A stretch of DNA of 64,000 nt from Streptomyces sp. I6 (GTDB taxonomy: Bacteria > Actinomycetota > Actinomycetes > Streptomycetales > Streptomycetaceae): contig RHDP01000001.1 of the NCBI GenBank assembly GCA_003725745.1, forward strand, positions 4,906,501-4,970,500, read 5' to 3'. Positions 1-64,000 of the stretch are shown here, in pieces (within the stretch, counting starts at the first letter, position 1; every line of letters starts with the position of its first letter). Below the pieces are notes generated by a model, which was not told the DNA's origin, did not search any database, and saw only the letters and a list, made by a program, of their open reading frames with translations. Position numbers and translations under genes: made by a program.

Positions 1-388
1 GCCGAAGGGGCTTCGTGTGTGCGGGGCGCGGACGGGGTGGGGTGTATCCGCGCTGCCGCTCTTCTGGACGACCTGGCCCGGGTCGATGGGGGTCGCGCGA
101 CCGACTATGGCAGACATTCGGCCATCCATCAATGGTGCATTTCGGTCTGATGTGTTTGTAATCCGACAAGTCGATATTGAATCAAAGGTAAATTCGCTCA
201 CTTGTCTGGCAAACGATGAGTAAAGGTGGAGCTGACTGGGTCAATCTTCGGACCGAGGGTCTCTCGGTGTGTGTCGGACGGCGGTCGTCGGCTATGCGTC
301 TCGCTACTTTTCGTCGGCATCGCACCCGCCGCGCGGGCACACGGGCCGCCCGCGGTGCCGACGGTGCCGACCACGGAGCCGCCGACCC
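1..388. other. Non-coding upstream region with an AT-rich patch
   Basis: I see no convincing gene here. Positions about 130-235 are clearly richer in A and T than the surrounding DNA, which in Streptomyces usually marks a promoter region. It lies upstream of the lipoprotein gene that starts at 389. I could not assign specific -35 and -10 boxes with confidence. Confidence 0.5.
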
Positions 389-1561
389 ATGCCGCATCTC
401 ACCCAGCGATCCCTGCCGTTCCTCGCGGCCTTCCTGCTCGCGGCCCTCGGCGCGGGCTGCGGCGCGCCCGCGGAGAAGGAGGGGGCCGTGGTAGTCCCAC
501 CGCTCCGGGCGCGGGACAGCGGCGTACCGGTGGGGCTGCCCGGCATGCCGCCGCTCCTCGACCACAGGGACGTCTACGCCGCGGACCGCCCCGGCAGGCT
601 CTCACCCGTGGTGCGGGACTTCCCGTCGCGGGTCTATGTTCCCAACACCGGCTCCAACACCGTCTCGGTGATCGACCCGGCCACCTACAAGGTCGTCGAG
701 ACCATCCCGGTGGGTGTCCGGCCGCAGCACGTCGTCCCCTCCTGGGACCTGAAGACCCTGTGGGTGAACAACAACAGGGGCCACACCCTCACGCCGATCG
801 ACCCGGCCACCGGGACGGCGGGCCGACCCGTGGAGGTCCACGACCCGTACAACCTCTACTTCACGCCCAACGGCCGCTACGCCGTCGTCATGGCCTCCCT
901 GGACCGGGAACTGGTCTTCCGCGACCCGCACACCATGCGCACCCTCAAGACCACGCCGGTCACCTGCTACGGCGTCAACCACGCGGACTTCTCCGCGGAC
1001 GGCCGCTACTTCATCGTCTCCTGCGAGTTCTCCGGCGAGCTGCTCAAGGTCGACACGGAGAGCATGGAGGTCGTCGGCCAGCAGAAGCTGCCGTACGGCG
1101 GCGCCATGCCCCAGGACGTGAAGCTCTCGCCGGACGGCCGGACCTTCTACATCGCCGACATGGTCGCCGACGGCATGTGGGTGCTCGACGGCGACCGGTT
1201 CACCACACCGAACCTGCTGCCCACCGGCAAGGGCTGCCACGGCCTGTACGTCAGCCGCGACTCCCGCGAGATGTACGTCACCAACCGGGGCGAGGGGTCG
1301 GTCTCGGTCTTCGACTTCGCCCGGGACCGGCTGACGAGGAAGTGGCGGCTGCCGAACGGCGGTTCCCCGGACATGGGCGGTGTCTCCGCCGACGGCAGGG
1401 TGCTGTGGCTGTCGGGCCGCTACCACTCCGAGGTGTACGCGATCGACACCACGACCGGTGAACAGCTCGCCCGCATCCCCGTCGGCAGCGGTCCGCACGG
1501 TCTCGCCGTCTACCCCCAGCCCGGCCGCTACTCCCTGGGGCACACGGGCGTCTTCCGCTGA
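389..1561 (+). CDS. YVTN/YncE-family beta-propeller lipoprotein
   Basis: Predicted 390-residue secreted lipoprotein. The start at 389 is chosen because it gives a compact signal peptide (hydrophobic residues 8-20) ending in a lipobox L-G-A-G-C with the lipid-carrying cysteine at residue 24; the frame stays open further upstream without such a signal. The mature part has repeated propeller blades with the hallmarks of the YVTN family: VYVPNTGSNTVSVID, LSPDGRTFYIAD, MYVTNRGEGSVSVFD and IPVGSGPHGLAVYP. Proteins of this fold bind ligands or partner proteins outside the cell, and the specific role is rarely known. The gene stands alone, convergent with the next one. The family assignment is firm; the function is not inferred. 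Confidence 0.85.
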   Translation: MPHLTQRSLPFLAAFLLAALGAGCGAPAEKEGAVVVPPLRARDSGVPVGLPGMPPLLDHRDVYAADRPGRLSPVVRDFPSRVYVPNTGSNTVSVIDPATYKVVETIPVGVRPQHVVPSWDLKTLWVNNNRGHTLTPIDPATGTAGRPVEVHDPYNLYFTPNGRYAVVMASLDRELVFRDPHTMRTLKTTPVTCYGVNHADFSADGRYFIVSCEFSGELLKVDTESMEVVGQQKLPYGGAMPQDVKLSPDGRTFYIADMVADGMWVLDGDRFTTPNLLPTGKGCHGLYVSRDSREMYVTNRGEGSVSVFDFARDRLTRKWRLPNGGSPDMGGVSADGRVLWLSGRYHSEVYAIDTTTGEQLARIPVGSGPHGLAVYPQPGRYSLGHTGVFR

Positions 1562-1709
1562 CCCGGCGCGAGGCCCACCGCCCGGGCTTCCGTCGGTGCC
1601 GCCGGCCGCCCGCGGTCGGGACGGATACCCGGCCGCCGCCAGAGCCGCGGCCGGCATCCCACCCGCCCGCGGCTCGGGGCCCGCCGGGGGACCGCAGGTC
1701 CCGGCGCGG

Positions 1710-2348
1710 CTACCCAGCCACGAGCAGGGCCTCCGAGCCGACCGGCCGGTAACCCGCCCGCTGGAACGTCCGCACGCTGCGGGCGTTGCCGGGCGACTGC
1801 TGGGCCCAGACATGCGTGCCGGGCACCAGATGGCGGGCCGCGACGGCGAGCCGCACCCCCAGCCCGGCGCCCCGCGCCTCCGGGTCCACCTCGATCGCGG
1901 CCTCCCACCGCCCGGCCACTCCCCGGCCCAGCACCAGCACACCGCCGTCCGCGGCCCACACCCGTACCTCGTCGCGGTACTTCAGCGCCCGTGCCACCCG
2001 GGGATGGTCCGGGTCGGCGATCTCCCTCAGCTCCAGCCCGGGGTCTCCGGTCCGGGCGGCGGCGACCGTGAGCAAGTCGACGGTGTTCACCGACCGGCCG
2101 GTCCTCGCCGTCAGCTCGCTCAGGAAACCGGGGCTCATGCTCGCGGAGAGCGGATCGCTCGCCGCCGCGGCCAGGGCCTTCCGCACCCACGCCGGGTCCT
2201 CGTCCGTGAACACCACCGAGTGGGCGGTGAAGGCGAGCACCCCCGCGTCCCGCGGGCTGGGCTGCGGTACCACCGTCGTACCACCGTCCGGCGGCGGGAA
2301 CTCGTCCCGTGCCGCCGCCTCCAGTATCCGTGCCACCGCGTCGCTCAT
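1710..2348 (-). CDS. GNAT-family N-acetyltransferase
   Basis: A 212-residue protein whose C-terminal half has the GNAT fold: a V-x-P-E-A-R-G-A-G-L-G-V acetyl-CoA pyrophosphate-binding signature near residue 155, followed by SPGNARSVRTFQRAGYRPVG, the usual 'N-x-x-S/A-x-x-x-Y/F-x-x-x-G-F/Y' motif. The N-terminal half is an extra domain of about 100 residues without a motif I recognise. The start at 2348 (MSDAVARIL) is preferred over further-upstream codons because those add a low-complexity arginine-rich stretch. The substrate cannot be told from sequence. It is transcribed towards the propeller lipoprotein gene and divergently from the EF-hand gene. Confidence 0.85.
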   Translation of the reverse strand: MSDAVARILEAAARDEFPPPDGGTTVVPQPSPRDAGVLAFTAHSVVFTDEDPAWVRKALAAAASDPLSASMSPGFLSELTARTGRSVNTVDLLTVAAARTGDPGLELREIADPDHPRVARALKYRDEVRVWAADGGVLVLGRGVAGRWEAAIEVDPEARGAGLGVRLAVAARHLVPGTHVWAQQSPGNARSVRTFQRAGYRPVGSEALLVAG

Positions 2349-2476
2349 GTCCCCATTCTCCCCGACGCCCCCGCACTCCCCGAAGACCCCCCGTCCTCTC
2401 CGGCGGCCCCGCCCCCGGACCGCCCTCCCGCCGATAGCCTGGCCGGCGTCAGTAATGCACCGAGAAGGGGTGGACT

Positions 2477-2692
2477 GTGGCGGACATCGAGTCGGCACGC
2501 AAGGCCTTCGATCGATTCGACCTGAACGGCGACGGGCTGATCTCGGCCGCCGAGTACAAGAGCGCCATGGCGCAGCTGGGCGACTTCCACGTGACCGAGA
2601 CGGTCGCGGAGGCGGTCATCGGGTCAAAGGACGCCAACGGCGACGGCCTGCTGACCTTCGACGAGTTCTGGGCCGCGCTGCGCCAGGACTGA
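2477..2692 (+). CDS. Small EF-hand calcium-binding protein
   Basis: A 71-residue protein with two complete EF-hand loops. Residues 15-26 read D-x-N-x-D-G-x-I-S-x-x-E and residues 52-63 read D-x-N-x-D-G-x-L-T-x-x-E, so both have the acidic ligands at positions 1, 3, 5 and 12 needed for Ca2+ binding. The GTG start at 2477 is preceded by a purine-rich Shine-Dalgarno run (GAAGGGG) at a suitable distance. Proteins of this size occur widely in Streptomyces as calcium buffers or sensors. In S. coelicolor, as I remember it, a similar gene lies a few genes from sdaA; here the whole CRISPR-Cas locus lies between this gene and sdaA. Confidence 0.93.
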   Translation: MADIESARKAFDRFDLNGDGLISAAEYKSAMAQLGDFHVTETVAEAVIGSKDANGDGLLTFDEFWAALRQD

Positions 2693-2697
2693 CAGGG

Positions 2698-2737
2698 GCG
2701 CCCCACGCGCCCGGCACGCCCCTGCGGCACGCGGGGC
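2698..2737. terminator. Weak inverted repeat between the EF-hand gene and array 1
   Basis: GCGCCCC and GGGGCGC arms flank a GC-rich loop just after the EF-hand stop codon. The hairpin could end the EF-hand transcript, and also array 1 transcripts coming from the right. There is no U-run, so the call is tentative. Confidence 0.3.
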
Positions 2738-2754
2738 GCGCCGACGGCCCGGGC

Positions 2755-3698
2755 GAGCCGGCCCCGCGGGTGTGGGAAGCAGCTGCGCCACGACCGGCCG
2801 TCGCGGTCGATGGTGGGACTATCCCCGCGGGTGCGGGGAGCAGAGAGGCGACGGGGCCCACCTCGTGCCACACCAGGGGCCATCCCCGCGGGTGCGGGGA
2901 GCAGCTCCTGGTCCTGGGCATGGCGACCGGAGAAACGGGACCATCCCCGCGGGTGCGGGGAGCAGTCCACGGGAGAATCCAGGACGAGCGCGGTCCAGGG
3001 ACCATCCCCGCGGGTGCGGGGAGCAGCGGGGCCGGCTGTCTCCGGGCGGGGCCCGGAGGGGACCATCCCCGCGGGTGCGGGGAGCAGCTGCTCACTGGTC
3101 CCGGTGACCCCGGCGCCCCGGGACCATCCCCGCGGGTGCGGGGGAGCAGCCGAGTTGGCTGTCGTGGATCTTGGCCGAACGGGGACCATCCCCGCGGGTG
3201 CGGGGAGCAGGGCCGGGAGATCGAGCCGTTCCTGGGCTACATGGGACCATCCCCGCGGGTGCGGGGAGCAGGACTCCGCCGACCGTGGCCCAGCTCGACA
3301 CCTGGGACCATCCCCGCGGGTGCGGGGAGCAGCTCCGTGCCAAGCGCACACCCTGGCTCAGCGCAGGACCATCCCCGCGGGTGCGGGGAGCAGCGGAGGA
3401 TCTGGGCGGCCATGTCGCCGCCGAAGGGACCATCCCCGCGGGTGCGGGGAGCAGAGGAGCGGCAGGTGGCGCCTGGTCTGCCGGGCGGGACCATCCCCGC
3501 GGGTGCGGGGAGCAGACGAGCCTTCCGATCCTGCGCTGGTACGTGCAGGGACCATCCCCGCGGGTGCGGGGAGCAGCGGAGGATCTGGGCGGCCATGTCG
3601 CCGCCGAAGGGACCATCCCCGCGGGTGCGGGGAGCAGCCACGATCGGAGGGGCGTGTCAATAACCCTAGGGGACCATCCCCGCGGGTGCGGGGAGCAG
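2755..3698 (-). CRISPR. CRISPR array 1 (type I-E), 15 repeats plus one degenerate terminal repeat
   Basis: Repeats are 28 nt with 33-nt spacers (29/32 if the C next to the handle is counted). Intact copies start at 2816, 2877, 2938, 2999, 3060, 3121, 3183, 3244, 3305, 3366, 3427, 3488, 3549, 3610 and 3671. A degenerate copy occupies about 2755-2782. The crRNA-sense strand is the minus strand: that orientation gives the type I-E layout of a 6-bp stem (CCCCGC/GCGGGG, loop ACCC) followed by an 8-nt handle ATGGTCCC. The degenerate copy is then at the distal end, as expected, and the leader side faces cas3. The copy at 3121 has one extra base in its C run (29 nt); the copies at 2816 and 2877 each have a substitution. 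Spacers 3394-3426 and 3577-3609 are identical. Confidence 0.97.
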
Positions 3699-3908
3699 AC
3701 TCGTTGACCTGGTAGTTCACCGCGGCGCAGGCCCCGTTCGGCCTACTTCCGCAGAGTCGGGCAGATGGGCCATTCAAGGCATTCCTTCGGTTCCGGTGGC
3801 TCGGTGGACCGGGCGTCAGAGGATCGGTTTACCAGCCGATATCACCCGGATGATTGCGTTCACCCATTCCCGTGCGCGGAGCCCCGCCGCGCGTGTATCA
3901 ATCTCTGC
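3699..3908. promoter_or_regulatory. Divergent region between array 1 and cas3; candidate leader of array 1
   Basis: These 210 bp separate the leader-proximal repeat of array 1 from the cas3 start. By position they should hold the array 1 leader and promoter (minus strand) and the cas operon promoter (plus strand). Parts are moderately AT-richer than the flanks. A TATCAA element at 3896-3901 lies 7 bp before the cas3 ATG, and no Shine-Dalgarno is seen, so cas3 may be translated from a leaderless transcript. I could not identify a conserved leader motif. Confidence 0.5.
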
Positions 3909-6842
3909 ATGAGCAACGGGGAGGGTACCCGTCTCGGCATGCTGCCCCGGCTCGGGGACCCGGCACGGTCGGTGTGGGCGAAGCATGACCGCGATACCGA
4001 CGGTTGGCTGCCGCTGTGGCGGCACATGGAGGACAGCGCCGAGGTGGCTCGCCTGTTGTGGGATCGGTGGCTGCCCGCGGGCGTGAGGGGGCTGATCGCC
4101 GAGGCGTTGCCGCGCGGTGACTCGGACGCGCGAGTCCTCGCCGGTTGGCTCGCCGCTGTGCACGACATCGGCAAGGCCACCCCGGCGTTCGCGTGTCAGG
4201 TCGACACGCTCGCCGACGCCATGCGTGGCCGGGGACTTGAGATGCGTTCGGCGAAGGCGATGGGGCCGGACCGTCGGATCGCGCCGCATGGTCTGGCCGG
4301 GCAGGTGCTGCTGGGCGAGTGGCTTGAGGAGCGGTATGGGTGGGCGCCCGCGCGGAGCGGACAGCTCACGGTCGTTGTCGGCGGGCACCATGGCGTGCCG
4401 CCCGAGTACGGACAGATCAAAGATCTGTACGACCGTGGGGAGTTGTTACGCACTCCCGGTGCGAGCGGACGCGTCTGGCGGCAGGTGCAGACCGAGTTGC
4501 TCGACGCATGCGCCGACTGCTTCGGTGCGAGCGGGCGGCTGGGGGACTGGCGGACGGTGAGGCTGCCGCAGCCGGTGCAGGTGCTGCTGACCGCGCTGGT
4601 CATCCTCGCCGACTGGATCGCCAGCTCGCCGGACCTCTTCCCGTACTTCCCCGACGCGGCGTCCCGTAGCGATCGGGAACGCCTGGACGCTGCTTGGCGT
4701 GGACTGGACCTGCCGGAGCCCTGGCGAGCCGAAGAGCCGGTCGAGAGCGCGCAGGAGCTGTTCGCCTCCCGGTTCGCCCTGCCAGCGGGGGCGAAGGTGC
4801 GCCCGGTTCAGGAAGCGGCTGTGGAGCTGGCCCGGGAGATGGAGAAGCCGGGCCTGATGATCGTCGAGGCCCCGATGGGGGAGGGCAAGACGGAGGCGGC
4901 GCTCGCCGTGGCCGAGGTCTTCGCGGCGCGCTCGGGTGCGGGAGGAGTGTTCCTCGCGTTGCCCACCATGGCGACCGGCAACGCCATGTTCCCTCGTCTG
5001 CTCGACTGGCTGGAGCGGGTACCGGGGGTGTCGGGGACACGTCGCTCGGTGCACCTGGCCCATTCCAAGGCCGCCCTCAACGAGGACTTCGCCGACCTGA
5101 TGGCACGCGCCGGACGGGTCGCGGCCATCGGCGTCGACGAGGCAGTGCCGATGCCGCCCCGGAGGCAGGCGGAGGGCCAGCGTCGCGCGAGTGGCGAACT
5201 CGTGGCGCACGCCTGGTTGCGGGGGCGCAAGAAGGCCATGCTCGCCTCGTTCGTCGTCGGCACTGTCGACCAGCTGCTGTTTGCCGGACTGAAAAGCCGT
5301 CACCTGATGCTGCGTCACCTTGCCGTGGCCGGCAAGGTCGTCGTGATCGACGAGGCGCACGCCTATGACACGTACATGAGCGTGTACCTGGACCGGGTGC
5401 TGTCGTGGCTGGCTGCGTACCGGGTACCCGTGGTGGTGCTGTCCGCGACTCTGCCGGCCGCGCGCAGGAGCGCGCTCCTCGCCGCGTACGCCGGCCGGAA
5501 CGACGCGACCGCCGCGGAGGAGGCCACCGCGTCGCAGGCGGAGTACCCGTTGCTGACCGCTGTCGCTCCGGGCGGATTACCGCAGGTCCGCTGTCCACGC
5601 GCATCGGCCCGGACGACGAAAGTGCGGGTGGAGCGCCTTGCCGACGGCCTGGACGTCCTCGCGGGGCGGCTGGAGGACGAACTCGTCGACGGAGGCTGCG
5701 TCCTGGTGATCAGGAACACGGTCAGGCGGGTGCTGGAGACGGCCGAGGCGCTGCGTGCCAGGATCGGCGCCGAGAACGTCACGGTCGCCCACTCGTACTT
5801 CATCGACCTCGATCGGGCCGACAAGGACCGCACGCTGCTCCGGCTGTTCGGTCCTCCGGAGAAGACGGGCGACCGGCCGGCGGGCCGGCACATCGTGGTG
5901 GCCAGCCAGGTGGCGGAGCAGTCGCTGGACGTCGACTTCGATCTGCTGGTCAGCGATCTCTGCCCGGCCGACCTGCTCCTGCAGCGCATGGGACGCCTCC
6001 ACCGCCACCAGCGCGGGCCTGACCAGCAGGAGCGGCCCAGGCGCCTGCGTACCGCGCGCTGCCTGGTGACCGGGACCGACTGGGCGGCGGAGGTGCCCGT
6101 TCCGGTGCGGGGGTCGGTCGCCGTGTACGGGCGGTACGCGCTGTTGAGGTCGGCCGCGGTCTTCCTCCCTCACCTCGATGACCCGACCCGGCGGCCGGTC
6201 GAACTCCCCACGGACATCGATCCGCTGGTGCAGAACGCTTACGGGGAGGGGCCGGTCGGTCCCGACCACTGGCAGGGCGCCTTCGAGGAGGCGCGTGAGC
6301 AGTTGGGGCGGCACCGCGTCGACCAGGCCGAGCGGGCGGCCGTGTTCCGTCTGGGGGACGTCGGGAAGCCGGGGCGGCCCTTGTTCGGGTGGGTCGCCGC
6401 CGGTGTGGGGGACACGGACGACACGGCCACCGGTCGCGCCCAGGTGCGTGACAGCCGGGACGGCCTGGAGGTCGTGGTCGTGCAGCGGCGCGGTGACGGA
6501 AGCCTGGCCACTCTGCCGTGGCTGAAGCCGGACCGTGGGCAGCGGCGTCGCGCCGGAGTCGAGCTGCCGCGGGACGCGACACCGACACGGTTCGCTGCCC
6601 GCACCGCGGCGAGCTGCGGGCTGAGGCTTCCGCTGCAGTTCTCCGGTGCCACGCTGGACCGGGCCATCGAGGAACTGGAGCGGCTGTATCTGCCTCACTG
6701 GCAGGGCAAGGACAGCCCTTGGCTGTTCGACCAGTTGATTCTCGCTCTCGACGAGGGCTGTCAGACCCGGCTGGCAGGCTTCGTACTCCGCTACAGCCCG
6801 GGTGACGGTCTTGAGGTGACCCGTGACGCAGACGACTCATGA
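3909..6842 (+). CDS. cas3: Type I-E Cas3 helicase-nuclease
   Basis: A 977-residue effector nuclease-helicase that degrades target DNA after Cascade binding. The HD nuclease domain comes first: HDIGKATPAF near residue 85 and a later GHHG motif. Next come the SF2 helicase motifs: Walker A MGEGKTE near residue 323, DEAH at residues 481-484, SATLP, and a C-terminal SQVAEQSLDVDFD ... QRMGRLHRH motif VI. The start at 3909 (MSNGEG) is chosen over 3765 because the upstream extension looks non-coding; an ATG at 3942 is a possible alternative. Two in-frame TTA leucine codons lie at 4446-4448 (residue 180) and 5577-5579 (residue 557), implying dependence on the bldA tRNA. The gene overlaps cas8e by 20 bp. 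Confidence 0.96.
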   Translation: MSNGEGTRLGMLPRLGDPARSVWAKHDRDTDGWLPLWRHMEDSAEVARLLWDRWLPAGVRGLIAEALPRGDSDARVLAGWLAAVHDIGKATPAFACQVDTLADAMRGRGLEMRSAKAMGPDRRIAPHGLAGQVLLGEWLEERYGWAPARSGQLTVVVGGHHGVPPEYGQIKDLYDRGELLRTPGASGRVWRQVQTELLDACADCFGASGRLGDWRTVRLPQPVQVLLTALVILADWIASSPDLFPYFPDAASRSDRERLDAAWRGLDLPEPWRAEEPVESAQELFASRFALPAGAKVRPVQEAAVELAREMEKPGLMIVEAPMGEGKTEAALAVAEVFAARSGAGGVFLALPTMATGNAMFPRLLDWLERVPGVSGTRRSVHLAHSKAALNEDFADLMARAGRVAAIGVDEAVPMPPRRQAEGQRRASGELVAHAWLRGRKKAMLASFVVGTVDQLLFAGLKSRHLMLRHLAVAGKVVVIDEAHAYDTYMSVYLDRVLSWLAAYRVPVVVLSATLPAARRSALLAAYAGRNDATAAEEATASQAEYPLLTAVAPGGLPQVRCPRASARTTKVRVERLADGLDVLAGRLEDELVDGGCVLVIRNTVRRVLETAEALRARIGAENVTVAHSYFIDLDRADKDRTLLRLFGPPEKTGDRPAGRHIVVASQVAEQSLDVDFDLLVSDLCPADLLLQRMGRLHRHQRGPDQQERPRRLRTARCLVTGTDWAAEVPVPVRGSVAVYGRYALLRSAAVFLPHLDDPTRRPVELPTDIDPLVQNAYGEGPVGPDHWQGAFEEAREQLGRHRVDQAERAAVFRLGDVGKPGRPLFGWVAAGVGDTDDTATGRAQVRDSRDGLEVVVVQRRGDGSLATLPWLKPDRGQRRRAGVELPRDATPTRFAARTAASCGLRLPLQFSGATLDRAIEELERLYLPHWQGKDSPWLFDQLILALDEGCQTRLAGFVLRYSPGDGLEVTRDADDS

Positions 6843-8709
6843 CCCGGCTGCTCTCATGGCGCCGTCCTTCGATCTGACCAGCAGCTCCTGGATCGGCGTG
6901 GTGCGGAGTGACGGCTCACCCGACGAACTGTCGCTCCGTCAGGTGTTCGCGCAGGCCGACGACCTGCGCTGCGTCGTCGCCGGTCTGGCCACCCAGGAGT
7001 TCGCCCTGATCCGGCTGCTCCTGGCCGTCGCGCACGACGCCCTGGACGGTCCGCGTGACATCGAGGAGTGGGCGGAGCTGTGGGAGGACCGGGAGAGCCT
7101 CGCGCCCGTCCAGGAGTATCTGACGCGGCACGCCGACCGGTTCGATCTGCTCCATCCGCAGACGCCCTTCCTGCAGTCGGCCGGACTGCGCACGCTGAAG
7201 GACGAGGTGCTCTCCCTCGACCGGATCGTGGCGGACGTGCCCGCCGGTGAGAAGTTCTTCAGCGCACGGCTGCCGGAAGTGGAGCGGCTGTCGTTCGCCG
7301 AGGCCGCCCGGTGGGTCGTCCACGTCCACGCCTACGACACCTCCGGCATCAAGACCGGCATGGCCGGTGACGACCGGGTCAAGAGCGGCAAGGTCTATCC
7401 GCTCGGCACCGGCTGGTGCGGCGGACTCGGCGGCGTCTTCGTCGAGGGCGACACGCTCCGCGAGACCCTGCTGCTCAACCTGGTGGCGGCAGACACCACC
7501 GAGCTCGAGTTCCCGGCCGACGACCGGCCGGCGTGGCGGCGCGACCCCTGCGGACCGGGCTCCACCGACCGTCCCGCGACCGGTCTTCGCGACCTGTACA
7601 GCTGGCAGTCGCGGCGCCTGCGACTGCACTACGACGCCGACGGTGTCCACGGTGTCGTCCTCGGCTACGGAGACCAGCACACCCCCCGGAACATGCACCG
7701 GCGCGAGCCGATGACCGCGTGGCGCCGCAGCGAACCGCAGGAGAAGAAGCTCGGGCAGTCGCCGGTGTATCTGCCGCTCGAACACGATCCGGCCCGCTCT
7801 GCCTGGCGGGGCATCGCCGCGCTCGTCGCCGACCGGCCGGGCGACGGTGGCGGCGGTGGTGGTGGCGGTGGCGGTGGCGGTGGCGCAGAGCCTGCCGCAC
7901 GTCTGCGGCCGAGGATCCTTGAGTGGATCGCCCGACTGGTGAGCGAGGGGCACTTGCGTCCCCGATACCTCGTCCGTGCCCGGCTGGTGGGCGTCAGCTA
8001 CGGGACCCAGCAGTCGGTCGTCGAGGAGGTCGTCGACGACCGACTGCAGATGCCGGTCGTCCTGCTGCACCGGCAGGACCCCACGTACGCGGTGCAGGCC
8101 GTCGCCGCGTCGGACGACGCCGACCGCGCGGTACGGGCCCTGGGGGACCTGGCGGCCGACCTGGCCCGAGCGGCCGGAGTCGGCCAGGAGGGGCCGAGGG
8201 CCGCGAGCCGCGCCGAAGGGTTCGACGCGCTGGAGCAGCCGTACCGAAACTGGCTGTCCGCCCTGGCGGACATTCCCGACCCCTTCTCACACCGGGACGC
8301 ATGGCGGCGTCAACTGCGGAAGTCCGTCGGCCGTCTCGGAGACCGCCTCATCGCCGCAGCGGGCGATGCGGCATGGGAGGGGCGCCTCTGCACCGGCTCC
8401 GGCTCCGGCTCCGGCACCGGCACCGGCTCTGGAACCGGCACCAAGGGCAGCACGTACTGGCTGAACGCGGGTCTCGCCGACGTGTGGTTCCGCGGGCGGC
8501 TGGCCAGGGCGCTGGGAGCCCCCGGTGATCCCGACTCCCCGGGCCCGGCTGGAGGCGGCGCAGACACCAACACCCCGGACGGCGGTGGGCCGCCAGCTCC
8601 GGACGGTGCTGGGCCGCCCGCCCCCGACGGCGGTGAGCTGAGCGCTCCGGAACCGGCCGGCACACCCGGATCCGACCACGCCGCGACCACCCCGGAGGTA
8701 CCCGTATGA
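6823..8709 (+). CDS. cas8e: Cascade large subunit Cas8e (Cse1/CasA)
   Basis: A 628-residue large subunit of type I-E Cascade, which in the family recognises the PAM and recruits Cas3. The N-terminus has the family pattern SFDLTSSSWIGV, and the middle has the conserved NMHRREPMTAWRR stretch. The GTG start at 6823 is supported by GAGG 6 bp upstream. It is over 100 residues longer than E. coli CasA because of low-complexity insertions: 13 consecutive glycines at residues 342-354 (alternating GGT/GGC, 7846-7884), an S-G/T-G repeat around residues 524-540, and a Pro/Gly/Asp-rich tail after about residue 567. These look like microsatellite expansions in linkers rather than new domains. The last 4 bp overlap cse2. 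Confidence 0.95.
   Translation: MTQTTHDPAALMAPSFDLTSSSWIGVVRSDGSPDELSLRQVFAQADDLRCVVAGLATQEFALIRLLLAVAHDALDGPRDIEEWAELWEDRESLAPVQEYLTRHADRFDLLHPQTPFLQSAGLRTLKDEVLSLDRIVADVPAGEKFFSARLPEVERLSFAEAARWVVHVHAYDTSGIKTGMAGDDRVKSGKVYPLGTGWCGGLGGVFVEGDTLRETLLLNLVAADTTELEFPADDRPAWRRDPCGPGSTDRPATGLRDLYSWQSRRLRLHYDADGVHGVVLGYGDQHTPRNMHRREPMTAWRRSEPQEKKLGQSPVYLPLEHDPARSAWRGIAALVADRPGDGGGGGGGGGGGGGAEPAARLRPRILEWIARLVSEGHLRPRYLVRARLVGVSYGTQQSVVEEVVDDRLQMPVVLLHRQDPTYAVQAVAASDDADRAVRALGDLAADLARAAGVGQEGPRAASRAEGFDALEQPYRNWLSALADIPDPFSHRDAWRRQLRKSVGRLGDRLIAAAGDAAWEGRLCTGSGSGSGTGTGSGTGTKGSTYWLNAGLADVWFRGRLARALGAPGDPDSPGPAGGGADTNTPDGGGPPAPDGAGPPAPDGGELSAPEPAGTPGSDHAATTPEVPV
7846..7884 (+). repeat. GGT/GGC glycine-codon microsatellite in cas8e
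   Basis: Thirteen glycine codons in a row, mostly alternating GGT and GGC, inside cas8e. A second simple-repeat patch (GGCTCC/GGCACC units) lies at about 8392-8442. Both keep the reading frame. Confidence 0.9.
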
Positions 8710-9431
8710 CCACCGCTTCACCCCCTCCCGTCTCGCACCCTCCGGTCCCGCCTCCGTCCGCTTCACCCTCGTCCGCCGCAGCCCCGGTCCACCAGAGGCT
8801 CGCCGAACTGACCGCGGCGACAATCGTCCCCCTCCAGCAGGGCTATCTCGCGGACCGGTCCCCGGCCGTCGCCGCTCTCGCCCGCCTGCGCCGCGGCGCG
8901 GGCCGCGAGGCGGGCGAGTTGCCCGACCTGTGGAACCTGGTCGACACCGGCCCGCTCCACACCCGTACGGACGGGTCACGGGCGTTGAGCGAGCGCGAGC
9001 TGACCGGCGCCGAGAACGCCCTGCACGCAGCGCTCACGCTGTGGGCGTTCCACCAGCAGTCCCGCGGCACCCCCATGCACTGCCGGCACACCCGTGACCG
9101 GCCACGCGGTCTGGGTGCGGCGGTCCGGCGCCTGATGCCGGCCGACGGCGTGGACGAACCCGTCCGCAAGCGCCTGGTCCGCGCAGGCACCGCCCCCAAC
9201 CTCGTCACCCTCACCCAGCGGCTGCGCGACCTCGTCGCCCTGCTGCGCCGTGACGACATCCCGCTCGACTACGCGCTCCTCGCCGGCCAGCTCTACACCT
9301 GGCAGTGGCCCGACGGGCCCGCCGCCGTCCGCCGCAGCTGGGGCCGCTCCTTCCACGAGCTGGCTCGGGCCGCTGCGGCCTCGGAAGAGAACACCACCAT
9401 GGACAGCCACACCGACAAGGACGCCTCGTGA
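8706..9431 (+). CDS. cse2: Cascade small subunit Cse2 (CasB/Cas11e)
   Basis: A 241-residue small subunit of type I-E Cascade; the dimer stabilises the displaced non-target strand. Family-like segments are LRRGAGREAGELPDLW, ENALHAALTLWAFHQQ, LGAAVRRLM and VTLTQRLRDLVALLRRDDIPLDYALLAGQLYTWQ, the last being the typical C-terminal helix bundle. It is longer than E. coli CasB (about 160 residues), mainly through a Pro/Ser-rich N-terminal extension of some 27 residues. It overlaps cas8e by 4 bp (ATGA) and cas7e by 4 bp, which suggests translational coupling and equal stoichiometric control by one transcript. Confidence 0.94.
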   Translation: MTTASPPPVSHPPVPPPSASPSSAAAPVHQRLAELTAATIVPLQQGYLADRSPAVAALARLRRGAGREAGELPDLWNLVDTGPLHTRTDGSRALSERELTGAENALHAALTLWAFHQQSRGTPMHCRHTRDRPRGLGAAVRRLMPADGVDEPVRKRLVRAGTAPNLVTLTQRLRDLVALLRRDDIPLDYALLAGQLYTWQWPDGPAAVRRSWGRSFHELARAAAASEENTTMDSHTDKDAS

Positions 9432-10624
9432 GCCGCATCTTCCTCGACGTGCACGCCCTCCAGACCGTTCCGCCCAGCAACCTCAATCGCGACGACACCG
9501 GCGCGCCCAAGACCGGGCTCTACGGGGGAGTCCCGCGTGCCCGCGTCTCCAGCCAGGCGTGGAAGCGGGCCATCCGCACCTCCTTCAAGGACGAGCAGCT
9601 GCTCGACCCCGCCGAGCTGGGCGTGCGGACGAAGAAGATCGTGGAACTCCTCGCCGACCGGATCGCGGCGCTCGACCCGTCCGCCGAGCGGGAGACGGCG
9701 CTGAAGCTGGCCGACGAGACCGTCAGGGCCGCGGGCTTCAAGACCGAGGTGCCCAAGCGCAAGGCCGACCATGCGAAGAAGGAGGGCAGCCGCACCCCCG
9801 CACCCGAGAGCAAGTACCTGGTCTTCCTCAGCTCCCGGCAGCTTGACGGCCTGGCGCGCCTCGCTCTCGACGGCGCCTCCGACATCACGGCCTTCCTCAA
9901 GACCAAGGAGAACAAGGCCCGCGCCAAGGAACTCGCGGACACCCGGCACTCCGTCGACATCGCCCTCTTCGGCCGCATGGTCGCCGATGTCGCCGACATC
10001 AACGTCGACGCCGCTGTACAGGTCGCACACGCCCTCAGCGTCCACCGGGTCGACAACGAGTCGGACTACTACACCGCCGTCGACGACGAGAACACGGACG
10101 AGGAGACCGGCGCCGGAATGATCGGTACCGTCGACTTCAACTCCGCCACGCTCTACCGGTACGCCTCACTCGGAGTGCACCAGCTCGCCGCCAACCTCGG
10201 CGCGGGCCTGCGCGACGACGAACCGCACACCGAGCCCGTCCGGCGTGCGATCGAGGCGTTCGTGCACGCCTTCACCTCATCCCTGCCCACCGGGAAGATC
10301 AACACCTTCGGTCACCACACCCAGCCCGACGCCGTCGTCGTCAGGCTCCGCACCACCCGGCCCATCAGCTACGTCGCCGCGTTCGAGGACCCGGTCCGCA
10401 GCGACGGCGGCGGTCACCTCCGTGAGGCATCCGACCGGCTCGCCGCCTACGCCGCCGACATCGAGCGCGCATACGGCGACCCCGGCAGTACCCGTACCTG
10501 GGTGCTGCGCGTCGGCCCCGCCACGCAGAAGCTGGCCGGGCTCGGCACGGAGACCGATACGCTGCGCGAACTCGCGGCCAACGTTGCCTGCGCCGTCGCG
10601 GAGCGCCTGGAGAAGCCCGCATGA
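9428..10624 (+). CDS. cas7e: Cascade backbone protein Cas7e (Cse4/CasC)
   Basis: A 398-residue RAMP protein that polymerises along the crRNA as the Cascade backbone. The N-terminus IFLDVHALQTVPPSNLNRDD followed by GLYGGVPRARVSSQAWKRAIR is the family signature; GTVDFNSATLYRYAS and LPTGKINTFGHHTQPDAVVV are also characteristic. The GTG at 9428 is chosen because it overlaps the cse2 stop (GTGA) and gives exactly the family N-terminus. It overlaps cas5e by 4 bp. Confidence 0.96.
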   Translation: MSRIFLDVHALQTVPPSNLNRDDTGAPKTGLYGGVPRARVSSQAWKRAIRTSFKDEQLLDPAELGVRTKKIVELLADRIAALDPSAERETALKLADETVRAAGFKTEVPKRKADHAKKEGSRTPAPESKYLVFLSSRQLDGLARLALDGASDITAFLKTKENKARAKELADTRHSVDIALFGRMVADVADINVDAAVQVAHALSVHRVDNESDYYTAVDDENTDEETGAGMIGTVDFNSATLYRYASLGVHQLAANLGAGLRDDEPHTEPVRRAIEAFVHAFTSSLPTGKINTFGHHTQPDAVVVRLRTTRPISYVAAFEDPVRSDGGGHLREASDRLAAYAADIERAYGDPGSTRTWVLRVGPATQKLAGLGTETDTLRELAANVACAVAERLEKPA

Positions 10625-11354
10625 GCGTGCTCGTCCTCCGCTTGGCTGGTCCGCTGCAATCCTGGGGAGCCTCCTCCCGGTTCACTCGCCGCACCACCGA
10701 ATCGGCCCCGACAAAGAGCGGCGTGGTCGGCCTGCTCGCCGCGGCGGCCGGCATCGAACGAGGCGACGACGAGCGCCTCGCTCCGCTGGCGGCACTCCGG
10801 TTCGGGGTGCGCATCGACCAGCCAGGCACCCGCATCCGGGACTTCCACACCGCCCACCACGGCGTCACCGACACGTCCATGCCCCTGTCTGAGCGGTTCT
10901 ACCTCGCCGATGCCGTCTTCGTCGCCGCCGTCGAGGGTGACCACGTCCTGCTCAGCGATCTGCGCGCCGCCCTGCACGCGCCGGTGTACCCGCCCTACCT
11001 CGGCCGGCGCTCGTGCCCGCCCGCCGAGCCGCTCGTCCTGCAACTGCACGAGCACGCACACGGCATCGAGGACGTGCTCAGGACCACGCCGTGGCAGGCC
11101 GCGGACTGGTACCGCAGGCGCCACCGGCCCCGGACTACCTGACCGTGCTGCGTGAGGCGTCCGGCGACGAGACAACCGAGACGGCGGACCTGCTGCACGA
11201 CCAGCCGGTCAGCTTCGACGCCGGCCACCGGCGGCACGCGCCACGCACCGTCGTCACCGATCCTGTGCCCGTCCCGATCCCCGCGGGCGGCGATCCGCGG
11301 TACGCGCACGACCCGTTCACCGCCCTCGACTCCCTGGAGGAGGAAAGCGCCTGA
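10621..11354 (+). CDS. cas5e: Cascade subunit Cas5e (CasD), frameshifted as assembled
   Basis: Cas5e caps the 5' handle of the crRNA in Cascade. The N-terminus LVLRLAGPLQSWGASSRFTRRTTESAPTKSGVVGLLAAA is diagnostic of the family. As assembled, the frame stops at 11142, after residue 173. The missing C-terminus continues in the next frame (...PDYLTVLREASGDETTETADLLHD...DPFTALDSLEEESA) to a stop at 11352-11354, abutting the cas6e ATG. Restoring one C in the run at 11128-11131 gives an uninterrupted 244-residue protein of normal length. Because other genes in this window show the same kind of loss, a sequencing error is more likely than a true mutation. Confidence 0.9.
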
Positions 11355-12140
11355 TGTTCATCTCCCGATTCCGCGTCAACACCGCGCGATCCGGCGCGCG
11401 CCGCCTCCTGTCCTCGCCCCAGCCCCTCCACGCCGCCGTCATGTCGTCGTTCCCCGGCATCCTGCCCTCCGACCGCCCGGCGCCCGCCGCCCCCGTGTGC
11501 TGTGGCGCCTGGACCAGCGGAGCCGCGCCGAGGTGCTGCTCTACATCGTCAGTCCCCACCGCCCCGACCTGACGCATCTGGTCGAACAGGCCGGTTGGCC
11601 CGCCGCCTTCGATCCCGCGAACCCGGGCTGGCAGACCCGGCCCTACACGCCGTTCCTCGACCGGCTGGGGCGGGCGACCGCTGGGAGTTCCGCCTGACCG
11701 CGAACCCCGTGCACACCATCCGCCGCAAGGAGGGCGAACCACGCAAGATCACCGCCCATCTGACCCCCACGCACCAGATGGGCTGGCTCCTCGACGAGGA
11801 ACGCCAGCAGCGCCTCGGCTTCCGCGTCTGCGAGAAGCCCGCCGAGCGCAGGCTCCTGCCCGAGGGCACCACACACCAGAAGCGCCCCCACCCGGGTGAC
11901 CGTTACGAGCTGACCGTACGGGACACACGGAAGCTCTCCTTCACCAAGTCCCGCGACCCGGGGAGCCGTCAGGGCAGGCCGGTCACCGTCGTCACCGCCA
12001 CCTTCGAGGGACGGCTGGAGATCACCGAGCCGGACGCCCTGCGCCGCGCGCTCACCCAGGGCGTCGGACGGGCCAGAGCGTACGGCTGCGGTCTCCTCAC
12101 CCTGGCCCCCGTCACCCACCCCGCCCTACGGACGCCATGA
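11354..12140 (+). CDS. cas6e: crRNA-processing endoribonuclease Cas6e (CasE), two frameshifts as assembled
   Basis: Cas6e cuts the repeat RNA at the base of its hairpin and stays bound to the 3' end of the crRNA. Three consecutive frames encode one protein: MFISRFRVNTARSGARRLLSSPQPLHAAVM (frame of 11354), then LWRLDQRSRAEVLLYIVSPHRPDL, then WEFRLTANPVHTIRR ... VTATFEGRLEITEP ... GVGRARAYGCGLLTLAPV, the glycine-rich C-terminal motif of the family. Adding one C to the run at 11490-11494 and one G to the run at 11667-11670 yields a continuous 262-residue protein. Both are single-base losses in homopolymers. The gene overlaps cas1 by 4 bp. Confidence 0.9.
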
Positions 12141-13129
12141 GCACGGTCTCCAGGCGCCCGGCACTCACCCCGAGACACCTCACCCGTACCGGTGAACGCC
12201 TCTCCTTCGTCTATCTGGAACGCTGTACGGTCCACCGCGACGCCAACGCCATCACGGCCCAGGATGCCGAAGGCACCACCCACATTCCCTCCGCGACCAT
12301 CGGCACCTTGCTCCTCGGCCCCGGCACGCGGATCACCCACCAGGCCATGAGTGTTCTGGGCGAGACCGGCGCGGCGGTCTGCTGGGTCGGTGAACACGGC
12401 GTGCGCTACTACGCGTCCGGCCGGGCCCTCAGCCGTACCTCCGCCCTCGTGGAGTCGCAGGCCCGGCAATGGGCCAATCCCCGCAGCCGCCTTGCCGTGG
12501 CACGGGAGATGTACCGGCTGCGCTTCCCGGACGAGGACCCCTCCGGTCTCACCCGGCACGAACTCCTCGGCCGTGAGGGGAAACGGGTCAAGGACCACTA
12601 CCGGGCCGAAGCCGCCCGCACGGGCGTCCCCTGGCGGGGCCGCCGCTACGTTCCCGGCGACTTCAGCAGCGGTGACGCCGTCAACCAGGCCGTCACCGCC
12701 GCTGCCCAGTGCATGTACGGGATAGCCCACGCCGTCGTCACCTCGCTCGGCTGCAGCCCGGCTCTCGGCTTCGTCCACTCGGGCCATGAACTCTCCTTCG
12801 TTCTGGACATCGCCGATCTCTACAAGACCGAGATCGGTATCCCCGTCGCCTTCGACGTGGCTGCACAGAACGAGGAGGACGTCGGCTCTCGCACCCGCCG
12901 CGCTCTGCGGGACCGCATCAACGACACATCGCTGCTGAACCGGTGCGTAGACGACATCAAGCGTCTGCTGCTCCCGGAATCGGCCGGCGACACCGCAACC
13001 GGCAGCCACCAGGACGCAACCCCGGGCGTGGTAACCGATGTGGTCACCCTCCACAGCGACGGCGGCCGCCAGGTCCCCTCCGGCGTCAACTACGGCGGAG
13101 GGGACGACTACGGAGACTCGCTCTGGTGA
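12137..13129 (+). CDS. cas1: CRISPR integrase Cas1 (type I-E)
   Basis: A 330-residue integrase subunit that, with Cas2, inserts new spacers. Metal-binding residues expected from E. coli Cas1 (E141, H208, D221) are present at E147 (LLGREGKRV), H214 (LGFVHSGHELSF) and D227 (VLDIADLYK), a constant offset of six residues. After about residue 295 there is a variable hydrophilic tail with GGDDYGDSLW at the end. It overlaps cas6e and cas2 by 4 bp each. The reading frame is intact, so adaptation is probably functional at the protein level. Confidence 0.97.
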   Translation: MSTVSRRPALTPRHLTRTGERLSFVYLERCTVHRDANAITAQDAEGTTHIPSATIGTLLLGPGTRITHQAMSVLGETGAAVCWVGEHGVRYYASGRALSRTSALVESQARQWANPRSRLAVAREMYRLRFPDEDPSGLTRHELLGREGKRVKDHYRAEAARTGVPWRGRRYVPGDFSSGDAVNQAVTAAAQCMYGIAHAVVTSLGCSPALGFVHSGHELSFVLDIADLYKTEIGIPVAFDVAAQNEEDVGSRTRRALRDRINDTSLLNRCVDDIKRLLLPESAGDTATGSHQDATPGVVTDVVTLHSDGGRQVPSGVNYGGGDDYGDSLW

Positions 13130-13953
13130 CCGTCATCGTCCTCACCAACTGCCCCGCCGGTCTGCGTGGCTTCCTGACACGCTGGCTGCTGGAGATCTCC
13201 GCGGGCGTGTTCGTGGGCAACCCCTCCGCCAGAATCCGCGACCTGCTCTGGGACGAAGTCCAGCAGTACGCGGGCCAGGGCCGGGCCCTGCTGGCCCACA
13301 CCACGAACAACGAGCAGGGTTTCACTTTCCGCACCCACGACCACGCGTGGCACCCGACCGATCTCGAAGGGGTTACCCTGATCCGCCGTCCCGACCCGGC
13401 TTGGCCCTGCTCCCCGCACCCGCGGGGATGGTCCCGGCTGAGCCGAGTAGCCGGCCGCCTGGACGGCCTGCTCCCCGCACCCGCGGGGATGGTCCCCGCA
13501 CACCAGTCCCCTACACCTCAGCCCGCACCTGCTCCCCGCACCCGCGGGGATGGTCCCAGCGAGCCTCCGACGAGGGCCACGGCGACGCACTGCTCCCCGC
13601 ACCCGCGGGGATGGTCCCCCTGGCATCCCCATCCCGAAGGAAGCCAGCGACTGCTCCCCGCACCCGCGGGGATGGTCCCTTCCGCGCCCACTCGTGGTCC
13701 TCGAACTGGTGCTGCTCCCCGCAACCGCGGGGATGGTCCCTTCCGCGCCCACTCGTGGTCCTCGAACTGGTGCTGCTCCCCGCACCCGCGGGGATGGTCC
13801 CGGCAGACCTCAGCGCGTGAACCTCGAGGACCACTGCTCCCCGCACCCGCGGGGGATGGTCCTCACCCACCGGTCAGCGCCCGACCGTCGCATGCCTGCT
13901 CCCCGCACCCGCGGGGATGGTCCCCCGGCGGCGGTGACCGGCGTGGACGGTAG
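13126..13953 (+). CDS. cas2: CRISPR adaptation protein Cas2e, open frame running into array 2
   Basis: The conserved Cas2e core is residues 1-93: TVIVLTNCPAGLRGFLTRW, EISAGVFVGNPSARIRDLLW and a C-terminal DLEGVTLIRRP. That matches the 94-residue E. coli protein in full. The GTG start overlaps the cas1 stop (GTGA). There is no stop codon before the first repeat at 13407; the frame stays open through nine repeats and stops at 13951-13953, giving a formal 275-residue product whose last 182 residues come from repeats and spacers. The single-base loss seen elsewhere in this assembly would move into another frame that is also open through the first repeats (to 13820). The true C-terminus is therefore uncertain and may be repeat-encoded. 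Confidence 0.9.
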   Translation: MTVIVLTNCPAGLRGFLTRWLLEISAGVFVGNPSARIRDLLWDEVQQYAGQGRALLAHTTNNEQGFTFRTHDHAWHPTDLEGVTLIRRPDPAWPCSPHPRGWSRLSRVAGRLDGLLPAPAGMVPAHQSPTPQPAPAPRTRGDGPSEPPTRATATHCSPHPRGWSPWHPHPEGSQRLLPAPAGMVPSAPTRGPRTGAAPRNRGDGPFRAHSWSSNWCCSPHPRGWSRQTSAREPRGPLLPAPAGDGPHPPVSARPSHACSPHPRGWSPGGGDRRGR

Positions 13954-14926
13954 CGGCTGCTCCCCGCACCCGCGGGGATGGTCCCGGGCACCAGGCCATG
14001 GCACTCCTCAGGGGGCACTGCTCCCCGCACCCGCGGGGATGGTCCCAGCTGCGCCCACAGCAGGTTGGTCCCGGGACCTCCCGGACGCGGTCGAGCACGG
14101 TCGGCTGCTCCCCGCACCCGCGGGGATGGTCCACGGATTGTCGGCGCTGAGCACACCCCGCTTGGCTGCTCCCCGCACCCGCGGGGATGGTCCCGTGGGC
14201 GGCTCGGAGAAGAGGAGCGCCGCGCTCTGCTCCCCGCACCCGCGGGGATGGTCCCAAGGTCCAGCGCGCCCTCGACAACCCGCGCACCTGCTCCCCGCAC
14301 CCGCGGGGATGGTCCCCCACGACACCGACCCGCAGGACCTGCCCGTCCCTGCTCCCCGCACCCGCGGGGATGGTCCCCGGTGGGCCTCCTCCTTGGTGAA
14401 CGCCGCGACCTGCTCCCCGCACCCGCGGGGATGGTCCCGCCTATCGGGAAATGATCCGACCATGAGCAAGCTGCTCCCCGCACCCGCGGGGATGGTCCTC
14501 CCGGGTTCCGCTCCCGCTGCTACCCGGATCTCTGCTCCCCGCACCCGCGGGGATGGTCCCTCCTCGCCCGCCAGGTCCTCCGCGACGTCGGCCTGCTCCC
14601 CGCACCCGCGGGGATGGTCCCCAGGTAGCGACCTTGCCGGGGATCTGCTTGAGCTGCTCCCCGCACCCGCGGGGATGGTCCCTACCTCGTGCGCGGCGTC
14701 CAGGTCGAGGTGTCCTGCTCCCCGCACCCGCGGGGATGGTCCCAGCTCAGCCACCCGCTGGTCTTCCTCGGCCGACTGCTCCCCGCACCCGCGGGGATGG
14801 TCCCTCCGGGCCGGACGGCTGGCGGCCGCGACGCTGCTGCTCCCCGCACCCGCGGGGATGGTCCCACGGGCCCTAAGGCCGGCTCACGACCCGATCCGCT
14901 GCTCCCCGCACCCGCGGGGAGATACC
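13407..14926 (+). CRISPR. CRISPR array 2 (type I-E), 25 repeats, immediately after cas2
   Basis: Same 28-nt repeat as array 1 but in the opposite orientation, so crRNA-sense is the plus strand. Repeats start at 13407, 13468, 13529, 13590, 13651, 13712, 13773, 13834, 13896, 13957, 14018, 14105, 14166, 14227, 14288, 14349, 14410, 14471, 14532, 14593, 14654, 14715, 14776, 14837 and 14899. The last one diverges after 22 nt, as is usual at the distal end. Most spacers are 33 nt. Exceptions are a 59-nt segment at 14046-14104, which contains a remnant of a deleted repeat, and a 34-nt spacer at 14865-14898. The repeat at 13712 has one loop substitution, the one at 13834 has one extra G, and the spacers on both sides of 13712 are identical. 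Confidence 0.97.
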
Positions 14927-15010
14927 CCTCGGGCACGGGCGGGCGGCGTTCTCGCACGCCGGCTGCTGGAGCCCGTACCGGCTCGGTGCCGTGTGACTGA
15001 TCGCGGCTCA

Positions 15011-15027
15011 CCGCCCCCGAGGGGCGG
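15011..15027 (-). terminator. Hairpin after sdaA
   Basis: CCGCCCC and GGGGCGG arms with a 3-nt loop lie 7 bp beyond the sdaA stop codon on the minus strand. It also separates sdaA from the distal end of array 2. There is no U-run, which is common for Streptomyces terminators. Confidence 0.5.
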
Positions 15028-15033
15028 CCCGTG

Positions 15034-16404
15034 TCAGCACTCGATGATGTTGACCGCCAGCCCGCCCCTCGCGGTCTCCTTGTACTTGACCGACATGTCC
15101 GCGCCGGTGTCCTTCATGGTCTTGATGACCTTGTCGAGGGAGACCTTGTGGCTGCCGTCGCCGCGCAGCGCCATCCGCGCGGCGGTGACGGCCTTCACCG
15201 CGGCCATGCCGTTGCGCTCGATGCACGGGATCTGGACGAGCCCGCCGACCGGGTCGCAGGTGAGCCCCAGGTTGTGTTCCATGCCGATCTCGGCGGCGTT
15301 TTCGACCTGTTCCGGGGAGCCGCCCATCACCTCGGCGAGCGCGCCCGCCGCCATCGAGCAGGCCGAGCCGACCTCGCCCTGGCAGCCGACCTCGGCGCCG
15401 GAGATCGAGGCGTTCTCCTTGAAGAGCATGCCGATCGCGCCGGCCGCGAGCAGGAAGCGGACCACCCCCTCCTCGTCGGCTCCCGGCACGAAGTTCGTGT
15501 AGTAGTGGAGGACCGCCGGGATGATGCCCGCCGCGCCGTTCGTGGGGGCGGTCACGACACGGCCGCCCGCCGCGTTCTCCTCGTTCACGGCCATCGCGTA
15601 GAGCGTGATCCACTCCATCGCCAGTGCCTTCGGGTCGCCCTCGGAGCGCAGCTTGCGCGCGGTGTTGGCGGCGCGGCGGCGGACCTTGAGCCCGCCCGGG
15701 AGGATGCCCTCGCGGGACATGCCGCGCGAGACGCAGGCCTGCATCACCCGCCAGATGTCCAGCAGCCCCTCGCGGATCTCGTCCTCGGTCCGCCAGGCCT
15801 TCTCGTTCTCCAGCATCAGCGAGGAGATCGACAGTCCCGTCTCGCTGGACAGCCGCAGCAGTTCGTCGCCGGTGCGGAAGGGGTACCTCAGCACGGTGTC
15901 GTCCGGCACGATCGGGTTCTGGCCGGCCACGGCGTCCTCGTCGATGACGAAGCCGCCGCCCACCGAGTAGTACGTCTTCTCCAGAAGCGTCCCGCCCTCG
16001 GCGTCGTACGCCCACAGGGTCATGCCGTTCGCGTGGTACGGGAGTGCCTTGCGGCGGTGCAGCACGAGGTCCCGGTCGAAGTCGAAGGCGATCTCGTGCG
16101 CCCCGAGGAGCCTGATCCGCCCGCTGTTCCTGATCCGCTCGACCTCGTCGTCGGCGGTCTCGACGTCGACCGTCCTGGGTGAGCTGCCCTCCAGGCCCAG
16201 CAGGACGGCCTTGGGGGTGCCGTGGCCGTGCCCGGTCGCGCCGAGGGAGCCGTACAGCTCCGCGCGTATCGCCGCGGTATGGGCCAGCACGCCCTCGTTC
16301 TTGAGCCGGCGGGCGAACATGGCCGCCGCCCTCATCGGGCCGACGGTGTGGGAGCTGGACGGCCCGATGCCGATCGAGAACAGGTCGAAGACCGAGATGG
16401 CCAC
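15034..16404 (-). CDS. sdaA: L-serine ammonia-lyase (iron-sulfur type)
   Basis: A 456-residue single-chain L-serine dehydratase converting L-serine to pyruvate and ammonia. The N-terminal beta domain starts with [24 protein letters not shown], and the alpha domain follows. The three cysteines that hold the 4Fe-4S cluster in this family are at 341 (EVGCQGEVG), 383 (GLTCDPVGG) and 394 (QIPCIERN), with the same spacing of 42 and 11 residues as in the characterised Legionella enzyme. The GTG start at 16404 has an AAGGAG ribosome binding site. It lies downstream of glyA on the same strand, fitting a glycine-to-serine-to-pyruvate catabolic route. Confidence 0.96.
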
Positions 16405-16537
16405 GGGTGGTACTCCTTGTGGATGGCTGTGCTTTCCCGGGGGACGCGGTGTCCCAGTGCGGCTGTGCCGCAGGCCGGACCCCCGGCGGTGGGGCCGGGG
16501 CAGGAAGGCGCGGGGGTGCGCGCCGGGTGCACGGTGC

Positions 16538-16577
16538 GGGGCACCGCACTCACCGTCCGCGGTGTGCGCGGTGCCCC
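16538..16577 (-). terminator. Inverted repeat between glyA and sdaA
   Basis: A perfect 10-bp stem (GGGGCACCGC/GCGGTGCCCC) with a 20-nt loop that can pair further lies just after the glyA stop codon on the minus strand. It may end or attenuate the glyA transcript before sdaA. Confidence 0.5.
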
Positions 16578-16598
16578 GTCGGTCGTGCTCGGGTCTGC

Positions 16599-17861
16599 TT
16601 ACAGACCAGGGTAAAGGGGGTGCTTCGCGGCGAGAGCCGAGACGCGTCCCCCGAGGGCCTGCGCATCGTACGAGGGCTTGAGCACCTCGGCGATGACGTC
16701 GGCGACCTCGCGGAAGTCCTCGGCCTGGAAGCCGCGGGTGGCGAGCGCCGGGGTGCCGATCCGCAGGCCGGAGGTGACCATCGGGGGGCGCGGGTCGTTC
16801 GGGACGGCGTTGCGGTTGACGGTGATGCCGACCTCGTGGAGGCGGTCCTCGGCCTGCTGGCCGTCCAGCTCCGAGTGCCGCAGGTCCACCAGCACCAGGT
16901 GCACGTCCGTGCCGCCGGACAGGACGGAGACCCCGGCCTCGCTGACGTCGTCCTGCACCAGGCGCTCGGCGATGATCTTCGCGCCCTCCAGGGTGCGCTG
17001 CTGGCGCTCCTTGAACTCCTCCGAGGCCGCGACCTTGAAGGACACCGCCTTGGCGGCGATCACATGCTCCAGCGGGCCGCCCTGCTGGCCGGGGAAGACC
17101 GCGGAGTTGATCTTCTTGGCCAGCTCGGCCGTGCAGAGGATCACACCGCCGCGCGGACCGCCCAGCGTCTTGTGGGTGGTCGTGGTCACGACATGGGCGT
17201 GCGGCACCGGGTTCGGGTGGAGCCCGGCGGCCACCAGGCCCGCGAAATGGGCCATGTCCACCATCAGGTACGCGCCGACCTCGTCCGCGATCCGGCGGAA
17301 CGCGGCGAAGTCCAGCTGACGCGGGTACGCCGACCAGCCGGCGACGATCAGCTTCGGCCTGGACTCCTTGGCGAGCCGCTCCACCTCGGCCATGTCGACC
17401 TGGCCGGTGGTGTCGTCGACGTGGTAGGCCACCACGTTGTAGAGCTTGCCCGAGAAGTTGATCTTCATTCCGTGGGTCAGGTGCCCGCCGTGCGCGAGGT
17501 TCAGGCCCATGATGGTGTCGCCCGGCTTCAGCAGCGCGAACATCGCCGCCGCGTTGGCCTGGGCGCCCGAGTGCGGCTGGACGTTCGCGTGCTCGGCGCC
17601 GAACAGCTCCTTGATGCGGTCGATCGCGATCTGCTCGACGACGTCGACGTGCTCGCAGCCGCCGTAGTAGCGGCGGCCGGGGTAGCCCTCGGCGTACTTG
17701 TTGGTCAGGACGGAGCCCTGCGCCTCCATGACCGCGACCGGGGCGAAGTTCTCCGAGGCGATCATTTCCAGGGTGGACTGCTGGCGGTGGAGCTCGGCGT
17801 CGACGGCGGCGGCGACATCCGGGTCGAGCTCGTGGAGAGGGGTGTTGAGAAGCGACATCAT
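16599..17861 (-). CDS. glyA: Serine hydroxymethyltransferase
   Basis: A 420-residue PLP enzyme interconverting serine and glycine with tetrahydrofolate. Family motifs are complete: [56 protein letters not shown] and the PLP-lysine motif [14 protein letters not shown]. Two adjacent ATG codons (17861 and 17858) could start it; the AGGGA sequence upstream fits either. It follows gcvH on the same strand and so probably lies in the glycine-regulated transcript. Confidence 0.97.
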
Positions 17862-17885
17862 GCGATCCCTAGGGTCGAGTCCTGC

Positions 17886-18259
17886 TCAGCTGGCGAAGTC
17901 GGTGTACTCGGCGGCGGAGAGCAGGTCCTCCGGCTCCTGTGCGACCCGCACCTTGAACAGCCAGCCGCCCTCGAAGGGGGCGGAGTTCACCAGCGACGGG
18001 TCGTCCACGACATCCTGGTTGGCCTCGACGATCTCGCCCGTCACCGGGGAGTACAGATCGCTGACCGACTTGGTCGACTCCAGCTCGCCGCAGGTCTCGC
18101 CCGCGGTCACCGTGTCGCCGACCTCCGGGAGCTGGACGTACACGACGTCGCCCAGGGCGTTCGCCGCGTGCTCCGTGATACCGACCGTCGAGACGCCGTC
18201 CTCGGCGGCCGACAGCCACTCGTGCTCCTTGCTGTACCGCAGCTGCTGGGGTTGCTCAT
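17886..18259 (-). CDS. gcvH: Glycine cleavage system H protein, frameshifted at codon 4 as assembled
   Basis: The lipoyl carrier of the glycine cleavage system. [43 protein letters not shown] and the lipoylation motif [23 protein letters not shown] are all present in one frame. The natural ATG at 18259 (MSNP) is one base out of that frame. Adding one G to the plus-strand run at 18248-18251 (C on the coding strand) gives [15 protein letters not shown] and a 124-residue protein, the normal length. The defect is a single-base homopolymer loss like the others in this window, so the gene is probably intact in the organism. Confidence 0.93.
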
Positions 18260-18344
18260 GACCTGAATTCTCCTGTACGCGGGGAAGTGCTGCTGATGGG
18301 GGATGCCGGAGTGGGTGCTCCCGGCGCTGGTAGGACCCGAGTGA

Positions 18345-19460
18345 CTACTTCTGGCGCTTGTAGAAGGGAAGCGCCACGACCTCGTACGGCTCATGGGTAC
18401 CGCGGATGTCGACGCCGACGCCCTCGGTGCCGGGCCCGGCGTGCGCGGCGTCCACGTAGGCCATGGCGAGCGGCTTGCCGAGGGTCGGCGAAGGAGCACC
18501 GGAGGTGACCTCGCCGACGGCCTCGCCACCGGCGACCACGGACATCCCGGCCCGCGGCACCCGCCGACCCTGGGCGACCAGGCCGACCAGCTTGCGCGGC
18601 GGGTTCGCGGCGGCGCGCTCGGCGGCGGCCTCCAGCGCCTTTCGGCCGACGAAGTCGCCCTCCTTCTCGAACTTCACGACCCGGCCGAGACCGGCGTCGA
18701 AGGGGGTGAGCGACGTGGTCAGCTCGTGCCCGTACAGCGGCATGCCCGCCTCCAGGCGCAGCGTGTCCCGGCAGGACAGGCCGCAGGGCACCAGACCGGC
18801 CGGGGCGCCGGCCTCGGTCAGCGCCCGCCACAGCGTCTCCGCGTGCCGCGGCTCGACGAACAGCTCGAAGCCGTCCTCCCCGGTGTAGCCGGTGCGGGCG
18901 ATCAGCGCCGGGACGCCGGCGACGGTACCGGGGAGGCCGGCGTAGTACTTAAGTCCGTCCAGGTCGGCGTCGGTGAGCGAGCTGAGGATGCCCGGTGACT
19001 CGGGGCCCTGTACGGCGATGAGCGCATATGCGTCACGGTCGTCGCGTACGGCGGCGTCGAAGTCCTCGGCACGCTCCGTGAGCGCGTCGAGGACGGTCTG
19101 CGCGTTGGAGGCGTTGGCGACGACCATGTACTCCGTGTCGCCGAGGCGGTAGACGATCAGGTCGTCGAGGATGCCGCCGTCCTCCCGGCAGATCATCGTG
19201 TAGCGGGCGCGGCCGGTGGCGACGCCGCCGATGTTCCCGACCAGCGCGTAGTCCAGCAGGGCGGCGGCCTGCGGCCCGGTGACGGTGATCTCACCCATGT
19301 GGGAGAGGTCGAAGAGACCGGCCTTCGTCCGGACGGCGTTGTGCTCGTCGCGCTCGCTCGTATACCGCAGCGGCATGTCCCAGCCCGCGAAATCGGTCAT
19401 GGTCGCGCCCAGCGAGCGATGCAGGGCGTCGAGTGCGGTGAGACGGGGGGCGTTGCTCAT
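18345..19460 (-). CDS. gcvT: Aminomethyltransferase (glycine cleavage T protein)
   Basis: A 371-residue T protein that takes the aminomethyl group from lipoyl-GcvH, releasing ammonia and forming methylene-THF. Family segments: AGWDMPLRYTSERDEHNAVRT, GLFDLSHMGEI, GYTGEDGFELFVEP and LVPCGLSCRDTLRLEAGMPLYGHEL, plus the C-terminal barrel FYKRQK end. The start at 19460 (MSNAPRL) is preferred over 19505 because it matches the family N-terminus and leaves the upstream riboswitch intact. It is the first gene of the gcvT-gcvH-glyA-(sdaA) series. No gcvP is present in the window. Confidence 0.96.
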   Translation of the reverse strand: MSNAPRLTALDALHRSLGATMTDFAGWDMPLRYTSERDEHNAVRTKAGLFDLSHMGEITVTGPQAAALLDYALVGNIGGVATGRARYTMICREDGGILDDLIVYRLGDTEYMVVANASNAQTVLDALTERAEDFDAAVRDDRDAYALIAVQGPESPGILSSLTDADLDGLKYYAGLPGTVAGVPALIARTGYTGEDGFELFVEPRHAETLWRALTEAGAPAGLVPCGLSCRDTLRLEAGMPLYGHELTTSLTPFDAGLGRVVKFEKEGDFVGRKALEAAAERAAANPPRKLVGLVAQGRRVPRAGMSVVAGGEAVGEVTSGAPSPTLGKPLAMAYVDAAHAGPGTEGVGVDIRGTHEPYEVVALPFYKRQK

Positions 19461-19499
19461 GGATGGGGCTCCCAGGGCATGACTGGCGAGGACGATCCT

Positions 19500-19722
19500 C
19501 CCCATCTGTCATCGAAACCTGAGAGGTTCGTCACGACCACACGTAGCGGACGTACGCGGAGGGCGTGACTTGCACCTTGGGTGGAACCGCAGGAGCTGCG
19601 GTCCGCTTTTCAGATCTGCCTCGTCGCGCGCGGTACGGGGCCTGAGAGATTCAAGGGAGGGACTTGCTCCTTCGGCGCCCGGCCCACACAGTGGCCGGGA
19701 CTCTCCCGCGCGGATTCAAGCG
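19500..19722 (-). promoter_or_regulatory. Tandem glycine riboswitch upstream of gcvT
   Basis: Read on the minus strand, the first aptamer is about 19717-19636. It opens with GCGGGAGAGTCCCGGCC, has GAAGGAGCAAGTCCCTCC in the middle, and ends AATCTCTCAGGCCCCG. The second, about 19617-19503, has AAGGTGCAAGTCACGCCCTC and ends AACCTCTCAGGTTTCGATGACAGA. 'GGAGAG', 'GCAA..' and 'CTCTCAGG' are the conserved parts of glycine riboswitch aptamers. Two aptamers in tandem immediately before gcvT is the classical arrangement, in which glycine turns expression on. The boundaries are by eye. Confidence 0.9.
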
Positions 19723-19849
19723 GCCGGTATGCAGTTTGCGCGGACATCATTGCACGGGTGCTCGCGTCGGCAAATCACTTGGTGGCCATTACCTTTTCTT
19801 TAAGCTTCTTGGGCAGGGTCTCGAGACCCGACAGGGGGAGAGTGAGCTG

Positions 19850-20599
19850 ATGACGTTGCAGCAGTCCGGTGCGTATCCGGCGACCGCAGGGGTGCCCGCC
19901 CGGCCCCGATTCCCCGGGCGAGCCGCCGGGGCCACCGGGCGCGGCCTGCCGGCCGGCCTCACCACGGCCCCGCCCCCCGTACGCGACCTGCGGGAGCGGC
20001 AGGGACAGCGCCCACGCGCCCTGGTCTTCCGCCGCGGCGACCTGGTCGTGATCTCCGGGCTGCCCGGCAGCGGCAAGTCCACGCTCATCCGGCGGGCGGC
20101 CGAGGGCGGTGGGATCGACTCACAGGACACCCGGGACCGCTGGGACCGGCGGATGCCCCGCGCCGTGCCGTACGCCGTCTACCGCCCGCTCGTCCGCCTC
20201 GCCCACTACGCGGGGCTGCGGCGGGCGCTGCGCTCCGGGGAGAGCGTGATCGTGCACGACTGCGGTACCCAGACGTGGGTCCGGCGCTGGCTGGCCCGCG
20301 AGGCCCGCAGGCGGGGCGCCGGCCTCCATCTGCTGCTGCTGGACGTCACCCCCGAGACCGCCCGCGCGGGGCAGCGGGAGCGCGGCCGCGGTGTCTCCGG
20401 CTACGCCTTTGCACGCCACCGCCGAGCGGTCTCCCGCATCCTGCGGGCCGTCGAAGGCGGCCGCCTCCCCTCGGGCTGCGCCTCCGCGACCCTCCTCGAC
20501 CGCGCGGCGGCCTCCGCGCTGGCCCGGATCGGTTTCGCCGAGCAGCCCCTGACGGGGGGCCGGGAGACCGGGCGGCCGCGCGGCGGGCGGGCGGGGTGA
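19850..20599 (+). CDS. P-loop ATP-binding protein (AAA/kinase-like)
   Basis: A 249-residue protein with a clear Walker A motif G-L-P-G-S-G-K-S-T at residues 70-78, preceded by the strand DLVVISG. Residues 93-110 (DSQDTRDRWDRRMPRAVPYAVYRPLVR) and VIVHDCGTQTWVRRWLAREARRRG followed by LLLLDV resemble the small ATPase/kinase proteins found next to gcvT in many Streptomyces. The first 55 residues are low complexity. The ATG at 19850 has GGGGGAG about 10 bp upstream. It diverges from gcvT. The substrate is unknown; polynucleotide- or adenylate-kinase-like chemistry is a guess I would not annotate. Confidence 0.8.
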   Translation: MTLQQSGAYPATAGVPARPRFPGRAAGATGRGLPAGLTTAPPPVRDLRERQGQRPRALVFRRGDLVVISGLPGSGKSTLIRRAAEGGGIDSQDTRDRWDRRMPRAVPYAVYRPLVRLAHYAGLRRALRSGESVIVHDCGTQTWVRRWLAREARRRGAGLHLLLLDVTPETARAGQRERGRGVSGYAFARHRRAVSRILRAVEGGRLPSGCASATLLDRAAASALARIGFAEQPLTGGRETGRPRGGRAG

Positions 20600-21401
20600 C
20601 GGCAGCAACGCACTCCTCTCTCGGAGACCGCGCGGGCGCGTGGCGGGCCGCGGTCGTCGGGTCGCCCGCCGTTCCGTTGCGTGGTCGGTGAGGCTGTTCC
20701 GTTCGGCGGTCGGTGGGGCTTTTCCGCCCGTGGGTCGGTGGGCGTCGCCCGGTGCGGTTCCGCCGTGCGGTCGGCGGGCGTCGTCCCGTGCGGTTCCGTT
20801 GCGTGGTCGGTGGGGCTTTTCCGCCCGTGGGTCGGCGGGTGTCGCCCGGTGCGGTTCCGTCGTGCGGTCGGCGGTGCCGGCTCCCGCTCCGCCGCGCGGC
20901 TGTCCGCTCCCCCGAGGGCGCCGCGGGCGACGCTTCCGGTGCCGTCCGGCTCGGCTCCGTGCCCGCCTGTCGGACTCGCCGGACGTCCCGGGGCCGTGCC
21001 CGTCCTGCCGGCGTGGCCCGCGTCGCGGGGCTCGGCGTCCGGGCCCGCCTCGCGGGCGGCTCTCGGCGTGCGGCCTCGGCCCGGCGGGCGGCGGCCGCCG
21101 GTGTGTCCGGAAGGCGGCCCGGCGTGCGCTCCGGCCCGCCGGCGGCCGCAGGGGTCGGTGCCCGTCCAGGGCCCTCGCGCGACGCCCAGGACACCGCCCC
21201 CGCCGGCGGGCACCCGCGCAGCCTGTTCGGAATCCCCGGCCGGAATCCCCGCCGGAATCCCCGCAGGCCCCTCGGGCGCGGGACCCGCCCGCGTGGGCCG
21301 GGGCCGTCCCGAGCCCGCGCCACCCCCGCCGCGGCCGCTACCCTGCTTCGCAGGACGTCGCGGCCGGCCCGTCCGGGTCGGCGGGGGAAGCAGGGATCGC
21401 A
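20600..21401. repeat. Low-complexity intergenic region with an imperfect 97-bp direct repeat
   Basis: About 800 bp between the P-loop ATPase gene and the sseB-like gene. Positions about 20707-20780 and 20804-20877 are near copies offset by 97 bp, sharing CGGTGGGGCTTTTCCGCCCG and GTCGCCCGGTGCGGTTCCG. The stretch 20670-20880 is built from shorter GGTCGG/GGTTCCG units. After that, the region is GC-rich without stops in several frames. Open frames here translate to Arg/Pro/Gly-rich sequence and I do not regard them as genes. The promoter of the sseB-like pair is presumably near the right edge. Confidence 0.7.
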
Positions 21402-22172
21402 GTGGACACGACATGGCCCGCCAATGAGTTCGAAGAGGTGCTGGCCGCATCGGTCGGGAACCCCTCGGCCGGGGGGCGGCTCGTGGAGGTGCTGGGACGG
21501 AGCGCCGTGTGGGTACCGCTGCCCAACGGCGGTGGCCCCGACAGCGCCAGCCTCGACCTGCCGACGGTCGAGATCGACGGCATCCCCTACGTCCCCGTCT
21601 TCAGCTCCCAGGAGCAGTTCCGCCTCGGCGCGGGCGACCACATGTCCGGAACGGTCGCGCCCGCCGTCGAGTTCGCCCGGGGGCTGCCCCCGCAGCTCGG
21701 CATCGCGGTGAACCCCGGTGGCGCGGTCGGCGTACCGCTGCCCCCGCCCGCCGTGGCCGAGCTGTGCCGGACGGGTCCCCCGCCGCTCGGCGGCACCTCC
21801 GCTGCCGGGGTCCCCCAGCAAGGCGCGGCGAGCGGCGGCCGGGTCCGGCTCTTCGAGCCCGACTGGCAGGAGGAGCCGGTCGACTTCCTCGCCGCCGCGG
21901 CGGGCGAGTTCGAGTCCACCCGGGTCGTCCAGACCGCCCGCAGGATCCTGGCCAGTATCGAGGGCGACCCGCCGGTCCTGTTCGTCGGCGTCCAGCTCTC
22001 CGCCTTCGACGACCCCGACCGCGCCGCCCCCATGGACGCCCTCGGCCGTGCCCTCGGCCGGGTCGCCGTGAAGTGGCCGGTCAACCTGGTGCTGCTCGAC
22101 ATCGCCCAGGACCCCGTCGGCGACTGGATGCTGACCAGGGTCCGGCCCTTCTACACCCGGCAGTACGCGTAG
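21402..22172 (+). CDS. SseB-family protein, copy 1
   Basis: A 256-residue protein resembling the SseB N-terminal domain family: PANEFEEVLAASVGNPSAGGRLVEVLGRSAVWVPLP, then IDGIPYVPVFSSQEQF and a C-terminal FDDPDRAAPMDALGRALGRV ... VNLVLLDIAQDPVGDWMLTRVRPFY. E. coli SseB is named for enhanced serine sensitivity when disrupted; the biochemical role is unknown. The GTG start at 21402 is chosen because the frame upstream is low-complexity and repetitive. A linker of about 30 residues (PPLGGTSAAGVPQQGAASG) splits the two halves. It is followed 114 bp later by a paralogue. Confidence 0.82.
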   Translation: MDTTWPANEFEEVLAASVGNPSAGGRLVEVLGRSAVWVPLPNGGGPDSASLDLPTVEIDGIPYVPVFSSQEQFRLGAGDHMSGTVAPAVEFARGLPPQLGIAVNPGGAVGVPLPPPAVAELCRTGPPPLGGTSAAGVPQQGAASGGRVRLFEPDWQEEPVDFLAAAAGEFESTRVVQTARRILASIEGDPPVLFVGVQLSAFDDPDRAAPMDALGRALGRVAVKWPVNLVLLDIAQDPVGDWMLTRVRPFYTRQYA

Positions 22173-22286
22173 AGGTCACGTTGGTGTCGGTACGGCCGCA
22201 TAAGCTGGTTTGATGACGTGGTCGCCGCACTCGCGTGCCCAGGGCGGCGCGAGGGAACGGCGGATCGAAGAGGGGCGGGACCCAGA

Positions 22287-23066
22287 GTGAGTGCGTCAGG
22301 CACCGCGGCGGCCGGGCAGGTCGAGCACATGCTGCGCCAGGTGACGCCCGGGCGCTACGACGCCTACGAGGCGCTGCTCCAGGCCCTCACCGGCGGCCGG
22401 GTGTGGATGCTCCTCTGGCACGGCCAGGCCGGTTCCCCCGACGCCCAGTACGGGAACATGGAGGTGGACGGCCTCGGGTACGCCCCCTGTGTCACCTCGG
22501 CCGAGGAACTCTCGGCGTCCGGCTGGGCCAGGGCCCACGAGGTGGTCGCCGGCGCCGACGTCGCCCGTGCCCTCTTCCCCGACCGCTGGGGCATCTGGCT
22601 CAACCCGCACGCGCCGGGTGGGGGCGTCGGAATCCCCTGGCCCGATCTGCGCCGGATCGCCACCGGCCTCGACCGGATGCCCGCCGGGCCCCTGAGGCTG
22701 GCGGAACCGGCCATCGAGATCCCCCAGTTCTACGCGCTGCTCACGCAGAACGCGCACCGTACCCCGGTCGTCCGGTCGCTGCGCAGGGCCTGGGTGCAGC
22801 CGTCGCTCGGCGCTCCGTACCTTGCCATCGGCCTCGATCTCTACGACACGGGCCAGCAGTCCGTCGAGTCCGTACGCGCCATGATGCAGCAGTCGATCGC
22901 CGCCGTCCCGGACGGTCTTCCGGTGTCCACCGTCGCGATGTCCGACGACTACGACCCGGTGGCCATGTGGCTGAGGGCCAACACCCGGCCGTTCTACGAC
23001 CGGGAGGCCCACGCCGGCCCTCCCCGGCAGCCCGGCTACGGATATCCGCCCGCCCAGTCCCGCTGA
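22287..23066 (+). CDS. SseB-family protein, copy 2
   Basis: A 259-residue paralogue of the preceding gene: VEHMLRQVTPGRYDAYEALLQALTGGRVWMLLW, EVDGLGYAPCVTSAEEL, GIWLNPHAPGGGVGIPWPDLRRIA, and a C-terminal RPFYDRE that parallels the RPFYTRQYA end of copy 1. The shared endings and the IWLNPHAPGGGVGIPW versus IAVNPGGAVGVPLP correspondence support tandem duplication followed by divergence. The GTG start at 22287 fits a purine-rich GAGGGGCGGGA upstream. The function is unknown. Confidence 0.8.
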   Translation: MSASGTAAAGQVEHMLRQVTPGRYDAYEALLQALTGGRVWMLLWHGQAGSPDAQYGNMEVDGLGYAPCVTSAEELSASGWARAHEVVAGADVARALFPDRWGIWLNPHAPGGGVGIPWPDLRRIATGLDRMPAGPLRLAEPAIEIPQFYALLTQNAHRTPVVRSLRRAWVQPSLGAPYLAIGLDLYDTGQQSVESVRAMMQQSIAAVPDGLPVSTVAMSDDYDPVAMWLRANTRPFYDREAHAGPPRQPGYGYPPAQSR

Positions 23067-23398
23067 GTTCCGCCGCGTTGCCGTGCGTTCCACCCCTGGG
23101 CTCCCCTGGGCTCCCCCGGGTTCCACCCCTGAACTCTTCCCCTGAGCTCCTCTTCTGAGTCATCCGGCTGAGGCCCCTGGCGGGCCCGCCAGGGGCCTCA
23201 GCCCGTACCCGGCCAACGGCACGCTGCGGCCGGGAAGGCCGACGGGAGGAGGTCCGATGCCCCGGATCGGGCCGTTTTGGCGGCTGTCCGGGTCTCGACT
23301 GTGCATCACCGCTATGCGGACTGTTCTCCCGTTCGAGACTCGTCTGTAGTGTTCGGCCGGTCAAGACCTCCTCCACAGGCGGATTCCAGGGGTGGACC
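23067..23398. other. Intergenic region before the peptide ABC transporter
   Basis: Contains the terminator palindrome at 23168-23201 and, to its right, about 100 bp of lower GC upstream of the lipoprotein gene, where the transporter promoter is expected (TAGTGT at 23347-23352 is a possible -10). I see no gene. Confidence 0.5.
23168..23201. terminator. Perfect 34-bp palindrome after the sseB-like genes
   Basis: Two 17-bp arms beginning CTGAGGCCCCTGG and ending CCAGGGGCCTCAG pair perfectly with no spacer. This is a typical GC-rich Streptomyces terminator without a U-run, about 100 bp after the stop codon of sseB-like copy 2. Confidence 0.75.
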
Positions 23399-25069
23399 AT
23401 GCCAGTATTCAAGTCCAGAGCCGTCAAAGTGATCACAGCGGCCGCCGCGGTCGGCCTCGTCGCCACCGGCTGTGCGAGTGAGCGCGGCAAGGACGGCGAC
23501 AAGGGCGGCGACAAGGACACCTTTGTCTTCGGCGCACCGGGTGACCCGGGCTCCCTGGACCCGGCCCTCGCCAGTGACGGCGAGACCTTCCGCGTCACCC
23601 GCCAGGCCTTCGAGGCGCTGCTGGAGCACGAGTCCGGTGGCAGCGAACTGGTCGGAGGCCTCGCGGAGAAGTGGTCCAGCAATCCCGAAGGCACGGTCTG
23701 GACGTTCAACCTGCGCCAGGGCGTGAAGTTCCACGACGGCGAGGCGTTCAACGCGGCCGCGGTGTGCGCCAACTACGACCACTGGTTCAACTGGAAGGGC
23801 ACCTACCAGTCGAGCGCGGTCTCCTACTACTGGCAGACCATCATGGGCGGCTTCAAGGCGAACGAGGACAAGGAGACGCCGAGCGCGAACTACAAGTCCT
23901 GCACCGCCAAGGACGAGAACACCGCGGTCATCGAGGTCAACGAGCCCTCCGCCAACCTGCCCGGCGGCTTCTCGCTGCAGGCGCTCGCGATCCACTCGCC
24001 GAAGGCGCTGGAGGAGTACGCGAAGCAGGACGCGACCGCCAAGGGCGACGCCATCACGTACCCCAAGTACAGCCAGGAGGCCGGCACGGTCGCCGGCACC
24101 GGCCCGTACCGGATCACGAAGTGGAACAAGGGCAACAAGGAAGTCTCCCTGGAGCGCTTCGACGACTACTGGGGTGAGAAGGCCAAGGTGAAGAACCTGG
24201 TCTTCCGCACCATCGACACCGAGGAGGGCCGCCGCCAGGCGCTCCAGGCCGGTGACATCGACGGCTACGACCTGGTCGCGCCCGCCGACATCAAGACGCT
24301 CGAGGGTGCCGGCTTCAACGTGCCGACCCGTGACGTCTTCAACCTCTTCTACCTCGGTATGTCCCAGGAGAAGAACCCGGCGCTGAAGAAGCCGGCCGTG
24401 CGCCAGGCCATCGCGCACGCCATCGACCGCGAGAACCTGGTCAAGACCCAGCTGCCCGAGGGCGGCAAGGTCGCGACGCAGTTCATGCCCGACACGGTCG
24501 CCGGCCACTCGGAGAACGTGAAGCAGTACCCCTTCGACGCGGCCAAGGCCAAGTCGATGCTGGCCTCCGCCGGCGCGAGCGGACTGTCGATCGACTTCTG
24601 CTACCCGACCGAGGTCACCCGCCCGTACATGCCCGCCCCGCAGGACATCTTCGAGCTGATCAAGGCCGACCTGGAGAAGGCCGGCGTCAAGGTCACCCCC
24701 AAGCCGATGAAGTGGGCCCCGGACTACCTGGACGCCACCGAGGCGGGCTCCTGCTCCCTGCACATGCTGGGCTGGACCGGTGACTTCAACGACGGCTACA
24801 ACTTCATCGGCACCTGGTTCGCCGGGTACGACAAGCAGTGGGGCTTCAAGGACCAGAAGGTCTTCGACGCGGTGAAGGCCGGATCCGTCGAGGCCGACCC
24901 GGCCAAGCGCACGGAGCTCTACAAGAAGGCCAACGAGGCCATCATGGAGTACCTGCCGGGCGTGCCGCTGTCCTCCTCGCCGCCGGCCATCGCCTTCGGC
25001 AAGAACGTGAACCCGCCGAACGTCTCCCCGCTGACGCAGGAGAACTTCGCCGAGGTCTCCTTCAAGTAG
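23399..25069 (+). CDS. Peptide-type ABC transporter substrate-binding lipoprotein
   Basis: A 556-residue extracytoplasmic binding protein of the SBP_bac_5 (OppA/DppA) family. The signal peptide ends in the lipobox V-A-T-G-C with cysteine 25, followed by a Lys/Gly/Asp-rich linker. Family motifs: GDPGSLDPALASDGETFRVTRQAFEAL, W-S-S-N-P-E-G-T-V-W-T-F-NLRQGVKFHDG, GTGPYRITKWNKGN and PAVRQAIAHAIDRENLV. It heads a five-gene series with two permeases and two ATPases, a complete importer. Oligo- or dipeptides are the family's common substrates, but nickel, opines and other ligands are also known, so the substrate is left open. Confidence 0.93.
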   Translation: MPVFKSRAVKVITAAAAVGLVATGCASERGKDGDKGGDKDTFVFGAPGDPGSLDPALASDGETFRVTRQAFEALLEHESGGSELVGGLAEKWSSNPEGTVWTFNLRQGVKFHDGEAFNAAAVCANYDHWFNWKGTYQSSAVSYYWQTIMGGFKANEDKETPSANYKSCTAKDENTAVIEVNEPSANLPGGFSLQALAIHSPKALEEYAKQDATAKGDAITYPKYSQEAGTVAGTGPYRITKWNKGNKEVSLERFDDYWGEKAKVKNLVFRTIDTEEGRRQALQAGDIDGYDLVAPADIKTLEGAGFNVPTRDVFNLFYLGMSQEKNPALKKPAVRQAIAHAIDRENLVKTQLPEGGKVATQFMPDTVAGHSENVKQYPFDAAKAKSMLASAGASGLSIDFCYPTEVTRPYMPAPQDIFELIKADLEKAGVKVTPKPMKWAPDYLDATEAGSCSLHMLGWTGDFNDGYNFIGTWFAGYDKQWGFKDQKVFDAVKAGSVEADPAKRTELYKKANEAIMEYLPGVPLSSSPPAIAFGKNVNPPNVSPLTQENFAEVSFK

Positions 25070-25175
25070 CACACCGCATCAGGTCCGCCCGGCCACGGAG
25101 CACTCGTGGCCGGGCGGACCCGCATCCCAATCCCGTACCACTCGTAACAACACACGCAAGAAAGGGGCACGCGGG

Positions 25176-26180
25176 GTGTTGCGACTCGTCGTACGACGAC
25201 TGCTACAGCTGATACCCACCCTGCTCGGCCTGTCGGTTCTGCTCTTCCTCTGGCTGAACCGGCTGCCCGGCGGACCCGCCTCAGCGATCCTGGGCGAGCG
25301 GGCGACCGAAGCCGAAGTGGCGCGCATCAACCGGGCGCTCGGACTCGACCAGCCGCTCCACGTCCAGTACGGACGCTTCCTGAAGCGCATCTTCGAGCTC
25401 GACCTCGGCACCTCCACCCAGACGGGACAGCCGGTGTGGGACGAGTTCGTCCTCCGGTTCCCCGCGACGGTCGAACTCAGCGTCGGGGCCATGCTGATCG
25501 CCGTGGCGGTCGGCATTCCGCTCGGCTATCTGGCCGCCCGCAGGCGCGGCGGCTGGCTCGACGTGGCCGCGGTCTCCGGATCGCTCGTCGGGATCTGCAT
25601 CCCTGTCTTCTTCCTCGCCCTGCTCCTCAAGGGCATCTTCGCCGTCAACCTCGGCCTGTTCCCCACCTTCGGCCGTCTGACCACCGGACTCGACGCCACC
25701 AGCGTGACCGGTTTCGCCGTCTTCGACGGGATCCTCACCGGTGAGTTCGACGCCTCGTGGGACGCGATCATGCACCTGGTGCTGCCCGCACTCGCCCTGT
25801 CCTCCATCCCGCTCGCCGTCATCGTGCGCATGACCCGCGCCAGCGTGCTGGAGGTCCTCGGCGAGGACTACGTCCGCACCGCCGAGTCCAAGGGACTGGA
25901 GCGGAGGACCGTCCGGGGCCGCCACATCCTGCGCAACGCGCTGCTGCCCGTGGTCACCGCGGTCGGCCTGCTCACCGGCAGTCTGCTGTCGGGGGCGGTG
26001 CTCACCGAGTCGGTCTTCTCCTTCGGCGGCATCGGCTCCTTCATCCGGACGGCGATCGACGCCCGTGACTACCCGGTGCTCGTGGGCTTCATCATGTTCA
26101 TCGCGATGGTGTACGTCCTGATCAACCTGCTGGTGGATCTCGCGTACAGCGTCATCGATCCGAGGGTGCGGGTGCACTGA
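25176..26180 (+). CDS. ABC transporter permease, DppB/OppB type
   Basis: A 334-residue inner-membrane permease with about six membrane segments. The N-terminus LRLVVRRLLQLIPTLLGLSVLLFLW and the cytoplasmic coupling motif EDYVRTAESKGLERRTVRGRHILRNALLPVV (the EAA loop) are diagnostic. The GTG at 25176 is the start, with AAAGGGG upstream. The stop overlaps the next permease's ATG by one base at 26180. Confidence 0.94.
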   Translation: MLRLVVRRLLQLIPTLLGLSVLLFLWLNRLPGGPASAILGERATEAEVARINRALGLDQPLHVQYGRFLKRIFELDLGTSTQTGQPVWDEFVLRFPATVELSVGAMLIAVAVGIPLGYLAARRRGGWLDVAAVSGSLVGICIPVFFLALLLKGIFAVNLGLFPTFGRLTTGLDATSVTGFAVFDGILTGEFDASWDAIMHLVLPALALSSIPLAVIVRMTRASVLEVLGEDYVRTAESKGLERRTVRGRHILRNALLPVVTAVGLLTGSLLSGAVLTESVFSFGGIGSFIRTAIDARDYPVLVGFIMFIAMVYVLINLLVDLAYSVIDPRVRVH

Positions 26181-27142
26181 TGAGCCTGGCTACCACCAAG
26201 ACATCGAAGATCGACCGCCTCGCCGAGCTCACCGCGAAGAAGGAGACGTCCAGCGGCGCCAGCCTCTGGCGGGAGGCCTTCCGCCGGCTGCGCGGCAGCA
26301 AGATGGCGATCATCGGTGCGATCGTCATCGCCCTGTTCGTCGTGGTCGCGATCGTGGGCCCCTGGCTCGCCCCGTACGCTCCGACGGCGCAGACCTGGCG
26401 GGGAGAGGTCTTCCCCAACCAGGGCAGGTTCGTCGGCGCCCGCGGTGAGAACTGGTTCGGCCTGGACCACCTGGGCCGCGACATGTTCTCCCGGATGCTC
26501 GTGGGAGCCCGGCAGACGCTGCTGGTCGGTGTGGTGTCGATGCTCATCGGCCTGGTCCTCGGGGCCCTGGTGGGCGCGGTCTCCGGCGCGGCGGCCACCC
26601 TGGGCGGACGCGCGGGCCAGCGCCTCGACGACGTCGTCATGCGGGTCACCGACATCATGCTGGCGCTGCCGTCGCTGCTGCTCGCCGTCTCCGTCGCCGC
26701 GGTGCTGGGGCAGTCGCTGACCACGGTGATGATCGCCGTCGGTGTGGTGCAGATCCCCATCTTCGCCCGGCTGCTGCGCGGTTCGATGCTCGCCCAGGGA
26801 GGCAAGGACTATGTGCTGGCCGCCCGTTCCCTCGGCATCCGCAAGCGGCGCATCGTACTCACCCAGATCATGCCCAACTCGCTGAGCCCGGTGATCGTCC
26901 AGGCCACCCTCAGCCTCGCCACCGCGATCATCGAGGCCGCGGCACTGTCCTACCTCGGTCTCGGCAACCCCGACCCGGCCGTCCCGGAGTGGGGCGTCAT
27001 GCTCTCGCAGGCGCAGCGCTTCTTCGACAACGCGCCGATGATGTCGATGTACCCGGCGGTCGCCATCATCGTCACCGCCCTGGGCTTCACCCTGCTCGGC
27101 GAGGCCATGCGCGAAGCCCTCGACCCGAAGCTGCGAGGTTGA
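26180..27142 (+). CDS. ABC transporter permease, DppC/OppC type
   Basis: A 320-residue second permease. It has the DppC layout: a cytoplasmic N-terminus, one membrane helix (MAIIGAIVIALFVVVAIVG), a long extracytoplasmic segment ending WFGLDHLGRDMFSRMLVGARQTL, then the permease core with the EAA loop KDYVLAARSLGIRKRRIVLTQIMPN and SLATAIIEAAALSYLGLGNP. Conserved motifs and spacing are complete. Confidence 0.94.
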   Translation: MSLATTKTSKIDRLAELTAKKETSSGASLWREAFRRLRGSKMAIIGAIVIALFVVVAIVGPWLAPYAPTAQTWRGEVFPNQGRFVGARGENWFGLDHLGRDMFSRMLVGARQTLLVGVVSMLIGLVLGALVGAVSGAAATLGGRAGQRLDDVVMRVTDIMLALPSLLLAVSVAAVLGQSLTTVMIAVGVVQIPIFARLLRGSMLAQGGKDYVLAARSLGIRKRRIVLTQIMPNSLSPVIVQATLSLATAIIEAAALSYLGLGNPDPAVPEWGVMLSQAQRFFDNAPMMSMYPAVAIIVTALGFTLLGEAMREALDPKLRG

Positions 27143-27146
27143 TGTC

Positions 27147-28256
27147 ATGCCACTGCTCACCGTGGACGAACTCACCGTCACCTTCGGTGGTCGCGGCCGC
27201 AAGCCCGCCAAAACCGTCAAGCCCGTCAAGGCCGCCGAGCCCGTCAAGGCCGCCGAGACCACCGAGGACACGTCCGTCAGGGCCGCCCGGGACAACACCG
27301 TCAGGGCCGCCCGGGACAACACCGTCAGGGCCGTCAACGGAGTCTCCTTCTCCGTGGACGAGGGCCAGGTCGTCGGACTCGTCGGCGAGTCGGGCTGCGG
27401 AAAGTCCGTCACCTCGCTCGCCCTGATGGGACTGCTCCCGCGCAAGGGCGTGACCCTCGGCGGACGGGCGGACTTCGAGGGCGCCGACCTGCTGGCGATG
27501 AGCCCCCGCAAGATCAGGGACCTGCGCGGCAGCAAACTGGCGATGATCTTCCAGGACCCGCTGTCCTCCCTGAACCCGGTCGTTCCGATCGGCGTCCAGG
27601 TGACCGAGATCCTGAAGCGCCACCGCGGTATGAAGGGCGAGGCCGCCCGCAAGGAGGCCGCGCACCTGCTGGACCGGGTCGGCATCCCCGACCCGGACCG
27701 GCGTCTCAAGGAGTACCCGCACCAGCTCTCCGGCGGAATGCGGCAGCGGGCGCTGATCGCCATGGCCGTCGCCTGCGCGCCGCGCCTGCTCATCGCCGAC
27801 GAGCCGACCACCGCGCTGGACGTCACCATCCAGGCGCAGATCCTCGAGCTGCTCAAGGAACTGGTCGACCAGGAGGGCACCGCCCTGCTGATGATCACCC
27901 ATGACCTGGGGGTCGTCGCCGGGCTCTGCGACCAGGTCAACGTGCTGTACGCGGGCAAGGTCGTGGAGTCCTCCGGACGGCGGGAGCTGTTCGCGCACCC
28001 GACCCACCCGTACACCCACGGCCTGCTCGGTTCCATCCCGAGGCTCGACGCACCGCGCGGCGAGCCGCTCAACCCCATTCGCGGGTCCATCAACGACCAG
28101 ATCGCCTGGGCCGAGGGCTGCGCCTTCGCACCCCGCTGCGACCGCTACGAGATGGGCTGCCTCACCGGTACGCCCGAACTGACCGAACCCCGCGAGGCCG
28201 GGCACGAGGCCCGCTGCGTCAACCCGGTCCTGGCCACGACGGAGGTCCCGGCATGA
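27147..28256 (+). CDS. ABC transporter ATPase, DppD/OppD type, with repeat insertion before Walker A
   Basis: A 369-residue ATPase. Walker A GESGCGKS is at residues 80-87, Q-loop FQDPLSSLNP, signature LSGGMRQR, Walker B LLIADEPTTALD and switch MITHDLG; the C-terminal oligopeptide extension contains a Cys-rich AEGCAFAPRCDRYEMGC. Residues about 18-62 form an insertion made of repeats: an 18-bp unit twice (27222-27257) and a 24-bp unit twice plus a partial third copy (27276-27338). It sits between the first strand and Walker A and keeps the frame. Such an insertion is unusual for the family and may vary between isolates. Confidence 0.93.
   Translation: MPLLTVDELTVTFGGRGRKPAKTVKPVKAAEPVKAAETTEDTSVRAARDNTVRAARDNTVRAVNGVSFSVDEGQVVGLVGESGCGKSVTSLALMGLLPRKGVTLGGRADFEGADLLAMSPRKIRDLRGSKLAMIFQDPLSSLNPVVPIGVQVTEILKRHRGMKGEAARKEAAHLLDRVGIPDPDRRLKEYPHQLSGGMRQRALIAMAVACAPRLLIADEPTTALDVTIQAQILELLKELVDQEGTALLMITHDLGVVAGLCDQVNVLYAGKVVESSGRRELFAHPTHPYTHGLLGSIPRLDAPRGEPLNPIRGSINDQIAWAEGCAFAPRCDRYEMGCLTGTPELTEPREAGHEARCVNPVLATTEVPA
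27222..27338 (+). repeat. In-frame 18-bp and 24-bp tandem repeats in the dppD-type gene
   Basis: CCCGTCAAGGCCGCCGAG occurs twice in tandem at 27222-27257. A 24-bp unit (GTCAGGGCCGCC then CGGGACAACACC) occurs at 27276-27299 and 27300-27323, with a partial third copy. All unit lengths are multiples of three. Confidence 0.95.
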
Positions 28257-29404
28257 GCCTGCTCGAACTCGACGGAGTGAAGGTCCACTTCCCCGTCAGG
28301 AAGGGCATCCTCTTCGACCGTACGGTCGGGCACGTCTACGCCGTGGACGGCATCTCGCTGTCCGTCGAGGCCGGCCAGACGTACGGGCTCGTCGGCGAGT
28401 CCGGCTGCGGCAAGACCACGCTCGGACGGGCGGTGCTGCGGCTCGTCGACGTCACGGACGGCCGGGTCGTCCTCGACGGTACGGACGTGGCACAGCTCCC
28501 CGAGAAGGAGATGCGGTCGTTCCGGCGGCGGCTCCAGATGGTCTTCCAGGACCCGCTGGGCAGCCTCAACCCCCGGCAGAACATCGAGTCCATCCTGTCC
28601 GAGGGCATGGCCGCGCACGGCATCGGCGCGAACCAGGAGGAGCGCCGGGAGAAGATCAAGGAGATCCTGGCGAGGGTTGGCCTTCCCGGGAACGCCCTGT
28701 CCCGCTACCCCCACGAGTTCTCCGGCGGCCAGCGCCAGCGCATCGGCATCGCGCGGGCGCTGGTGCTGGAACCGGACCTGATCATCTGCGACGAGCCGGT
28801 CTCGGCGCTGGACGTCTCCATCCAGGCGCAGGTCATCAACCTGCTGGAGGAGCTCCAGAAGTCGATGGGCCTGACGTATCTCGTCATCGCCCACGACCTC
28901 GCCGTCGTCCGGCACATCTCCGACGTCATCGGGGTCATGTATCTCGGCTCCCTGGTGGAGGAGGCCCCGAGTGACGCGCTGTACGAGGAGCCCAAGCACC
29001 CGTACACCAGGGCCCTGATGTCGGCGGTTCCCGTGCCGGACCCGGAGGTGGAGGACCGCCGCGAGCGCATTCTGCTGCTGGGCGATCTGCCGTCCCCCGC
29101 GAACCCGCCCGCGGGCTGCCGCTTCCACACGCGCTGCCCGTGGAAGCAGGACACCCGGTGCGCCACGGAGCGCCCAGAGCTGCGGGACCTGGGCGGCGGC
29201 CACCGGGTGGCCTGCCACTTCGCCGCGGAGATCGCGTCGGGCGAGATCGCCCGCACCTCGGGCGAGGTCGTCCCGGCCGTCCGCGGGGGCGCTGAGGTAC
29301 CTGAGGTACCTGAGGTACCCGGGGCTTCCGGGGCTTCCGGCAGTGGGGCGGAGAAGCAGGCGACGTCCGGGGAGAAGGCGTCGGAGGCTCCCGCGGGCAC
29401 GTAG
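28253..29404 (+). CDS. ABC transporter ATPase, DppF/OppF type
   Basis: A 383-residue second ATPase, overlapping the first by 4 bp. Walker A GESGCGKTT is at residues 48-56, Q-loop VFQDPLGSLNPRQ, signature FSGGQRQR, Walker B LIICDEPVSALD, switch VIAHDLA, and a Cys motif GCRFHTRCPWKQDTRC. The last 60 residues are a low-complexity tail that includes three EVP repeats and two GAS repeats, encoded by 9-bp units at 29294-29338. It completes the importer operon 23399-29404. Confidence 0.94.
   Translation: MSLLELDGVKVHFPVRKGILFDRTVGHVYAVDGISLSVEAGQTYGLVGESGCGKTTLGRAVLRLVDVTDGRVVLDGTDVAQLPEKEMRSFRRRLQMVFQDPLGSLNPRQNIESILSEGMAAHGIGANQEERREKIKEILARVGLPGNALSRYPHEFSGGQRQRIGIARALVLEPDLIICDEPVSALDVSIQAQVINLLEELQKSMGLTYLVIAHDLAVVRHISDVIGVMYLGSLVEEAPSDALYEEPKHPYTRALMSAVPVPDPEVEDRRERILLLGDLPSPANPPAGCRFHTRCPWKQDTRCATERPELRDLGGGHRVACHFAAEIASGEIARTSGEVVPAVRGGAEVPEVPEVPGASGASGSGAEKQATSGEKASEAPAGT
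29294..29338 (+). repeat. 9-bp repeats in the dppF-type gene
   Basis: Three GAGGTACC(T/C) units followed by two GGGGCTTCC units, in frame near the 3' end of the gene. Confidence 0.9.
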
Positions 29405-29585
29405 CGGTACGCCTGCCGGGACGCGGGCCCACCGGTCCGTGTCCCGGTTCGTGCCGCGCGCTGTGCCCCCGGTCGGTGTCCCGACCCCGCGCTGGACCCC
29501 ACCCCGTGTCCGTCTCCCGTCCTCAGGGTCCCGTCCGGCTCGGGGCCCGGACGGGTTCCCGGTCCGCAGGCGGCACAATTGGCCG

Positions 29586-30272
29586 GTGCTCCAGGAACTG
29601 TTCACCCCCTCCGTCCAACACGCTCTCGACCTCGCCGGCATCTTCGTCTTCGCCATCTCCGGCGCCCTGCTCGCCGTGCGGAAGAACTTCGACGTCTTCG
29701 GCATCGCGGTGCTCGCCGAGGTCACCGCGCTGGGCGGCGGGCTGTTCCGCGACCTGGTCATCGGCGCCGTCCCGCCCGCCGCGTTCACGGATCTCGGCTA
29801 CTTCGTGATGCCGCTGGTGGCGGCGGTGCTGGTCTTCTTCCTCCATCCCGAGGTCGAGCGGATCCAGGGCTCGGTCAACGTCTTCGACGCGGCCGGTCTG
29901 GGGCTGTTCGCGGTCACCGGCACGACCAAGGCGCACGAGTACGGCCTCGGCCTGACCGCCTCCGCGACGCTCGGGCTCGCCACGGCGGTCGGCGGCGGTG
30001 TGCTGCGGGACGTCCTCGCGAACGAGGTGCCGTCGCTGCTGCGCTGGGACCGCGACCTGTACGCCGTTCCCGCGATCGTCGGTGCCACCATGGTCGTACT
30101 GTTCATCCGTTTCGAGGTGCTCAACGGGTTGACCAGCGGAGTCGCCGCACTGACGGCCTTCTCCGTGCGTCTGCTCGCGATGCGGTTCCACTGGCGGGCG
30201 CCGCGCGCCTGGAACCGCCGGTCCGCCGCGAGCGAGCCGGGGAACGAGGGCTTCGGAAAAGCTACCGCTTAG
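29586..30272 (+). CDS. Trimeric intracellular cation (TRIC)-type channel, YadS/YicG family
   Basis: A 228-residue membrane protein with two similar halves, each opening with the family glycine-rich motif: DLAGIFVFAISGALLAVRKNFDVFG ... ALGGGLFRDLVIG, and FDAAGLGLFAVTGTTKAHEYG ... AVGGGVLRDVLANEVP. Seven membrane segments are expected. Prokaryotic TRIC proteins conduct monovalent cations. The GTG at 29586 is chosen because it begins the first hydrophobic repeat directly; the open frame upstream is Arg/Pro-rich. It precedes the thioesterase gene by 25 bp. Confidence 0.9.
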   Translation: MLQELFTPSVQHALDLAGIFVFAISGALLAVRKNFDVFGIAVLAEVTALGGGLFRDLVIGAVPPAAFTDLGYFVMPLVAAVLVFFLHPEVERIQGSVNVFDAAGLGLFAVTGTTKAHEYGLGLTASATLGLATAVGGGVLRDVLANEVPSLLRWDRDLYAVPAIVGATMVVLFIRFEVLNGLTSGVAALTAFSVRLLAMRFHWRAPRAWNRRSAASEPGNEGFGKATA

Positions 30273-30285
30273 TAGTTATCTGTTG

Positions 30286-30291
30286 TACGAT
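30286..30291 (+). promoter_or_regulatory. Candidate -10 element (TACGAT) for a leaderless thioesterase transcript
   Basis: TACGAT ends 6 bp before the ATG at 30298 and no Shine-Dalgarno is present, the usual look of a Streptomyces leaderless promoter. The -35 is not obvious. Confidence 0.35.
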
Positions 30292-30297
30292 TCGGTC

Positions 30298-31161
30298 ATG
30301 GCACAGGTGGCACAGGCAACCATCGGTAACAGCGAGTTCGACCGCGACACCGCTGTCACCCTCCGGGATCCCGGCGTACCCGGCGTCTACGACGCGGAGC
30401 TCTCCGCCGGCTGGACGATCATCACCGCCGTCAACGGCGGCTATCTGCTGGCGCTGCTCGGGCGCGCCCTCGGCAACGCCCTCCCGCATCCCGACCCGTT
30501 CACGGTCTCGGCGTACTACCTCACTCCCTCCGAGCCCGGCCCGGCGGTGATCCGCACCGAGACGATCCGCACCGGCCGCACCCTCTCCACCGGCCAGGCC
30601 TCCCTCCTCCAGTACGCGGAGGACGGCACCGAGGTGGAGCGCATCCGCGTCCTCGCCACCTACGGCGACCTGGACGCGCTGCCCGGCGACGTCCGGACGG
30701 CCGCCCTGCCCCCGGCCATCCCCGCCTACCAGGACTGCCTCGGCCCGTCCGACGGTCCGGCGCCCGCGGTCCCGGGCTCCTCCGCCATCACCGACCGGCT
30801 GAACATCAAGCTCGACCCCGCGACCGTCGGCTGGGCGGTCGGAGCCCCCTCCGGCAAGGGCGAGGTGCGGGGCTGGTTCGGACTCGCCGACGGCCGCGAC
30901 CCCGACCCGCTCTCCCTGCTGCTCACCGTCGACGCGCTCCCGCCGACCGCGTTCGACCTGGGCCTGAAGGGCTGGACGCCGACCGTCGAACTCACCGCCC
31001 ACATCCGCTGCCGTCCGGCGCCGGGTCTGCTGCGCGTCTCCATCACCACCCGCAATCTCGCGGGCGGCTTCCTGGAGGAGGACGCCGAGGTCTGGGACAG
31101 CGCGGGCCGCCTCGTCGCCCAGTCCCGCCAGCTGGCGAAGGCGCCGCTCACGCGCGGCTGA
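30298..31161 (+). CDS. Acyl-CoA thioesterase-like protein (double hotdog)
   Basis: A 287-residue protein with two hotdog-type halves. AGWTIITAVNGGYLLALLGRALGNALPHPDPFTVSAYYL is the N-terminal hotdog with its central helix; FDLGLKGWTPTVELTAHIRCRPAPGLLRVSITTRNLAGGFLEEDAEVWDSAGRLVAQSRQLA is the C-terminal one. This is the TesB-like / thioesterase family pattern found widely in actinobacteria. The ATG at 30298 starts MAQVAQATIG; an in-frame ATG at 30283 is possible but would lie inside the likely promoter. The substrate is unknown. Confidence 0.85.
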   Translation: MAQVAQATIGNSEFDRDTAVTLRDPGVPGVYDAELSAGWTIITAVNGGYLLALLGRALGNALPHPDPFTVSAYYLTPSEPGPAVIRTETIRTGRTLSTGQASLLQYAEDGTEVERIRVLATYGDLDALPGDVRTAALPPAIPAYQDCLGPSDGPAPAVPGSSAITDRLNIKLDPATVGWAVGAPSGKGEVRGWFGLADGRDPDPLSLLLTVDALPPTAFDLGLKGWTPTVELTAHIRCRPAPGLLRVSITTRNLAGGFLEEDAEVWDSAGRLVAQSRQLAKAPLTRG

Positions 31162-31656
31162 TCCGTCGGCTCACCGGTGGACGCCGGCCGGGCGAAGTCC
31201 GGCCGGCTCCTCGCCGTCCTTTCGCGGCGACAGGCCGTTCACCTGGGACAGGCCCCGTTCACCGCTGGCTCCGGGTGCGCCCGCCGCAGGCCGTTGGCGG
31301 CGGGGCCAGGCCCGGCGATGCGCCGCTGTGGGGCGTTCGCGGTGGGCGCGGACCGGGTGATCCGCTGCCGGCGGTCGCCTGCGGTGGTGTTCCGGTCCCG
31401 TGATCCGCCCATCCGGGCCGCCGTCACGGCGAGGGCCGCACCCGGCCGCCGTCATGACGTGCTCCGGAGCCCGCCCGGGTGGCCGGGGAGTGTCGGTGCC
31501 CCGGGACGGCTCCGCCGGCATGGGACGCTCGCCCACGCCGGGGCGGGGTGTGCCATCCGACCCCACACATCCCGTGGACCCCGTGCGGGGCGCCTATGGT
31601 GCGCACCCCCGGCCCGGACCGGGCCACGGCGTGGCCGCCCCGACGCAGGAGGCCCG
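31162..31656. other. GC-rich intergenic stretch without a recognisable gene
   Basis: About 500 bp between the thioesterase gene and the small membrane protein gene. Open frames on both strands translate to Arg/Pro/Gly-rich sequence without motifs. The only clear element is the AGGAGG ribosome binding site at the right edge. Confidence 0.5.
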
Positions 31657-32151
31657 ATGGACGTCAGCACCTTCTACGCCCTGTTCGCGGCCACCTGCTT
31701 CACGCTCGTAGGCCTCTGGTGGAACGTGGTGCAGGGGCACGCCGAGTGGCTGCGCCGGCCGGCCCTGCGCCGCATCGTCGGGGGCGTCTACCTCTCGTTC
31801 CTGCTGCCGGCGCTGATGGGGCTGTTCGCCCAGGTCGGCGGTCAGTCCACCCCTGGGGTCTGGCGCGCCAGCTTCGCCCTGCTGGCGGTGATCGGCTGTG
31901 CGTCCACGCTGCGGCTGCTCGCCCAGGGGCGCAGGGACGGCTCCTCGCCCGTCCTGGCCGTGATCATGGGTGCGGCGGCGCTGTTCTACGTGCTGATCGC
32001 GGTGGTGGGGGTCGTGCCCGAGCTCGCGGGTGTGGCCGGTCTCGCACCGATCCAGGCCGAGGCGGTCCTGCTGATCCTGCTGGTGGTGCTGGGGCACGGC
32101 CTCGTGTGGCGCTTCATGGCGGGGGAGGGGCGTCCGGCCGGGGACGAGTAG
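31657..32151 (+). CDS. Four-helix integral membrane protein of unknown function
   Basis: A 164-residue protein with four to five hydrophobic segments: FYALFAATCFTLVGLWWNVV, IVGGVYLSFLLPALMGLFAQV, ASFALLAVIGCASTLRLLA, LAVIMGAAALFYVLIAVVGVV and EAVLLILLVVLGHGLVW. The ATG at 31657 has a perfect AGGAGG 7 bp upstream; longer starts add low-complexity sequence. I do not recognise the family. It is convergent with the TetR gene. Confidence 0.8.
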   Translation: MDVSTFYALFAATCFTLVGLWWNVVQGHAEWLRRPALRRIVGGVYLSFLLPALMGLFAQVGGQSTPGVWRASFALLAVIGCASTLRLLAQGRRDGSSPVLAVIMGAAALFYVLIAVVGVVPELAGVAGLAPIQAEAVLLILLVVLGHGLVWRFMAGEGRPAGDE

Positions 32152-32374
32152 GGCACTCACCGGGTTCCGGGCCCGGGCGGGGGCGCCGGCGAGCCGAGGG
32201 GAACGGGCGAGGGGAGCGGACGCTGCGAGGGCGGCGCGGCCGAGCCGAGAGGGGCAGGGCTGAGCCGAGGACCGCCGATCCGGGTGCGGAGCGCGGCCGG
32301 GCGGGGAGCTCCGAGACGATGGGAGCGCGGCCGGGTGGGGGAGCGCCGGGCCGAGGCGGCCGGGATCCGTGCCG

Positions 32375-33034
32375 TCAGTGCCCGGTGCCGCGCTGCGCCC
32401 AGTGCCGGCGGCCGAGCGACACCAGCCGGAGGCGGTCGCGGGCCGTGCGGGCGACCTGCTCCTCGCCGGGTGCCTCGGGGGCGCCGGACTCGCGGGCTTC
32501 CCGGGCCGAGAGGAACGCCGAGGCCGTCATCACCATGTGCTCCACGTACAGGCCCGCCAGCATGCGCAGATCCTCCTCGCTCCAGCCGGCCGACACCGGC
32601 TCGCGGCCGAGCGCCGCCGCCACCTCCGCGGTGAAGGCGTCGAACTGGGCGGCGATCGCCGCCCGCACCGGCCCGACGCCGCCGTGCCGCTCGCGGGCGA
32701 TGAAGCGGAAGTGGGCCGGCTGCTCCGCTACATGACGGGCGATGAGTTCCACGGTCCGCGAGATCCGCACTTCGGCGTCGCCGGTCTCCGCGAGGATCGC
32801 CCCGATCAGCCCGTGCAGACTGCCCAGCGTCTCCTCGACCAGGGCCACGCCGAGTTCGGCCACATCCGGGAAGTGGCGGTAGAACGCCGTCGGTGCCACT
32901 CCGACGGCCCGTGTCAGCTCGCGCAGTCCGAGACTGCTCAGGCTCTGGTGCTCCAGCAGCCGCAGTGCGGCGTCCAGCATCGCCTGACGGGTCCTCAACT
33001 TCTGGGCCTGGCGGACGCCGACGCTGTGACTCAT
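32375..33034 (-). CDS. TetR-family regulator, FabR/DesT-like
   Basis: A 219-residue repressor. The helix-turn-helix LGLRELTRAVGVAPTAFYRHFPDVAELG and the preceding KLRTRQAMLDAALRLLEHQSLSSLG closely follow the pattern of FabR/DesT, TetR regulators of unsaturated fatty acid synthesis. The C-terminal ligand domain has RFIARERHGG, also reminiscent of FabR (RLLLRERSG). The start at 33034 (MSHSVGVRQ) is preferred; a longer GTG start would run into the operator region. No desaturase gene is adjacent, so the target may be remote, and only the fold assignment is firm. Confidence 0.9.
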   Translation of the reverse strand: MSHSVGVRQAQKLRTRQAMLDAALRLLEHQSLSSLGLRELTRAVGVAPTAFYRHFPDVAELGVALVEETLGSLHGLIGAILAETGDAEVRISRTVELIARHVAEQPAHFRFIARERHGGVGPVRAAIAAQFDAFTAEVAAALGREPVSAGWSEEDLRMLAGLYVEHMVMTASAFLSAREARESGAPEAPGEEQVARTARDRLRLVSLGRRHWAQRGTGH

Positions 33035-33040
33035 GGCATG

Positions 33041-33096
33041 CAGTAAACAGCCGGCCACGGGTATGCGAAACCCTGGACCGGGTAGTCAGTAAACAG
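33041..33096. promoter_or_regulatory. Two copies of CAGTAAACAG next to the tetR-type gene
   Basis: CAGTAAACAG occurs at 33041-33050 and again at 33087-33096, in the region between the TetR start and the divergent small membrane protein gene. Extended, the copies read GCAGTAAACAGCCG and TCAGTAAACAGTCG. Their position is what is expected of TetR operators controlling both directions. The lower GC content here also fits a promoter. Confidence 0.5.
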
Positions 33097-33171
33097 TCGT
33101 ACTCTGAATCTCCCGGGGGTCCGGCTGCGAGCCGGCTCCCGCGTTCCCCAGCGAAAGGAAGGTCGAGAAGG

Positions 33172-33330
33172 ATGATCGCCCTCGTCGCCGCGGTCGCCTT
33201 GCTGGGCGTCCTCCTGGGCACCGTGGCCCATGTCCCGCTGCCCGTGTCCGCCGCGGCCGCCGCCGTCATCGCCGGCTGGCTGCTCGTGTTCGCCGTGCGG
33301 GAGCGCCACGCACGCCGGGCCGTCCGCTGA
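33172..33330 (+). CDS. Small two-helix membrane protein
   Basis: A 52-residue protein, mostly two hydrophobic helices (LVAAVALLGVLLGTVAHV and VSAAAAAVIAGWLLVFAV) and a basic tail (RERHARRAVR). The ATG at 33172 is preceded by AAGGAAGG. It lies divergent from the TetR gene and 18 bp before the next small membrane protein gene. The function is unknown. Confidence 0.65.
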   Translation: MIALVAAVALLGVLLGTVAHVPLPVSAAAAAVIAGWLLVFAVRERHARRAVR

Positions 33331-33348
33331 CCCGAGGAGGGGCTTTCC

Positions 33349-33621
33349 GTGCAACTCACCTCACCCGCACGCCGGTTCACCGGTACGCGTGACGCCGACG
33401 GCATGGCCGTCGCGTCGTTCGTCCTCGGACTCGTCGGGCTGCTCGTGATGAACATCGTGCTCGGGCCCGTCGCCGTCGTCCTCGCCGGCCTCGCGCTGCG
33501 GCGCGGCACCGCCCGGCGCGGGCGGGCCCTGCTGGGTCTGGCGCTCGGCATCGCCGACCTCGCCGTACTCGCCGCGCTCGTCGTGGGCGACGGCGTGGTC
33601 GTCTGGAGTCCGGTCGGCTGA
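33349..33621 (+). CDS. DUF4190-like small membrane protein
   Basis: A 90-residue protein with the DUF4190 pattern: [65 protein letters not shown], that is, two hydrophobic helices separated by a basic loop. GTG start at 33349 with GAGGAGGGG upstream. The function of the family is unknown. Confidence 0.8.
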
Positions 33622-33680
33622 CCTGCCCGGCCCCCGGGGCGGAAGCCGGGCTCCGGGCGGCTCGTAGAATCGTGTCCACC

Positions 33681-34844
33681 ATGGCTTACCTCGACCACGC
33701 CGCGACCACTCCGATGCTTCCGGAGGCGGTCGAGGCGATGACCGCCCAGCTCGCCGTCACCGGCAACGCCTCGTCGTTGCACGCAGCGGGCCGCAGGGCC
33801 CGCCGTACCGTCGAGGAGGCCCGCGAGACCCTCGCCGAGGCGCTCGGGGCGCGGCCCAGCGAGGTCGTCCTCACCTCCGGCGGCACCGAGGCGGACAACC
33901 TCGCCGTCAAGGGCCTCTACTGGGCACGGCGAGCCGCCGACCCGCGCCGCACCCGCGTCCTCGCCAGCCCCGTCGAGCACCATGCCGTCCTCGACGCCGT
34001 GCACTGGCTCGCCGAGCACGAGGGCGCGAACGTGGAGTACCTGCCCGTCGACACCCACGGCCGGGTGCACCCGGAGGCGTTGCGGGAGGCCCTCGAGCGC
34101 GACCCCTCCGACGTGGCGCTGGCCACCGTCATGTGGGCCAACAACGAGATCGGCACCGTGATGCCGGTCCGCGAACTCGCCGTGACCGCCGCCGAGTTCG
34201 GCGTCCCGCTGCACTCCGACGCGGTCCAGGCCGTCGGGCAGCTCGACGTCGGCTTCGCCGCGTCCGGACTGGCCGCCATGACCGTGAGCGGCCACAAGAT
34301 CGGCGGCCCGTACGGCGTCGGCGCGCTGCTGCTGGGCCGCGAGTACACCCCGGTACCCGTGCTGCACGGCGGCGGCCAGGAACGCCATGTGCGCTCCGGG
34401 ACACTGGACGTGCCCGCCGTCGCCGCCTTCGCCGTGGCCGCCCGGACCGCCGCCGAGCGCCGCGAGGACTTCGCCCGCGACATCGGCGCCCTGCGCGACA
34501 GACTCGTCGGCGCCGTGCTCGACGCCGTGCCCGACGCGATCCTCGGCGGCGACCCGGAGGACCGGCTCCCGGCCAACGCCCACTTCACGTTCCCCGGCTG
34601 CGAGGGCGACTCCCTGCTGCTGCTGCTGGACGCCCAGGGCATCGAGTGCTCCACCGGCTCGGCCTGCACGGCGGGTGTCGCCCAGCCCAGCCACGTCCTC
34701 CTCGCCACCGGCACCGCCCCCGGCCTGGCCCGCGGCACGCTCCGCTTCAGCCTCGGCCACACCTCCACCGCGGAGGACGTCGAGGCCGTCGCCAAGGCGA
34801 TCGGGCCCGCCGTGGAGCGGGCCCGGGCGGCCGGACTCAGCTAG
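33681..34844 (+). CDS. Cysteine desulfurase (IscS/NifS type)
   Basis: A 387-residue PLP enzyme that takes sulfur from cysteine. [19 protein letters not shown] starts the family fold. The PLP lysine lies in [20 protein letters not shown] and the catalytic cysteine in [21 protein letters not shown]. Its neighbourhood, one gene from mnmA, suggests that it supplies sulfur for tRNA 2-thiouridine formation, among other uses. The start at 33681 is chosen by the family N-terminus; TAGAAT at 33665-33670 may be its -10. Confidence 0.95.
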
Positions 34845-34912
34845 GGCCCGCGTCAGGCGGCGTTCGCCCCGTCGCGGCGCCCGGCACGGCAGGCTCGGCG
34901 AATCGCTGCGTT

Positions 34913-34957
34913 GCCGAGTCAGCCGAGTCAGCCGAGTCAGCCGAGTAGGCCGAGCAG
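34913..34957. repeat. Tandem 9-bp GCCGAGTCA repeat, about five units
   Basis: Three exact units and two variants (GCCGAGTAG, GCCGAGCAG) lie between the cysteine desulfurase and amidase genes. As assembled, the amidase reading frame ends inside this repeat, which argues that its formal C-terminus is not real. Confidence 0.85.
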
Positions 34958-35728
34958 GCCCACGACGAGGCCGATCCGGCGCCTTGCGGTGCACCGCACC
35001 GGACGCCGCTCTTGACGGGCAAACCCTGCCTGACGCGCACTAGCGCGTGTCGTGAACCGGAGCCGTGTCGTCCCCGGCGACGGCCGGGCCGCCGCCCGCC
35101 GCACCATCGGTATGTACCGGTCCCAGTCCCAGTGCGGCCCGGGGTCGGTGTGGTCGGTCCCCGGCACCTCGACATGGCCGATGATGTGCTCCCGGTCGAC
35201 CGGGATCCCGTACCGCGCGCAGATGCCGGCCGTCAGCCGGGCCGACGAGGCGTACATCTCGTCCGTGAAGTCCTCGGGACGGTCGACGAAGCCCTCGTGC
35301 TCGATGCCGATGCTCCGCTCGTTGACCTCCCGGCTCCCCGCGTGGAAGGCGACGTCCAGCTCGCGGATCATCTGCGCGACCCGCCCGTCCCCGCCCACCA
35401 CGTAGTGCGTGGCGGCGCCGTGGCCCGGGTCCTGGAACACCTTCAGCGCCGTGCGGTAGCTGCCCTGGACGACATGGATCACCACCCGGTCGATCGTGTA
35501 GTCGCCGGGCCGGTCGGCCCGCCGCCAGTTCGCCCGGGAGGCCGCCGTCCACACCGCGCCCGCGTGGTCCAGCTCACCCTCCACCCGAGGCTTCTCCATG
35601 CCGGGCAGCCGCCACCACAGCCGCCTCAGCTCGTCCTGGGCCACCACCCCCGCACCCACGAGCGCCGCCGCGCCGCCGATCAGCACGGCCCGTCTGCCGA
35701 CGCCGCGCTGTGCCTTCCTGCCGCCCAT
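34937..35728 (-). CDS. N-acetylmuramoyl-L-alanine amidase, Tat-exported (C-terminus doubtful)
   Basis: Amidase_2 (T7-lysozyme-like) peptidoglycan hydrolase, 263 residues as assembled. The N-terminus [17 protein letters not shown] looks like a twin-arginine signal without a strict second hydrophobic break. Catalytic zinc ligands are the usual histidines in [20 protein letters not shown] and the later [13 protein letters not shown]. After MVRRAA the frame runs on for about 45 basic residues into a 9-bp repeat. A single missing base near 35095-35110 would instead give a short tail ending at 35040. I therefore regard about 35040-35728 as the likely true gene. Confidence 0.88.
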
Positions 35729-35811
35729 GCCACCCCTCTTCGCACCCCGTCACCTCCCGAACGCCTACGCGCGGGCTTTCGGTTCCCGGCGCCCCGTACC
35801 CTGGTAGGGCT

Positions 35812-36939
35812 ATGACTGACACACGCCAGCGCCCCCTCCGCGTCCTCGCCGCCATGTCCGGCGGCGTGGACTCCGCCGTCGCCGCCGCCCGGGCCGCCGA
35901 AGCGGGCCACGACGTGACCGGGGTGCATCTGGCGCTCTCGGCGAACCCGCAGTCGTTCCGCACCGGCGCGCGCGGCTGCTGCACCGTCGAGGACTCCCGC
36001 GACGCCCGCCGCGCCGCGGACGTCATCGGCATCCCCTTCTACGTCTGGGACCTCGCCGAGCGGTTCCGCGAGGACGTGGTCGAGGACTTCGTCGCGGAGT
36101 ACGAGGCGGGGCGCACCCCCAACCCCTGCCTGCGCTGCAACGAGAAGATCAAGTTCGCGGCGCTGCTCGACAAGGCCCTGGCCCTGGGGTTCGACGCCGT
36201 GTGCACGGGCCACTACGCCACCGTGGTCGTGCGCGAGGACGGCCGCCGCGAGCTGCACCGCGCCAGCGACACGGCCAAGGACCAGTCCTATGTACTCGGC
36301 GTGCTCGACGAACGGCAGCTCGCCCACGCCATGTTCCCGCTCGGCGACACCCTCACCACCAAGGACGAGATCCGCGCGGAGGCCGAGCGGCGCGGACTGG
36401 CCGTGGCGAAGAAGCCCGACAGCCACGACATCTGCTTCATCGCCGACGGCGACACCCAGGGGTTCCTGGCGAAGCGCCTCGGCAGGGCGGAGGGCGACAT
36501 CGTCGACGAGTCCGGCACGAAGCTGGGCACCCACGACGGCGCGTACGGCTTCACCATCGGCCAGCGCAAGGGCCTGCGCATCGGCCACCCCGCGCCCGAC
36601 GGCAAGCCCCGCTACGTCCTGGACATCTCACCGGTGGACAACACCGTCACGGTCGGCCCGGCCGAGGCCCTGGAGGTCTTTGCGCTGACCGCGGTCAGGC
36701 CCCGCTGGTGCGGCTCGGCACCCTCCGGCCCGGGCACGTACACGGCGCAGCTGCGTGCCCACGGCGGCGAGACGGAGGTCTCGGCCGAGCTGGTCGGCGA
36801 CGAACTGCGGGTGGCGTTCACCGAGCCGGTCCGCGGTGTGGCGCCCGGCCAGGCGATCGTGCTGTACGACGGCACCCGCGTGGTCGGCTCCGCGACGATC
36901 GCGGCGACGACGCGCCGGCCGAGCCCGGTCACGGCCTGA
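35812..36939 (+). CDS. mnmA: tRNA-specific 2-thiouridylase
   Basis: A 375-residue enzyme that thiolates U34 of Lys, Glu and Gln tRNAs. The PP-loop SGGVDS is at residues 16-21; catalytic cysteines are in [14 protein letters not shown] and DSHDICFI; the tRNA-binding segment DQSYVLGVL and [12 protein letters not shown] are also typical. The ATG at 35812 gives the expected N-terminus. It lies one gene from a cysteine desulfurase, the family's sulfur donor. Confidence 0.96.
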
Positions 36940-37337
36940 GGCCGGCGCCTCCTCGAGCGCACCTCCGGCCCCACCGGGGAGGCACCGGTCAGCCCGGGCA
37001 GCGGTAACCGAGGCGCCGGTTCCATCCGGTGCGGTGGGCGCCGCCGCCGGCGGGGGCCTTCGCGGACGACGCGCCGCCCGGCGGCAGCGGGGACGCCGCC
37101 ACGGCGGGCCGGGACAGAGCGGTCCCGGCGTACGGATTCCGTGGAACACCGGCCGGTGCCCCTCGCCGGCCGGTGCCGCTCCCCGGTCGGTGCCCTCGCC
37201 GGCCGGGTCCTCACGGCCGGGGACGGGCTGGTCTTCATCTCGCGGGCGGCCGGCCCTCTCGGCCGAGAGGGCCCGGTGGGCCGCCCTCGCCCACCTCGTG
37301 GCGAGCGCGGGGGTGCGGTGATGCGAGCATGGCCGGT
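36940..37337. other. GC-rich intergenic region between mnmA and the SDR gene
   Basis: About 400 bp with several imperfect CGGCCGGTGCC repeats around 37140-37220. No gene is supported on either strand. Confidence 0.45.
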
Positions 37338-38023
37338 ATGGCTACACATCTGATCACCGGAGCGGGCTCCGGCATCGGCGCTGCCGTCGCGCGCCGGCTG
37401 TACGAGCGCGGCGACGACCTCGTGCTGCTGGCCCGGGACGCCGGACGCGCCCGGGAGCTGGTCCAGGCCTACCCCGGTTCCCGCTCCCTCGTCGGCGACC
37501 TCGGCACGCCGGACCGGCTCTCCTGGGCGTTCTCGCACCAGACGCTGCCCGAGCGGGTCGACTCGCTGCTGCACATCGCGGGCGTCGTGGACCTCGGCCG
37601 GGTCGCCGACCTCACGCCGAAGGCCTGGCTGGCACAGCTCACCGTGAACCTGGTGAGCCCGGCGGAGCTGACCCGGCTGCTGCTGCCCCAGCTGCGGGTC
37701 TCCCGGGGTGCGGTGGTCTTCGTCAACTCGGGTTCCGGGCTCAACGCCCATGCCGAGTGGGGCGCCTACGCCGCCTCCAAGCACGGTCTCAGGGCACTGG
37801 CCGACGCCCTGCGGCAGGAGGAGAAGGAACACGGCGTCCGGGTCACCTCGGTGTATCCCGGCCGCACCGCGAGCCCCATGCAGGAGAAGGTCCACCGGCA
37901 GGAGGGCAAGGAGTACGACCCGTCGCGGTGGATCGACCCCGAGTCGGTGGCGACGGCGATCCTCACGGCCCTCGACCTGCCGCGTGACGCCGACATCCAC
38001 GACCTCACCGTCCGGCCGGGGCG

Positions 38024-38027
<4 letters not shown>
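37338..38027 (+). CDS. Short-chain dehydrogenase/reductase
   Basis: A 229-residue classical SDR. The cofactor loop T-G-A-G-S-G-I-G is at residues 7-14, the catalytic region NSGSGLNAHAEWGAYAASKHGLRAL holds the Y-x-x-x-K pair, and VTSVYPGRTASPMQ follows. The start at 37338 is chosen over 37329 by the family N-terminus. It overlaps the metE-like gene by 4 bp (GTGA), so the two are co-expressed, but the substrate cannot be told. Confidence 0.9.
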
Positions 38028-41236
<3,209 letters not shown>

Positions 41237-41475
41237 TACGGCCGTGCGAACCGACCCCCCGTCAGGATCACTCGTTCGGCGCATATCAGAGGGATAAGGG
41301 TGGCCGGGTCGCATTCGGGCAAGAGCTGTAGAGCGCTGCCCGTCGGAGCCCACCGCGGCCTACTGTTGAGGTATGCGCCTGTCGTGCACGGCCGCGTGGT
41401 GAGGTTCCGGCCGTGGTCGCATGACACGGAAGCCACCACGTGGCATCGGCACCGCCGGCTGTGAGAGGGACGGGA

Positions 41476-43601
41476 ATGGAACCGACCGAGAGCGCCGCCC
41501 CGGTCTCACGGCCGCGTGGTCTCGCGGGGCTCGCGTTCGTCGCGGGCATCGCGTCGACGCTGCCGCTCGTCGTCACGGGAGTTGCCGCACTCGCCCTGGC
41601 GGCAGGGCTCTTCGGCGTCCTGCGCGAGGGGCGGGCGCTCTTCCCCCGGGCGCCGAGGGCTGGTCCCTCGCCGCGCTGACCGCCGTCATCGTCGGCCATC
41701 TGGTCGCCCTCGGGCGCGACCGCTGGTGGGGCGGCACGGGCTCCGGTGCCGCCCTGACGCTCGCGGTGCTGCTGCTGTACGGCTGGGTTCCGGCCGCCGT
41801 GGTCAGCCTCGCCGTGGTGGTGCTGGTCGGCGCCGCCCGGCGGCACCGCTGGCGGCAGGGCGCACTGCACGGCGCGGTGGACGTCCTGGGCATCGGCGCG
41901 GCCGCACTCGTCCTCGCCGCGTTCGGCGAGGCACCGACCGTCGAAGACCCCTGGCAGCCCATGCAGTGGGGGCCGGAGGCGATCCCCGAGGTGGTGCTCG
42001 CCACGGCCGCCTACATCGCCGTCACCCGGATGCTGCTCTGGTACGCCCTGGTGCCGCAGGGCAGCGGACTGCCCACCGTCGCCCGCACCGCCCTGGTGCG
42101 GCAGGGGCTCGTCGCCGTCGCCCTGCTCGGCATCGCCCCGCTGATCTGCGTCGTCGCCACCACCCTGCCCGTGGTGCTGCCGCTGTTCGCCGTGCCGCTG
42201 ATCGCCCTCGACTCCACGCTGTGGATCGCCCGCGCCCGCGCAGAGGAGCAGCTGCGCGACCCGCTCACCAAACTCCCCAACCGCCAGTGCCTGCTGGAGC
42301 GCACCTGGACGGCGCTGGAGGAGGCCGAGGGGATCGGAGCGCGCTCGGCTCTCGTCCTGATCGACCTCGACCGGTTCCGCTCGGTCAACGACACGCTCGG
42401 TCACCTCGCAGGCGACCGGCTGCTGCTCCAGATCGCCGAGCGGCTGAAGCTCGCGCTGCCGCGCGGAGCGGAGGCCGCGCGGCTGGGCGGTGACGAGTTC
42501 GCCGTGCTGCTGCCCACGACCGACTCCACCACCAGTGCCCAGCGGGTCGCCCGGCACCTGGTGGGCCAGCTGTCCTCACCCCTCGACCTCGACGGGCTCA
42601 CCCTGGTCCTGGAGGCCAGCGCCGGCCTCGCCGTCTTCCCCGACCACGCCCTGGACGCCGAAGGGCTGCTCAGGCGGGCGGATGTGGCGATGTACCAGGC
42701 GAAGCGCGACCGCACGGGCGTCGAGGTGTACGAGTCCAAGCGCGACTCGAACACGCCGGACCGGCTCGGACTGCTCGGCGATCTGCGCCGGGCGCTGGAC
42801 GCGGGCGAGGTGGAGCTCCACTACCAGCCGAAGGTCCGCTTCGACGGCCACGTCGCGGGGCTTGAGGCACTGGTGCGCTGGGTGCACCCGGACCGCGGCC
42901 GGGTTCCCCCCGACGAGTTCATCGCCATCGCGGAGTCCTCGGGGCTGATGCCGCATCTGACCGAGTACGTGTTGGAGTCCGCACTGGGCCAGGTCGCCAC
43001 GTGGCGCTCCCAGGGCCTCGAGGTGCCGGTCGCGGTCAATGTGTCGCCGCGCGACGTCCACACCCCGGGCTTCGCCGGCTCCGTCGCGGCACGGCTCGCC
43101 CGGCACGGCGTCCCGGCGGGCGCGCTCCAGCTGGAGATCACGGAGCATGTGCTGCTGGAGGACCCGCAGCGGGCCGGGGACACCCTCGCGGCGCTCACCG
43201 GCCACGGCGTGAAGATGTCGCTGGACGACTTCGGTACGGGCTACTCCTCCCTGGTCCACCTGCGTCGCCTGCCGGTCAGCGAACTCAAGATCGATCGGTC
43301 GTTCGTCGCCAGGCTGGCGGTCGACGCGGAAGACGCCGAGATCGTCCGCTGCACCGTCGACCTCGCCCATTCCCTCGGACTGCTCGTGGTCGCCGAGGGC
43401 GTGGAGGACGACGAGACCTGGGAGCGGCTGCGCGACCTGGGCTGCGACGCGGTACAGGGCTGGCTGGTCGCGGCGGCGATGCCGCCGCAGGAGACCACGG
43501 CCTGGCTGCGGGCCCGGGGCGAGCACGGCTGGCGCCGCCCGGTGGGCGAGCTCCCCGCCGCCCCGTCCGAGGTGGACCGCCCGTCGGGCCTGGTGAACTG
43601 A
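41476..43601 (+). CDS. Membrane-anchored GGDEF-EAL cyclic-di-GMP protein, frameshifted as assembled
   Basis: About 708 residues once one C is restored in the run at 41643-41647, which joins MEPTESAAPVSRPRG... to AEGWSLAALTAVIVGHLVALGRDRWW. The N-terminal third is hydrophobic with about eight helices. A GGDEF domain follows with an intact catalytic motif (RLGGDEFAVLLP), then an EAL domain with intact GLEALVRW, LEITEHVLLED, DDFGTGYSSL and KIDRSFV. Both cyclase and phosphodiesterase activities are therefore possible. Its place between ligA and gatC matches rmdB of S. coelicolor as I remember it; I do not assign the symbol. Confidence 0.92.
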
Positions 43602-44543
43602 GCGGTCGCGCCGAGGCCGGCTGCTGATCCTCCGACCCGGTGGTCCGGTGGTCCGGTGGTCTGATCCTCGGACCCGGTGGCCCGGTGGCCCGGTGGCCCG
43701 GTGGCCCGGTGTGGTCCGCTGGCTCGGCCGGTCTGACGGTCCGGTGGCTCGGCGGCTTGGCGGTCCGGCGGCCCGGTGGTCCGGTGGTCCGGCGGCCCGG
43801 TGGTCTGATCCTCGGACCTGGTGGCCTGGTGGCCTGGTGGCCGGTGCCCGGCGTTTCGGGTGCTGGGTGCCCGGCGGCCCGGTGGCCCGGTGCGGTCCGC
43901 TGGCTCGGCCGGTCTGACGGTCCGGTGGCTCGGCGGCTTGGCGGTCCGGCGGCCCGGTGGTCCGGCGGCCCGGTGGTCTGATCCTCGGACCTGGTGGCCT
44001 GGTGGCCTGGTGGCCGGTGCCCGGCGTTTCGGGTGCTGGGTGCCCGGCGGCCCGGTGGCCCGGTGCGGTCCGCTGGCTCGGCCGGTCTGACGGTCCGGTG
44101 GCTCGGCGGCTTCGCGGCTTGGCGGTCCGGTGGCCCGGTGGTCTGATCCTCGGACCCGGTGGCCCGCTGGCCCGGCGGTCTGGCGGCGCGGTGGCCCGGT
44201 GCGGTCCGCTGGCTCGGCCGGTCTGACGGTCCGGTGGCTCGGCGGCTTCGCGGCTTCGCGGCCAGTACGTGGCGGTCGAGCAGTCCACGGAGGCGCCGCG
44301 GGAGTACGTCCCGAGGGTCACCCGGCTTCGCGGCTTCGCGGCTTCGCGGCTTGGCGGTCCGGCGGCCCGGTGACGCCGTCCGCCAGGGCGGTCCCGCCGG
44401 GGGCAGGGGCCTCCGCCGCGCGGCCCGAGGCGGCCGCTGCCGCGGGTACCGGCCCGGTCCCGTGGCAAAGGGTTTCGCGGGCACCCGGACCTGGCCCATA
44501 GGATTGGGCCACAACCATCACACTCACCCCTGAGGATCGCTGC
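43602..44543. repeat. Minisatellite region between the GGDEF-EAL gene and gatC
   Basis: About 740 bp (43636-44373) of GGTGGCCCGG/GGTCCGGTGG-type DNA organised in long units. The marker CTGATCCTCGGACC recurs at 43661, 43805, 43978 and 44143, and GTCCGCTGGCTCGGCCGG recurs at 43714, 43895, 44068 and 44204. The two central units are about 173 bp and nearly identical. Within units there are 9-bp sub-repeats (GGTGGCCCG; CTTCGCGGC at 44245-44355). A single non-repetitive island sits at about 44270-44325. Open frames across it, on both strands, are artefacts of the repeat. The gatC promoter must lie near 44480-44543. Confidence 0.92.
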
Positions 44544-44840
44544 ATGCCTGGCATCACGCGCGAGGAGGTCGCTCACCTCGCCCGGCTGGCACGTCTGGAG
44601 CTGAAGGCCGAAGAGCTCGACCACTTCGCCGGACAGCTCGACGACATCATCGGCGCGGTCGCCCGCGTCGCCGAGGTCGCCGACCGAGACGTACCACCGA
44701 CCTCCCACCCGCTGCCGCTGACCAACGTCATGCGCGCGGACGAGGTCCGTCCGTCGCTCACCCCCGAGCAGGCGCTCTCCTGCGCCCCGGCACAGGAGCA
44801 GCAGCGTTTCAAGGTGCCGCAGATTCTGGGGGAGGACTGA
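44544..44840 (+). CDS. gatC: Asp/Glu-tRNA amidotransferase subunit C
   Basis: The 98-residue small subunit of the GatCAB transamidosome, which converts Glu-tRNA(Gln) and Asp-tRNA(Asn) to the amide forms. Typical sequence: [54 protein letters not shown] and [21 protein letters not shown]. Followed by gatA 6 bp downstream. Confidence 0.95.
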
Positions 44841-44846
44841 CCAGCG

Positions 44847-46346
44847 ATGACGGACAGCCCCATCATCAAGCTCACCGCGGCGGAGATCGCCGCGAAGATC
44901 GCCTCCGGTGCGCTGACCGCCGTGGAGGTCACCGAGGCGCACCTCGCCCGGATCGAGGCCGTGGACGAGAAGGTCCACGCCTTCCTGCACATCGACCGTG
45001 ACGGCGCCCTCGCCCAGGCCCGCGCCGTCGACGAGAAGCGCGAGCGCGGCGAGGAGCTCGGCCCGCTGGCCGGTGTGCCGCTGGCGCTGAAGGACATCTT
45101 CACCACCGCGGGCATCCCGACCACCGTCGGCTCGAAGATCCTCGAAGGCTGGATCCCGCCGTACGACGCCACCCTGACGCGCAGGCTGAAGGAGGCCGAC
45201 GTCGTCATCCTCGGCAAGACCAACATGGACGAGTTCGCCATGGGGTCCTCCACCGAGAACAGCGCGTACGGCCCGACCGGCAACCCCTGGGACCTGACCC
45301 GCATCCCCGGCGGCTCCGGCGGTGGCTCGTCCGCCGCACTGGCCTCGTACGAGGCCCCGCTCGCCATCGGCACGGACACCGGCGGCTCCATCCGCCAGCC
45401 CGCCGCCGTCACCGGCACGGTCGGCGTGAAGCCCACCTACGGTGCCGTCTCCCGCTACGGCATGGTCGCCTTCTCCTCGTCGCTCGACCAGGGCGGTCCC
45501 TGTGCCCGCACGGTCCTGGACGCGGCGCTGCTGCACGAGGTCATCGCCGGCCACGACCCGCTCGACTCGACCTCCATCGACGCCCCGGTCCCGCCGGTCG
45601 TCGAGGCCGCGCGCAACGGCTCGGTCGAGGGCATGCGCGTCGGAGTCGTCAGGCAGTTCCGCGGCGAGGGCTACCAGGCCGGTGTGGTGCAGCGGTTCGA
45701 CGAGTCCGTGCAGCTGCTGAAGGAGCTGGGCGCGGAGATCGTCGAGCTCGACTGCCCCTCCTTCGACCTGGCTCTCTCCGCTTACTACCTGATCGCGCCG
45801 TCCGAATGCTCCTCGAACCTCGCCCGGTTCGACGGCCTGCGCTACGGCCTGCGGGTCGGGGACGACGGCACCCGCTCGGCCGAGGACGTCACCTCGCTGA
45901 CCCGCGAGGAGGGTTTCGGCGACGAGGTCAAGCGCCGGATCATGCTCGGCACGTACGCCCTGTCGTCGGGCTACTACGACGCGTACTACGGCAGCGCCCA
46001 GAAGGTGCGCACCCTCATCAAGCAGGACTTCGAGAAGGCCTTCGAGCAGGTCGACGTGATCGTCTCACCGACGACCCCGACCACCGCCTTCCCGATCGGC
46101 GAGCGCGCCGACGACCCGATGGCGATGTACCTCGCCGACCTGTGCACCATTCCGACCAACCTGGCCGGCAACGCCGCGATGTCGCTGCCCTGCGGACTGG
46201 CACCGGAGGACGGCCTCCCGGTCGGTCTCCAGATCATCGCCCCCGCCATGAAGGACGAGCGGCTCTACCAGGTGGGTGCGGTCGTCGAGGCGGCCTTCGT
46301 GGCACGCTGGGGCCACCCGCTGCTGGAGGAGGCACCGTCACTGTGA
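44847..46346 (+). CDS. gatA: Glutamyl/aspartyl-tRNA amidotransferase subunit A
   Basis: The 499-residue amidase subunit that releases ammonia from glutamine. The amidase signature carries the Ser-cisSer-Lys triad: the lysine in [12 protein letters not shown], the glycine/serine-rich [32 protein letters not shown] with both serines, and [24 protein letters not shown]-terminal [21 protein letters not shown]-type sequence is also present. It is co-transcribed with gatC and overlaps the next small gene by 4 bp. Confidence 0.97.
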
Positions 46347-46582
46347 GTAGCTTGCAGAAGGCCAAGGGCTTCACGAAGTCCCGTACCGGCACGTATGTGT
46401 CCATGGCCGCCACCGCGTTCGGAGCCGTCGGCGTCGCCAAGCAGGCCAGGAAGGCCCGCCTGGAGCACGACACGCTCCGGCTGATCGACGCCGCCGTGTC
46501 CGCCGCCGCCATCGTCACCGGACTCGCGATCCTCTACCGGGAGCTGAAGCGCCTGGGCGACGACGACGTCCTGCTGGGCTGA
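46343..46582 (+). CDS. Small protein between gatA and gatB
   Basis: A 79-residue protein with a basic N-terminus ([19 protein letters not shown]), an amphipathic middle ([23 protein letters not shown]) and a hydrophobic segment ([15 protein letters not shown]). The GTG at 46343 overlaps the gatA stop (GTGA). It is part of the gatCAB operon by position. I do not recognise the family, though small proteins at this place occur in other Streptomyces. Confidence 0.75.
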
Positions 46583-46598
46583 GAGGGAAAGTTTCACC

Positions 46599-48113
46599 GT
46601 GACCGTCACGACTGACCTGGTGTCGTACGAGGACGCACTCGCGTCGTACGACCCCGTCATGGGCCTGGAGGTCCATGTCGAACTCGGCACCAGGACCAAG
46701 ATGTTCTGCGGCTGCTCGACCGGGCTGGGCGCCGAGCCCAACTCGCAGACCTGCCCCACCTGCCTGGGCCTGCCCGGCTCGCTGCCGGTGGTCAACGCGG
46801 TCGGCGTCGAGTCCGCCGTCAAGATCGGTCTCGCGCTGCACTGCGAGATCGCCGAATGGTGCCGCTTCGCCCGGAAGAACTACTTCTATCCGGACATGCC
46901 CAAGAACTTCCAGACCTCGCAGTACGACGAGCCGATCGCCTTCAACGGCTGTCTGGACGTCCAGCTGGAGGACGGCGAGGTCTTCCGCGTGGAGATCGAG
47001 CGCGCCCACATGGAGGAGGACACGGGCAAGTCGACGCACGTCGGCGGCGCCACCGGCCGCATCCACGGCGCGTCCCACTCCCTGCTCGACTACAACCGGG
47101 CCGGCATCCCGCTGATCGAGATCGTCACCAAGCCCATCGTGGGCGCCGGTGACCGCGCCCCCGAGGTCGCCAAGGCGTACGTCGCCGAACTGCGCGAGCT
47201 GATCCGCGCCCTCGGTGTGTCCGAGGCCCGGATGGAGATGGGCCAGATGCGCTGCGACGTCAACCTGTCGCTGATGCCGAAGGGCTCGGAGACGTTCGGC
47301 ACCCGCAGCGAGACCAAGAACGTCAACTCGCTGCGCAGCGTGGAGCGCGCGGTCCGCTTCGAGGTCCGGCGCCATGCCGCGGTGCTGGGCGACGGCGGCA
47401 CGATCGTGCAGGAGACACGGCACTTCCACGAGGACGACGGCAGCACGACGTCCGGCCGGGTGAAGGAGGAGGCGGAGGACTACCGGTACTTCCCGGAGCC
47501 CGACCTCGTCCCGGTCGCCCCGTCCCGTGAGTGGGTCGAGGAGCTGCGCGCCGGGCTGCCCGAACTGCCGCGGGTGCGTCGCAACCGCCTCCGCGAGGAG
47601 TGGGGCGTCTCCGGGCACGACATGCAGTCGATCCTGAACGCGGGCGCGATCGACCTGATCGTGGCCACCATCGAGGCCGGCGCCGACCCGGTCTCCGCCC
47701 GCAAGTGGTGGATGGGCGAGCTGGCCCGCAACGCCAACGAGTCCGGCCGCTCGCTCGAGGAGCTGCCGATCACGCCGGAGCAGGTCGCCCGGGTGACCGC
47801 CCTGGTCGCGGACGGCTCGCTCAACGACAAGCTGGCCCGTCAGGTCATCGAGGGCGTGCTGGCCGGCGAGGGCGACCCGGACGCGGTCGTCGGGAAGCGG
47901 GGCCTGAAGGTCGTCTCCGACGAGGGTGCGCTGGGCGCGGCCGTCGACGAGGCGATCGCCGGCAACACCGCCATCGCCGACAAGATCCGGGGCGGCAAGG
48001 TCGCCGCGGTCGGCGCGCTGGTCGGCGCCGTCATGAAGGCCACCCGCGGCCAGGCCGACGCGGCCCGTGTCAAGGAGCTGATTCTGCAGAAGCTCGGTGT
48101 GACCGAGGGCTGA
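46599..48113 (+). CDS. gatB: Glutamyl/aspartyl-tRNA amidotransferase subunit B
   Basis: A 504-residue kinase-like subunit that binds the aminoacyl-tRNA and phosphorylates the side chain. [46 protein letters not shown] holds the zinc cysteines. [32 protein letters not shown] and [14 protein letters not shown] form the active site, and the C-terminal helical and YqeY-like tail domain runs to [11 protein letters not shown] start. It ends the gatCAB operon and is followed by a strong hairpin. Confidence 0.97.
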
Positions 48114-48131
48114 TCCCCGGCACCTCGGCAC

Positions 48132-48166
48132 GAGGGGTGGGACACCGCGACGGTGTCCCACCCCTC
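48132..48166 (+). terminator. Perfect hairpin after gatB
   Basis: A 16-bp perfect stem (GAGGGGTGGGACACCG / CGGTGTCCCACCCCTC) with a CGA loop lies 18 bp beyond the gatB stop codon. Confidence 0.85.
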
Positions 48167-48469
48167 TCATGTTCCCGCCGGCCGGGCGCGCCGTCCCGGG
48201 GACCGGTACGCATGGGGCCGTCGGCGGACCGGCATCCGAGGGACCTCCCGCGGGCGGGCACGGGCAGGGCGGATCGGGGCCCTGTCCCGGTGCGGACTTC
48301 GCCGCGGGCCGCAAGTACGAGACCGGGTGGACTGCGGGGCGTGCGTCACGCGCCCCTGCCCACCCACAGGGGTGTCTGGACGCAGGAGGCCACGCGGCAG
48401 CCGGCCGCGCCCCACCTCCAAGCCCGGTCCTTCCTCCAAGCCCGGTCCTTCAGAACCGGGTCACGTCGA

Positions 48470-49383
48470 CTACGTCCGTATCCCCAGGCCCGGCAGCCAC
48501 AGCTCGCCGCGGCCGTCGACACCGGCTTCCCGGGCGGACAGCTCCTGCGGCCCGACCGCACCGCGCGAACGGAGTTCCGCGACGGCCAGCCGCGCCGCAG
48601 CGGTCGGGGAGTTCTCCGCGGCCTCCGGGAACGCCGAATGCCACCAGCCCCGGTCGTGGCCATGCCAACCGCATTCCCGCATGAGCCAGTCCCGCTCCGG
48701 GCACTGCTCCGCGTCCCGGTCGTCGATCGCCACCCCCAGTCCCTCGCCCGGGCTGTACGAGACGACGAGGTCGCGGCCGGGATCCCGGTCGGCCACCACC
48801 GTGAACCCGGCCCAGTCGCCCGGCACCTGCACGGGAAGCTGCTCCGCCCATGCGGCGAGCAGCAGCTCCAGGGCGCTCTCCAACTGCTCCCAGTCACTCG
48901 CGAGCCGATGGTCCGGGCGCCGCCAGGGCGACTCGCCCGGCCCGCCGCGGTACAGCTGCCAGCTGTACGGCAGCAGGTCGAAGTCGTGCGGCTCGTCGGC
49001 CGACCAGGCGCCGCCCCAGGTGAAGCAACGGTGCTCGCCGCGCTCCAGTTCCTCGGGCCGGTGGACCGACAGCGTGACGTGGAACCGGTCTCCCGACAGC
49101 AGCACCAGCCGGTCCGCGTCGCGCCAGCGGACACTGGGCCCCCAAGCGGATCCGCCGTACAGCGTCGGCTCCCCGATGGCGGCGACGATCGGCCCGTAGA
49201 CCTCCCGGAACGCCTCGCGCCGCTCCATCCGGGTCGCCTCGGGCGGATGGTGCACGATCGCGACCGGCGGCCCGCCCAGATGATCCCCGGGCGACCGGTG
49301 CAGGTGCCGAGCGATGTCGGCAGCCGTGATGGCCGAAGCGGCCGTGGTGGCGACGGCGATCCGTGATTCCCCCTACTGGTCAT
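48470..49383 (-). CDS. Unknown cytoplasmic protein, N-terminus frameshifted as assembled
   Basis: From 49255 the frame gives 261 residues: EATRMERREAFREVYGPIVAAIGEPTLYGGSAWGPSVRWRD, SWQLYRGGPGESPW, LESALELLLAAWAEQLPVQVPGDWAGF and an aromatic-rich CGWHGHDRGWWHSAFPEA. The frame is open further upstream (ESRIAVATTAASAITAADIARHLHR) but without a start codon. Adding one base to the C run at 49369-49373 links it to an ATG at 49383, giving 304 residues that begin MTSRGES. There are no motifs I recognise and no signal peptide. High tryptophan content and good codon bias suggest a real gene. It is convergent with gatB. Confidence 0.7.
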
Positions 49384-49891
49384 GAGCCCATGGTGGCAGT
49401 CCGCTACGACAGCGCCACCGAATTGGCCCCGACGGCCCGTCGGCCACCGGCGGGATTCCGCCAGGGGTATCCGTACACGGAGCCTTCCAAGGCCGGGCCC
49501 GCGACACCGCGGAGCCGGCCGGGCGCGAGCGGCTGCTCGCCGCGCTGGAGTTGGGCGTCGCCGCGCTGGCTCGGGCCGGAGAGGTCGTTCTTCGCGCGGG
49601 GGCTGCGGCGCTGTGTGACCGGCGGCCTCGCCGAGCGGTCCCGTCCCGATGTGGCGGCGGGGAGCTCCCGGAGGTCGCGTATCCCGTGCCGAGCGCGATC
49701 GACTCCGCGCGTCCCGGCTCCGCCTCGCCGACCGCCACCGCGACGATTCCCTCACCCTTGTGAGTATGGCCACGAACCGGGCGAAGGGTCCCTAACGATC
49801 ACTTTCTCCTGAGAGAGTGTTGCGCCGTAGGTCATGTGTTCTTTGCGGGCAGTTCCCAGTGAAGATCCACGAACCACCAGGGAGCTCGTCC
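49384..49891. other. Intergenic region with a coding-like remnant
   Basis: About 500 bp between the unknown gene and the MMPL gene. A plus-strand stretch near 49490-49600 translates to RDTAEPAGRERLLAALELGVAALARAGEVV, which has good codon bias and looks like a helical fragment, but it has no start codon and no extension. It may be a decayed gene. The right end, around 49790-49860, is AT-richer and should hold the MMPL promoter. Confidence 0.4.
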
Positions 49892-52327
49892 GTGTCCGCC
49901 ATCGCCCGGTGGTGCATCAGGCACCGACTCGTCACCGTCCTGCTCTGGCTGTCGGCCCTCTGCGGCGTCTCGGTGGCCGCGGCCTTCGCGGGTACGGCGT
50001 ACTCGAACGACTACGACATACCCGGCACCGAGTCGGGCCGGGCCGCCGACCTCCTCCGGGACGGCTTCCACGGCGGCCTCGACGGCGGGGACACCATCGT
50101 CTGGCACAGCGCTCAGGGCAGTGTCCGGGCTGCCGCCGTCGAGCAGCGGATGACCGCGATGCTGGAGGAGGTCGAGCGTCTGGACGGCGTCGCCTCGGTC
50201 ACCGGCCCGTACGGCGCGTCCCCGGAGCCCCGGTCCGAGGAGGGGGCGGGCAGGTCTTCCGGCAGTACGCCGGGCGGTTTGGATGGTTCGGATGGTTCGG
50301 ACGGCGCGCGCGGGGCTGACGGGGCGGCTTCGACGAAGGACACCGGGAGGGACACCGGGAGGGACACCGGGACGGGGTCCGGGAACGATTCCGGCTCCGG
50401 GGCGGGCTCCGCGCAGGACCCCGGCGCGAACCCCGAGAAGCCGGGCGGATCCGCGCAGATCAGTGAGGACGGCCGTACGGCCTATGCGACCGTCGCCTTC
50501 GAGGGAAAGGCCGGGCACGTCCCCGAGGCCCAGGCGCGAGCCGTCGTCGACACGGCCAGGGCGGCTGCCGGCGACGGTCTCCAGGTCGAACTCGGCGGCC
50601 CCGCCACCGCGCTCACCGAGACGCCCACCTCGCACCTCGCGGAGATCGTCGGAGTCGCCGTGGCGGCGGTGGTCCTCTTCCTCGCCTTCGGGTCACTGGC
50701 CGCCAGCCTGCTGCCCGTCGCCACCGCGCTCATCAGCGTCGGCGCCGCGTACGCGGGCATCGTGCTCCTCGGCCACGCCATGGACGTGGCGGACTTCGCG
50801 CCCGTGCTCGGGCTGCTGATCGGGCTCGGCGTCGGGATCGACTACGCCCTGTTCATCGTCACCCGGCACCGCAAGGGCCTCCGGCGCGGGCTCCCGGTGG
50901 CCGAGGCCGCCGAGAACGCCGTGGCGACGACGGGCCGCGCGGTCGTCTTCGCCGGCCTCACCGTCTGCATCGCGCTGCTCGGAATGCTGGTCCTGCGGCT
51001 GTCCTTCCTCAACGGAGTGGCGATCGCCGCCTGTCTGACCGTGCTGCTGACCGTCGCCGCCTCCGTGACCCTGCTGCCCGCCCTGCTGTCCTTCATCGGG
51101 ATGCGTGCGGTGAGCCGCCCGGAACGCAGGAGGCTCGCCCGGTACGGGCCACGGCCGGAGCTGCCGACCGGGTTCGCCGCCCGCTGGTCCGCCTTCGTCG
51201 AGCGCCGCCCGAAGCTGCTCGGGCTGGTCGCCACCGTGGTGATGGCCGTTCTCGCGCTGCCCGCGTTCTCCCTCCACCTCGGCACCTCCGACCAGGGCAA
51301 CGCCCCCGCCTCCAGCACCACCCGCAAGGCGTACGACCTGATCGCCGAGGGGTTCGGGCCGGGCACCAACGGACCGCTCACGCTCGTCGCCGCCCTCGAC
51401 GGCGCGGACGACCGGCTGGCGATGCAGCAACTGCCCGCGGCCCTGCGGGACACCGAGGGCGTCGCCTCCGTCAGCCCCGTGACGTTCAACAGCCGCTCCG
51501 ACACGGCCCTGGTCGTCGTCGTCCCGGACTCGGCGCCGCAGTCGCACCTGACCAGCGAACTCGTCGACCTGCTGCGCGCCGATGTGCTGCCCGCCGCCGG
51601 GAGCGGGGCCTCTCTCGAGGTCCTTGTCGGAGGAGTGACCGCGAGCTACGACGACTTCGCGGACGTGATTGTCGGGAAGCTGCCGCTGTTCGTCGGTATC
51701 GTCATCGCGCTGGGCTGTGCGCTGCTGCTCCTCGCGTTCCGCTCGGTCGGCATACCGCTCAAGGCCGCGCTGATGAACGTGGCCGCGGTCGCCTCCGCGT
51801 TCGGCGTCGTCGTCGCGGTCTTCCAGTGGGGCTGGGGCGCCGAACTGCTGGGGTTCGGCGGCGCGGGACCGATCGAGCCCTTCCTCCCCGTCATCATGGT
51901 CTCGGTGCTCTTCGGGCTCTCGATGGACTACCAGGTGTTCCTGGTCAGCCGGATGTACGAGGAGTGGCTGGAGACGCGGGACAACCGGCGCGCCGTACGG
52001 GTGGGCCTCGCCGAGACCAGCCGGGTGATCAACTCGGCGGCGATCATCATGATCTCCGTCTTCCTCGCGTTCGTCCTCAGCGGCGACCGGGTCATCGCGA
52101 TGTTCGGCATCGGCCTGGCCACCGCGGTCGCGCTGGACGCCTTCGTCCTGCGCACCCTGCTGGTACCGGCGCTCATGCACATGCTGGGCAGCGCCAACTG
52201 GTGGCTGCCGCGCTGGCTGGAGCGCCGGCTCCCGCGCATCAGCATCGAAACCCCCGAGAGCCTGCCACCCCCGCATGCGAAGATCACCGGAGTGCGGGTG
52301 GGCGAGGACGGCCCGCTCGCGCGGTAG
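49892..52327 (+). CDS. MMPL/RND-family transporter
   Basis: An 811-residue protein with 12 predicted membrane helices in two related halves. Each half has the proton-relay signature of MMPL proteins: LLIGLGVGIDYALFIVTRHRKGL in the first and VLFGLSMDYQVFLVSRMYEEWL in the second. The first extracytoplasmic domain carries a low-complexity insertion of about 80 residues (SSGSTPGGLDGSDGSDGARG ...) built on 9-bp and 12-bp repeats. The GTG at 49892 has AGGGAG 8 bp upstream; the longer frame from 49817 begins with non-coding-like sequence. Such proteins export lipids or drugs in actinobacteria; the substrate is unknown. Confidence 0.92.
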   Translation: MSAIARWCIRHRLVTVLLWLSALCGVSVAAAFAGTAYSNDYDIPGTESGRAADLLRDGFHGGLDGGDTIVWHSAQGSVRAAAVEQRMTAMLEEVERLDGVASVTGPYGASPEPRSEEGAGRSSGSTPGGLDGSDGSDGARGADGAASTKDTGRDTGRDTGTGSGNDSGSGAGSAQDPGANPEKPGGSAQISEDGRTAYATVAFEGKAGHVPEAQARAVVDTARAAAGDGLQVELGGPATALTETPTSHLAEIVGVAVAAVVLFLAFGSLAASLLPVATALISVGAAYAGIVLLGHAMDVADFAPVLGLLIGLGVGIDYALFIVTRHRKGLRRGLPVAEAAENAVATTGRAVVFAGLTVCIALLGMLVLRLSFLNGVAIAACLTVLLTVAASVTLLPALLSFIGMRAVSRPERRRLARYGPRPELPTGFAARWSAFVERRPKLLGLVATVVMAVLALPAFSLHLGTSDQGNAPASSTTRKAYDLIAEGFGPGTNGPLTLVAALDGADDRLAMQQLPAALRDTEGVASVSPVTFNSRSDTALVVVVPDSAPQSHLTSELVDLLRADVLPAAGSGASLEVLVGGVTASYDDFADVIVGKLPLFVGIVIALGCALLLLAFRSVGIPLKAALMNVAAVASAFGVVVAVFQWGWGAELLGFGGAGPIEPFLPVIMVSVLFGLSMDYQVFLVSRMYEEWLETRDNRRAVRVGLAETSRVINSAAIIMISVFLAFVLSGDRVIAMFGIGLATAVALDAFVLRTLLVPALMHMLGSANWWLPRWLERRLPRISIETPESLPPPHAKITGVRVGEDGPLAR
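50275..50374 (+). repeat. 9-bp and 12-bp repeats inside the MMPL gene
   Basis: GATGGTTCG units at 50282-50299, followed by GACACCGGGAGG units at 50339-50362 with a variant third copy to 50374. All are in frame, within the extracytoplasmic linker. Confidence 0.88.
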
Positions 52328-52412
52328 ACCGGTACGAGGATTGCCGGCAGACCGGTACGAGGACCACAGCGGCCCCGTCACGCGTGACGCGCCACGGGGT
52401 GTGAGGAGCGGG

Positions 52413-52976
52413 ATGTTCGCGATACCCCTTGGCGACGGCGCCGAACTGCGGCCCGTCGAACCCTGGCAGGCGCAGGAGTTCCTGGAGCACATCGACCGCG
52501 CCCGGGATTACGCCCGCCCCTGGGTGCCGCTGATGGTGAGGGTGAGGGACGTCGAGTCGGCCCGGGTCCTGCTCCAGGACTACGCAGACAAGCAGGCCGC
52601 GGACACCGGCCGCCTCTGGGCCGTCCGGCTGAACGGCACGCTCGTCGGCGGGGTGCTCTTCCGGGTCTTCGACACCGCGAACGAGACCTGCGAGGTCGGT
52701 GTCTGGCTGGAGCCTTCCGCCGCCGGACGGGGACTGATTGGCAAGGCCGTCGAACTGCTCATCGACTGGGCCGTCGAGGAGCGTGGGATGCACCGCGTCG
52801 AATGGCTCGCATCGTCCGCCAACCACCGGTCCATCGCCGTGGCGAAGCGGCTCGGGATGAGCCGGGACGGGGTGCTGCGCGAGAGCTTTCCGTGGCAGGG
52901 CGTCCGCCATGACATGGAGGTCTGGTCCGTGCTTGCGCCCGAGTGGCGGGCGCGCCGCGCGGCCGGCCACCGCTGA
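52413..52976 (+). CDS. RimJ/RimL-type GNAT acetyltransferase
   Basis: A 187-residue protein of the RimJ/RimL branch: ELRPVEPWQAQEFLEHIDRARDYARPWVPLM at the N-terminus, GRLWAVRLNGTLVGGVLFR, EVGVWLEPSAAGRGLIGKAVELLIDWAVEERGMHRVEW (acetyl-CoA site) and NHRSIAVAKRLGMSRDGVLRESFPWQGVRHDMEVWS. It probably acetylates a ribosomal protein or an aminoglycoside-like amine. ATG at 52413 with GAGGAG upstream. Stands alone after the MMPL gene. Confidence 0.9.
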   Translation: MFAIPLGDGAELRPVEPWQAQEFLEHIDRARDYARPWVPLMVRVRDVESARVLLQDYADKQAADTGRLWAVRLNGTLVGGVLFRVFDTANETCEVGVWLEPSAAGRGLIGKAVELLIDWAVEERGMHRVEWLASSANHRSIAVAKRLGMSRDGVLRESFPWQGVRHDMEVWSVLAPEWRARRAAGHR

Positions 52977-52996
52977 GGCACCGGCCGCGCGGTGCC
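52977..52996 (+). terminator. Short hairpin after the RimJ-type gene
   Basis: A 7-bp stem (GGCACCG/CGGTGCC) with a 6-nt loop starts right after the stop codon. Confidence 0.4.
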
Positions 52997-53137
52997 GCTG
53001 AGCGACGGGCCGCGCGGCGCGGGAGCACCCGGGGACGGCCTCCGGCGCCGCCGGCCGGGCGGCCCCCCGGGGAGCGGGCGGCGTGGCCCGCGGCCGGGCC
53101 GGACCACCGGATCTCGCCGTTGCCGCCGTCGCGTTCC

Positions 53138-53350
53138 TCAGCGGTTTCCGGAGTCGGCGTACACGAAGTCGTACGCGGACCAGTCGGCGATCGGGACATA
53201 CCCGAGGCGCTGGTAGAGGGCGTTGCTCGTCGGGTTGGCCGCGTTGGCGAACAGCACGACCTCCTTGGCGCCCGAGGCCCTCGCGGCCCGGCTCACCTCG
53301 GTCGTGACGGCGCCCGCGTAGCCGCGACCGCGCAGGTGGGCCGGGCGGGC
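53138..53350 (-). pseudogene. C-terminal fragment of a GNAT acetyltransferase
   Basis: About 70 codons on the minus strand encode the end of a GNAT protein: AHLRGRGYAGAVTTEVSRAARASGA, then VVLFANAANPTSNALYQRLGYVPIADWSAYDFVYADSGNR and a stop at 53138-53140. The acetyl-CoA signature (R-G-R-G-Y-A) and the C-terminal N-P-T-S-N-x-L-Y-Q-R-L-G-Y motif are intact. There is no start codon and an in-frame stop lies just upstream. Only about 90 bp separate the fragment from the sugar dehydrogenase stop codon, so the N-terminal two thirds are gone. It is a decayed or truncated gene. Confidence 0.75.
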
Positions 53351-53440
53351 GTGCTCGCCCGGTCCCGATCAGCCTTCGGCCGCACCCGGCTCCCCTCGGC
53401 CGCGTCCGGGTTCCCGTCGTCCGCAGGCGGCGGCCGCTGG

Positions 53441-54613
53441 TCACTCGACCGTCAGCCGCAGGATCCTGTCGTCCCCGGCCTCCGGTGTGCCCCTGTTGTC
53501 CGTCTCGCTGGTGACCAGCCAGAGGTCCCGTCCGCCCGCGGTCCCGGCGACCGGCAGGACCGTGCGCAGCCGGCCGTACTCCTCCTCGAGGAACGCCTGA
53601 GGGGCCGCGGACGGTTCGGTGCCGGCGAGCGGGATCCGCCACAGGCGCTCGCCCCTGAGCCCCGCCATCCAGATGGATCCCGCGGCGTAGGCGATCCCGC
53701 TCGGTGACGCCTCGTCCGTGCGCCACTGCGCCACGGGGTCCACCAGGCCGGCCTTCCCGGCCCTGCCCTCGGCGTCGGGCCAGCCGTAGTTCCTGCCCGG
53801 CTCGATGAGGTTCAGCTCGTCCCAGGTGTTCTGCCCGAACTCCGAGGCCCACAGCCGCTTCTGCGAGTCCCAGGCGAGGCCCTGCACATTGCGGTGCCCG
53901 TACGAATAGACCACGGAGCCGGCCGACGGGTTGCCGTGGACGGGCTGCCCGTCGGGGGTCATCCGGAGGATCTTGCCGCCGAGGGACTCCCTGTCCTGGG
54001 CCAGCCCCGGCTCGCCGGCCTCGCCGGTGCCCGCGTACAGCATCCCGTCCGGGCCGAAGGCGATCCGCCCGCCGTTGTGGATGCGGCCCTTGGGAATGCC
54101 CCGCAGGATCGTGTCGGGCGCGCCGAGCTGCTGCCCCGCCGGTTTGCGCTCGTCGTACAGCATGCGGGCGATGCGGTTGTCCGACGCGGTGGTGAAGTAC
54201 GCGTACACCAGCTGGTCCGAGGCGAAGTCGGGGGAGACGGCGAGGCCCATCAGCCCGCCCTCGCCGGCCGGGGCCACGCCCGGCACCGAGCCGATCACCG
54301 TCTGCTTCCCCGTGTCGGCGTCGACGCGGGTGATCGTGCCCTCGTCCCGCGACGACACCAGCAGGTCGCCGCCGGGGAGGGCCGCGAGACCCCAGGGCGA
54401 CTTCAGATCCCGGGTCAGCGTGGCCGCCACCTTCACCGACCCCTTCGCCGGGGGTGCCGTCGGGGAGGGGCCGGCGGCCGTGGCCGACGGCGCCGGGCGG
54501 GAGGCGGCGCCGTCGCGGCCGGCGGCGGCCCCTGCCCCGCCGTCGGACGAGCATCCCGCGGAGAGCATCAGCGCGGCAGCTGCGAGCAGGGCCGTCACCA
54601 CTGAACGTTGCAC
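53441..54613 (-). CDS. PQQ-dependent sugar dehydrogenase-like lipoprotein
   Basis: A 390-residue protein of the soluble glucose/sorbosone dehydrogenase family. The lipobox L-S-A-G-C has its cysteine at residue 21, followed by a Pro/Ala-rich linker to about residue 55. The propeller carries LKSPWGLAALPGGDLLVSSRDEGTI, GEGGLMGLAVSPDF, KGRIHNGGRIAFGPDGMLYAGTGEAG (the histidine-bearing active-site strand) and YSYGHRNVQGLAWD. The GTG at 53613+1000 (that is, 54613) is chosen because it begins the signal peptide. It is likely a periplasm-side aldose oxidoreductase; the substrate and actual PQQ use are inferred from the family only. Confidence 0.9.
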   Translation of the reverse strand: MQRSVVTALLAAAALMLSAGCSSDGGAGAAAGRDGAASRPAPSATAAGPSPTAPPAKGSVKVAATLTRDLKSPWGLAALPGGDLLVSSRDEGTITRVDADTGKQTVIGSVPGVAPAGEGGLMGLAVSPDFASDQLVYAYFTTASDNRIARMLYDERKPAGQQLGAPDTILRGIPKGRIHNGGRIAFGPDGMLYAGTGEAGEPGLAQDRESLGGKILRMTPDGQPVHGNPSAGSVVYSYGHRNVQGLAWDSQKRLWASEFGQNTWDELNLIEPGRNYGWPDAEGRAGKAGLVDPVAQWRTDEASPSGIAYAAGSIWMAGLRGERLWRIPLAGTEPSAAPQAFLEEEYGRLRTVLPVAGTAGGRDLWLVTSETDNRGTPEAGDDRILRLTVE

Positions 54614-54723
54614 TGTCCTGGTTCCCTTCGCCGGTGAGCGGTGGGGCGCGCGGACCACGGGAGCCGCCCGGCCCGCAGGCCCCCGCACCGCGGCCCGGCC
54701 CGGTGTTCCCGTCGTTCACGAAC

Positions 54724-55725
54724 CTATGGGTCCCAGGATCCCAGGGCCGGCGGCAGCGCCGCGATCTCGGCGACGTCCCGAGGCGTCAGCTCCAGCCGGG
54801 CCGCGGCCGCGTTCTCCACGGCCCACCGCTCCCGTTTGGCGCCCGGCACCGGTACGACATGACGACCCTGCCCCAGTACCCAGGCCAGCGCCACCTGGGC
54901 GGGGGTCGCGCCGGGGCCGTGCCGTTCGGCGACCCTCCGCAGCCCCGCCACCAGCGGCTGGTTCGCGGCCATCATCTCCGCCGTGAACCGCGGGTGCCGG
55001 GCCCGCAGGTCGTCGGGCTCGAAGCCCTCCCCGGGGGTCAGGGTGCCGCTGAGGAAGCCGCTGCCCAGCGGCATCGCGGCCATGAGGCCCACACCCCGCG
55101 CCTCGCACCAGGGCAGCAGCGAGTCGAGCGCCTCCGGCGACCACACCGACAGCTCCGCCTGGACCGCGCTCACCGGGAAGACCTGCTGTATCCGCTCCAG
55201 CTGCCGGATCGTTTCGTCGTGGCGACCCGCACCGGGCCTGCGCGAGGCGCGCGCCCCCACCGCGCACAGTCCGAGGGCCCGGACCTTCCCGGCCGACACG
55301 AGTTCCGCCATGGCCCCCCAGGTCTCCTCCACGGGGACCTCCGGGTCCGCGCGGTGGAGCTGGTACAGGTCGATGACGTCGGTCCCGAGCCGGCGCAGCG
55401 ACGCGTCACAGGCCCGCCGCACGTATCCGGGCCGCCCGTTGGCGACGATGTGCTGGTCGCCGACGAGCAGCCCAACCTTCGTCGAGAGGAAGACGTCGGC
55501 CCGCCGCTCCTTCAGTACCCTGCCCAGCAGCAGCTCGTTGGTGAAGGGGCCGTACATGTCGGCCGTGTCGAGCAGCGTCACCCCGGCGTCCAGTGCCGCG
55601 TGCACGGTGCGCAGCGAACGGTCGCCGCGCTGCTGCGAGCCGGTGTAGCCCCAGCTCATCGGCATGCATCCGAGGCCGATCGCGCCCACCGCGAGCGCCG
55701 CCGCACCGATTGTCCTGCGGTCCAC
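54724..55725 (-). CDS. Aldo/keto reductase
   Basis: A 333-residue AKR with the catalytic tetrad D53, Y58 (TLLDTADMYG), K83 (FLSTKVG) and H124 (YQLHRAD). The later LPWCEARGVGLMAAMPLGSGFLSG and WVLGQGRHVVPVPGAKRERWAVENAAA are also typical. GTG start at 55725. NADPH-dependent carbonyl reduction is expected; the natural substrate is unknown. It diverges from the dehydrogenase gene that starts at 55815. Confidence 0.93.
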   Translation of the reverse strand: MDRRTIGAAALAVGAIGLGCMPMSWGYTGSQQRGDRSLRTVHAALDAGVTLLDTADMYGPFTNELLLGRVLKERRADVFLSTKVGLLVGDQHIVANGRPGYVRRACDASLRRLGTDVIDLYQLHRADPEVPVEETWGAMAELVSAGKVRALGLCAVGARASRRPGAGRHDETIRQLERIQQVFPVSAVQAELSVWSPEALDSLLPWCEARGVGLMAAMPLGSGFLSGTLTPGEGFEPDDLRARHPRFTAEMMAANQPLVAGLRRVAERHGPGATPAQVALAWVLGQGRHVVPVPGAKRERWAVENAAAARLELTPRDVAEIAALPPALGSWDP

Positions 55726-55814
55726 CTGCCCGTACCCCTCCTCGTGCCGCCCCCAAACTAACGTCCGGCTCCCGCCCCGGCGCGCCCAGCCTCCCGGCGG
55801 TTAGCCTCCTGACC

Positions 55815-56765
55815 ATGACTGCTGACGTGTGGCTGCCGATTCCGGCCGGCGAGATCGAAGGGCTTCCCGCTCCCGCGGAGGCGGGGCTGAACTACCGCTT
55901 CTGGGACGGCGGACAGGACTTCCCCGCGGACCCCGCGAACTGCGCCTTCTACGCGGTGCCGTACATGAAGGGCACGGAGGTCGCCGTGCGGCCGCTCGCC
56001 GCGATGACGCGTCTGCGGGTCGTGCAGACCCTCTCGGCGGGCATCGACCACGTCGAGCCCGGCCTCGGCTCGCTGCCGCCCGGAGTGCGGTTGTGTAACG
56101 CCAGGGGAGTCCACGAGGCGAGCACGGCGGAACTCGCCCTCGCCCTGGTCCTCGCCTCCCTGCGCGGCATCCCCCGTTTCGTGGAGGGCATGCGCCGGGA
56201 GGAGTGGCACGCCGGCTTCTACCCGGCTCTCGCCGACAGGTCCGTGCTCATCGTCGGCTACGGCTCGATCGGCGCGGCCATCGAGGACCGGCTCGCGCCG
56301 TTTGAATGCGCGCGGGTGGCGCGCGTCGCGCGCTCCGCCCGTACTACCGAGCGCGGCGAAGTGCACGCACTCACCGATCTGCCGGCGTTGCTCCCGGAAG
56401 CGGACGTGGTGATCCTCTCCACACCGCTCACGCCGGCCACGCGCCACCTCGCGGGCGCCGGATTCCTCTCCCGGATGAAGGACGGCGCGCTGCTGGTGAA
56501 CGTGGCGCGCGGACCGGTCGTCGACACCGAGGCGCTGCTCAAGGAGGTCGAGAACGGCCGGATCACCGCGGCGCTCGACGTCACCGACCCCGAACCGCTG
56601 CCCGCGGGGCACCCGCTCTGGCACGCCCCCGGCGTCCTCGTCAGCCCGCATGTCGGCGGCTCCACGTCGGCGTTCATGCCGCGCGCCAAGCGGCTGCTGG
56701 CCGGGCAGCTGACCCGGTACGCGGCGGGTGAGCCCCTGCGAAACGTGGTCCTCACGACCGGGTAG
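55815..56765 (+). CDS. D-2-hydroxyacid dehydrogenase-family oxidoreductase
   Basis: A 316-residue protein. The NAD-binding domain has LIVGYGSIGAAIEDRLAPF, and the family signature continues with VVILSTPLTPATRHLAGAGFLSRMKDGALLVNVARGPVVD and ALDVTDPEPLPAGHPLWHAPGVLVSPHVGGST, including the catalytic Arg, Glu and His positions. ATG at 55815; TAGCCT ends 7 bp upstream, so the transcript may be leaderless. The substrate is unknown (phosphoglycerate and glyoxylate are usual for relatives). Confidence 0.92.
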   Translation: MTADVWLPIPAGEIEGLPAPAEAGLNYRFWDGGQDFPADPANCAFYAVPYMKGTEVAVRPLAAMTRLRVVQTLSAGIDHVEPGLGSLPPGVRLCNARGVHEASTAELALALVLASLRGIPRFVEGMRREEWHAGFYPALADRSVLIVGYGSIGAAIEDRLAPFECARVARVARSARTTERGEVHALTDLPALLPEADVVILSTPLTPATRHLAGAGFLSRMKDGALLVNVARGPVVDTEALLKEVENGRITAALDVTDPEPLPAGHPLWHAPGVLVSPHVGGSTSAFMPRAKRLLAGQLTRYAAGEPLRNVVLTTG

Positions 56766-57164
56766 GCGCCACACTGGTACATCCGGACACCCTGCGGAGT
56801 CGTCCGGATGCGCACGGTGCCGGCCTGTGTCGACAAACTGCCTTGCCGTCACGGAGCGTAGACGACCTATGTCCCTGAGTGACGACTCTGGTGTATCGTC
56901 CCGACTTGGGGGCTGCGTCGGGTTCGAGAACGGCGCTGCGGAGCGACCAGACTTCGAGGGGGGTCGACGGGCGATGCACGGCCAGTGGACGAACCATCCG
57001 ACGCGGCGGGAGCGCCGCCGACCACCCTCGCACGTACCGGCGCCGGGGCCGGCCCTTGCGGCCCGGCCCGATCCGACGGACGTGCCCCGCAAGCGCTTCC
57101 GGGGCGGCCCGACCGGGCGGCCCCGCATACGGAGCCGGATGAAAACGCTGTCAGGGGCAGTACG
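56766..57164. other. Intergenic region before the second GGDEF gene
   Basis: About 400 bp. Positions 56870-56940 are somewhat AT-richer and contain TATCGT at 56892-56897, a possible -10. From 56960 on, the frame used by the GGDEF gene is already open, but with Pro/Arg-rich sequence that I regard as untranslated. No separate gene is supported. Confidence 0.45.
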
Positions 57165-60016
57165 GTGATCGCCCCCGCGGCGCTCCTCGCCCGCCGCGAG
57201 GTGCAGGAAAGCGGCGGGACGGGGCTGCTGCCCCAGATCCTGCTGGTGCTCGCGAGCGGTGGCTACGCCATCGGCGCGGCGTTCGGCTGGGGTTCCCGGC
57301 AACTCGCTCTGGTCATGGGCGACTTCGGGCTGAGTTGCGCAGCCGGACTCGCCGCGGTCTCCTGCTTCCTCTACGCGCGTGCGCGAGGCAGCCGCTTCCG
57401 GCCGGCCTGGATGCTGTTCTCCGTCTCCTCCGCCATGGCCGCCTGCGGAAACGCGGTGTGGGGCTGGTACGAGGTGGTCCTCGACAGGCCGGTCCCCAGT
57501 CCGTCCCCGGCCGATCTGTTCTTCCTCTGCTTCGCCCCGCCCGCCATCGTCGGGCTGCTCGTCCTCGCCAAGCGGCCCGTCACCCGGGCCGGCTGGGTGT
57601 GCCTGGGGCTGGACGCCTGGCTCATCGGCGGCTCGCTGCTCACGCTCTCCTGGAGCCTGGCTCTCGCGCACACCGCGCACTTCGAGGGCGAGAGCGTGTC
57701 CGAGGCGGCGCTGTCCCTCGCGTATCCGCTGCTCGACATCGTTCTCGTCAGCATGGTGCTGGCCCTGCACTTCCGGCGGTCGCACGCCAACAGGTCCGGC
57801 ATCAACACCGCGATCGCCGCGCTCGCCCTGACCGTGCTGTGCGACGCGCTGTTCACCTCCCCCTGCTGCGGGAGAGCTACCGCTCGGGCCAGTTGCTGGA
57901 CGCGGGCTGGTTCGCGGCCTCGCTCCTGCTCGCCTACGCGCCCTGGGGGGTGCGCCGACCGGAGCCGCCCCTCGCGCCGGTCCGTGGCCCGCGTCCGGCG
58001 GTCCGGCCCATCACGGGCTCGCTCGCCGCGCTCACCCCCTACCTGGCCGCCGCCGTCTGCACGCTCGGCATCCTGTACAACGTCATCGAGGGCCGCCGTG
58101 TGGACCGGGTGGTGGTCTTCACCGGATGCACGGTCGTCCTCGCCCTGGTCGTACGGCAGGGCATCATGCTGCTCGACAACATCGCCCTCACCCATGAACT
58201 CGCCCAGAAGGAGAACCACTTCCGCTCCCTGGTGCAGGGCTCCAGCGACGTGATCATGATCGCCGCGCCGACCGGCGTACTCCGCTACGTGAGCCCGGCC
58301 GCCGCCGGGGTCTACGGCCGCGACGCGGACGAGCTCATCGGCTCGGAGCTGTCGTCGCTCATCCATCCCGAGGACCTCGGACGCGTCGTCCACGAGGTGC
58401 GCAGATTCCTCGCGGCCCCGCCCGCCGACGAGCCCACGACCCGGATCGAGTGCCGCTTCAGGTCGGGCACCGGCCAGTGGCTGAACGTCGAGTCCACGGT
58501 CAAGCGCCACCAGGGCGGCCTGATCTTCAACAGCAGGGACGTCACCGAACGGGTGCGCCTCCAGGCCCAGTTGCAGCACAACGCCGAGCACGACCCGCTC
58601 ACCGACCTGCCCAACCGGGCCCTGTTCACCGAGCGGGTGCGGCAGGCTCTCTCCGGCCGGCGCGCCGGGGACGCCGGCACGGCCGTGCTCTTCATCGACC
58701 TGGACGGCTTCAAGGGAGTCAACGACCGCCACGGCCACCAGGCGGGCGACGAACTGCTGATCCAGGCCGCCCGCCGGCTCCAGGAGTCCGTGCGGGCGGG
58801 CGACACCGCGGCCCGGCTCGGTGGTGACGAGTTCGCCGCGCTCATCCTCGGCGACGGCTCGCGCGACCAGGCCGCCCGGGAGCGCCAGGTGCAGGAGATC
58901 GCCGACCGGCTGAGGCTCATGCTCTCGCAGCCGTACCGGGTGGAGGGCCATGAGCTGCGGGTCGCCGCCTCCATCGGAGTCGCCTTCGCCGAGTCCGGCA
59001 TCACCGCCGGCGATCTGCTGCGCAACGCCGACCTGGCCATGTACCGGGCCAAGGCCGGCGGCAAGGACCGGGTCGAGCTGTACGCACCCCAGATGCAGAC
59101 CGGGGCCCCCGCGGTCGTGGACCGCTCCGCCAGGTCCCGGCCCGTGCTCCAGGACGGCGAGTTCACCCTGCTCCACCAGCCCGTGGTCGGCCTCGTCGAC
59201 GGCCGGATCGCGGCCGTGGCGGCGCAGGCGCGCTGGAGATCGTCCCAGGGCATCCTGTTCACTCCCGACGAACTGCGCCGGGTCGCCGAGGACGGCGACC
59301 CGACCGCCCGGTTCGGCCACCGGCTCCTGGAGGAGGCCGTCGAGCAGGCGGCGGAGCGCGTCCGCCTCGGTCACCGCGTCCCCGTGTCGGTGCGGATCCC
59401 CGCCCGCAGGCTGCTGGACCGGTCCACGCCGCTCGGCTCCATCGAGAGCCTGCTCACCCGCCATGGGCTGCCGTCGGGCTCGCTGGTGATCGAGCTGGCC
59501 GACAGCGACCCACGGATCTCCTTCGACGAACTGGAGCACCGTCTCGTGGCGCTGCGCAGACTCGGTGTGCGGATCGCCCTGGACGGCTTCGGCAGCGGGT
59601 ATGCGGCGATCATCGCCCTCCGCCGGTTGCCGATCGACGTGCTCAAGCTCGACCGCGGGCTGGTCGAGGGCGTGGTGGAGTCGGCCAGGCTGCACAAGAT
59701 CACCGCAGGTCTGCTGCGGATCGCCCGGGACCTCGGCATGAAGTCCGTGGCGGACGGCGTGGACGTTCCGGAGCAGCTGCTGGCCCTGCGCGCCATGGGG
59801 TGCACCCACGGGCAGGGGATGGCGTTCTCCGGGCCCCTCGACGAGCACCGGCTGCGCCGTGTGCTGGCGCGCGGCGAGTTCCCGGTGCCCGGCGGGTCCG
59901 CCCTGCCGGTCCTGTCCGGCCGGGCGCTGCCCGCCCGGCGCTCCCCGGCCACTCCCGAGGTCGTCGGCAGACCCCCGATGTGCTCAAATAATGAGACGCC
60001 TGTCCCACCCACTTGA
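57165..60016 (+). CDS. Membrane PAS-GGDEF protein with degenerate EAL domain, frameshifted as assembled
   Basis: About 950 residues after one C is restored in the run at 57859-57863, which joins LTVLCDALFTSP to LLRESYRSGQLLDAGWF. Eight or more membrane helices come first, then a PAS domain (HFRSLVQGSSDVIMIAAPTGVLRYVSPAAAGVYG), a GGDEF domain with intact motif (AARLGGDEFAALIL) and an EAL domain. The EAL catalytic motif is replaced (AAVAAQARWRS in place of x-E-A-L-x-R-W) and DDFGTGYSS has become DGFGSGYAA, so phosphodiesterase activity should be lost. GTG at 57165 with AGGGG upstream. It lies directly upstream of ilvB; its stop overlaps a TTGACA sequence. Confidence 0.92.
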
Positions 60017-60049
60017 CAGTCATGGTGCGCCGGAGAGAGGGTCAGTGCC

Positions 60050-60091
60050 ATGCGCACCCGAATTCTCGTACGTGGAAAGCGCGTCGGCTGA
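60050..60091 (+). CDS. ilvB leader peptide
   Basis: A 13-residue reading frame MRTRILVRGKRVG with an AGAGAGGG ribosome binding site. It contains Ile, Leu and two Val residues, three of them consecutive, followed downstream by a terminator hairpin. This is the actinobacterial ilv leader-peptide arrangement, in which ribosome stalling at low branched-chain aminoacyl-tRNA levels prevents termination. Confidence 0.85.
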   Translation: MRTRILVRGKRVG

Positions 60092-60133
60092 AGCACGGCC
60101 CCGCACGGGCTCTGCAGACCGCACCGGCGCGCT

Positions 60134-60167
60134 CCCCTCGCTTGCCTTCCGGCACGAGGGGTTTTTT
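60134..60167 (+). terminator. Transcription attenuator before ilvB
   Basis: A CCCCTCG/CGAGGGG stem with a 14-nt loop, followed by six T residues, is a classical intrinsic terminator, 42 bp after the leader-peptide stop codon and about 95 bp before ilvB. It is the only hairpin I saw in the window with a good U-run, consistent with a regulated terminator. Confidence 0.88.
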
Positions 60168-60262
60168 GTTGCACTGGTACTACCAAAACCCCGCAAAATC
60201 CTCCGCCGCACCACCCTCCCCCAGCTACGAGAACCGCTACAACCCTCAGCTTCGAGAAGAGA

Positions 60263-62152
60263 ATGCCGATGACCGAGCAGGCCACCGGGGCCCACCATCC
60301 GCAGCCGCGGGCCCGCACCGGCGGGCACACCGCCCCCGCCACCGTTGAGCACGTCACGGGCGCGCAGTCCCTCATCCGCTCTCTCGAGGAGGTCGGGGCC
60401 GACACGGTGTTCGGCATCCCCGGCGGTGCCATCCTCCCGGCGTACGACCCGCTGATGGACTCGTCCCGGGTGCGTCACATCCTGGTCCGGCACGAGCAGG
60501 GCGCGGGTCACGCGGCGACGGGTTACGCGCAGGCCACCGGGAAGGTCGGCGTGTGCATGGCCACCTCCGGCCCGGGGGCCACGAACCTGGTCACACCGAT
60601 CGCCGACGCGCACATGGACTCCGTCCCGCTGGTCGCGATCACCGGCCAGGTGGCCAGCAAGGCCATCGGCACGGACGCCTTCCAGGAGGCGGACATCGTC
60701 GGCATCACCATGCCGATCACCAAGCACAACTTCCTGGTCACCAAGGCCGAGGACATCCCGCGGACCATCGCCGAGGCCTTCCACATCGCGTCCACCGGCC
60801 GCCCCGGCCCGGTCCTGGTCGACATCGCCAAGGACGCCCTCCAGGCGCGGACCACGTTCAGCTGGCCGCCCCAGACCGATCTGCCGGGCTACCGGCCGGT
60901 CACCAAGCCGCACGCCAAGCAGATCCGCGAGGCCGCCAAGCTGATCACCCAGGCGAAGCGTCCCGTCCTGTACGTCGGCGGAGGTGTCCTCAAGGCCCGC
61001 GCCACCGCCGAGCTGAAGGTCCTCGCGGAACTCACCAACGCGCCCGTCACCACCACCCTGATGGCGCTGGGAGCCTTCCCCGACAGCCACCCGCTGCACG
61101 TGGGAATGCCGGGCATGCACGGTGCGGTCACCGCCGTCACCGCGCTGCAGAAGGCCGATCTGATCGTTGCCCTCGGCGCCCGCTTCGACGACCGCGTCAC
61201 CGGAAAGCTGGACAGCTTCGCACCCTTCGCCAAGGTGGTCCACGCCGACATCGACCCGGCCGAGATCGGCAAGAACCGGGCCGCCGACGTCCCGATCGTC
61301 GGTGACGCCCGCGAAGTCATCGCCGACCTGGTCCAGGCCGTCCAGGCGGAGTACAGCGAGGGCAACACCGGCGACTACAGCGCCTGGTGGCAGGACCTCA
61401 ACCGCTGGCGCGAGACCTACCCCCTCGGCTACGACCTGCCGGAGGACGGCAGCCTCTCGCCGCAGCAGGTCATCCAGCGGATCGGCCGGCTCGCGCCCGA
61501 GAACACGATCTTCGCGGCCGGCGTCGGCCAGCACCAGATGTGGGCCGCGCACTTCATCGGCTACGAGAAGCCGGCCACCTGGCTGAACTCCGGCGGCGCC
61601 GGGACCATGGGCTACGCCGTCCCGGCCGCCATGGGCGCCAAGGCCGGGATGCCGGACCGCGCCGTGTGGGCGATCGACGGCGACGGCTGCTTCCAGATGA
61701 CCAACCAGGAGCTGGTCACCTGCGCCCTGAACGGCATCCCGATCAAGGTCGCGATCATCAACAACGGCGCGCTGGGCATGGTCCGCCAGTGGCAGACCCT
61801 GTTCTACAACGAGCGCTACTCCAGCACCGTCCTGCACTCCGACGAGACCGGTCACCACACGATCGGCTCCCAGGTCGGCGCCAGCCGGGCCCCCCGCAAG
61901 GGCACCCGCATCCCGGACTTCGTGAAGCTGTCCGAGGCCATGGGCTGCGTCGCCCTGCGCTGCGAGGACCCGGCCGAGCTGGACAAGGTCATCGCCGAGG
62001 CCAACGCGATCAACGACCGCCCCGTCGTGATCGACTTCATCGTCCACGAGGACGCCATGGTGTGGCCGATGGTCGCCGCCGGCACCTCCAACGACGAGGT
62101 CATGGCCGCGCGCGGGGTCCGCCCCGACTTCGGCGACAACGAAGACGACTGA
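60263..62152 (+). CDS. ilvB: Acetolactate synthase large subunit
   Basis: A 629-residue TPP enzyme for the first common step of valine, leucine and isoleucine synthesis. The N-terminal domain has [23 protein letters not shown] and [23 protein letters not shown] (the catalytic Glu); the FAD and C-terminal domains follow with the TPP motif [32 protein letters not shown]. The start is 60263 or 60269, both in frame (MPM). Expression is probably controlled by the leader peptide and attenuator upstream. It is followed 23 bp later by ilvN. Confidence 0.96.
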
Positions 62153-62175
62153 GCGAAGAGAGAGACACGACGACC

Positions 62176-63811
<1,636 letters not shown>

Positions 63812-63817
63812 GCGCCC

Positions 63818-63853
63818 CGGTACGGCGGGCCCCTCGAGGGGCCCGCCGTACCG
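63818..63853. terminator. Perfect 36-bp palindrome after ilvC
   Basis: Two 18-bp arms (opening CGGTACGGCGGGCCC, closing GGGCCCGCCGTACCG) pair perfectly, 7 bp beyond the ilvC stop codon. It ends the ilvBNC transcript. Confidence 0.8.
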
Positions 63854-63985
63854 CGTCCCGGGACTGCGCGACGGTCGCGAGCGCTCGGGGACCCCGCGCC
63901 GCATCCCGGGACCGCCGTTGGACAGCAAGTCCAACCCGGACGGGTGATCCTTCCGTCAAGGCGGAAAAGACCCCCGCCACCCCAC

Positions 63986-63991
63986 TAGAGT
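63986..63991 (+). promoter_or_regulatory. Candidate -10 (TAGAGT) for the gene beyond the window
   Basis: TAGAGT near the right edge, preceded by AT-richer sequence. In other Streptomyces the next gene is usually serA, but nothing of it is visible here. Confidence 0.3.
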
Positions 63992-64000
63992 GGTCAGCAC

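Follow-up and report, generated by a model that had tools for sequence, protein, structure and literature searches.

How can a cas2 gene run without a stop codon into the CRISPR array that follows it, and what would become of the array and of the Cas2 protein under such an arrangement? The question is raised by a type I-E locus of Streptomyces sp. I6, carried on contig RHDP01000001.1 within the 64,000 nt stretch of DNA that was analysed here, hereafter called the window. The fusion of cas2 to its downstream array proves to be a true and unusual observation, the plain cause of which is most likely a deletion, so that the locus gives the impression of a known immune system damaged locally and not of a new kind of system.

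The type I-E locus and its two arrays

The type I-E cluster has cas3, cse1, cse2, cas7, cas5e, cas6e, cas1e and cas2e lying together. The genes from cas3 through cse1, cse2, cas7 and cas5 to cas6e occupy 3765..12140 on the forward strand, their starts being approximate. NCBIfam type I-E models score above their cut-offs for cse1, cse2, cas7, cas5e, cas6e (as a fragment), cas1e and cas2e, and cas3 is recognised by core and HD domain models. The cas1e gene (12137..13129, forward strand) is intact, reaches 346.7 bits with TIGR03638 and encodes a protein 97.3% identical over 330 aa to that of the related genome G379.

Array 1 lies before cas3 on the reverse strand (about 2754..3698) and holds 16 repeats, the last of them degenerate. 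Array 2 follows cas2 on the forward strand (13407..14927) and holds 25 repeats; because its last repeat is the degenerate one (4 mismatches), its leader would be expected on the cas2 side, yet array 2 is leaderless. Repeats of 29 nt and spacers of 32 nt are found in both arrays, except for 33-nt spacers and a single spacer of 58 nt. A search of a phage collection with both arrays returned no protospacer match at E 0.1. Among known systems, the type I-E locus of S. avermitilis, as described in PMC4762764, shares with the window its gene set, its 29-nt repeats and its two oppositely oriented arrays, one following cas2 and the other preceding cas3. The same report describes an AT-rich leader at repeat 1 of each S. 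avermitilis array, whereas the window has one at array 1 only, and in the window, unlike in that species as reported, cas2 has no stop codon before array 2.

The junction between cas2 and array 2

By sequence and translation, cas2 starts with a GTG codon at 13126. Its product contains a Cas2e core, since TIGR01873 scores 65.9 bits over residues 1-85 against a cut-off of 33.15, and codons 1-91 (13126..13398, forward strand) are colinear with the related genes. Similarity to relatives stops at codon 91 (13398). Codons 92-94 read GCT TGG CCc; array 2 begins with its first 29-nt repeat at 13407, on the third base of codon 94. There is no intergenic DNA between gene and array, and no leader motif precedes 13407. 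The frame of cas2 then spans nine repeat starts (13407 to 13896) before it meets its first in-frame stop, a TAG at 13951..13953 on the forward strand; the other two frames at the junction reach stops at 13818-13820 and at 13439. A sequence-only reading of this DNA had placed repeat 1 inside codon 94, the cas2 frame open across nine repeats and an alternative frame open to 13820, and all these positions hold when sequence and translation are checked. A repeat-derived C-terminus of the encoded Cas2, one of the two options it offered, also agrees with the comparison, in which the alignment ends at codon 91 and is followed by residues encoded by spacer and repeat.

Core and repeat 1 are separated by 8 nt (13399..13406, forward strand), which differ both from the cas2 linker and from the end of the leader in relatives. 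They are probably the end of a lost spacer, and they precede none of the 2,573 related repeats checked. A scan of positions 12600-13500 found neither promoter nor terminator, a result that carries little weight in Streptomyces. RNA folded around repeat 1 is predicted to form the hairpin of that repeat (z -1.85), and 10 of 200 shuffled sequences fold equally well.

Tail, stop and leader in related loci

Relatives were gathered by searching for Cas2e in 392 genomes of the genus, 108 of which gave a match, and in a species-level collection, from which the best 80 of 134 relatives were kept. The wider set comprises 149 loci, 134 of them distinct, with the window excluded; an array was found within 1 kb of cas2 in 118 distinct loci and not found within that distance in 16. 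In the usual related Cas2e, a core of about 91 residues is joined by a linker to a conserved [GN]WS...KRRR tail, and the gene is followed by a leader with conserved motifs. The [GN]WS motif is present in the tail of 106 of the 108 fetched loci with a readable stop codon, some species entering this set from both collections; L083 and L095 are the exceptions, and L056 is cut by the end of its contig. In an 80-row alignment that counts the window among its rows, with its repeat-encoded W and S, columns W108 and S109 do not vary; G107, A111, K113, R114-R116 and G118 are nearly invariant. First-group actinobacterial loci, such as those of G379 and G359, are like the window in Cas2e core, repeat and gene order. 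Their GWS...KRRR tail leads to a stop at about codon 113-126, after which comes the leader; the window has lost all three. Aligning cas2 and its downstream DNA with other I-E loci, a check that the sequence-only reading had proposed, sets the window apart from its relatives.

The same separation appears in the spacing of gene and array. A repeat ahead of the in-frame cas2 stop occurs in none of the 118 distinct loci with an array, in which the gap from stop to repeat has a median of 87 nt. A pattern made of the core end, 4-34 nt and a repeat start, which fixes some codons and the first repeat bases and would miss variants, matches one of the 392 genus genomes, namely the window's own. In plasmid records, all 10 listed of 119 span 371-608 nt against a query of 201 nt, which indicates extra DNA between core and repeat there.

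The tail also extends to proteins of known structure. Profile A1 matches the Cas2 of PDB entry 8HI1 and the Cas2-DEDDh of 8FY9, a Megasphaera protein (PMC10284694), through the tail, which both carry and the window Cas2e has lost. A G[WFY]S.AAK tail (A1 columns 107-118) is common to these two proteins and to actinobacterial Cas2e. Matches to E. coli Cas2 (94 aa) end before the tail. A PDB search with a 35-residue piece of the tail gave weak matches to antibody light chains only, and an AlphaFold model of the G379 Cas2e (mean pLDDT 75.6) places a helix at 110-117 within a low-confidence stretch.

A leader consensus for the I-E arrays of actinobacteria emerges clearly from the comparison. The 68 nt immediately preceding repeat 1 were taken from 84 distinct relatives, with 11 loci skipped, and the resulting matrix has the consensus at.tG.Cggaatc.gtgaAAGTgct..aaAac.g....c..ccc.g.tAAA.ccgCAGGTCa...AGt. 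Leave-one-out scores have a median of 60.4 and fall below 15 in three of the 84 loci, L030 (12.2), L088 (3.8) and L070 (-35.5), the last apparently because its first repeat is damaged. The leader of array 1 (3699..3766, reverse strand) scores 42.8, higher than any other of the 127,864 positions scored in the window. At array 2, the best of five registers beside repeat 1 scores -56.7, where the mean over the window is -60.3 (sd 12.5). The claim that array 2 has no leader is thereby upheld, its score lying at the background of the window.

In one other group of Streptomyces I-E loci, almost no DNA separates cas2 from repeat 1 either. This second Cas2e group comprises 51 distinct loci, 44 with an array (among L186-L236), and in 32 of these 44 repeat 1 begins within 25 nt of the cas2 stop. 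Leader scores over the 3′ end of cas2 range from 9.6 to 27.4 in the seven loci scored, and in five loci (L186, L187, L188, L192 and L195) the TAA within the leader's TAAA box serves as the stop codon of cas2. A missing gap alone is thus unremarkable; what is remarkable in the window is the missing motif together with the missing stop, both of which the second group keeps. One could suppose from the existence of this layout that the leader of array 2 lies inside the 3′ end of cas2 and that the locus is normal, and a leader in that place is what the sequence-only reading had named as the case against itself. Searched for in silico, none was found: the best 68-mers starting within 13126-13407 score -23.6 on the forward and -16.5 on the reverse strand, and the scores of the seven embedded leaders imply that one of this kind would have been seen. 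In addition, the window cas2 has no stop codon before the array, and its Cas2e is a first-group protein; in that group the leader comes after the stop. No leader motif overlaps the cas2 end, and a normal locus of this layout is barely credible.

A probable deletion in the lineage of the window

The comparison with G379, whose locus L151 lies on a single contig of 7.18 Mb, locates the change. This genome aligns with the window in 14 listed blocks, with identities of 94.9-96.9% in 12 of them and of 87.2 and 89.9% in the other two. One match, at 95.4%, covers 5509-13398 and ends exactly at 13398, and the alignment with G359 terminates at the same base. From the end of the core to repeat 1, G379 has 183 nt, comprising tail, stop and leader, against 8 nt in the window, a net loss of 175 bp. 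Outgroups keep all three elements, so it is the window's lineage that has lost them. At the level of the assembled sequence, the presence of these three elements in relatives and outgroups and their absence here, where array 1 has kept its leader, is established. We put at roughly 80% the probability that a lineage-specific deletion joined codon 91 of cas2 to the interior of array 2, removing the tail, the stop and the whole leader. The deletion probably also took the first repeat or repeats and part of a spacer, and with them the newest spacer or spacers. If the 8 nt are indeed the end of a spacer, it would have removed the original repeat 1 as well and probably amount to 236 bp or more. A search for spacers common to array 2 and loci L151-L154, which might have placed the right breakpoint, found none.

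The sequence-only interpretation, a leaderless array and a repeat-derived C-terminus, fits these data, but it had not foreseen a deletion as their cause. A single missing base as the cause is ruled out by the 175 bp absent relative to G379. Relocation of the missing piece within the genome was also considered and rejected: all 37 of 37 places where the repeat occurs genome-wide fall in the two arrays of the window, and the assembly contains one Cas2e match only, the leader search having covered the window. According to PMC4762764, the first repeat and spacer were lost from one array of S. avermitilis in culture, so leader-end deletions do happen. In the literature searches made, no fusion of cas2 to a repeat appeared by title or by the start of an abstract.

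The junction is seen in a single assembly of a single isolate, and the strain might carry an intact cas2 tail and leader that the contig skips. The assembly, 87.42% complete and in 2 contigs, has single-base losses relative to G379 at 11128 (cas5) and at 11490 and 11670 (cas6e), and array 2 contains the odd 58-nt spacer. Against an artefact, gaps on the window side are of at most 9 nt within 43,164 aligned nt, a count from which larger events escape as they would end a block. Moreover, the left end of the junction falls in unique cas2 sequence and not in a repeat, which is not what repeat collapse would give. An assembly artefact is thus unlikely, with some weight left to it, and a deletion in the strain itself is the preferred explanation. 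The single-base losses put cas5 and cas6e out of frame, so that alignment of either gene with G379 spreads over more than one frame; those at 11128 and 11490 fall in runs of C. They are probably consensus errors; were the frameshifts real, the interference genes would be broken and crRNAs may not be made at all.

The open frame and the repeat-encoded residues

An open frame across nine repeats might be taken as a sign of selection, but such lengths are ordinary in related arrays. Among 3,648 frame starts in 60 of these arrays, with runs reaching the array end left out, 22.9% stay open for at least 546 nt, and the run here measures 544 nt; the frame is therefore ruled out as a mark of selection. 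Spurious proteins translated from arrays have been described (PMC7673337).

It could also be proposed that the fusion was selected because the in-frame repeat replaces the lost Cas2 tail, with PRGWSR standing for GWSR. In the 80-row alignment the repeat-encoded W and S do sit on the invariant columns W108-S109, and natural linkers span lengths that include the distance between the core and the repeat-encoded GWS. Yet GWS is encoded by one repeat frame in three, the residues that follow it are spacer-derived, and a net charge at least as high is found at 41.1% of 1,747 other positions in the arrays. With one frame in three and so common a charge, the repeat-encoded GWS does not support selection, and such an origin of the fusion is very improbable. 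Equally far-fetched is the further idea that the fusion is maintained, the repeat encoding the tail of the only Cas2e found and Cas6e cutting in the cas2 frame setting the balance of full-length and truncated Cas2. If it were so, crRNA processing would control the adaptation machinery.

How such a locus would function

On the preferred reading of a deletion, array 2 would have become a frozen archive, without uptake at a leader-marked first repeat, and new spacers would go to array 1. In E. coli, as described in PMC10011333, integration is steered to repeat 1 by leader elements, namely an IHF site (about -9 to -35) and further elements upstream, around -50. From this known function of leaders, the usual polarised acquisition would be lost at array 2. 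The frozen state is nonetheless uncertain, because Cas1-Cas2 alone is reported to integrate at all repeats in vitro (PMC10011333) and the Megasphaera complex is described as having no leader specificity in its structure (PMC10284694). The transcript of array 2 would come by read-through from the cas operon, which is plausible by analogy with S. avermitilis, where cse1 to cas2 are reported to be co-transcribed (PMC4762764). Translating ribosomes may also enter the array, as the sequence-only reading had supposed.

Cas2 itself would be made as the core followed by repeat-encoded residues. A Cas6e cut in repeat 1, at the position that we assume to be the same as in E. coli, would leave a message that ends after codon 100 without a stop. 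Such a cut message would yield a Cas2 of roughly 100 residues, open to ribosome rescue, and an uncut one a protein of 275 residues. The G379 Cas2e aligns with E. coli Cas2 over 1-86, and the window core keeps all of the aligning part. Covering all that aligns with the 94-residue E. coli protein, this core may therefore work with Cas1. Codon differences in the core number 16 synonymous and 3 nonsynonymous against G359 and 6 and 5 against G379, with 22 and 9 in cas1 against G379; these counts are too small to speak for constraint or decay of the Cas2e core.

If real, the locus is a natural mutant deleted for a leader and for the Cas2 tail within an otherwise recognisable two-array I-E locus. It could then show whether acquisition at array 1 requires the conserved GWS...KRRR tail, and whether crRNAs still arise from an array that has no leader and depends on operon read-through.

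The spacers record a few further events. Spacer 11 of array 2 (14047-14104) is the one of 58 nt and consists of 17 nt, then 9 nt left over from a repeat (GTTGGTCCC) and then a spacer of 32 nt, a structure that looks like the loss of some 35 nt within the array. Spacer 8 of array 1 (3211-3242) is identical to spacer 51 in array 2 of G379, which would reflect either double uptake from the same target or exchange between arrays. Duplicated spacers occur in both arrays of the window, namely spacers 5 and 6 of array 2 (13680-13711 and 13741-13772) and spacers 2 and 5 of array 1 (3577-3608 and 3394-3425).
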